From contig RQSC01000619.1 of NCBI GenBank assembly GCA_013416795.1, forward strand, positions 21,845 to 61,977: DNA of 40,133 nt, given 5' to 3'. Below are positions 1 through 40,133 of this stretch, piece after piece (positions within the stretch are counted from its first letter, which is position 1; the number at the start of each line of letters is the position of its first letter). The notes beneath the pieces were generated by a model. That model was given only the letters and a program-made list of their open reading frames with translations, had not been told where the DNA came from and made no database searches. Origin of the DNA: Prasinococcaceae sp. CCMP 1430 (Eukaryota; Prasinodermophyta; Palmophyllophyceae; Prasinococcales; Prasinococcaceae). Made by a program: the position numbers and the translations under genes.

Positions 1-3000
1 GCGGGTGCAGCGGAGGGCACGGGACGCGCTGCGTGCTGAGGCGGCGCGCGGCGGCGCGGCGCGTGGCTGGAGGCGGTCGTTCGGTCGCGCGTGGCCCCAG
101 GGGGGCGCCCGCAGGCCGTGCCGCTGCGGGCGGCGATGCTGCCACCGGCGGTGATGATGTGCTCGCTGACCTGCTCGCGCAGATCATCGGGGAGGAGGAG
201 GCAGCCGCGACGGCCCCAGAGGCCGCCGGTGCCACCGATGAAGACAAGTTCACGGACGAAGATGATTTCCTGTCCGATGAGCTCACCGCGGAGGATCTGA
301 GCGAGGCGAATGACTTCGACGCGCTCACGGCAGACCTGGACGCGCTGGTGGGGACCCCGACCCCCACCAACGAAACGAAACCCTCAGTAAGCGAGGACGC
401 CACGCGCTGGGCGGCGCGTGCGGCCGAGCTGAGCGCTCTGCCAGTCGACAAAGGGCTCAAGCCACTGCTGCGTGAGTACGGTCTCAAGCTCGGAGGCAAA
501 AAGGCGGTGCTCGTGGAACGTCTCGTTGAGAAGGAGAAGGAGCTCGCCGCCGAACAGGCGGTGGCCGACGCCAAGGCTGCGCGCGTGGGGGCGCGCGTGG
601 AGGCGCTCGAGTCGCGCGCGCGCGGATGGGCGGACCGCGCGCTCGCGCGCAACCGCGAGTCCATCGAGCGCGGCTGGGAGACCGAGTCGTACAATCTGTC
701 CATGGGCATCGAGCCCGGGCAGGACGCGCCGCCCGAGCAAGCCGCTGAGGACGCGGACGCCACCACTGGCGACTTCGACGCGTTCGACCTTTCGCGCTTC
801 GACATGGTTGAGGAGGACGCTGCGGCCGCCGAGGCTGAGCGCGAGCGCGCGGAGGCTGAGGCTGCGGCAGCCGCCGCCGCCGCCGAGGCCGAGGCCGAGC
901 GCGAGCGCAAGGCCAACGAGCCCAAGTACGATGCCGCCAAATTCAAGGCGACGGGCCTCGACATGGCAGGCATGGGCATCGGATATGAGATGGGGCCCAC
1001 CGACATGGCGAGCGTGGACCTGCACTCGGGGCAGGCGTACGCGGCGCTCGAGCTGCTGCAGGCGGAGGAGGATGAGCGCGCTCGTAAGGGCCGCCGCCGC
1101 CCCGAAGAGGAGTCGCTCGGCGAGGAGATGCGGCGGCGGCTGAATGTGGACGTGGAGGAGATGCTGCACGCGCTGGTGCTGCTCGAGGACTCGGCTTCGC
1201 TCGACGCGGAGCAGGCGCTGCAGGCCCTCAAAGGCGCGCTCGCACAAGCGCACGAGGGTGTGTCGGGCACGCACTACCGTCGCATGCTCCGTCAGGTTGG
1301 GCGTGATCGTCGCAAGGTCAACGCCCAGGTGGACATCGACCTCGATGGCCAGACCATCCAGATCCTCTCGCAGCGCATGGGTCGGCGCGGCGAAATCCTC
1401 GAGCAGCGCAACGACACGCCCATGGCCCTCGATGCCTACCGCCGCGGCTTCCTCAACGCGCTGCGCGCGCAGGTGAGCCGCCAGCAGCAGCGCGCGGCGA
1501 GATTCCTCGCCGAGGACTTGGAGGGGACCGTGGTTGAGGCCGAGGTGCGCCACGTGTCGGAGTTCACGGGCGAGGTGGAGCTCGAGCTCAGGATGTCGCG
1601 CTCGGAGCGCTCCAAGCTGCCCGGGCGCATGCGCACCATCGTGCCTCGCGCACAGCAGGTCAAAGGTGAGCACTACCGCGTGGGCGAGGTGCTTTCCGTT
1701 GTTGTGCAGTCCTTTGCAGAGGCGGAGCGCCCGCGGCGAGGAGAGGACAACACCGAGCGCTACGACTTTACCTCAGACCAGGAGCTCAACATCGATACCG
1801 AGACAGGCGCACCGCTCTCTACGCTACGCCCGGGCGAGGGCGACAAGCTGGTCTCGCGCGCAGCTGCCACTCTGACGTGCTCGCGCCGCGCGCCCGAGCT
1901 CGTGCGGGGCCTCGTCGAGCGCGTGGTTCCCGAGGTGACGGGCGAGGACAGCCTTCTACGGATCATGGGCGTGTCGCGCGAGCCTGGAAAGTTCACCAAG
2001 GTGGCCATCGCGGCGGGCACGCCTGGCGCCAGCTCCGAGTCGGCCGTGCGCGTCGCCGTGGGTGTCGATGGCATTAATTCACGGCGCCTCTCAGAGCTCC
2101 TCGGCGGCGAACAGGTCATCTTCGTGGAGTATGATGAGGATCCGCAACGATACCTGCGCAACGCGATGGACAGGTACTGGCGCGACGACGAACGCTCCGC
2201 CTTGTCTGCTGTGCTGGTGTACACCGACGACCACGGCGATGGTTGGGGCTATGTTGCTGCCAAGCCTGGCATGGGAGCCGCCATGGTGGGCTCAGGCGCC
2301 TGCAACGTGCGCACGGCGTCGGACCTCACCGGCCTCAAGCTGAGCGTCGTTGAAGAGGATGAGTTCGAAGAGATCATGAAGCGGCGCGACGAGCGCGAGG
2401 CGCGCCGCATGAGTGCCGGCTGGCGCGTGCACTCCCGCGGACGCTTCGAAGGCGAAGCCGCGGCTGCGGGCACGGACAGCGCTAGCAGCATGCTCGAGGT
2501 TGAGGGCGTGCCCAGGGTGGATGACGCCGACATGTATGCCATGGGCAAGGACGAAGCCACCGTGGGCCAGTATGATTTGGACTCGCTGCTCGACGGTTTC
2601 GGCACCCTCAACGGCCGTGGCCGTGGCCGCGGCGCGGGCGAGGCTGCCTCTTCCGCGTCCGCACAGTCGAGTCGCCCCTCGCCGTCCGATCGCGACAGCA
2701 GCCGTGGGGGAGCGGGCGCCGGCAGTTGGCGGCAGACGTACGCGCCGCCGTCCTCGGGCTTTGTCAGCAGCGGCGGCGGTGGCGAGAACGAGGAGGAAGA
2801 TACCGACGGTGGCTTCTTGGACGGCGATTTCGACCTCGATGAGCTGCTGGGCTCCCTCGACGGCGATGCCACTCCTGCCACGACTGGCGGCGGATTCGAC
2901 GACGAGGAGGATGGAGTCGCCAGTGCGACGGCGGGCGCAGGGTGGGCGGGTGACACCGGTGATGGCGACGAGGAAGGCTTTGACCTCGACGAGGTTCTTG

Positions 3001-3263
3001 GCGCGGCGGTGGAAGGTGTGGGTGCAGGTGCCTCGGCGGAGGGCGGAGGCTTCTACCAGACCGCAAGCAGTGGCAGCGGCGGCTGGGCTGCCAACGAGGA
3101 CGACGGCTGGGCCGATGGCGAGGATGATCTGTGGGCAGAGGAGGACGATGCCGAGTCTGAGGAAGCCCCCACGGATGCCAGTCCGGCCAAGGACGAGGCC
3201 ACGAGCGACGACGCCCCGCAGGCGGGCGAGGACGATCTGGGCGTGGATGGCGTGTCGTGGTGA
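1..3263 (+). CDS. NusA-like transcription factor with SAP domain, 5' partial, probably organellar
   Basis: The frame is open to the left edge and has no ATG before residue ~230, so the true start lies outside the window. Domains in order (numbered from the GTG at 33): a basic Ala/Arg-rich N-terminus that could be an organelle transit peptide; an acidic stretch; a SAP-type DNA-binding helix pair at ~132-166; a Glu/Ala-rich coiled coil; a NusA N-terminal RNA-polymerase-binding domain from ~369; an S1 fold at ~497-560; KH1 at ~620-720, including VEYDEDPQRYLRNAM, which matches the NusA form VEWSEDP..FI.NAL; and KH2 at ~724-776, ending in VRTASDLTGLKLSV, the NusA RLAARLTGWKIDI strand-helix. A ~300-residue Gly/Asp-rich tail follows. 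Bacterial NusA controls pausing, termination and antitermination. A nuclear copy would act on plastid or mitochondrial bacterial-type polymerase (inference). The SAP domain and the tails are extra to bacterial NusA. Confidence 0.8.
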   Translation, partial: GCSGGHGTRCVLRRRAAARRVAGGGRSVARGPRGAPAGRAAAGGDAATGGDDVLADLLAQIIGEEEAAATAPEAAGATDEDKFTDEDDFLSDELTAEDLSEANDFDALTADLDALVGTPTPTNETKPSVSEDATRWAARAAELSALPVDKGLKPLLREYGLKLGGKKAVLVERLVEKEKELAAEQAVADAKAARVGARVEALESRARGWADRALARNRESIERGWETESYNLSMGIEPGQDAPPEQAAEDADATTGDFDAFDLSRFDMVEEDAAAAEAERERAEAEAAAAAAAAEAEAERERKANEPKYDAAKFKATGLDMAGMGIGYEMGPTDMASVDLHSGQAYAALELLQAEEDERARKGRRRPEEESLGEEMRRRLNVDVEEMLHALVLLEDSASLDAEQALQALKGALAQAHEGVSGTHYRRMLRQVGRDRRKVNAQVDIDLDGQTIQILSQRMGRRGEILEQRNDTPMALDAYRRGFLNALRAQVSRQQQRAARFLAEDLEGTVVEAEVRHVSEFTGEVELELRMSRSERSKLPGRMRTIVPRAQQVKGEHYRVGEVLSVVVQSFAEAERPRRGEDNTERYDFTSDQELNIDTETGAPLSTLRPGEGDKLVSRAAATLTCSRRAPELVRGLVERVVPEVTGEDSLLRIMGVSREPGKFTKVAIAAGTPGASSESAVRVAVGVDGINSRRLSELLGGEQVIFVEYDEDPQRYLRNAMDRYWRDDERSALSAVLVYTDDHGDGWGYVAAKPGMGAAMVGSGACNVRTASDLTGLKLSVVEEDEFEEIMKRRDEREARRMSAGWRVHSRGRFEGEAAAAGTDSASSMLEVEGVPRVDDADMYAMGKDEATVGQYDLDSLLDGFGTLNGRGRGRGAGEAASSASAQSSRPSPSDRDSSRGGAGAGSWRQTYAPPSSGFVSSGGGGENEEEDTDGGFLDGDFDLDELLGSLDGDATPATTGGGFDDEEDGVASATAGAGWAGDTGDGDEEGFDLDEVLGAAVEGVGAGASAEGGGFYQTASSGSGGWAANEDDGWADGEDDLWAEEDDAESEEAPTDASPAKDEATSDDAPQAGEDDLGVDGVSW

Positions 3264-3988
3264 GCGCCTGCGTAAACGAAAGCTACCTACGTTGATCGCC
3301 CCTCGCACACGCGGACGCGCGCGCCGAGGCAGGGGCGCAGCGCAATCGCCGCTGGCCGCGCGCGGCCCGCGCCAGCCCTCCATGCCGCGCGTGGCCGTGC
3401 CTCGCCTCGCGTGCGCTGTTCCGACGCCTGCAGCCTCCGTCTGTTTCTCGCTCTTCAGTTGTCTCTCATTGCCGCGCATGAGCCATCTTCGGTGAAATGG
3501 ATGTGCGTCGAGGGGCAGAGCTCGTCACCCACAACCACACATAAAAAAAACTGGTCTGGTCATTGCTCGCCCTCTGTTGACGGCTCCGGCTGGCCCACAG
3601 CACGGGCTGTCTCCTCTAGAGCCTGTACACATGTGTCCGCGTTCGCACTTGCGGGGTGCTCGGCTGTTGGCCGACGCCTCCGAGGCGCGGGGCGGGCGCT
3701 TCGAAAGATGCCAACCTGCCTCGGGGCGCATCGTCGGGCGCCTGAAGACAGATGGCGGCGAAGTGATTTCCCCCGCGAAATTTCCGCGGCGCGACGCATC
3801 GGCATCGGAGGGCGCGCGATCGGGCCGGCGGGCGGGAGGTGCGCCACTGCGCGAGCGAGCGTGGGGGCACAGGGGGGTGAGCGTCCCCGCGCGTCCGCGC
3901 GAGCGAGGCACCGACGCACGCCCGGGTTCCTACGGTCCCGCTGGGCGGAGGAGGGGCACGCCCCGGCGCAGGCGCCGCGCATTGAGTT
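3264..3988. other. Intergenic region after NusA-like gene
   Basis: I see no gene here. The open frames are GC-driven and show no recognisable protein. The stretch holds an A-run near 3542, one TGTACA at 3624 and a near-palindrome around 3773-3790 (CCGCGAAATTTCCGCGG), which could be a protein-binding site in the promoter of the following gene. It should hold the 3' UTR of the NusA-like gene and the 5' region of the protease-like gene. Confidence 0.5.
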
Positions 3989-6154
3989 ATGGCGACCGCG
4001 AGGAGCGATGGCGCGCGTCCTGCGGTGCCTCGAGCAGACTGCTTCGAGTTGTTGTTGTTGTTCGCGCTCGCTTGCACGGCGGGATGCGCCGCGGCGAAGC
4101 CTGAGGCGCGCGTGACGGGCGGCGCCGACGCGTCTGGCGATGACTTCGGCTTCGCCGTGCAGGTACGAACAGAATGTCTTCTTCGGAGTTCAGATAAGCC
4201 CACTAGGCAATGACTGCGGCAAGAGTGCGTCGGCAAGAGCGCCGCGAGCACGCGAGCCACGCGATGTCGATACGCGCTCACGCGGCTTGCGCATACGCGC
4301 GGCATGCCTCCGTCCGCGTGCTGCGACGTGACAGGTGGGCCTCACGCTGAGCCCCGCTTCGGGACTGGAGCCGTATTGCAGCGGCTCGCTCATCGCGCCG
4401 GACTGGGTCATCACGGCTGGGGCCTGCGTGGGTTTGCCGCCCAACACAGACAACCCCTTGCCATTCGAGTTTCCGCCTGAGATCATGTGGGTGGTGGCTG
4501 GCACGAACGAGTCCGTTGTGACCGGCTCGAGCTCGCCGCCTCCTAACGGGCAGCTTCGTAGCGTGACCCAGATCATCACGCACCCGCTCTTTGATTTCTC
4601 GGAGGTCGGCTACGCCGTCGCATTGCTCAAGCTGAATCTGCCTGTGCTCGGCGTTCCCACAGTTGCGCTCGCCGCAGAGCCCGGATGGGAGCGCACGGGG
4701 GCCGACCTCTACCTGGCCGGATACGGGAGCGAGGTATTTAGCGACGAATTGCCGTTTGGCGCGACAAACGGCAAGGACCTTCCGCAAGGTCTGCACTACG
4801 GCGTGTTGGACCTCCTTTCCGAAGGCAGCAATCCCTGCGTTGGGTGGAGCGACAACATCTTCTCAGGGAGTGACATGCTATGCATGGGTACGTTGCGCTA
4901 CCGCCGACGCAAGCCGCCTCGCTGCGCTGGTCGCGACGTGACAACGCCGTGCTGACGCGGGCGGGCGCGCATCGGCGCCGCGCCGCTGCTCGCAGGCGGA
5001 TGTCTGGGGAACGTGGGAGCCTGCGTTGGGGATCTCGGGGCACCGGTGACAGTGCTCGGGACCGACGGCGAGCCGGTACTCGTGGGCGTCTTTTCCATCG
5101 GTCCGCCGGGCGGTTGCCTTACGGCGGAGCCCGAGATTGCGTCACGCGTGGACAACAAGGTGTCATGGATTGTCGAAACCGCCGGGCTCGACAGCGGTGT
5201 TGCACTCGGCACGCCGTGCACGGGTGCGCTCGACGCAGGCCAGCAGTGCCAAAGCAGCGCGCTGGTCCCGTGGGCCGCCGGCACACCCGCCCCAAGTGCA
5301 GCCGCGTGCGGCGCGACAGAGCCCCTCCAGAACTTTACGGACCAGAACGGCGACGACACCTCTCCGTCAGTGGCCATTCCTCTCTGGAGCGGAGGCGCGG
5401 AGGAGGTATGGGAGCAGCCAGCGCGCCCGCGCTGTGCGCGGGCTCACATGGCCTCGCAAGATCGTGCATAGCAACGCTGACTGCCTCTGCTGACCTTTCT
5501 CTCGTCTATCTCGACCAACACTGGCAGGATGTGGACATCTTCGGCAGTTGCCCGGATGTGTTGGCCAGCCCTACTGCGGCGCGGCCGTCTGAAGGCGGCA
5601 GCGCGAACATACCCATCGGGACCGTTGGCATCCTCCTGTCCCCGACCACAACGGGGTGCCTCGTTGATCTGGTGCACACGACGAAGCTGTTCGCTCCCTG
5701 CGTCGAGATCAACGCATGGTTCAAGCCCCTTTCCGCGTTTGACCCCGAGCGTTTCATCGTCACGTATGCGCTCGCGACCAACGGCGTCATCGCAGACCTG
5801 GACGCCGCCATGTTCAGCTCGGGCAGGCTCGAAGTCACCGACGGCGCGAATCCGCCACAGCAAGGCGCGTGGACGCGAATCAAGTTTGTTACGGACCAGG
5901 CTGGCGCCGAAGGGAACACCGTCACTATGATCGCCAGTCAAGCTGGACAGTCAACGGTGTTTGACGCAATCACCGGAAGCAATACCTTTGGCTTCGCCAC
6001 GGATGACATCGAGGTCTCGCTCGCCAGCTGCAGCGGCGCGCCTGCGCCGAGCTCTGCTGGTGAGGTCGGGGAGGGAGGGCCAGAAGATATCGAGCTGGAC
6101 ATCGACGAGACAGCCAACGGCGACGCTGAGACGGCGGGCAGCGACGGCGTCTGA
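3989..6154 (+). CDS. Secreted trypsin-fold (S1) pseudoprotease with C-terminal lectin/MAM-like region
   Basis: Four exons (3989-4162, 4335-4887, 4996-5405, 5528-6154) join in phase to give about 587 residues. Residues ~17-36 are a signal peptide with a poly-Leu core (a GTT-repeat tract). RVTGGADAS at 41-49 replaces the IVGG activation site. CSGSLIAPDWVITAGAC at 73-89 is the chymotrypsin-fold histidine loop, but the catalytic His is Ala88. The Asp loop reads YAVALLKL, with Ala152 in place of Asp. The serine loop reads GDLGAP instead of GDSGGP, with Leu256 in place of Ser. Flanking Cys and hydrophobic positions are kept, so the fold is probably intact while catalysis is lost. The C-terminal ~300 residues are Cys-containing and end in WTRIKF then DDIEVSLASC, similar to the end of MAM/jelly-roll domains (weak). 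Likely extracellular and a binding or regulatory protein rather than an enzyme. The start is the first ATG before the signal peptide. Confidence 0.8.
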
Positions 6155-6464
6155 TTGAACGCACGTGCTGTGCCACCGCACGCGGATGCGAGAGCCGCGC
6201 AGCCGCGCCTGTGAGCCACGGGGAGCCACGCTCTTTTCCCTCAGTGTCCGGCAGGCTGCGCAGGGCCGTCAACGTGTTAATTGCTAACCACTATCGCCAA
6301 CGTGAAAAGTAAAGCAAAGTGATGATTACGCGGGGGCTGAAAAAGTTCAACGGTTTTCGCTGACTCAGCACCCACAGCTCGAAAAGGAAAAGCGCAGCAC
6401 GCCGCGCGCCCGCCTGCGCGCCACAGAGGGAGCGCCCTGCCGGGGGGGGAGGAGAGGGAGGACC
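6155..6464. promoter_or_regulatory. Spacer with an AT-richer patch upstream of AlkB-like gene
   Basis: Positions ~6270-6370 are clearly richer in A and T than the surroundings and probably hold the 3' end of the previous gene and the promoter of the next. A CTGAC followed by CAG near 6358-6368 could be a branch point and acceptor of an intron whose upstream exon I cannot find. No gene is visible otherwise. Confidence 0.35.
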
Positions 6465-7748
6465 GTGGTGCCCAGCTGCGGCGCGTCTGCGGGCGGCAAT
6501 GGCGACGAGGGGCGTGGCGCGGGCGCCGCTGCGGGCGCCGGCGCGGCGCGAGCGCGCGTGCGGCCGCGGCCTCGTCGCGCGTCCGCGCATGCGGCAGAGG
6601 CCGGTGCGGAGGCTTCAGGTGCCCAGACGCACGCAGACGGCACTGCTGCGCGAGCGAGCGTGGCCGCGTTCCCGCGACCGCGCTCGCCCGCGCGCTACTA
6701 CGCCTTGCCCCTGTCTGTCGCGGCTGCGTGTGTCGCGTCCGCAGCGGGCGCGGCCCCGTCAATGCTCGCCCCTGGGATAGCGTTCGTTGTGGTGCCGCTG
6801 GTCGACGCTTTCCTCGGCGAGGACACGAGCCCGCCGCTGCCAGACGATGGCAGCGGCCGCGCGCTGCCCTCGTTGCACTACCGTGCCCCGCTGTTGACTT
6901 TCGCTTTCGTCGCCATGGCGTCGCTGCCGTACTGCTGCGCACGCTTCTGCGTGCAAGCGTCGGCTGCGCTCGCGCACACGAGCGCGCCAGGTGCCCTCGG
7001 TCTGGTCGCCCTCGTGCTCTCTTCGGGCGTGGTCGGGGGTCTGGGAATCAACGTTGCTCACGAGCTGGTGCATAGCACGCGTCGAAGCGAGCGTGTGCTG
7101 GCGCGCGTCCTTCTGAGCTTTTACTGCTACGTGTATTGGGCAACGAGCCACCTCAGTCATCACAGGCACGTCGGGCTTCCTGAGCGCGACAGCGCGACGG
7201 CAGCACTCGGCGAGACAGTCTGGGGCTTTGCTGCGCGTGCACCGGCCAAAAACCTCCGCCTTGCCCTACACGACGAGCGACGCCGGCTGCGCAGGGCCGA
7301 GTGGGTGCTCGGGCCGTCGGTCGTGTGCGGCACGCTGTGCGCGCTGTACGGTCCGCTCGCGAGCGTGTTCTACGCCGCTCAGGCAGCCGTGGCAGTCTTC
7401 TTGCTCGAAACAGTCAATTTTGTCGAGCACTACGGGCTTCAAAGGCAGTCGCGCCGCAAAAGCGCGCCACCATCGACTGAGATCAGCTGGAATGGATCGT
7501 GGCCAGCTTCCGACGCCCTGCTCTTCAACCTGCAGCGCCACGCGGATCACCACGATGCCGGGCGCGCGTCAGTGCCGTACGAGCGGCTCAGGCTGCACTC
7601 GGAGGGCGCCATGAGCGCGCCCCGCCTGCCGGCCAGCTACCCCGTGCTCATACTGCTGAGCGTCTTCATGCCACCGCTCTACTCGCGGCTCATGGACGGG
7701 CGCGCTCGCGAGGCCAACGCGCGCGCCCGCGCCTTGTACGAGACGTGA
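6465..7748 (+). CDS. AlkB-type alkane 1-monooxygenase-like membrane di-iron protein
   Basis: Integral-membrane non-haem di-iron hydroxylase of the fatty-acid-desaturase/AlkB superfamily; bacterial members hydroxylate the terminal carbon of n-alkanes using rubredoxin. The His motifs are present in order: HELVH (codons from 7059), HLSHHRH, NFVEHYGL and LQRHADHH, the last two being diagnostic of AlkB rather than of desaturases. The first hydrophobic helices end in VPLVDAFLGED, like the AlkB I(P)LLDLLLGED turn. The frame has no ATG before 6762, which lies inside the first helix. The GTG at 6465 is only the first possible start of an open stretch, so an upstream exon or a non-AUG start is likely. 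The N-terminal ~65 residues are low-complexity Ala/Arg/Gly and may be a targeting sequence. No rubredoxin domain is seen. The substrate in a eukaryote is unknown. Confidence 0.8.
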   Translation: MVPSCGASAGGNGDEGRGAGAAAGAGAARARVRPRPRRASAHAAEAGAEASGAQTHADGTAARASVAAFPRPRSPARYYALPLSVAAACVASAAGAAPSMLAPGIAFVVVPLVDAFLGEDTSPPLPDDGSGRALPSLHYRAPLLTFAFVAMASLPYCCARFCVQASAALAHTSAPGALGLVALVLSSGVVGGLGINVAHELVHSTRRSERVLARVLLSFYCYVYWATSHLSHHRHVGLPERDSATAALGETVWGFAARAPAKNLRLALHDERRRLRRAEWVLGPSVVCGTLCALYGPLASVFYAAQAAVAVFLLETVNFVEHYGLQRQSRRKSAPPSTEISWNGSWPASDALLFNLQRHADHHDAGRASVPYERLRLHSEGAMSAPRLPASYPVLILLSVFMPPLYSRLMDGRAREANARARALYET

Positions 7749-7769
7749 AACTGCGCGACCTCCCACCCA

Positions 7770-7814
7770 TGTACACAATTCATCAATCCACCCAATAAAG
7801 TTACATAGTGTACA
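7770..7814. promoter_or_regulatory. Shared 3'-end region of convergent genes with AATAAA and two TGTACA palindromes
   Basis: Only 85 bp separate the stop of the AlkB-like gene from the stop of the opposite-strand SAYSvFN gene. TGTACA occurs at 7770 and 7809, one about 20 nt past each stop, and AATAAA lies at 7794-7799 on the plus strand. Because TGTACA is its own reverse complement, it can serve either transcript. The role in polyadenylation is inference. Confidence 0.4.
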
Positions 7815-7833
7815 GCGCCGCTGTCGTTCGCCG

Positions 7834-8664
7834 CTACATGCGTCTTCGCAGCATGTTGTCGACCGCCTCCGCGTTGAAGGCTCCAGGCAGCTCTCGAAAG
7901 TCGTCATTGAAGATCGAGTAAGCCGACACCTCACCCGCGCGCCTCACACCGAGATTGCATGCAATGCCGGTGACGATGGAACCCATCACGAAGAGCTCAG
8001 GCACGCCCACAGCCGCGCTACCACGCAGCGCGACCAGCCACGCAATCAGGGAAGCCCACACCGCGGGTCGCACAGAGAGGAGCACGTAGCATAGGGCCTC
8101 GGGCAAGCACAGCGTGACGCGCAAAAATGAGTATGCGCGGCCGCGAAGCCTCTGCGGCACTGCGAGTGCCATCGCCCACGCGGGCCAGCAGAGGAAGCGG
8201 CTGTCAGCATGTGCGTCGTCGGCAGCCCCTACCAGCACCGCGACACACGCGTTGCGGGGCGCGCGATTTCGCAACGACGACGCAGACGCACCCACGAGCG
8301 GCTCGTCCTCAGGAGTCTCGTCGCCGGTGCGCTCGGCGCGGGCCGCACGCCGCTCGGCCTCGGCCTCGATTACCTCCCTCTCGCGCGCAGCGCTTACAGG
8401 GACGCCGGCGCTTCCGAGCATAAGCGTCGCGCCGTCGGGCACGCCATTGAGCGCCGCGGGGTCGTCCGGTGGCAGCCTCGCGCCGCGGAAGAGCAGCGTT
8501 GCGCCGCTACCTGCGGGCGCGCCGACCGCATGCAGCACGTCCGCGGGCGTGCACTTGCCACGCGCGAGCCCCACGGCGCACCGTCGCCCGCCGAGCGCGG
8601 GCGCAAGCACGCTGACCGAGAAGGTCGCGCCTGCGTTCTTCTCGTCGCCCGCGCCTGCCACCAT
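7834..8664 (-). CDS. Ubiquitin-like/SAYSvFN-domain membrane protein
   Basis: About 276 residues from the ATG at 8664. Residues ~15-90 have the pattern of a ubiquitin-like beta-grasp, with LLFRGARLPPDD matching the L.F.G..L.D strand-turn of ubiquitin. A charged linker of ~60 residues follows, then hydrophobic segments (about 190-235), then the C-terminal signature SAYSIFNDDFRELPGAFNAE, which defines the SAYSvFN family (human SAYSD1, an endoplasmic-reticulum translocon-associated protein). The combination suggests an ER-membrane protein that brings a ubiquitin-like fold to the membrane; the precise role is not known. An upstream in-frame GTG at 8745 would add 27 residues but has no ATG. It is divergent from the sterol glucosyltransferase with 143 bp between start codons. 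Confidence 0.75.
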   Translation of the reverse strand: MVAGAGDEKNAGATFSVSVLAPALGGRRCAVGLARGKCTPADVLHAVGAPAGSGATLLFRGARLPPDDPAALNGVPDGATLMLGSAGVPVSAAREREVIEAEAERRAARAERTGDETPEDEPLVGASASSLRNRAPRNACVAVLVGAADDAHADSRFLCWPAWAMALAVPQRLRGRAYSFLRVTLCLPEALCYVLLSVRPAVWASLIAWLVALRGSAAVGVPELFVMGSIVTGIACNLGVRRAGEVSAYSIFNDDFRELPGAFNAEAVDNMLRRRM

Positions 8665-8807
8665 CGCGACAGCGCGTGGATTGCGCCACGCCGTGCCGCG
8701 CTGCGCCTCTCGCGCGCACTCTGGGATACTGGCGGGTTGGTGCACTGGTCAGGGGCATTTTTTTTTCAATTTCCGGCCGGTGCCACTTCGCGCGCCCGCG
8801 GCAGAGC
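8665..8807. promoter_or_regulatory. Putative bidirectional promoter
   Basis: This 143-bp interval between two divergent ATG codons must hold both core promoters and both 5' leaders. It contains a T-run (8758-8766, followed by CAATTTCC) that is the only clear AT-rich element. The assignment rests on gene arrangement alone. Confidence 0.5.
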
Positions 8808-10485
8808 ATGCCCCCGCCGGCTGAGCCGGGGTCACTCGATGACGTCGACGATGGCAGCGATGAAGAGGGCGCGCCGGCGGCGGGCGCGTGGGCGCTACCG
8901 CAGCAGTTTGTGCCGGCGCCCAAGCCTGGGCGGCGAGCAGCGCTCAAGGTGACGATCGTGGCACCAGGATCGCGCGGCGACGTGCAGCCGCTCCTGGCTG
9001 TCGCCGCGCGCTTGCGCGACCGCGGTGAGGCAGTAACGCTCGCAACTCATCGCTGCTTTCGGGCAGACGTTGGAAGGCTGGAGGGAGTGCGCTTCGCGTG
9101 CGTCGCCGGCGATCCGCGTGACCATCGCGGCAAGTCCGTCGCCGAGGACGAGAAGGAGACCGCCGAGCTAGCAAGGCAGCAGCTCGCGGACTACGAGTGC
9201 GCGTGTCTGTGTGCTGACATTGTGTGCTTTAATTGGTTTGGAATGGCGGGCTACCACATCGCCGAGGAGATGGGTGTGCCATGTGCGGCACTCTGGCTCG
9301 TCCCCTTCAGCCGCTCGCGCTCGATGGAATGCTTCATGATGGCGTCGCCCAAGATGGAGGGACTGAGGGGCAAGCTTGCAAACACGGGGCTGACGGAGTT
9401 GAAGTATGAGCTGCAGACGCATCTCCTGTGGGAGGAAATGTTCTGGCAGCCATTCTCAGCGCACTTTAATGCTTGGCGGCAGCGCATGGGCCTCGAGCCG
9501 CTCACTGGCGGCAAGACTCCCTTTGGCGAGATGTTCAAGAAGCGCGTGCCGATCGCGTACGGCTTCTCCAACGCGGTGCTTCCCAAGCCCCGTGACTGGC
9601 CCGGTCATCACCTTGTGTGTGGCTACTTTACCGAAGAAAAATGGGAAGAGGGTGGGGAGGGATACACGCCGCCGGTGCGTGCGATCGCTGCGCTGCGCGC
9701 TCGCTGCCATGCGTTGGCGCGGACGGCGCTGTGCCTCGTGCCGCGTCTAACGCGCTCGCTCGGCGCCTGCGGGCACCCCTCGTCCCTTGCCGCGGCGGGT
9801 TTCACCTCAATCTCCCTCGTCGACATCGCAGCAAGACCTCGTTGACTTTCTCGCAGCGGGCGAACCGCCAGTGTACCTCGGCTTTGGCTCGGCCGTGCCA
9901 GGTGACCCGAGGGGTTCAGCAATGACCCTGCTGCGCGCATGTAAGGAGGTTGGCAAGCGCGTCGTGCTGCTTGCCGGGCTTGGGGAGGGCCTCGTCGCTG
10001 ACAGGGCCGCCCTCGAGATTGACGGCTCCTTGCCCGACCCGGACGAGGTATACCTTGGCGACTCGTTCGTCCCTCACGGGTGGCTACTGCCCCGGTGCTG
10101 TGTGGCGGTGCACCACGGCGGAGCTGGGACGACCGGCGCGTGCGCGCGCGCAGGCGTTCCCACCGTCGTGTGCCCCGTAGAATACGACCAGTACTACTGG
10201 GCGTCGCGGGCTCATGAGTTGGGCACTGCAGCACCGCCTCTACTGCCGCCAGAGGGCGTCGTGGAGGGCGGGAGCGGCACGCGGCCGCCTGCGCTCGAGG
10301 ATGCGGTGGCTGCACTGCGTGGCGCGCTGGCCCCCGCCGCCGCAAGCGCCGCGAGGCGCGTTGCACGCGACGTACGTCGCGACGAGGGCGCTGCAGTCGC
10401 GGCGGAGTTCGTCTCGCTCTTCGCGCGCCAGCACTGGGCAAAGAAGCGCGTTCACTCTTGTAAAGTATGTGAATCATACCATTAG
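8808..10485 (+). CDS. Sterol 3-beta-glucosyltransferase-like UDP-glycosyltransferase (GT1, UGT80 type)
   Basis: Two exons (8808-9674, 9832-10485) with a 157-bp phase-0 intron join CGYFTEEKWEE..YTPP to QDLVDFLAAGEPPVYLGFGS, exactly the hinge between the two Rossmann-like halves of sterol glucosyltransferases; about 506 residues. The N-half begins KVTIVAPGSRGDVQPLLAVA, the family's acceptor-domain signature. The C-half has FVPHGWLLP, HHGGAGTTGACARAGVP and EYDQYYWA, forming the nucleotide-sugar (PSPG-like) pocket with the GGAGT phosphate loop and the Asp-Gln pair. The predicted reaction is glucose transfer from UDP-glucose to the 3-OH of a membrane sterol, at ER or plasma membrane. No N-terminal PH/GRAM domain is present, unlike the fungal enzyme. 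The ATG at 8808 is the first after the shared promoter. Confidence 0.85.
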
Positions 10486-10990
10486 TGGACTAGTCATACC
10501 GGAGTTCATCGTAGCCATGGGGACACACTTAAAGAACAGGACACGGCAGCCCAGAATGCTGCAACTCGGGAGCGAGCATCCATCACTGCTAGCGGGTAGA
10601 GCGCTGCGACGCGTCCACTCGCTGCGCGGCCGCGAGCCGCTGGAACGGAGTTAAACCCTGCTGTACATATTGTTAACCTCAAACATCGCTTTTTTTTGGG
10701 GGGGGGGGGGGGGGGGGGGGGGGGCGCGGTTCCCGGGGGGACGGAGATCAGATTGTTCGGTTGGGCGGCACCGGGCGTGCGGCGGGGCCCCGGGTTTGAA
10801 CGCGGCCAGGGGTGCGGGCGCGCCACACGCACGCCAGGAGCGCGGCGAATGCGCGCGCCTCCGGCGGGGCCGGCCCCGGCCGGCCCGCCGTGAGGGGTGC
10901 GCAGAGGGACACCACCGAGCCGCCGGCGGTGAAGCTGCAGGGCCCCACGCGGGGAGGGGGGAGGGGGGGGGGGGCTCTTGCGCCGCAGCG
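10486..10990. other. Intergenic region with extreme G tracts
   Basis: No gene seen. It has a TGTACA at 10662 that may mark the 3' end of the glucosyltransferase transcript, the long T8G27 tract and a second G-rich tract at ~10951-10974 just upstream of the next start codon. Confidence 0.5.
10690..10724. repeat. T8G27 homopolymer tract
   Basis: Eight T are followed directly by 27 consecutive G on the plus strand. Such a tract can form a G-quadruplex and is also a place where sequencing or assembly length is unreliable. It lies about 265 bp upstream of the following start codon. Confidence 0.9.
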
Positions 10991-13291
10991 ATGCCCGGGG
11001 GCGGTGGCGGGCACGCGTCGCTGCTCTCGCTCGTCGCGTGCCTGGACGGGGAGGCGCCAGACGACGTGGAATATGGGGTGACAGCGCTGGCGGCCATGTG
11101 CTCACGTGACGCAGCGGTAGCCGATGAGGCGATCGCGGCGGGCGCCGCGCCCGCACTGCTGCGGCTCGCCGCAGATCCGCGCGGCACGGACGGGGCGCCG
11201 GCGGGGCCACGGGGCGACGCAGTGCGGACGGCCGCGCTGACGACGCTGCTGGTGGCGGCCACAGCGTGTCGCGCGCGCCGCATGCTCGTTGCCAACGGCG
11301 CCGTGTGGGCGTGCTTGCAGGCGCTCGATGGCCGCCTCACGGTCGCGCGCGATGGTGGGCCCCATCGCGTGGCGCTGCGGCTGCTCATCGCCCTCGGAAT
11401 GGATGAAGCAGTGCTGCTGCGCGGCGTGGCGCGCGCTGCCACGTACAGTGCCGCTTGCCGCCTCACTTCATCCGACGACCCGGTGGTGGCGCACCTCGCA
11501 ACGTCGCTCTCCGAGCTGCTCGCCGGTGAGAATCTCATCCTCGGCGCCGCCGCTCATGCCACGCGCACCGCCGCCGGCGCGGTCGCGCCGCCGTACGCGC
11601 CGCGACTGCCCCTGGACGGAAAGGAGAACGTCGCAGGCCGTGGCGGCACGCTGGTGCGGCTCTCTTCTCCGCGCAAAGCGCAGCCCCTAGCGAAAACCCC
11701 GCCTCCTCCGCGCTGGCAGCGGCTGTCCGCTCACGGCGGTGTCGGCGTCAGTGGCTTTGACGCTGGTGGCGCTGCCACTGTCGACGCGACCACCCCTGTC
11801 CCCACCCCCATGGCCATCCCCGCTACTCGCAATGACCCGCCCACCCCCGCCCACGCAACAAGCACCGCCACCCCCGCCTCCGCCACGAGCCCCGCCGCAT
11901 CCGCATTTGCTCTCGCAGCAACCACGACCACCGCTGGCCCTACTCCGACCCCCTCGACCGCCTTCGCCACCACCACCGCCACACCTGCGCCGCAGCAGTC
12001 GGAGCTCGAGGAGGCTCTCACAGTGAGCGCCGAGCAGCGAGCACACATCGAGGCGCTGGAGCGCACGCTTGCCGATGAGCGCGAGGTTCGTCGCGAGACG
12101 GAGAGGGCGCTCGAGGAGGCCGTCGCCGCGGCCGCTGCTGCCGTAGCGCCCGCGACTGCTGCGGCGCCCGCGGCGCCCGCCGATCCACCCGCGCCCCCGG
12201 CCTGGAGCCTGCCAACCCCGCAGGTGGAGAAGCACCGACTACAAACCCAGCAACAGCCATGGACGCAGCGGCAGCAACAAAGACAGCGAATCCAGACCAC
12301 CGCAAACATCCCAGCTGGCCACGCGGCGACGAGTGCCGAAGGCAACGCATGTCTGTCCGAGGCCGTGGCGGGTGGGGGAAGCCTGGCGGCCGCCATCGAA
12401 GCCTCGGCGAGCGACCGCAACGAGGGCGCCGGCGTTGACGTCATTTCTGCGCTCCCTCATCCCGTGGAAAGTGATACGGCCACGTCGCCCGACATCTCGA
12501 GTGCTTTGGATCAGCTGGCCGCCATCGATCATCGTCTGGCTCGAATGACACAGCGGCGTCGACCGGGTCGTTCTTCAAGCGGCGCTGGCGCTTCAGGGAC
12601 CAGTGGTGGCCACACCCATGACACTGCTACCGAAGCGGTCGCACCGGCGGGCAGCGTGGCGCACACGCGGGGCAAAGCTAGCGGTGTGGCGGGTCCCAGC
12701 ACTGCCGCCGCAGCCGAGGGGCCCTTGGTGCAAGGCTCCGTCCGCGCGCAGGGCAAAGTCTCCGCGGCCACCGCGAGGACGCGAACGCCGAGTGTTGTCA
12801 GCGGCGAGCTCCTTGGGCTCGCGACACAGCAGCTCTCGCTGACGCATGCGCTCGAGGAGCGAGTGACGTCTATCGAGGGCAACCACGAAACCATGGCCGA
12901 GGAGCTCGAGCGCGCGCGCGGCGCCTTCGTCTCTGCACTGTCGCAGCACCAGCTAGATGCCGCGGACGCAGATGGCGCACTCGAGCGCGCCGTGGCCTCG
13001 GTCTTTCACCTCTACGCGCTGCTACGCGGCACGTTGGCGCGCATGTCCACAGTCGGCACGCTCCTTGCGCCGCCCGACAACTCCGGGCTGCCTGCCGCCA
13101 TCAGGGCAACGCGCGACGCGCTCGCAGAGGGCTGGGACGCCGTGGGCGCCTTTGAGCGCGCCGCTGGGGGCGAGACGGGCCTCGGCGGCGCTGACGGGCT
13201 GCTCTTCACGCCGCCGTCCGTGCCGCTCGACGTCCAGGCGACCGAGCTGGTCACGTACACCTCCGAGGCTGCCGCCGCCGCTTCCATGTAA
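10991..13291 (+). CDS. ARM-like/coiled-coil protein of unknown function
   Basis: About 766 residues in one exon. The start is the ATG at 10991, because the open frame upstream runs through the poly-G tract. Residues ~1-190 are Ala/Leu-rich helices with an armadillo-like look (for example VADEAIAAGAAPALLRLA and AALTTLLVAA). KENV followed by RLSSPRK suggests a basic phosphorylatable patch. The middle is a low-complexity Pro/Thr/Ala linker, then a strong charged coiled coil (ELEEALTVSAEQRAHIEALE onward), a Gln-rich stretch and a second helical region near the C-terminus (~630-680). No catalytic motif is visible. It could be a scaffold or cytoskeletal protein; I do not recognise the family. The composition-driven linker makes the exact coding limits less certain. 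Confidence 0.6.
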   Translation: MPGGGGGHASLLSLVACLDGEAPDDVEYGVTALAAMCSRDAAVADEAIAAGAAPALLRLAADPRGTDGAPAGPRGDAVRTAALTTLLVAATACRARRMLVANGAVWACLQALDGRLTVARDGGPHRVALRLLIALGMDEAVLLRGVARAATYSAACRLTSSDDPVVAHLATSLSELLAGENLILGAAAHATRTAAGAVAPPYAPRLPLDGKENVAGRGGTLVRLSSPRKAQPLAKTPPPPRWQRLSAHGGVGVSGFDAGGAATVDATTPVPTPMAIPATRNDPPTPAHATSTATPASATSPAASAFALAATTTTAGPTPTPSTAFATTTATPAPQQSELEEALTVSAEQRAHIEALERTLADEREVRRETERALEEAVAAAAAAVAPATAAAPAAPADPPAPPAWSLPTPQVEKHRLQTQQQPWTQRQQQRQRIQTTANIPAGHAATSAEGNACLSEAVAGGGSLAAAIEASASDRNEGAGVDVISALPHPVESDTATSPDISSALDQLAAIDHRLARMTQRRRPGRSSSGAGASGTSGGHTHDTATEAVAPAGSVAHTRGKASGVAGPSTAAAAEGPLVQGSVRAQGKVSAATARTRTPSVVSGELLGLATQQLSLTHALEERVTSIEGNHETMAEELERARGAFVSALSQHQLDAADADGALERAVASVFHLYALLRGTLARMSTVGTLLAPPDNSGLPAAIRATRDALAEGWDAVGAFERAAGGETGLGGADGLLFTPPSVPLDVQATELVTYTSEAAAAASM

Positions 13292-13575
13292 TCAATCATC
13301 ACAGCTACTGAGAATTCTACAGCACGGTACGGTACAGTCTCGAGTAGTCCTACACAAAAGTACAGTAACCCTAACCACATTCGCGGGGATTACGGTAGAC
13401 CCTCAGGTATTGGTACCATCAGTACACGCGCAGCCACCGGGGCGGTGGCAGGGCCCGTTGGCGGTGGTGGGTGTGTCAGGAGGGTGCAGGGGCGCCACAC
13501 GCACAGCGCCAGGCGGCGCGGCGGGACAAGCGTTGGGCGGCCGACGGCGCGCGCCACCGTTAGCGCGCGGGCGCG
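13292..13575. other. Short spacer with GTACAG motifs
   Basis: 284 bp between two same-strand genes. It holds two GTACAG copies (about 13333 and 13356) soon after the stop and an AT-richer stretch to ~13400, then turns GC-rich towards the next ATG. No gene seen. Confidence 0.4.
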
Positions 13576-14409
13576 ATGCGGCGCGTGCCCGGAGCGCTGT
13601 GGCGCGCGGCGGCCGAGCCGGCCAATGGGGCGCACGTAGGCGCGGGCGCCGCGGCGGCGGCAGCAGCGGTGACGGCGGCAGCGACAGAGGCGGCCGCTGC
13701 AGGCGCTGGCGCTGGCGCCCGCGCCTACGGCAGCAGCAAAGGGACGCGTGGGCATGGACGTGCCTCGGGTAGCGGCGGCAACGTACGCCGGCGCAAGCGC
13801 CCTGAGCGCAGTTTGGCGGGCGACGGCAGCCGCGCTGGGGGTGCCACTGCAGGCGGGGGCTTTGCGAGCGCGGGCACGCCGGAGTGGCGCTACCGCGACA
13901 TGGACGCTGCGTCGTTGGCGGCAACGCGCGAGGCGACGAGCGCTTACACACGCCGGCTGGGTTCGCGGCTGCGCGACTGCTTGGAGGCTGCGTGCGCGGA
14001 GCATCCCCAGTTGTGCGACGAGCTCGTAGAGCGCATGGGTTTTGCAGTGAACTCGGTGCGCGTGACGCGCGACGGATCGCGTGCCTATGTGCACTGGAGC
14101 GTCGACCCCGGCGGCGAGGAGCGTGCACGCGCGCTTTTGAGTGCTGCTCGGCCCTATCTTCGCCGCTACTGCCAGGATTCGCTCGACCGTCGCCGTGCGA
14201 TCGAGCTGGACGTGCTCACGCTTGCGCCTAGTGCGCAGAGCAGCGCGATGGGGGCACTGCTCGATAGCGTCGACGCCGACAGGCGGCGCAGAGAATCGCA
14301 CCCACCCGCGCCCGTCACTTGGGCCACTGCGGCGGACGTCGTCGTCGAGTCTGTGGACGGTATGGACGGGCGACGAGGCGGGAGCGGTGCGCCAGGCGGC
14401 AGTGCGTGA
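13576..14409 (+). CDS. RbfA-like ribosome-binding factor, probably mitochondrial or plastid
   Basis: 277 residues from the ATG at 13576. The N-terminal ~100 residues are Ala/Gly/Arg-rich and without acidic residues at first, consistent with an organelle-targeting and linker region. Residues ~120-220 fit the RbfA KH-like fold: YTRRLGSRLRDCLEAAC helix, then VNSVRVTRDGSRAYVHWSV, the strand pair that reads VtVrvspDlr.A.Vyvs in bacterial RbfA, then RARALLSAARPYLRRYC, the ..ALn.a.gflR helix, and AIELDVL. RbfA binds the small subunit and helps mature the 16S-type rRNA. The C-terminal ~55 residues are not conserved. The alternative is an unrelated KH-like protein, but the order of elements supports RbfA. 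Confidence 0.65.
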   Translation: MRRVPGALWRAAAEPANGAHVGAGAAAAAAAVTAAATEAAAAGAGAGARAYGSSKGTRGHGRASGSGGNVRRRKRPERSLAGDGSRAGGATAGGGFASAGTPEWRYRDMDAASLAATREATSAYTRRLGSRLRDCLEAACAEHPQLCDELVERMGFAVNSVRVTRDGSRAYVHWSVDPGGEERARALLSAARPYLRRYCQDSLDRRRAIELDVLTLAPSAQSSAMGALLDSVDADRRRRESHPPAPVTWATAADVVVESVDGMDGRRGGSGAPGGSA

Positions 14410-14693
14410 CGCATTTCTTCTTCTCAAGGCAAACCCCTAGTGCCGGGGGGCGGGCGGGGGGGGGCGCCGCTGTTGTACATTTGTGAATCTCTACTTCTCT
14501 TCCTCGTGCAGTCACAGTAATTGTGCGTCGAATTTTATGCTGCAGGTAGACTTGGAAGCGCGCCAGGCTGTCTCTCCCTCGCTGGCTCTCCTCTCATTGG
14601 CGCGGCCTCTGCTACCCTCTCTCTCTCGACAGGCGAGTCGACTGCGCGGTGGGCCCCAAAGAAGCTCTGGCTCACTGCTCGGTTTGGTGCCGA
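14410..14693. other. Convergent 3' spacer
   Basis: 284 bp between the stops of the RbfA-like gene and the opposite-strand permuted binding protein. TGTACA lies at 14474, 65 nt past the plus-strand stop; a G-run is at ~14446-14463. I translated the minus-strand side looking for a missing C-terminal exon of the binding protein and found none. Confidence 0.4.
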
Positions 14694-16833
14694 TCACCGA
14701 CACGAAACGGGGCAGTTGAGCAGCGTCGCCTTTTCGATGTCGTAGTCAAAGCGTGGCGTGAGGTCAATGCCGCAGTAGGGGGCGTTCTTCGGGAACAGCG
14801 AATCTGCTGGCTCTGCCAGGCCGAAGAGCTCCTTGTCGATGATGGCAGCCTTGTTGACCGCGTGGATGATCGCTTTACGCACTGCCAGCTCGTTCGTGGG
14901 GGGCTTGGCCGTGTTGAGGATCACGATGCGGTTCTGCAGGGGCTGGGTGAGGTAGGTCTGGAACTCGGCCAAGTGTTGGGTCATGAACTCGGCGACGGCC
15001 GCAGGCTCCAGCACGCCGTCGCCGATGACAGCGTCGAGGGACCCGTCGAGGAGCGCGCTCCGGACGTCCTCATGGCTGTCGTAGCGGACGAGACGAATAG
15101 CATCCACCACCTCGCCGCTGCCGGCATCCCAATGGTCGGCGTTGCGCGTGAAGACTACCTCCTGGACGGGATATTCGCCCTCCTCATCAGGTACGGAGCC
15201 CAGCACGGTCTCGTCCGGCTCGTAGATCCATCGTCCTGTTCCCGAGATGCCGAGGGTCCCTGCCGCGCGCGCACCAGTAAGCGCGGGTCAGCCATAGCAC
15301 TGTACGCACCGGTGTTGGACATTGCTGAGGCGAGGCGGGGTCACACAGCTGTGCCGGCTGGCGGGCGCGCGGTGCGGGAGGCGCGGTTTTCTCATCCTAT
15401 TGGCACACCTGCGCAGGTGATGTTCACGCCGTCGGCGGCCACAGTCCCCCACGCCGTCGGACACGAATTCTGTGCGATGGGGTCGCTGTCGAGCCCCGCC
15501 ACGAACATGGCCGGTGAGAGCATGCGGAGCGGGCGAATGAAGGACAGCTCCTGCAGGAGGGGGTAGTACTTGCTCTTGGTGGTCACGACGAACGTGTGGT
15601 CGCCTTCGCAGCTCCATCCGTCGATCGCTCCGGGGAGGCCGTACCAGCCGTGGTAGTCGCCGGTGGTGAGAGGCGCGGCGAGCACGTGGTCGAAGTTAAG
15701 CTTGGCGGCGGCGCAGTCCCAGGGGGTGCCATCGTGGAAGGTGACGTTCTGACGGAGCATAAAGGTGTACTGCTGCCCGCCAGAGCTGAGGTCTTCGACG
15801 ATCCACGAGACCGCGAGGGAGGGGAGGATGGCGCCGCCTGGGCCGTACTCGACCAAGCCCTCGTATACCCAATTGTTTGCAAAGAACTCATTGGGCCGGT
15901 ACGAGTGGGCGTCGAGCCTCCCCACGCCAGCGAAGAGGCCCGTCTGCCCGCCGGGCGCGAGGGTCATGTTCCTCCCGCCAGAAAGCACGCGCAGCGTGTG
16001 GACCGGGTAGTCGAACTGCTGCTGGCCAGGGGTGTAGCCTGTGAGGCGTCGGTTGATCACTGCCGGGATGCGCTTGCCGGAGATGGGAAGCTGCGGGCGG
16101 CGCGTCAGCGCGGATAATAATGGCCTGGCGCCTGGAGCGCGCCGATACTGGCGGCGCCAGGCGACGCGAGCATTGGAGCGCTTCACGCGAGTCCCCCCCC
16201 GGCCATCCACACACCTCAGTAGCCTGGTCGTGTAGCATGTTGAGGATATCAGTCCACCCAGCTTGGCGCGCAGCCTCGTCCTCGATGGTGAGGACGTCCG
16301 CGATCTTCTGGTCCAAGACCTGGACGCGCGCGCGAGCAGACGCGGCGATGGCAATGGATGCACGCGCGGGCAGACGCGAGCGCTGTCAGCAGCTGGTTTG
16401 CAGAGGCTGGCGCGAGGGGCCATCCTCTAGGACGATGGCGCACCTCCTTGGTGTTCGGCGGGGGCAGGCCGTTCAGGGCAGAAAAGTACGCCTCGTCGGG
16501 TGTGGACCAGGAGGCTGCGTATGAGTGGGGGTCGTACGGCGGGCCCCAGGTCTCCGAGAAGGCCATGTTGAAGTCGCCCGCCACCATCGCCTCGTTGAAG
16601 TCTTCCTTCAGCAGCTCACGCAGGGTCACATTGACCCCGATCTTCGCGAGGTCGGCGCGGATGTCGTCCTCCAGCACGAGCAGGTTGGCCTCTCCCTCGA
16701 GCACGATGAAGTCGACAGAGAGCTCGCGGCACGCTCCCACCGCCTGCTCGAGGCCAACCAGCGCTGCGCGGCCCAGCGGGGCCGTGGCTGCCGCCAGTGC
16801 GAGGCAGGCCGTGGTAGCAGCTCCCACCGTCAT
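14694..16833 (-). CDS. Circularly permuted NikA/OppA-family (SBP_bac_5) solute-binding protein
   Basis: Four exons (16833-16444, 16319-16215, 16090-15409, 15259-14694) join in phase (0, 0, 1) to give about 580 residues. The ATG at 16833 sits in an ideal Kozak context, GCCGCCACCATG, followed by an Ala/Leu-rich signal-like segment (7-26). The segments match the NikA family but in swapped order. Residues ~37-195 are the family's C-terminal portion: IRADLAKIGVNVTL, ETWGPPYDPHSY, KIADVLTIEDEAARQAGW and HDQATELPIS. Residues ~205-580 are the N-terminal portion: LDAHSYRPNEFF, VYEGLVEYG, LRQNVTFHDGTPWD, KYYPLLQEL, LNTAKPPTNELAVRKAI, ending at YDIEKATLL. The join (about 196-206) lies inside one exon. 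NikA-type proteins bind metal chelates or peptides for ABC import; no partner transporter is in the window, so secreted ligand binding is inference. Confidence 0.8.
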
Positions 16834-17384
16834 GGTGGCGGCTCAAGGAGGCAGGGGATCAAAGACCGCTGGCTGGCTCGAGGGCGATGGATGGCGGGCA
16901 AGCGGGGGGGAGCAGTGCGCCTCGCTGTTCGGGGAGGCGCAGTGTGGCACCACACGCGCAGCATGTGTATGTTTCATCTTTTGTGGGCGGATTGTGCGGG
17001 CAGCGTGTGCCCCGCACCGAGGCACGGACGTTCACGATAGGGATCGGCAGACACGCCGTCAGCTCAGAACGGCAGAGTGAAAGCGGTTGCGTGCCCCCCA
17101 CCGCACTGCATGATCATTTTGCAGGTTAAAAAAGGACGCTCGTGCATGCAGGCCCGCCATTGTGCTCGCCCCGAGGTGCGGCCATCGCTTCGCCCGCCCC
17201 CTGCAGGGCTGGTACAGGCATTGCCCATGCGGAGCGCCGCGTACGCACTATCAATAGGTAGAATCGTCCACTCCTACTAGCTAGCTAGAGCTATTGTGTG
17301 CAGCGGCTCGCATCCTCTTTCTTGGCCCCAAAAAAATCAATGGAAATAATGTTGCATGTGATGCAGACATGCAAGTCGCGGCGA
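16834..17384. other. 551-bp spacer upstream of the binding-protein gene
   Basis: This lies between the stop of the nucleoside transporter and the start of the binding protein, both on the minus strand, so it should hold the transporter's 3' UTR and the promoter of the binding protein. It contains short A-runs (about 17128 and 17331) and a CTAG-repeat patch at ~17275-17290. No coding exon with similarity to the missing N-lobe order is seen. Confidence 0.4.
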
Positions 17385-19797
17385 TCATGCGAGCGGGTTG
17401 CAGTTGCACACGAGCGCGCGCAGCCCGAGAGCGAGGAAACTGCCCATGCACAGGCCAATAGTCAGGAACAGCGCCATGAGCCCTCCTCCCTCGTCCCGAA
17501 GCGGCGGCGACAGCCTCTGCGGCGCGTGCATCATCGCTACGGCGCCGAGGTGGCCATTGGTGATCGCCATGACGATGACGAATACCACAGGGTACGCCGG
17601 CTGACCAAAGAGAACGGGCAGGACGCCGCCGTCGCCACCGCCAGCGGTGTCAACTGCGCACAAAAGGAAGAGTGGGATAAACCCCAGGCGCAGAGCGGCC
17701 AGTGCGAGCAGCCACAGGTCGGACGGCGCCTTCTTCGGCCACACGCCTGCTATGAAGCGGCCGAGCGTGTCACCCACGTTGAAGAGCACGAACATGACAG
17801 GAGTGAACATATCACCCGTGATGCGCGGGTCGATAGTCGTCTGCGAGGTCCCAATGGAGGCCACAACGCCTGGAAAGACGCTCAACGTCACCACGAAGAC
17901 CGCCCACGCCGTGCAGGCCGGCGCGCCGAGCCTTCGCACAATGGCCCGCGTGCGCACCCCATTGGTCGCAAGCGCCAGCGGGGCCACGTCGGCGTTCGCC
18001 GACACGTCAAGAGCCTGGCCCCAGCCCACGCCGACACGGAGACGCCTCTCATCATATGCTGACTCACCGGCGTCACCGCGCCAACTCCGCCAGCTCCGTG
18101 GTGACCGGTGCGAGGGTGGCGGTGGCGTATCCAGGGGGCCGTCATCCGAGGGAGTGTCCGTTTCCCACGGGCCGATGCCATGCCCCTGGCTATGCTTTGA
18201 CACGCGCGGCCCGCCGCGCGCGAGCGCGATCGCGGCACTCGTGTCTGAATCGTCGTCGCCCTCATCACTCAGCAGCAATGCCTCCAGATCGTCATGGCCG
18301 CGGCGCGTGCTTCCCAAGAGCGAGCGACTCCGCCGGGGGACCCCGCGAGTGCTCGCCGTGCGCTTCACGAAGCGCATGAAGCGCCCCCCCATCCACATGC
18401 TGTCCCTCTCCATTGCTGCACTCGTCGAGAGCTCGTCGGACAACGACGCCGCGGAAGACTGCGACGCCATTGAATCCTGGTGACGCAAGTCAGCCACCCG
18501 CCCGCGCGCCGAAGCTGGCCCTGCCGATGCCCCGTTGACATCCATGGGCACAGAGCCCGAGCGCGGCCTGCCCGCACCCCATTGCCTGCCGCCGGTGCCA
18601 TTGGCCCCACCTGGCGTGCCCTCGTGAGTTACCGCCCCCTCATCCTCGCTGAGTTGAGTCGAGATTGCTCTGCTACGCTGTGCGTTCTTCCTCGCGTGGT
18701 AGTGCGCGTACGGCAGCAGCGCCAGGCCCGCGAACCCGAGGATGCCCAGCCCGATGACGCCAACCGCAACGACGAAGTACATGAATGCGGGGCCTCGTAC
18801 GTCCTCGATGGTCGGCACCACGTGTGAGGGCGGCCTCAGCCACGACGTAGACGCGGCGGTGACGCTCACCGTCAGCCCTGCTATCCCCTGCCCCCCCATG
18901 AGCGCCTGCGTGTACTTGGGAGGAAAACGCGATGCCAGCCCGAAGACGCCGCCCTGGAGAAGCGCCGTCGCAGTGCCCGCCAGGACGAGCATGGCCGAGA
19001 TAGTGTAGAAGAGACTCTCTGGCGACAGCGCGTCGGTTTTGATGAAGTACGCCGTCATCCCGAACAAGAAGACATTCATGGCGAGCGGAAAGAGCACGCG
19101 CACACTCTCGCGCCATATTGGGCCGTACGTGCCTCTCAGCAGCATCCTACGACGCGCGCGCGCGAGGGAGTGAGTGTGTGTGTGGTGGTGGTGGTGGGGG
19201 AGAAGACGGAAGAGGGGGGCGACAGAAGGGGGGCAAAGAGTTCCGAAGAGCGCCCGCGAAGCCATGCGGGCGGGGTTGGAGCCGGATGTGTTCGAGACGC
19301 GCCATCCGGCGGACAGGCACGATCATGTTGCCATGTCAGCTATCTGGACGTGTCGGCGATTGGCTCTGTGACAGCGCTCGTGCTGTGCGCGGCAGCTGCA
19401 ACAGCGTGCGCGCGAATGGGCGCGAGTGCGGTGCTTAGTGCTGCGTCACCGCAGAGCGTTGCGGCGCGGGGGTGGATTTGGGTGGGGGCCGCAGGACTCA
19501 CCATCGCTGCGTCTGCGGGAAGAGCGTGAAAAGCCCGAGCACGAGCGTGTTGGCCGTCGTGAACGTGACCGCAAAGAGGTCCTCGAAGTTGGTCGCGTGC
19601 GGCGAGCCTTTGAAGCGCACGTAGAAGTACGACGACGCGTTGATGAACGCGTTCCATGGAAAGAGCATGCAGATGCCCATGACGGTGAAGATGACGTACA
19701 CCGCGTACAGCGTGTCCTCGGGCTCCGCCACGAGCCCATCGGCGCCGCCCATGCCGCTGCGTCGCCGCCGCTCTCGCGCGCCCGCGCCCGCCGCCAT
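17385..19797 (-). CDS. Equilibrative nucleoside transporter (ENT/SLC29 family)
   Basis: Two exons (19797-19502, 19146-17385) flank a 355-bp phase-2 intron with a C-rich CCACCAC/CACACA tract before its acceptor; about 685 residues. TM1 carries MGICMLFPWNAFINASSYF, the ENT signature PWN.FI. Later helices include VRVLFPLAMNVFLFGMTAYF, QGGVFGLASRFPPKYTQALM and GQGIAGL, typical of TM3 to TM5. About 11 membrane helices are expected: six before and five after an unusually long (~290-residue) charged Ser/Gly/Asp-rich cytosolic loop between TM6 and TM7. The family moves nucleosides or nucleobases down their gradient across plasma or organelle membranes. The first ATG (19797) overlaps the start codon of the opposite gene; the second in-frame ATG at 19752 would still keep TM1. 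Confidence 0.88.
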
Positions 19798-19798
19798 G
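19750..19798. promoter_or_regulatory. Overlapping head-to-head start codons
   Basis: The tetramer CATG at 19795-19798 gives an ATG on both strands: minus 19797-19795 (transporter) and plus 19796-19798 (RIIa/EF-hand gene). If the transporter uses its second ATG (19752), the two coding regions are only 43 bp apart. Either way each 5' leader and core promoter must lie in or over the other gene. Confidence 0.6.
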
Positions 19799-21384
19799 TC
19801 CGAGCGCTACCAGCGCACCTTCGCCATCCCGGAGGAGTTTCCCGCCCTGCTCAAGGACTTCACGCGCGAGATCCTGCGCACGCAGCCCGACAACCTGTAC
19901 GAGTACGGCGCGCGCTACTTTTCCGAGCTCGTCGATGCGCGCGCCGCTGCCGAGGCTGAGGCGGCGGAAGCGGAGGCGGCCGGGGAAGAGGGCGATGGCG
20001 AGCGCGATGTGCTCATGATGGACGACAACGAGCTGCAGGAGTACGTTCAAGAGCTCTTCATGGAGGCCGACACAGACAACTCGGGCACCCTCGACCACAA
20101 GGAACTCAAGGTGAGTTCTGAGGGCGGGCGCGGACCGACCGCGCTGGGTGCTGCGGCGGGCGCAGTGCCGCCGCAAAGCCGAACGCTTGCAAGCGGCGAC
20201 CGGTCAACGCGCTTGCTGCGAGCGCGGGCGCTGACACGCGCGTGCGCGCGCCGCGCCCTCCCGCGCGGTTGCAGGGTGTCCTGAGCACGGCGCGCCTGAA
20301 CATGTCGAAGGCGGACATTCGCGGTGTGATGGCCGAGTTCGACGCCAATGGTGACGGTGTGCTCGAGTACCGCGAGTTCCTCCCGGTGATGGTGCAGCTG
20401 ATCGGTGGGCTCAACGCGCGCAAGCGGGAGCGTGCGGCCACCGAGGAGGCCGAGGCCGAGCGCGAGGAAGTGGCCGCCGAGGTGACTGACATCCTGCTGC
20501 ACGGTATGCGCCAAGAGGATCTCGACGCGCTCATGACCAGCGTCTTCCAGGCGGCTGACGTTGATAACAACGGCTACCTTGACATGGGCGAGTTCCAGGC
20601 CTGTCTGAAGAGCGCGGAGCTAGGGCTCACGCGCAAGGAGATCAACACACTCATGGCGGAGGCAGACCTCAACGACGACGGCAAAGTTGCGTTCGAAGAA
20701 TTCGTGCCGCTTTGCTTCGACCTGCTCGTTGAAGTGTTCACGAAGGAGGCCACAGAGAGCTCCATTCGCGAATCGGCGAGCGCGCTCGAGCAATACCTCA
20801 TGGAAGGCTTCGCGGCCGTCGACTCATCCGGGACCGGCGCCATCTCGATCGGTAAGGCCCGCTCGGCGCTGACGCGCATGTCGCGGGCGGAGCTGGGGCT
20901 TACGAAGCTGCAGATCGGTGTGGTGCTGTCCGAGGCGGCAATCAACGGCAAGGGGGAGATCGCCTACGTTGAGTTCGTGCCAACTGCGGCGCGTATTTTG
21001 TACTCGCTGCTCGATAACGCTGAGCAGGAGAGGCGCATAGAGGCCATGGAGAAGATGGCGCGCACGGGGGGTGCACAGCTGCTGCGTGGATTCTCGCGAG
21101 AGACCGTCTTGTCGATCCTGTCGGCTGCGTTCAAGGAGGCCGACGCGGATGGGAACGGCTACCTCGACTACGATGAATTGCTTCGCGTGTTTGAAGCTCT
21201 GGGAACGTCCGAGCTTGGTCTGTCGGCGAATGAGACGGTCATGCTCTTGGCGACGGTCGACGCGGATGCGGATGGCCGCATCGACTACGGCGAGCTCGTC
21301 GAGTTCATGTTCTCTGCGCTGTGCCACCTCGAGAGGGAGAGCTTCATCGCCGCCGGCGGTGTGCCTGACATCGAGGAGCAGTGA
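19796..21384 (+). CDS. RSP7: RIIa-domain/EF-hand protein, radial spoke protein 7-like
   Basis: Two exons (19796-20110, 20275-21384) with a 164-bp phase-0 intron that falls inside the first EF-hand; about 474 residues. Residues ~8-48 are an RIIa dimerisation/docking domain (FAIPEEFPALLKDFTREILR, then QPDNLYEYGARYFSEL). Eight EF-hand loops follow. Six look able to bind calcium: DTDNSGTLDHKE, DANGDGVLEYRE, DVDNNGYLDMGE, DLNDDGKVAFEE, DADGNGYLDYDE and DADADGRIDYGE. Two are degenerate: DSSGTGAISIGK lacks the final Glu, and INGKGEIAYVE lacks the first Asp. This RIIa plus EF-hand plan is that of Chlamydomonas RSP7 in the axonemal radial spoke stalk, which implies motile flagella. An upstream in-frame ATG at 19640 lies in transporter coding sequence and lacks support. 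Confidence 0.8.
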
Positions 21385-21659
21385 GGGGCTGCGCAGTCAG
21401 AGGCACCTGCCCAGGGGGAGTAGTTGGAGTGAGGTATGGTTAGAAGCGCGCGCTGGGGGGACGAGATAAGATGTACAACGCCTTTGCCACACGCGCCCGC
21501 GCGCGTGCATAGGCGAGGGAGAATGGGGCCCACCCCTAGGTACAGTAGCTAGCCACAGCTCGCGCGCACGCGGGCACGGGCTCGGCCGCGCAGTGCAGCG
21601 GGGCAGTATCGTACACGCAGATATACATGGCTCACACGTGGGGATTCCTGCTGCCGCAA
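21385..21659. other. Convergent 3' spacer between RSP7-like and VPS36
   Basis: 275 bp with TGTACA at 21472 (88 nt past the plus-strand stop) and GTACAC near 21610 on the side of the minus-strand stop. No gene seen. Confidence 0.4.
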
Positions 21660-23567
21660 CTACCGAATGTCCGCAAAGAAGTTCCTGTGCCATCGCACGA
21701 CGCCAGCGCCAGCCTCGTCGCGGCAGAGCTTGCCGGTCCCCTCGGCCGCGCGCAGCATCTCGCGCGTGACTGCGGGGGGGCACGCGAGCACCATCGCCGC
21801 ATCCTCAGCGCTGAGGCCCTCCGAGCCATCGCCCATCGACTCAGCAAGTTCAACGAGGCGTGCGTGAAGGTCCTCCTGCGAAAAGCGCGCTGCGCACACG
21901 CACAACACGCCACCTTTGTCCCCATCCCCAGTCGTGCCACCAAAGGTCTGCAATGAGAGCGGCAGACCGAGCGTTTCCCAAAGCGAGCACGCTTGCAGCA
22001 GGTCTGCTGGAGACACGAGTTCGCTCCCACGCGCGCGGTTGTACACGCAGTACACCTCGGGCAGCGCCATGAGACCGCCAGCGTTGTCTAGCACGCGCGG
22101 CAGGAAGTCTGCAAGCTGGCGCGACAGCTCTTGGTGGTACATCGAACCCGCGCTGGTCTTTGTGACTGGCGACGCGAGCCCCAGCGTGAGCAGGAAGTCG
22201 CCCATCTCGGCCGTGGCAGCGGCCTCGGCGGCGTCCTCTGCACCTGCTCCCGAGGCTGCGGTGTCGCGCCGCTCAAAGCCGCGCATTTTGTCAGCGAGCG
22301 CCACAAGCTCCCGAGCGTGCTCCATGAGACTCGACAGGTCCGTGAATGCCTCCGATACGCTTGCGTTCGCTTGAGCCTCCTCCATGGACTGCTGTCGTAT
22401 GATGCCGCTGACGCCCGCCGACCTCGTCGTGAACGACGGCACCGGCGCCGAGCTCGCTGCTGACGTAGGGGGGGCGGGCACCGGCGTCTGGGGTGGCGGC
22501 AGCGGCGCAGCCTCGTCGCCGGGGATGGCCACTCCGAGCTCGCGAAGCTGCTCTATCTCATAGGCAGTCATGCCCGCCGCGCCCTCAGTCGCGTCCGAGC
22601 CCGCGGGAGCTGTTTGGGGCTGCTGATGCGGTAGCAGTGGCGGCTGCACCTGCGGCGACGCCGAACCAGTCACGTGAAGACCGAGCGCGCGCATCTGCTC
22701 GCATGCGCGCCGCGGGCGCCCGTCAGCAGCTTGCAAGTACCTACTCCTGTAAGCTCGCGCGCGTGGTCGTGGGTGGATGGTTGGGATGAACGGGGTTGCT
22801 CCTTCCTGCTAGCACGCACATACCTGTTCGATCTCATATTCGTTCAGGTCGTTGAGGTCGATGCCGGCCACCGAGGCGGAGGCCGCCCCGACTTGGGCGT
22901 TTGGGGCTGCTGCAGATGCCGCTCCCGAGACAGCAGCAGCAGCGGGAGACGGGGACGCGGCTGCGGCCGCACCGCGCTCCCATGCGCGCCTCTCGAGCGC
23001 GGCCTCAAGTGCTCGCGCGATGCCGCCGTGCCCCTTTTGAGTGAAGACAAATGTCGCCACCAGCGTGCCGGCGGGCACGGCGCTGCGAGGGAACGCGCGC
23101 GTGGGAGTCAATGGGGTGTGTCGGTAGTTGAGAAGGGCGCATTGTCAGTAGAAGCGCGCGAGTGAGCAGGGGCGCGGGCGAGCACGCAAGCCCACGCGCG
23201 TGGCGCGTTCCCACGTGCGCGCCTCTTGCACTCACCCGCCACCCCGCGCATACACGCGCAGCTTCTTCTTCCGCAGCTTTGTGGTGTTGATGAGACCGCT
23301 GTCGGGCTCGATGCGCGCGATGTCGCCGAGGCGCAGCGCCACGGCATCCGGGACGGCGCTATCACCAAGGGCGCCGTTGCCACCCGCAGCACCCGCGCGC
23401 GGTGAGAGCAGCACAGCGCGGTGCGATGTCACCACGAGGGCGCCGAGCGCTCTGGCCGCGCCCGCTCCCGCGCCCGCCACGCCCTCGAGGTCCGCCCGCA
23501 CGCTCGCCGCAGTCGCGAGCTCGACCTCGCCGTCCAGCAGCACCGCGCGCCCGGACGGCGTCGCCTG
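21660..23567 (-). CDS. VPS36: VPS36, ESCRT-II subunit with GLUE domain, 5' end in assembly gap
   Basis: Three exons are visible (23567-23236, 23082-22824, 22694-21660), joined in phases 2 and 0. Exon 1 encodes the first part of the GLUE/PH fold (LLDGEVELAT, GALVVTSHRAVLL, LRLGDIARIE), exon 2 the rest (AGTLVATFVFTQKG, ARALEAALERRAW). The long last exon carries the EAP30/VPS36 winged-helix part: AFTDLSSLMEHARELVALA, LASPVTK, MYHQELSRQLADFL, LPEVYCVYNRARGSELVSP, and the end GKLCRDEAGAG..RWHRNFF. ESCRT-II sorts ubiquitinated cargo into multivesicular bodies; the GLUE domain binds phosphoinositides and, in animals, ubiquitin. The linker holds two copies of a YEIEQ(M/L)R.LG motif. The start codon lies in the run of N. 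Confidence 0.88.
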
Positions 23568-23656
23568 NNNNNNNNNNNNNNNNNNNNNNNNNNNNNNNNN
23601 NNNNNNNNNNNNNNNNNNNNNNNNNNNNNNNNNNNNNNNNNNNNNNNNNNNNNNNN
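23568..23656. other. Assembly gap of 89 N
   Basis: A run of N falls between the two divergent genes VPS36 and the 4,6-dehydratase and hides both start codons and their common promoter. The real length may differ from 89 bp. Confidence 0.98.
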
Positions 23657-24800
23657 GGCGGCAGGGGCCGCGGGGACGGCGGCGGCGGGCGCGGACGCGC
23701 CGTGGGGGGGGCGTGAGGGCGCGTACGTGCCGCGGTGTGTGCTGGTGACGGGCGCCGCGGGCTTTATCGGTAGCCACTTCGCGGTACGGATGTGCCAGTC
23801 GTACCCGTCGGTCAAGGTGGTCGTGCTCGACAAGCTGGACTACTGCGCGTCGATGCGCAACCTCGACGCGTGCGCGGGGCTGCCCAACTTCAAGTTCGTG
23901 CAGGGCGACATCTGCTCGCCGGATCTGGTGACATACCTGCTCAAGAATGAGGGCATAGATACGATCATGCATTTCGCCGCCCAGTCGCACGTGGACAACT
24001 CCTTCGGCAACTCGATGGAGTTCACTCGCGCCAACATCTACGGCACCCACGTGCTGCTCGAGGCGTCCCGCGCGGCCGGTGACGCTGTGCGGCGCTTCGT
24101 GCATGTGTCCACCGACGAGGTCTACGGCGAGAACGAGCTCTACGACTGCGAGGACGACGCCAAGCACGAGGACGCCACTCTGGAGCCCACCAACCCGTAT
24201 GCGGCGTCCAAGGCCGCCGCAGAGATGCTCGTGAAGGCGTACCGCCGCTCATACGGCCTGCCCGTCATCGTCACCCGCTGCAACAACGTGTTTGGCCCTG
24301 GCCAATACCCTGAGAAGTTGATACCGAAGGTCGTGCTGCTCGCCAAGCGCGGCGCAAAGCTGCCCATCCACGGGGACGGCTCGGCCAAGCGCTCCTACCT
24401 CTACGTGGAGGACGTCGCGGAGGCGTACGATGCCGTCCTGCACATGGGAAAGCTCGGCGAGACGTACAACATCGGCACGCAGCACGAGGTGACTGTCGTC
24501 GATGTGGTGCGCATGATCTGCGGCGTGATGGGGGTCGATTTCGACGCGCAGGTGTCGCACGTGGCCGATCGCCCCTTCAACGATCAGCGCTACTACCTCA
24601 ACGCGAGAAAGCTCGAGAAGCTCGGCTGGACGCAGCGCACGTCCTGGGAGGAGGGCATGCGCAAGACCATCGAGTGGTATACGCGCGATGAGGTGAGCGA
24701 CGGCGGGTACTGGGAGTCGCTCGAAGATGCGCTCAACGCACACCCGACAGAGCCGGCAGAGGAGAACACCGCCGCCAAGCGCATGCGCCTAGGCGATTGA
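23657..24800 (+). CDS. UDP-glucose 4,6-dehydratase of the RHM N-domain type, 5' end in gap
   Basis: Extended short-chain dehydrogenase of about 380 visible residues. It has the NAD-binding GAAGFIGS loop, the dehydratase signature STDEVYGE with the catalytic Asp-Glu pair after Thr, and the Tyr-Lys pair in NPYAASKAAAEML. RPFNDQRYYLNARKLEKLGW is close to the form seen in the N-terminal domain of plant RHM enzymes, so UDP-glucose to UDP-4-keto-6-deoxyglucose (first step to UDP-rhamnose) is more likely than the bacterial dTDP substrate. The plant-type C-terminal epimerase/reductase domain is absent, so another protein should finish the pathway. The last residues, AKRMRLGD, are basic. The start codon is hidden in the run of N; the first visible residues are Ala/Gly-rich. 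Confidence 0.85.
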
Positions 24801-24926
24801 GACAGGCCATCCGCGCACGCGTGCATGCTTCCGCAAAGGTGGACAGAGACGCCACGAATAACCATACAAATCACATGCTTACACAAGTTTTACTACAAAA
24901 GTACAGCTGTCGGGGGGGCTCTAGGC
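24801..24926. other. Convergent 3' spacer
   Basis: 126 bp between the stops of the dehydratase and ATG7. It is AT-richer than its surroundings and contains ACAAAAGTACAG (24895-24906), a near copy of the ACAAAAGTACAG stretch at ~13349-13362 after the ARM-like gene. Probably holds the 3' processing signals of both transcripts. Confidence 0.4.
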
Positions 24927-27280
24927 TCACCAGTCATCGCCGCTGCCGCTGCCGCTCTCTGCATCCCAGTCGCAGTCTATCTCCGTCGCCTGACGCTGCA
25001 GCTCGGCCAGACCAGTGAGCTCCTCGAGGTACGCGGGCTCGTTGAACGCGCGCAGCAGGAACTCCTCGGGGGCGGCCTGGTACGCGGCGACCACCTTATC
25101 GGAGCAGGCCGTGCAGCAGTCGTACGCTGCGCCTGCCACAGGCAATTGCTGGAGCGAGCCGAGGAAGCCACGCAACTGGTGGGGCAGAGCTCCCAGTGGC
25201 GAGCGCGCGTCGCGCTCCTCGGCGGCCAGTCCACTAGCACCGCCACTGGCGGGCGCCGCCGCGCCCTCGGGGTGGTGCACCATCGCCACGAGCATCTCCA
25301 CAGCGAGCGCGCCCGCGATGGGGGCGAGGCCCGGCCGAGTGACCGTGCACTGCTGGTCGAGCGTGCGGTACTTGGTGGAGTCGAGCGGCGCCACGACATC
25401 GTTGCAGAAGTAGCATCCTAGGCGCGTGGTGCCGTCGGCCATCGCACGCCCAGCGCTCGAGGCGAGCGCTGCGTTGCGTTGCGCGGCGTCGTCGCCCGAA
25501 GGCGCGCTCCGCTGGGCGCATCCTGCGGCGACGCCATGGCGCATCACTGCGGTGTCGATGGGAAGCGCGGAGTCAGTTATTTGCCACACATGCGCGCGAC
25601 GGGGCGTCGAACATACGAAGGCAGGCGTCGCGCGCTTTCGAGCGCGCCTCCGAGGGGGCGCGCAAGGCCGCGCCTGCTCTATCCAGACGTACCGACGTAC
25701 GAGTCGAAGCCAAGTGCCGTGTTGAACATCGGCCGCCCCATCGCCGAGCAGAGCAGGGTGGGAAGCCAGCGGCTCTCACGCGTGTCCGTGAGCACAAACA
25801 CGGCGTCGTGCTCCTCGATGAGATTCCTCAACTTTGCCGCGCTGGCGAGCGCGGCGTTCGCCTCAGCGCCACCAGTCTCGCCAACATCGTGTCCCGGCAT
25901 GGGAATGTAGAGCTCGTGCGCGCAGGGGCGCGCCCCGGGGAATATTTTTGAGAGCGCCTCGGCGGCCGCCTCTGCCTTGGGCCTGCCGCCGTTCTTGCAG
26001 TCTTCGAAATTGTACAGACTTTGCCTCACAGGGTTCGAATAGGACACGCGAGCGCAGTCGGTGAGGGTCACGTGGCGCACGCCCCATGCGAGCAACCCAC
26101 GCGCCACCGCGCAGCCCAGCGTGCCTGCGCCGAGCAGCAGGCAACGCGTGCGCTGCAGCGCCTCCGTGTCGAGCTCAGGGAGCACTCGCCAGCGCATGAG
26201 CTTGAGGTTGAGGTCCGCCGCCTGCTCAGCGAGGCGCACGGGGTCCATGATGGCCCCGAGATCTGCCACGCGCGGCGCGGCCTTGCCCTTCGCGTTGCGC
26301 TCCCACGCGCGCCCGAGGCGCGGCATCGGTCCGTCGGTCGGTACATGCGGCACCTCGAGGTCCATGACGAGCGAGGTAGCCGCACACATGCGCCCGCGGG
26401 CCTCGCGCACACACAGCAGGCGCATCCTCGCCGACCCTCCCTCGGGCGCCCAGCGAGCGCCGGCAAGCGTGAGCAGGTTGCGCACGGGCCACGACGCCAC
26501 GCCGGGCTCCTCGCATGGGTCGAAGGCGGCCACCAGCAGGCGGCCATTGCTCGCGTCGTTGCCGTCGCGCAAGGCCTCGCCCGCCTCGGCGAGGCTCACC
26601 CGCGCCCATGAGCCGTCCTCACCGCGTATCAAGCCGCACGCGCCGAGCCCACCGCCGTCGGCCCCGTCGCGCATTGCCTCGGTATGCGCCGCGCGCCATT
26701 CGGCGACGGCGTCCGCAAGCGCTGCCGCGTCGACGCCGCAGTCGGAAGCCTCTTCGACGGCGCGTGACGCCAGCAGTTGGGCGGGATGCTCGAGCGCAAA
26801 GCACGGCGCTGCCAGCCAGTGGTAGAAGCGCCATTTCTTCAGGTCGGCGTGCGCGAGCATCGCGAACCGACCCAGCAGCCAGGGCGCGCGCTCGGCGGCG
26901 CCCGAGGTGATGTCGTCCCACAACCGCCCCGCGGCGCCCTTCACGAGCGCGGTGCGGTCAAACTCCTTGAACGCCTCCAGCGTGTTGACGTTCACGAGCA
27001 CGCCCGGCGCTGGGAAGCGGTTCGACGGGCATGCCGACGGGTCCGCCTCAACACCGCCGTCGCCGCTACTGCCGCTGGCGCCCGCAGCAGCGGCCGCGGT
27101 CGCGGCGGTGCCGAGCGCGCCCGACGAGACCTGCAGCAGTCGCGCGCCGGGCGCGGCGTGCGCGGCGAGCGCGAGCGGCCGCTCGCTCAGCCGCAGCGCG
27201 TCGAGCTTGAGCCGCGCGAGCTCCGCCCACAGCGCGACGTCCACGGACGACGCCCACGGCGAGAACTGCAGCGGTGCCAT
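24927..27280 (-). CDS. ATG7: ATG7, E1-like activating enzyme of autophagy
   Basis: Two exons (27280-25693, 25546-24927) with a 146-bp phase-1 intron that restores GFDSYV|VMRHG; about 735 residues. The N-terminal domain begins LQFSPWASSVDVALWAEL and contains VNVNTLEAFKEFDR. The adenylation domain has LNLKLMRWRVLP, the nucleotide loop LLLGAGTLGCAVARGL, and SNPVRQSLYNFEDC. LGCYFCNDVVAP is the zinc-binding pair. The catalytic cysteine is in RTLDQQCTVTRPGLAP (about Cys596). The C-terminus ends in an acidic stretch with a final Trp, as in ATG7 tails that hold ATG8. It activates ATG8 and ATG12 for conjugation in the cytosol. A Gly/Ala/Ser-rich insert lies at ~55-80. The ATG at 27280 gives the canonical N-terminus and is 168 bp from the divergent start of the GPCR-permease gene. 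Confidence 0.93.
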
Positions 27281-27448
27281 CTCTGCGCCCCGCGCGCTTC
27301 GGGAGGCGGCAGCAGGGCGCCGCGCCGCGCCTGCGCTGCCGCGCCTGCGCTGTGTGGCAGGGCCCGCGCTGCACGCCGAGCGTTTTTGTTTTTGTGACAG
27401 GTGGACCAGAGTCTGGCAGCCACGCGGACCCGCGCGGAGGCGCGACGC
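27281..27448. promoter_or_regulatory. Putative bidirectional promoter of ATG7 and the GPCR-permease fusion
   Basis: 168 bp separate the two divergent ATG codons. The only AT-rich element is GTTTTTGTTTTTGTGACAG at ~27381-27400. Its end also looks like a splice acceptor, so the plus-strand gene may have a short non-coding first exon. Shared regulation is inferred from the arrangement. Confidence 0.45.
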
Positions 27449-30142
27449 ATGGCAGACGGCGCGCGTGCCGCGGACGCGGCGCCGCCGCCGGGGCGGCGCG
27501 AAGTTGGGAGTCGCGTGGGGCGCGGCAGGCGGGGTGTCATGTCCGCGGCCGCGCTCGACTACGGCGACTACGAGTACGGCGGCGCGAACAGCACGGCACA
27601 TGCGTACGCGCACTTGCTCTCCGAGGGCGAAGTGCGCGCGCTGGCGCGCGCCAGCGTCGCCGTGTCGGCGGTATCCTTCGCGACATGCGGCGCGCTGGTG
27701 GCGTGCTACGCGGTGCTTCCCGAGCTTCGCCAGTTCGCCTTCACGCTCGTGGCACTGCTGTGCGTGTGCGACGGCTGCGCGGCTGCGACTAACTTGCTCG
27801 GTGCCCCGGCCGACGGCTCGGCGCTGTGTGAGATGCAAGCGGTGCTGGGCTCGTTCTTCAGCCTGGCCGCGGTGCTGTGGACAGCGGTGATCGCATCGGT
27901 GTTGAAGCAGGGCGTCGTCAGCCCCCAGGCGCTGGGCAATATGCGGAAGCGCGCGTACGCCTACCACCTCTTCTGCTGGGGCACGGCGGCGGCCGCCGCG
28001 TGCCTTCCCGCGCTCACGGCGAGCTACGGCGCCGCGGGCGCCGTGTGCTGGATCGTCGGCTCGGCGCTTGGACAGGCCCTGCGCTTCGTGACGTTTTACT
28101 TTCCGCTATACTTGGTCATCGCCTACAATGCGTGGGCGTATTGGAGCGTGGTACAGGTCGTCAGGAGCGCGCGCGGACTCGCCGACGAGGAGCGGAGGCG
28201 CGCCGCCGCGCTTCTCTCTTACCCAGCCATACTCCTCGTGGCGTGGGCGGGCGGCACGCTGAATCGTCTCCACAACTGGGCCTACCCAGGCCAACCCAGC
28301 TTCGGGCTGTACATGGTAGCCACGGTGATGGGCGCTTCGCAGGGGTTGATGCACGCGGTGGCGTTCGGCGCCACGCGCGCTGTGCGCGATGCGCTCGCGC
28401 GGTGGCGCAGCGAGGTGAAGGCGGGCGGCTGGCGCGGCGCAGGTGCGCGCGCCGCGCTCGCAGCGAGGCGGGGCAGGGCGGGCGAGGGTCTGGAGATGCA
28501 GAGCCTCAAGCGCAAGGATGGTGGGGAGGGCGGCGCCCGACTGGGCCTGCTCGGAGACGACCTCGACTCGGGTGGTGGTGGACTCGTGGATGTGTCGAGC
28601 CAAGTGCGCTCCGCGCACGTGGCTGCGCTCGGCATCTACGAGTCGTTGTCATTGCTGAGTTCGCAGAGCGTACTGGCGTACGAGGCGCTCGCCGCCGCCG
28701 GTCGCGGCACCAAGAGCGGCGGCGAGCACGGCGACGCTCGCGGGAAGGGTGACAGCTTCGCCACGGCCGTGACGCTCATCAAGAGCTTCATCGGCCTCGG
28801 CATTTTAGCCTTTCCGAAGGCATTTTCCGCCGTCGGCTACGTCGGCGGATGTGTTGGCGTTCTCGTCATCGCGGGGGTCTCGCTGCATGGCATGCAGCTG
28901 CTGCTCGATGTTCAGGCGCGGCTATCCTCCGGGCGAAATGGCGCTTCGAGAAGTGCTGGGAACGGCATCGCGGGCGATGGGAAGCCTGCTGGCGGGCTGC
29001 AGTCGTACGAGCTCGTGAGTCACAGCGACGCGCGCGAGTGTGATGCCGGCGAAGGCATCACCGCAGACGAGGGTGGCGCGAGTGAGGCGGGCCCACGTGA
29101 GCGCGCGAGCCGCACGCTCGACTCGTACACGGCGCTCGGCGAGGCGGTGTGGGGCTCGGCCGGTAGGAAAATCGTCGAATTCGGCCTTTTCACAAGTCAA
29201 GTGGGATTTGGCACGGCCTATCTGATTTTCATCGGACACAACGTGTTCAGCGTCATCCCCGAGCTGGGCTCGCCGCAGGCCGCGACCCTACTCGCTACTC
29301 TTTTTCTGTACTTTCCCTGCTGCCTGCCGGATGTGAGGCGACTAGCGTCGACCAGCCTCGTCGCGAACGCGCTCACGGTCTTCAGCCTAGGCTTCGTCTT
29401 GTACTGCGCTCTCAAGGTACTGCGTGCCAACGGGCACCAAACGCGGGCGGAATTCGCGCAACTCGGCGTGGAGCCCCTGCGCGTCGCGGGCGGACCGTAC
29501 TTTTTTGCCAGCACCGTCTTCGCTTTCGAAGGCATCGGGCTGGTGCTGCCCGTGCAGCAATCGATGCAGCGGCCGCAGGAGCTGCCGGGCATGCTCCGCT
29601 ACACCGTTGTTTCGGTCGCCGTCGTCATGTTGTGTCTGGGCGGTTTCTGCTACCTCGCGTGGGGGGACGCGACACGAGACATGATAACGCTGAATTTGCC
29701 GCAGGACAGCGTGCTATCCGCGATGGTGAAGCTCATTTACTCCTTCGCCCTCGGACTTACCTACCCCTTGCAGCTTTTGCCTGCTTTCCGCATTGTCGAG
29801 GACTCGGGCCTGCTGGACCGCCTCGTCGTGCCCCCGTCGCTCGAGGCGTCCATGCCAAGGCTGCGCATCAACGTCATGCGCGTCTGCCTCGTGACCGTGA
29901 CGTCCGTGGTGGCTGCTCTCACTCCACATTTTGGCCTTTTCGTGAATCTCGTCGGCGCCGTGAGCTGCAGCCTTCTCGCGTTCATCCTGCCCGCAGCGAT
30001 GCACTTCGGCTTCGGCGCGACGCGGGCTGTGCGTGCGAAGGACGGCCTTCTGATCCTCTTCGGGATCGCGGGGGGCGCCGTGTCCTTCGTATTGACAGTG
30101 AAGGAGCTGATTGCAGCGTTCGCCGCTGGCGGTGGGGACTAG
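27449..30142 (+). CDS. Fusion of a 7TM cAMP-receptor-like GPCR with an 11TM AAAP amino-acid permease
   Basis: One uninterrupted frame, about 897 residues from the first ATG (27449; 27539 is a second choice). Residues ~67-310 form seven hydrophobic helices in the pattern of class E/cAMP-receptor-like GPCRs: a Cys at the top of TM3 (LCEMQAVLGSFFSLAAVLW, Cys127), FCWGT in TM4, VCWIVG in the second outer loop (Cys200, the usual disulphide partner), FYFPLYLVIAYN in TM5 and a Leu-Asn turn in TM6. Residues ~311-434 are a basic then Gly/Ser-rich linker. From ~435 comes an AAAP (SLC36/SLC38-like) transporter: TLIKSFIGLGILAFPKAF is the TM1 signature, followed by about ten more helices, with a ~75-residue loop insert after TM2. 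It would be an 18-helix membrane protein, perhaps an amino-acid transceptor (inference). No stop, and only one Met, lies in the linker. Confidence 0.82.
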   Translation: MADGARAADAAPPPGRREVGSRVGRGRRGVMSAAALDYGDYEYGGANSTAHAYAHLLSEGEVRALARASVAVSAVSFATCGALVACYAVLPELRQFAFTLVALLCVCDGCAAATNLLGAPADGSALCEMQAVLGSFFSLAAVLWTAVIASVLKQGVVSPQALGNMRKRAYAYHLFCWGTAAAAACLPALTASYGAAGAVCWIVGSALGQALRFVTFYFPLYLVIAYNAWAYWSVVQVVRSARGLADEERRRAAALLSYPAILLVAWAGGTLNRLHNWAYPGQPSFGLYMVATVMGASQGLMHAVAFGATRAVRDALARWRSEVKAGGWRGAGARAALAARRGRAGEGLEMQSLKRKDGGEGGARLGLLGDDLDSGGGGLVDVSSQVRSAHVAALGIYESLSLLSSQSVLAYEALAAAGRGTKSGGEHGDARGKGDSFATAVTLIKSFIGLGILAFPKAFSAVGYVGGCVGVLVIAGVSLHGMQLLLDVQARLSSGRNGASRSAGNGIAGDGKPAGGLQSYELVSHSDARECDAGEGITADEGGASEAGPRERASRTLDSYTALGEAVWGSAGRKIVEFGLFTSQVGFGTAYLIFIGHNVFSVIPELGSPQAATLLATLFLYFPCCLPDVRRLASTSLVANALTVFSLGFVLYCALKVLRANGHQTRAEFAQLGVEPLRVAGGPYFFASTVFAFEGIGLVLPVQQSMQRPQELPGMLRYTVVSVAVVMLCLGGFCYLAWGDATRDMITLNLPQDSVLSAMVKLIYSFALGLTYPLQLLPAFRIVEDSGLLDRLVVPPSLEASMPRLRINVMRVCLVTVTSVVAALTPHFGLFVNLVGAVSCSLLAFILPAAMHFGFGATRAVRAKDGLLILFGIAGGAVSFVLTVKELIAAFAAGGGD

Positions 30143-30275
30143 CCGGCTCGCGGCGCGGGCGCGCGGCGGATGGAAGCGGGGGCGGAGGAGGCAAAGGCGG
30201 AGGCGGAGGCGGGAGCGACCCCATCTGTTGTAATAATGTGTACCAAATTACGATTCGTGAGTTCGAGGCAGGCGC
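30143..30275. other. Convergent 3' spacer
   Basis: 133 bp between the stop of the fusion gene and the stop of the RUS gene. TGTACC with TTGTAATAATG lies at ~30228-30244. No gene seen. Confidence 0.4.
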
Positions 30276-31974
30276 TCACGCGCATGTGACGTACGACGCC
30301 TGCGTTTCCGAAAGCTTGAAGTGGGTGGTGTTCCACCCTGCCGCCACGAGCGCCTCCATGAGCTCGCTCGTGTGTTTGTCGGCGAAGAGTTTGCTCTACG
30401 GTCGTCGTGAGAGGGGTTGAGGCGGGCGAGACCGTACGTGCAGCGTCAGAGGCTTGTGACGCGCGAAACATCGGCAGAGCGGCGCGGCTTCGCTGCGAGT
30501 CGCGAGCGCACGTACCTCCTTCTGGAGCCTGCGCATATTATCCATCGCCGCCTCGTGTCCGCTCACGCGCTTGCCTGCCGCGTCCTGCTCGCCGAGCGCC
30601 CTGCGGAGGTGTGCCGCCTCCAGCACGCCGCGCAGTACGGCGTGCGCCGAGCTCACGGCGCCTTCCCCGAGCACGAGAGAGGCGGTGCGCTCGCCGGTGC
30701 GCGGGTCCACGTGCGCCACCAGCGCGCTCCCGCAGTCGCGCGCGTCCTCTGCCACCGCACGCAGCTCCGCCTCGAAGCGCATGTGCGCCACCGGCAGCGC
30801 GCCGACGCTCAGGCGCAGCACGCGCTCGCCGGGGCGCCGTCCGGGCATCACCGGTTCCACGAGCGCAACTTCGCGAGCTGTGGGTGCAGCCACGGGCACA
30901 CTCGAGAGTTTGCGCTTGCCACCGCCACCACCGCCATCGCCACCGCCGCTCAGCCATCGCCACATGCGACCTGCGACGCATCGCGCAGGGGCACGAGAGC
31001 GCGTCAGCGCGCGGGCAACGCGCTGGTGTGAGGCTGGGCCGCATCAAAGAATCGCCGCGCGCGCTTGTAGCTGGCAACGCACCTCCACTACCTCTATCGC
31101 CTCCTACCGCGCCTCGAGTGTGCGCGCCTCCCGCTGCACCGCCGCCGCCCGCGCCGCCCCCCCTGCGCAGCCACTCGTCCGCGGCGAGTTCGGCGCGCGT
31201 CACGTTGAGCGTGCGCAGCGCGACCGCGCGCAGCTCGTTGCGGATGCAGAACATGTCGAGACCGGCGAGCACGGGGTATGCGGCGAAGGGCATCAGAGTG
31301 ACCGCCGCCTTGGAGGGCGAGACGTGCGCCCACCACTTGCTCAGGCCCACCGCGAGCGCGAGGCCGACGTTGTCGGCCACCACCTGCTGGGCCTGGTTCT
31401 TGGCGGAGACGTCAGCCATGTTCTCGGACATGGCGAACGAGCGGTGAATGGCCGGGGTGATGGACATTGACGTCGACACGCCGATGGACTTGCCAATGTT
31501 GGCGACGGTCGCGAGCACGAGGAAGTGCTGCGGCACGAGCGCGGTCGTGAACTCGAGCGCGTGCGCCACGTTGTACACCACGCTCGAGCTGAATCGGTAC
31601 TGCTTGAGGTCCGCGTCGAACGACGAGCCCAGTCGTGTGGAGACCGCCAGCTTGCCCAGGCGGCCGAGGCCGTCCTTCAGCACCCAGTTCACGACCGCCG
31701 CCGCGGCCAGCCCGCGCTCGGCGCCGATGCCGATGGCGTACAGCATCTGCTGCGTGGCGAGCACGTTGAGCATGGAGCTCGCCACGCGCTGGCAGCAGCG
31801 CCAGCGCGCATACTCCCAGTAGTCGGAGGTCACGTTTGCCGGGAGGAAGGCGCGCTGCACCGCACGCCACGCGGCGGCGGCACCGCCGCCGTCCGCTCCC
31901 TCGGCGCCGCTCGAGGCTTCGCCCGCGGCGGAGCGCGCGGGCACGAGCCGTGCCCACGCTGCGCTCAGGCGCAC
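30276..31974 (-). CDS. RUS/DUF647 family protein (root UVB sensitive), 5' end unresolved
   Basis: Three exons (31974 or further to 31083, 30970-30516, 30395-30276), phases 1 and 0. The first contains FLPANVTSDYWEYARWRCCQ, AAVVNWVLKDGLGRLGKL, SSFDADLKQYRF, VPQHFLVLATVANIGKS and KNQAQQVVADNVGLALAVGL, the conserved run of the DUF647 domain. Exon 2 is a variable region with RPGERVLRLSVGALPVAH. Exon 3 gives the family's C-terminal SELMEALVAAGWNTTHFKL. Plant RUS1/RUS2 are plastid-linked and act in UV-B and vitamin-B6-related seedling responses; the molecular activity is unknown. Several hydrophobic segments suggest membrane association. The coordinate 31974 is a GTG, and an in-frame stop lies 5 codons upstream, so a 5' exon is missing. 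One candidate is an ATG near 32055 read in another frame and spliced by a very short intron; I do not rely on it. Confidence 0.85.
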
Positions 31975-32069
31975 GCCGGCGCATCAAGTGGCGCACCTTG
32001 TCTTCGTGCCGACGTCCGCCCCCGCGGCGGCCTCCGCCACCGCGGATGGGGCCATCCCACCCCACCCGC

Positions 32070-32649
32070 CGCGCGCGTCGCCGCGCGGGGGTGGGACCTG
32101 GGCAGAGACGGGCGGAGGGAGGGGAGGGGAGGCGTCGACCCCGGCGCGCGCGTGCGCGCTCTGGCCCCCTCAGCCGCCGCCCCCGCCAGCCGTCGCCGCA
32201 AGAAAAAGTTTTCCGCTGAATTTTTTACTGAAATTCTGTCATAAATAAAAACCGGCGCGCAGTCCAGGATACCATGATGGAATACAGTACTGTTCGGGGG
32301 ATGGACGCGCGGGTTTTCACAGCATGAAGTCCTGGGGCGATGGCGCCGCCGAGAAGGCGGAGAGAGGGGCAAGGGTGGCGCGCGGCTGGGCGAGGGCGCG
32401 CCGTGGGTGGAGTGAGGGGGGGCTCGAGCGCCGGGCGGTAGCAGCAATAGCAGTAGCGGCAGCGGTAGCAGCCTGCCAGCCGCAGAGCCCCCACCACAGC
32501 GGGCTTGTAAGCAAGGCGTTGAATTCTTACTACTGTCCGTCCGTCCTCTGTCAATGGTGGCGGAGCCTAGCTGGTGTCGCCGGCTCGCGTTGACCTACCA
32601 GCTCAGTCGGCTTGAATGCTACAGCCCCCCCGCGGCTGGGCGTAAAGGC
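32070..32649. other. Spacer between two minus-strand genes
   Basis: About 580 bp. It contains an AT-rich patch at ~32205-32300 (including ATAAATAAAAA at 32240) that could be promoter sequence for the RUS gene or a 3' signal of the upstream gene, and a run of GCAGTAGCGGCAGC-type triplets at ~32440-32475. I see no supported gene. Confidence 0.35.
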
Positions 32650-34062
32650 TCAGGGCTCACTCGCTCTTTGCGGCGGTCGAGATGGCGCATCTGTGGGCAC
32701 CGCCCAGCCCAGCGGCGCCTTGGTGGGCGCCGGCGCCTTTGTCGGTGACCCGTTCGCGCGCGGCGCCTTAGTTGGCACCTCGCCCTCGCAGGCGCCACAC
32801 TCGGTGCAGGCGTTCGCGCAGCAGTCCCCAAACTTGACGCAGCTCTTGTCGCAGTGGCAGCCAGACGCCAGCGGCACGCCAGCGCCGCAGCTGCTTCGCT
32901 CGCATTGGTACATCCCAAACAGCGAAGTCATGGGAGACTTGGAGGGCGAGTCCGTTGGGGAGGGCGTGGGCCTGCGCGTGGGGCGCATGGTGGGCGATTT
33001 CGTCGGTGTTGGCGTGGGCCTGGGCGTGGGCCTCGTGGTAGGCGATTTCGTCGGAGAGGGCGAGGGCCTGCGACTGGGCGAGGGCGTTGGGGCGATGGGT
33101 TCTGGCGACCGCAACGCCGCCGTCGGTGCCTCGATTGGCGCGCGCGTCGGGGTGGGCTGCGGCGTGGTGGCGGCGACTTCCTGCTGCCCGTTCTCGGGAG
33201 GCGGCACGCTGCTGCCATTACCCATGGTGGGGTCGCACTGCTGCGAGGCGATCGCACCGCCCTGCGCATCGGCGGCGAAGAGCATGATGCCATGGGGATC
33301 GTATGCGCACGCGTAGGGAGGCGCGGCGCCCTCGAAGCGGAAGCTCGTCCAGAGCTCGTACTCGCGTTTGCTGCCATTGATAGGCTCCCCGGCGCCGGCC
33401 GCTTTTATTGTAACTGATGAGCTCCCGTTCTTGCCCTCGGCGGCGTCCGCGCCGCCGCCGCTGCCCGTCGGCGGGATCGCCACGTTCGCGGGGTTGGCAA
33501 AGGCAAAGTTGGCCTCGCCAAATACCTGCGCAACGTAGCCGGCCTCCTCGAGCACGCCGCCGCTGGCGCCCAGCGGCTGCAGCTCGCCACCCATGCAATC
33601 GGTGAGCCGGCCGCTCAATGCTGCCACCGGATTGTACGACGACACGAACAGGTCGAGTAGCTGCGTCGACGAGGGAACCGACACCTTCTCCTGCTGCTGC
33701 GTGCCCGACGAGAGAGTGCTGCTGCTGCTGCTGTTGGTAGAATTTGTGCCGTTTGCGCTGCCTCCTGCAGCTCCGAGCCCCTCGACGGCCCGCGGCGCGA
33801 GGTAGTATGCGACGCGAGCGAACGTAGAGTTGCATCCCGGATAGGCCTCTATGACTGGGTGCGTGCCACCGACGGTGCCGGGCTGTGATGTGTTCCCACC
33901 CAGCTCTGCAGCCGCGCCCACCGCTGCGCCGGCTACGGCGATCTCCGCGAGCAGCGCGAGCGCGCTGACCAACGCCTCTGCTGCGGCCGCCGCATCGCCA
34001 GGCCCCGGACGCGCCGTGCGCGCCACGCAGCGACATCCTCGTCCGCCGCCGCGCGTCAGCAA
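32650..34062 (-). CDS. Secreted Pro/Thr-rich repeat protein with somatomedin-B domain, 5' end unresolved
   Basis: About 470 residues in one frame. The N-terminal part has a hydrophobic Ala/Leu stretch (EALVSALALLAEIAVAGAAV) that looks like a signal or anchor segment. The ectodomain has many N-glycosylation sequons (a poly-Ser run with NGTNSTNSS) and several Cys. Residues ~315-385 are Pro/Thr/Ser repeats of roughly 16 residues (PTKSPTTRPTPRPTPT type), a stalk like those of many algal secreted proteins. Then comes CERSSCGAGVPLASGCHCD and SCVKFGDCCANACTECGAC, with the CDxxC...DCC pattern of a somatomedin-B domain, a disulphide knot that usually binds other proteins. The tail has three PTKAP repeats. 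The frame has no ATG: 34062 is a TTG and the frame is open to an in-frame stop near 34174, so a first exon is missing. The ligand is unknown. Confidence 0.7.
   Translation of the reverse strand: MLTRGGGRGCRCVARTARPGPGDAAAAAEALVSALALLAEIAVAGAAVGAAAELGGNTSQPGTVGGTHPVIEAYPGCNSTFARVAYYLAPRAVEGLGAAGGSANGTNSTNSSSSSTLSSGTQQQEKVSVPSSTQLLDLFVSSYNPVAALSGRLTDCMGGELQPLGASGGVLEEAGYVAQVFGEANFAFANPANVAIPPTGSGGGADAAEGKNGSSSVTIKAAGAGEPINGSKREYELWTSFRFEGAAPPYACAYDPHGIMLFAADAQGGAIASQQCDPTMGNGSSVPPPENGQQEVAATTPQPTPTRAPIEAPTAALRSPEPIAPTPSPSRRPSPSPTKSPTTRPTPRPTPTPTKSPTMRPTRRPTPSPTDSPSKSPMTSLFGMYQCERSSCGAGVPLASGCHCDKSCVKFGDCCANACTECGACEGEVPTKAPRANGSPTKAPAPTKAPLGWAVPTDAPSRPPQRASEP
32930..33095 (-). repeat. Imperfect tandem repeat coding Pro/Thr/Ser stalk
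   Basis: GTGGGC-rich units of roughly 48 bp on the plus strand correspond on the minus strand to PTKSPT..RPT.RPTP.P units, repeated about twice with partial copies at both ends. Length variation between strains would be expected. Confidence 0.65.
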
Positions 34063-34174
34063 AGGCCAGGCGGCGGGCGGGCTAGCGAGGCGGGCGGGTG
34101 GGCGCAGGGCGCGCGCCGTCTGGCCACCCGTCGCTCGCCACCACTCCTCCTTGCTGCACCCAGCGGCTCAGTGG

Positions 34175-34744
34175 TGACAGCACACCCTGAGGTCGAAAGC
34201 GGGTGACAGAGGGCATGCACACATCATGACACACGCGGCGAAGAAGGCTCAGGTTGTCATAGGAGGGCGCGCCCTGCGTGCTGCGCGCTGCTGGTGAGGC
34301 GGCGCGCGGGCCATGTGAGGCGGCGTGCGTGCCACCTGTCCACACCTGAGCCGCCCGTAGCCCGGCGGTTAGCTGACGGCACGCCCGCCGGCGCTGCCGC
34401 AGTCAACGTTAGGGATCTCCCGTGGGATTTAATAAACTAAACATTAGATTAAGATCGAACTCGTTGACCAGCTGGCCCGTTGACCCGAAGTGACCTTCGG
34501 CGCGGGAATTTTTTCGTCATTTCTGACATTTCGATGCGGGGCGCCTCGGAGATGCGATTTGATGGGGCGATCGAAAGTTTGGAATCCCGAGGGTGGCGGG
34601 GTGACATTGCATACGCGTAGCTGCGCTGCGACACGCCCAGCATTACGCCCTAGCGCCATATCAAAACGCATTGAAATTGCCGCACGTGTAAATTCTGAAC
34701 CCTGACCCAAAACTTCTCGACCCCAAACTCCCAGGATAGCGACT
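34175..34744. other. Intergenic region with AT-rich island
   Basis: No gene supported. Positions ~34420-34700 are AT-richer than the window average and include TTTAATAAACTAAACATTAG at 34427-34446 and AATTTTTTCGTCATTT at ~34507. The left part probably contains the promoter and missing first exon of the somatomedin-B gene. Confidence 0.35.
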
Positions 34745-35183
34745 GTGCTTCCTCGCGGCCGTCGCCGAGGGCGTGGGCTGCTCGCGCCGCCCGTTGAGCT
34801 GCCCGCCGAGTACCTCAAGAAGTACCCTCACTCCAACAGAGGCATCCTGTGCTCCCAGTGCAGGAAGAAGGGCGACTACCACCAAAGTATGGACGGAAAT
34901 GTGTTCACCGATTGTTGCAAGGTGGTGTTGCTGCCGGCGCCCGCGGAGCTCGGCGGCATGGCCGCCCGCGGGCGCGCCGCGCGAGGACGGGCGCTGCGAG
35001 CTGACCATGGAGGACGGCTCGAGGGCCGTCGTGCTCGGCGAGCGCCTAGAGATCACCCAAGACATCGTGGAAGCGCTGCTGTGGGTGGCGAGCGAGGGCG
35101 AACTATGTTCTCATTGCGGTGGCGCTGCGCCTTGGCGAGAGCCGCCCGCGCGCCCTCAGCGCATCGTTGCCGGTCTGCCTTGA
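34745..35183 (+). pseudogene. Unidentified coding fragment with apparent frameshift
   Basis: One frame reads LPAEYLKKYPHSNRGILCSQ, then CRKKGDYHQSMDGNVFTDCC and KVVLLPAPAELGG, with a CxxC and CC pattern. Around 34960-34975 (a run of GCCCGCGGGCGCGCC) this frame loses protein character, and the next frame takes over with EDGRCELTMEDGSRAVVLGE and then RLEITQDIVEALLWVASEGE. The residue mix in both parts is unlike GC-driven noise. It may be a broken gene, a gene with a sequencing indel, or exons of a gene that I cannot resolve. I do not recognise the family. The downstream repeat pair may be the intron ends of the same gene. Confidence 0.3.
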
Positions 35184-35231
35184 CCGCCGCTTGCGTTCCT
35201 GTCATTGTTGACAACGTCGCTTGCAGGTCGT
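35181..35231 (+). repeat. 51-bp imperfect direct repeat, copy 1
   Basis: It begins TGACCGCCGCTTGCG and ends CGCTTGCAGGTCGT. It differs from copy 2 at five positions, all transitions. The end looks like an intron 3' end: a TTGAC-type branch point, then CTTGCAG, then GTCGT. Confidence 0.85.
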
Positions 35232-35459
35232 CGCGGCGGCGGCGGCGGGAGAGTCAGCTGATGGGATCGAACGCATATCGCTGATTAGCAGTGATGCACA
35301 AATTAGCCTCGTCATGAAATTGTCTTTCTCTTTTTCGTCGCCAGAGCGCGGGCGGTGCCGCAGCGGTCAGGACATGCCGTGGTACGAGGCGCTGACGGCG
35401 GCCCAGACCATGGTCCGGGCCGCCGCCACGCTGGACAACGAAATTACACACCTGGCCCC

Positions 35460-35535
35460 CGCCACCGATTCCGCCGCCACCAACCCCGCCGCCTCCGACC
35501 CCGCCGCCTCCGACCCCGCCGCCGCCGACCCCGCC
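35460..35535 (+). repeat. GCC/GACCCC low-complexity tandem repeat
   Basis: Units of about 15 bp (GCCTCCGACCCCGCC) are repeated just before repeat copy 2. In the open frame they read as Ala-Ser-Asp-Pro-Ala. This is low complexity and may not be coding. Confidence 0.6.
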
Positions 35536-35541
35536 GTACGA

Positions 35542-35592
35542 TGACCGCTGCTTGCGTTCTTGCCATTGCTGACAACATCGCTTGCAGGTCGT
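35542..35592 (+). repeat. 51-bp imperfect direct repeat, copy 2
   Basis: It matches copy 1 at 46 of 51 positions and starts 361 bp after it. A GTACG directly precedes it (35536), so 35536-35587 would make a 52-bp intron ending CTTGCAG. Read as protein, four of the five differences would change a residue, so protein constraint does not explain the similarity. Confidence 0.85.
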
Positions 35593-36015
35593 TCACAGAT
35601 GCTTGCGTGTCGCCGAGTTGCCCGGCGTTGTCCCGTACGTCATGGCACAACAGGTCGTATGTCGATTCCGTCCGCGAGGAGCCTTCGCCCCCACGCGCGC
35701 CGCGACACCGCCCTTCCCTCGCGAACCGCAGCCCCGCGAGTGCGTTCCGACCTCTCGTCCGCCGTACGCTCTCCGCGAAATCGGAAATCCGAAGAAATCC
35801 CGGGAGCGGGGCAAAAGGCACCTCGCGCCGCCACATCAGCGGCGGGTGGGTGCGCCGATGCGCGCGCGCGCGCTCCCCCCCCCAGCGGCGCTCTTGCGAT
35901 GCGCGTGACGGGGTGGCGCCACTCCGCCGGTACGTGGCATCACACGGCGCCAACCCCCCCCGCGAGGGGCGGAATCGCGCTTAGTTCCATATGGAGATGG
36001 GCGAGAGGGCCATTC
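35593..36015. other. Unassigned stretch upstream of kelch gene
   Basis: The first ~80 bp can be read as a continuation exon (VVHRCLRVAELPGVVPYVMA), which would belong to the unresolved upstream gene. The rest is GC-rich, with a CGCGAAATCGGAAATCCGAAG patch at ~35776-35796, and probably holds the kelch gene promoter. The kelch frame itself is open through here, so an earlier start (for example 35899) is possible. Confidence 0.3.
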
Positions 36016-38118
36016 ATGCGCGCGTACCAGTTGCTGTCGGCGTCGTGCGTGGCGCAGCTCGCGGAGGCGCACACGGGCGGCTCGGCGTACTTCAGGCTGC
36101 AGAGCACGGCGCGCGCGTTGGCGCGCCCTGAGAGGGGCAGCAACGGCGGCGACGGCCCTGGCGGCGACGGCGACGATGAGCGAGCGCGCGTTCGGGACGC
36201 CATGGCCATCGTGCGCGCGTTGCGCGCGCCGCGCGCGAGGCTGCACTGGAACCGCCCCGCCGCGCGCGCGCTCGCCTCCTCGGGGCCTACGAGGCGCCTC
36301 TTCGCGCGCTCGGGGCACTCGGCCACCCTCGTCGAGGAGCACGGGCTCGTGGTCGTGGCGGGCGGGCTCATGGACCACGCCATCCGCGGCCCCGGGGGGG
36401 AGGAGCTGTCTGTGCTAGTGGTGCACCTTGGCGAGCTGCGCGTGGCGTCGCCGCGCGTCGCGGGGGGCGCCCCACCGGTGGCCCGCTTCCGCCACGGCGC
36501 TGCGCGCGCGCCGACGGGCGCTCTGCACGACGACACGCTCGCAGAGCTGGGTCTGACGCGCGCGCGCGCTGCCGAGGGCGCGCTCGTGGTCTTGCACGGG
36601 GGCTACGATGGCGACGGCATGTGTTTCGACGACGTCCTGTGCCTTTGGACGAGCCCCGCAGGCGACGAGGTGCGCTGGGCCAAGCTCCGCTGCGACGGCG
36701 ACGCGCCGCCGCCGCTCTATCACCACACCCTCACGGCGCTTCGCACGCGCCCAGAGCGGCTGGTCGTGATTGGAGGCGAGACACGAGACGAATACGCCGA
36801 CGCGAGGTTCGTGTACATCCTCGATGTCGCAGCGCAGAAATGGGAGAAGCTGGCCACGCGCGTCGATCTGCGCGAGCGTAGTAGCGGAGACGTGCCCGCC
36901 TCCGCGCTAGGCTCCGCCCGCTGGTTGCACTGCGCCCACCTGGCGCCGCCGAGAAGCGGCTCGATGGCTGACTTCGACGCCGATTCCGGTGCGGACTCGG
37001 ACGCGGACTCGGATTCGGGCGCGGGCGCGGGCTCGGGGACGGGCGTGTGGCCACTCCTGCCTTCTTTCTTTCGTCGGGCTCGGGCCCAGGAAGGTGCTCG
37101 GACGGAGGGAGAATCTGCCGCCGCCAAAGCATCCGCGCCTTGCGCGGAGGCGGACGAGGACGTGATTGTCATCGTCGGTGGCTACCACCGCGTTGGTCGG
37201 CGCACTCGGCTTGCGCCCATGGTGCCGCTCGCGCTGCACGTTGGCTCGTGCGTGTGGCGCCTGCCCGAGCGCGCGGAGACGGACGCCAACACGCCGCCGC
37301 CGCGGCATCGCTTCGCCACGATGCCCATTCTGGGCCAGCGCGGGCTGCTGGTGCACGGCGGCTGCGGGGATCACTCCACCCCCTTGTGGCTCTCGGACGC
37401 GCACGTGCTCGACCTGCGGACTCTGCGCTGGCGGCCGGCGCCCACTGTCGAAGGTCGGCCGCTCTCGTATCCGCGCGTGGCGGGCCACACGCTGGTCGGG
37501 GGCGTGGCTTTCGCGGTGCGTGCGCGCGCGCGCCGCCGCCACGTCACGACTCGCGTGCAGATGCCACGATGCTAACCAAGTTTGCACGCGCGTGCGCCGC
37601 GCGCGCGCGCGCAGGGGTGCGACCGCACGATGCTCGGCATCCGACCCGTGGCCAAGTGTGACGTGCTGCTCGTCGGTGAGGCCCCTGGGGGCGGCGCCGA
37701 GGCGGTGGAGACCGACGACGACGGCCAGGAGGTCGCCGATGCAGGCGCGCTTGCGGGCGCCGTCGGCGATGACGCGGACCAGTACGGCATCGATGCGCTG
37801 CCGCCGCACCTGCTCGCGCAAGCCCAGGCGATTGCAGCCACGCACGGCCTGGGAGAGCCTCTGGGCACCGTTGTCCAGCAGGGCCAAGCGGTGCTGGTGT
37901 TCGCGGACCCGGAAGGGCCAGACAACGGCGTCGTCGGCATCGTGATTCAACAGCAGCCGGGCGACGCGGGAGGCGACGATAACGCAAGCAGTAGCGACGA
38001 CGAGGATGTCGCGAGTGCGGACGATGACGACGATGCGGAGGAGACTGATGGCGACGACAGCGATGGGGCCACGGAAGACAGCATGGAGTGCGACGCCGAG
38101 AGCGACGACGACCAGTGA
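36016..38118 (+). CDS. Kelch-repeat protein with acidic C-terminal tail
   Basis: Two exons (36016-37515, 37615-38118) with a 99-bp phase-0 intron; about 667 residues. Kelch blades are visible from FARSGHSATLVEEHGLVVVAGG, LVVLHGGYDGDGMCFDDVLC, LYHHTLTALRTRPERLVVIG, DVIVIVGGYHRVGR, HRFATMPILGQRGLLVHGGC and YPRVAGHTLVGGVAF, each with the double-Gly and distant Trp/Tyr pattern of a beta-propeller. A Ser/Asp-rich insertion sits between blades (~315-380). The second exon finishes the propeller (MLGIRPVAKCDVLLVGEAP) and ends in a long Asp/Glu/Ser tail. No BTB or F-box is seen, so it is probably a protein-binding scaffold. The intron has GCTAAC before a pyrimidine-poor acceptor. The start is the last ATG before the conserved region and is uncertain. 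Confidence 0.72.
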
Positions 38119-38180
38119 CTTGCACTGGACTGTACAACTGTAAATTACGGGCGCCCGCCCTCGGCCAAGGAGCACGGCGC
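38119..38180. promoter_or_regulatory. 62-bp convergent 3' spacer with TGTACA and TGTAA
   Basis: Between the two convergent stops lie TGTACA at 38131-38136 and CTGTAAATT just after it. It is the shortest 3' spacer in the window and therefore a good place to look for the minimal polyadenylation signal. Confidence 0.4.
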
Positions 38181-40133
38181 CTACAGATAGCGCAGCGACA
38201 CGGAGCCGTCCTCGTGCCCCGCCAGCACTGCACTGTGGTCCTCGCAGAGCGCCAGCGCCGTGACGGCAACAGCCGGCGGACCTGCGGTCGCGCGCGAGTG
38301 CGAGAGGCTCGAGCGGCGCGGAGGCTGCCAGCGCTGCGAGGGCCACGACACCACAGGCGGCTCCTCGACGCCTGCGCGCACGCGAGGCGCGCGGTGTTCG
38401 AGCGCGCGTCAGCACACCTGATTGCGCCGACGCGCGCGACACCTCACGCGCACGCTCAGCACGCACCTTCGGGCACGCTCAGGCCGCCGTCAATTGCGAA
38501 GGCGTGCACGTAGCCGCTCGCGTCCCCGGACAACACCATCGACCCGTCTCTGGCCGTCTCCGCGCGCGCGGTGGTGCAGTGGGAGCCGAAGGAGCCGAAC
38601 GCACGCAGGCCCTTGACGCCGCTGGCGCACCCTGCGTCCCACAGACGGTGCGAGCCGAACGCGTCCGAGGTGAGGACGTGTGTCGTGTGGCCGCAGAACG
38701 CCGCGCCGCAGATGCGTGGCGAGTCGCCCATGTAGTGCGGCAGGAAGGGCGACTCGTACCTGCGCATCTCGCGATTCCACACGGCTGGGCGCTTGCGCCT
38801 TCGCGCGCGCGTGCGCGAACGCGGGAGGCACGGTGAGCGTCGGGGCGTCAGTCGCGTGGGGGCGCGCACACGCTGGTTCGGGGGAGACGCGCGGCGCAGC
38901 AGGGCGTCTTTCTGCCTCGGTCGCGCACGCACCCAGCTCGCGTGGCATGCCCGCCGCCGTCCTCGCCCGCGCCGGCCGCCCCGACTGCAGTGAATGCGCG
39001 AACGAGCGCGGCGCCCCCGCGCAGCTCGTCCGCTGTTGGCGCGGGAGGAGCTCGCGGTGTTTTTGGCGAGCCCCAGCCGCCGGACAGCCACGAGAGGCCC
39101 TCGTCGTCGGCAGGCGCCGACGCCGGCCGCGGTGGCGACGCCACTGCCATGCCAGGGGCGCGCCGCCCGCTCTCGGCCACCTGCGTCGCTGCGCCGCTCG
39201 CCATCGCGCCGCCGTCCGTTCGCAGCACGCTCGCAGGACCCGCACCCACGTTGCGCAGGTCCCAGAGGTGCACCTCGGTGGCGTCGGCAACCATGAGAAT
39301 CTGATCGCTGCCTGGCGCGAAGCGCACGCTCGTCACCGCCAGCGGCGACGACCACAAGCGCCAACGACCACGTGGGCGTCGCGGCGAGCCCGCGCCGCAC
39401 ACCTCGCGCGTTTCGGCCAGGAGGGTGGAAATGATGGGGCTGCCCGCGCGTTCGCCGGCGCGCACGTCGAAGACGCACGCCGCGCGGCCTGCCGCGGTCG
39501 CGAGGAGGCCCACCCCGTCGCTCACGCACGCGTCGCGCACGAAGGCCGTGTCCGGGGCGTACACACCCTCGTGCGACGTCGGCGCGGGGGGCATGTGCCC
39601 GGGTCTCTCGTCGCACTGCGCGAGCATCGCGGGCAGCGCCTCCTCGACGGAGAGGCTGCGCCTCGACGCGCGCGCCGCCGCGCGGCGCGTGCTTGCAAAG
39701 AGGCGCTCGGCGTCCCACAGTCGCGCGCCGCCTTCGGAGGCAGCAGTGAGCAGCCTCGCGCCGGCGCGAACGACCGCGAGACGGCGCAGGCCGCTGCGCG
39801 CGACCCGCGCCACACCGAGCGCGTGCAGGTGCTGTCGCGCTGCGCAATAGCCCACGTGCCGGCTCGCGTCGCTTCCCCCACCGCGCGTGCCCTCCTCCTC
39901 ACCATCATCCGACGCCTCGGAGTCCGCGTCGTCCGAGTCTGCCGGCGGCGCGGCGGCGTCGGCGCCGAGCCCCCACAGCGTCAGCTCGCCGTCGCCGTCG
40001 CCGGTGCAGAACGCGGGTGCGGTCGCCGCGCCCGCCCCTCCCGCGCCGAGTACGCCGAGCGCCGCGGCGTCCACCACGGGGCACCACTCGCCGCCCCCCG
40101 CCGCGCGTGGCGCCGCATCGCCGCCCAGGCCCT
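38181..40133 (-). CDS. WD40-repeat protein, 5' partial at right edge
   Basis: Three exons are visible (beyond 40133 to 38933, 38798-38467, 38371-38181), joined in phases 2 and 1. WD40-type blades include FCTGDGDGELTLWGLG, ARLLTAASEGGARLWDAERL, VGLLATAAGRAACVFDVRAG, SVRFAPGSDQILMVADATEV followed by HLWDLRN, THVLTSDAFGSHRLWDAGCA, VLSGDASGYVHAFAID and CEDHSAVLAGHEDGSVSLRY at the C-terminus. That makes about seven repeats, enough for one propeller, with low-complexity inserts between the second and fourth and again in the middle. The frame continues to the edge of the window. I cannot assign it to a named complex; proteins of this kind act as scaffolds. Confidence 0.72.

Follow-up and report, generated by a model that had tools for sequence, protein, structure and literature searches.

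The locus raises the question of whether a G-protein-coupled receptor (GPCR) and an amino-acid permease are really joined in one protein and, if so, what such a protein could do. In the window, that is the whole stretch of 40,133 nucleotides analysed here, the plus strand carries a stop-to-stop frame of 914 codons without a stop (27398-30142), in which the coding sequence of the GPCR-AAAP fusion occupies 27449..30142 (+) as a single open frame, giving 897 aa when read from the Met at 27449 and 867 aa from the Met at 27539. Both in-frame ATGs are candidate starts; the second (27539..27541, +) corresponds, in the alignment, to the first residue of the near-identical protein P0002 (867 aa), which begins 30 residues later, and is followed by a short N-terminus bearing an N-S-T sequon. 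The first-pass annotation had described a GPCR-like seven-helix (7TM) domain, a linker, and an AAAP permease in one frame, and on this arrangement the frame, Pfam, and AlphaFold2 agree. It had also recommended Pfam and AlphaFold on the full frame and a search for the same domain order elsewhere; both domains score above their cut-offs and both folds are predicted. An NCBIfam search returned no match.

The strong evidence for the fusion is the domain order repeated in diverged proteins and not the length of the frame. The GC content of the window is 68%, and codon position 2 has the lowest GC of the three across all 50-codon bins of the fusion frame, including those of the linker, a pattern expected of a coding frame. 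The whole frame remained open in 0 of 5000 mononucleotide shuffles; the linker segment by itself remained open in 9% of 5000, and little can be concluded from the absence of stops in it.

The N-terminal half is a predicted 7TM GPCR-like domain with a helix 8 (residues 59-324; 27623..28420, +). Pfam recognizes PF05462 (Dicty_CAR, the cAMP-receptor GPCR family) at residues 76-306 with 34 bits against a cut-off of 21 (2.3e-8), and the diverged members reach 41-78 bits in the Pfam scan. In the AlphaFold2 model of the full protein (mean pLDDT 76, pTM 0.64), seven GPCR helices are followed by a helix-8-like segment (310-324), and by fold comparison the 7TM part resembles G-protein-coupled adhesion and Frizzled receptors. 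The Cys pair between TM3 and ECL2 is well preserved, with Cys 127 kept in 5/5 and Cys 200 in 6/6 covering rows of an eight-row alignment, the near-copy P0002 being one of these rows; the pair and many other 7TM residues are invariant across the four full-length GPCR rows compared, and identity among the 7TM sequences goes down to 33-41%. The earlier attribution of the Cys pair and the helix pattern to a cAMP-receptor-like GPCR was borne out by the profile match and by the retained cysteines.

The same genome also contains a free-standing cAMP-receptor-like 7TM paralogue (L004, contig C104:26531-27331, in a 351-codon frame), and a permease was not found in the available C104 sequence around it. 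The GPCR half of the window protein scores higher with its fused counterparts in P0007 (179 bits), P0013 (164 bits), and P0008 (158 bits) than with the C104 paralogue (122 bits); being nearer to the fused halves than to the paralogue of its own genome, it suggests that receptor and permease have travelled together, and the two appear, from these sequences, to be co-inherited. The PF05462 search of the genome found only the C104 paralogue and missed the 7TM domain of the window, which points to a limited sensitivity, so that negatives from own-genome profile searches count for less.

The C-terminal half corresponds to a predicted 11-helix AAAP permease (residues 436-893; 28754..30127, +) with the TM1 signature KSFIGLGILAFP and a cytosolic insert between TM2 and TM3. 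PF01490 (Aa_trans) matches it with 205 bits against a cut-off of 25.6 (2e-60, best stretch 553-854), and in the AlphaFold2 model its helices can be counted as the 11 of an AAAP, with TM1 and TM6 broken; the description of a complete 11-helix permease with its TM1 signature thus holds. PAT1 is the best match by sequence among solved structures and SLC38A9 is among the best by fold, and the permease half can be assigned, on sequence grounds, to the SLC36/AVT kind of AAAPs as a putative transporter. Both the GPCR fold and the AAAP fold are also predicted by AlphaFold2 for a relative that is ~37% identical. The insert between TM2 and TM3 (28946-29125) is a low-confidence stretch of ~60 residues whose length varies among the relatives.

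The two halves are connected by a predicted cytosolic linker (residues 325-435; 28421..28753, +), mostly of low model confidence; from the end of TM7 to TM1 of the AAAP, cut as in this analysis, there are 123 residues, close to the ~125 estimated at first. Within it lies a conserved motif, LVDVSSQVRSAHVAALGIYESLSLL (residues 379-403; 28583..28657, +), predicted as a helix at low confidence and common to all seven GPCR-bearing rows. A motif profile derived from six members, with the window protein and P0002 excluded, gives 17.4 bits against the window linker (the best among 2000 shuffles reaches 7.3) and, in the six-frame translation of the window, picks out the fusion frame as best with 13.4, the next being 2.8; the best score against AAAPs outside the clade described below or non-fusion AAAPs is 0.5. 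Since the linker is weak in both AlphaFold2 models, the interface between the halves is not derivable from either.

Relatives were collected with the AAAP half by scoring the 8000 proteins that share most words with it, among candidates of 0.55-1.75 times the query length. This search yielded 42 proteins at 1e-10, five of which (P0002, P0005, P0007, P0008, and P0013) have both Pfam domains. P0002 is a near-copy from other records, 99% identical with 6/867 residues different; in the four diverged proteins, P0005 (EukProt), P0007, P0008, and P0013, our own Pfam scan confirmed both domains in the same order, and P0004 shows, by alignment, GPCR TM5-7 followed by linker and permease, so the search for the domain order elsewhere had a positive outcome. 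The diverged rows are 33-39% identical to the window protein in the alignment. P0007 (913 aa) is the sole full-length diverged member, and its N-terminus can be read as a signal peptide, which would be consistent with an N-out orientation; P0005 lacks the part before TM4 and P0004 that before TM5, and P0008 and P0013 break off within the permease. With the GPCR half as query, P0002 was the sole protein recovered at E 0.1 among 8000 scored candidates, a result that by itself would have pointed to no relatives; the whole-protein search likewise gave only P0002, and no relative was found in the viral contigs and phages searched.

A tree was built from 44 AAAP rows, consisting of 40 of 43 proteins and four of the 11 own-genome AAAP loci tried, those with an open frame passing the filter; P0010, P0016, and P0039, long or partial Amoebophrya-like proteins, were omitted. 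All seven GPCR-bearing rows fall within one nine-row AAAP clade (100/99); the transporters of oomycetes, fungi, and animals and the four AAAPs included from the same genome lie elsewhere in the tree. The two other rows of the clade, P0003 and P0006, have no GPCR in their gene models. P0003, which we read as a truncated fusion, is sister to P0004 (100/97), and in the alignment its start falls in the tail that follows TM7 in P0004. P0006 begins in the linker and is placed in a part of the clade lacking resolved branching; a few residues of its N-terminus look like the motif by eye, and it is absent from the 12 best matches of the linker profile. A clade made of the fusion members by themselves was rejected (p-AU 2.6e-36), because P0003 groups with P0004 and P0006 sits where branching is not resolved. 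A single origin of the fusion, combined with truncated gene models or followed by two losses, fits the tree, a multiple origin is possible too, and the fusion looks like a genuine protein family.

An artefact, due to misassembly or to chance read-through of two adjacent genes, deserves hardly any weight: the ease with which the linker alone stays open in shuffled sequences would speak for it, but P0002 comes from other records and the diverged proteins share both the domain order and the linker motif, and it is these relatives, not the frame length, that rule out a join. As judged from the sequences compared, neither a wrongly assembled junction nor a fortuitous open frame explains the fusion, and one chain combining a 7TM receptor domain with an AAAP permease is predicted from the frame with near certainty. 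It is quite improbable, too, that the frame gives rise to two proteins, with receptor and permease detached from each other through cleavage, internal starts, or separate transcripts. The in-frame ATG at 28496 (Met 350), which precedes the linker motif in the window protein, could serve as the start of an independent AAAP, two of the nine clade members lack a called GPCR, and cleavage is possibly compatible with the sequence evidence. However, P0013 has no Met from TM7 to the motif, so that the motif is hardly readable there except behind the receptor, P0004 has a single Met (M110) in the tail directly after TM7, and the start of P0003 lies where that of a truncated fusion would be expected. 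Furthermore, TGTAA, which we take to be a possible green-algal polyadenylation signal, occurs on the plus strand within 27300-30700 only after the AAAP, at 30229..30233 (+), 87 bases past the stop; with nine such pentamers on this strand in the whole window, it lends weak support to one transcript.

With the single chain preferred, the next point is the route by which it could act. The first-pass annotation had proposed a direct coupling to G-protein signalling, and the genome did not sustain this proposal. The assembly (24.5 Mb, 145 contigs), which may be incomplete, was searched in six frames, exon by exon. Proteasome subunits, for which 14 loci are expected, served as a rough completeness check and gave 12 loci (13 matches, two of which in one gene on C107). 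The G-alpha profile (PF00503) had five matches (L029, L030, L031, L032, and L033), all of them Arf-family small GTPases, with 129-239 bits for PF00025 versus 28-59 bits for PF00503. A heterotrimeric G-alpha was not found in this six-frame search, a weak negative given the possibly incomplete assembly and the exon-by-exon procedure, and RGS had no match in the genome profile search, run without a positive control. The genome keeps 7TM receptors alongside a G-alpha search that gave only Arf-family GTPases. A Rag-family search produced eight weak matches, the best of 36 bits, and the five places scanned comprised four Arf-family members and one Ras/Roc; on these sequences, neither the classical G-protein pathway nor the Rag pathway used by the animal AAAP sensors finds support in this genome, although both are possible. 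The nucleotide cyclase domain has nine matches, so that cyclic-nucleotide signalling is possible, NPR2 had no match in the genome (again without a positive control), and PIP5K has one locus. Some of the cyclase matches (L044, L045, and L046) lie within very long open frames of 1830, 1644, and 4867 codons.

These data bear on the remaining explanations, all of which accept a real fusion. In one, considered unlikely, the 7TM half would be a true GPCR fed by the AAAP half, a transceptor that informs heterotrimeric G proteins of incoming substrate. The PF05462 match, the resemblance of the model to adhesion and Frizzled receptors, and the cyclase domains (cyclases being often regulated by G proteins) agree with it, and a G-alpha gene may lie outside the assembled sequence or have diverged too far to be recognized; against it stand the five matches that score far better as Arf and the lack of an RGS match, and signalling through a heterotrimeric G protein is probably not in operation in this organism. 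To a similarly low degree of credence, the 7TM half could be chiefly a module for targeting, dimerization, or stability attached to an ordinary transporter. That ligand binding and coupling are hypothetical, and that the 7TM sequences diverge so widely, would suit such a role, but the invariant Cys pair and 7TM residues of the four rows and the conserved motif exceed the needs of a mere anchor. We consequently favour, with a probability of about 45%, a receptor-gated transporter of amino acids or amino-acid-like compounds, coupled within one chain; a direct coupling between the halves is favoured because no G-alpha was found.

In this receptor-gated transporter, one membrane protein of ~18 TM helices would comprise an N-out 7TM domain, a cytosolic linker with the helical motif, and a C-terminal AAAP, a topology and a membrane location predicted from sequence. 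Since the cytosol is the side on which 7TM receptors end and AAAPs start, the chain could thread through the membrane without an extra helix. In the scheme that we infer, either a ligand on the 7TM half would alter transport or a substrate on the AAAP half, an amino acid or an amino-acid-like compound, would alter the 7TM half, and the linker motif would be the moving part that transmits the signal inside the molecule, much as the transporter and the receptor of LYCHOS are proposed to be linked in the available descriptions of that protein. The structure of SLC38A9 (7kgv), as far as its accessible description goes, has an N-terminus that plugs the transport pathway and thus provides a precedent, in the AAAP fold, for an N-terminal segment controlling the pore.

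The idea of a GPCR-transporter hybrid is already known. GPR155/LYCHOS, a lysosomal cholesterol sensor, is described in the consulted parts of the literature as a PIN-like transporter followed by a 7TM and a DEP domain (PMC11574030; PMC12716839), and like the algal fusion it unites, in one chain, a GPCR-like 7TM with a domain resembling secondary transporters; in the same sources, its coupling to G proteins is likewise doubtful. The differences concern the transporter, which in those accounts of LYCHOS is PIN-like, of 10 helices, and N-terminal, whereas in the alga it is an AAAP of 11 helices at the C-terminus, the N-terminal half being the 7TM; the receptor, adhesion/secretin-like without the usual disulfide in LYCHOS and cAMP-receptor-like with the Cys pair in the alga; and the DEP domain at the C-terminus of LYCHOS, for which no Pfam match up to E 1 was obtained in the algal fusion. 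The first-pass annotation had not known of a GPCR-permease fusion; LYCHOS is a published hybrid of a transporter and a GPCR, built from other families and in the reverse order.

SLC38A9 and SLC36A1/PAT1 belong to the same transporter family as the permease half and act, according to the portions of the literature available, as amino-acid sensors for mTORC1; to our knowledge, neither of them carries a 7TM domain. Members of the cAR family, presented as short-termini GPCRs in the accessible text of PMC12716839, have PF05462, the Cys pair, and the 7TM in common with the algal fusion, which adds an 11-helix permease. GPCR-bigrams of oomycetes and other protists (GPCR-PIPK, -INPP, -AC, -PDE, -TKL, and AP-GPCR), in the sections consulted, likewise join an N-terminal GPCR to a C-terminal functional domain in microbial eukaryotes (PMC6033456; PMC5784254), but their second domain is catalytic (PMC6033456) and that of the alga is a membrane transporter: by Pfam, the fusion has the N-terminal GPCR of the oomycete definition and lacks a C-terminal catalytic accessory domain. 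The bigram inventory, as partly available, was restricted to models of 5-9 TM regions and dropped transporters (PMC5784254), and for both reasons would not have kept such a protein. No description of the pairing of a cAMP-receptor-type 7TM with an AAAP, or of this order, was found in the open-licence literature; the pairing, the order, and the presence in several microbial eukaryote sequences are apparently new with respect to the literature searched.

If the coupling were true, a receptor would govern nutrient entry without second messengers, the protein would be a test case for 7TM domains acting without G proteins, and the LYCHOS arrangement would not be a lone oddity of animals and their relatives. 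A published idea, in the part of the source available, is that GPCRs may derive from nutrient transceptors (PMC5890159), and the physical joining of receptor and transporter makes questions related to it testable. As a more speculative and rather doubtful extension, such proteins might be old and widespread receptor-gated nutrient carriers of microbial eukaryotes, in which the 7TM gates the permease through the linker without a G protein; the LYCHOS principle would then have been invented twice, independently and from different components.

As for the surroundings, the first part of a divergently transcribed ATG7 gene (25679..27280, -; ATG7_N 8.3e-65, ThiF 4.4e-30) has its Met at 27280, 168 bases from the fusion start at 27449 or 258 bases from that at 27539, so that the two genes share an upstream region; the head-to-head position of an autophagy gene and a nutrient-carrier candidate may be due to chance. 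On the 3' side, a convergent UVB_sens_prot (RUS-like) gene lies at 30538-31983 (-). The window also encodes another membrane carrier, a nucleoside transporter (17385-19322, -). In the genome there are 22 light-harvesting matches, one of which (L035) has its nearest solved structures among the chlorophyll a/b types, and a green plastid is likely on sequence grounds.
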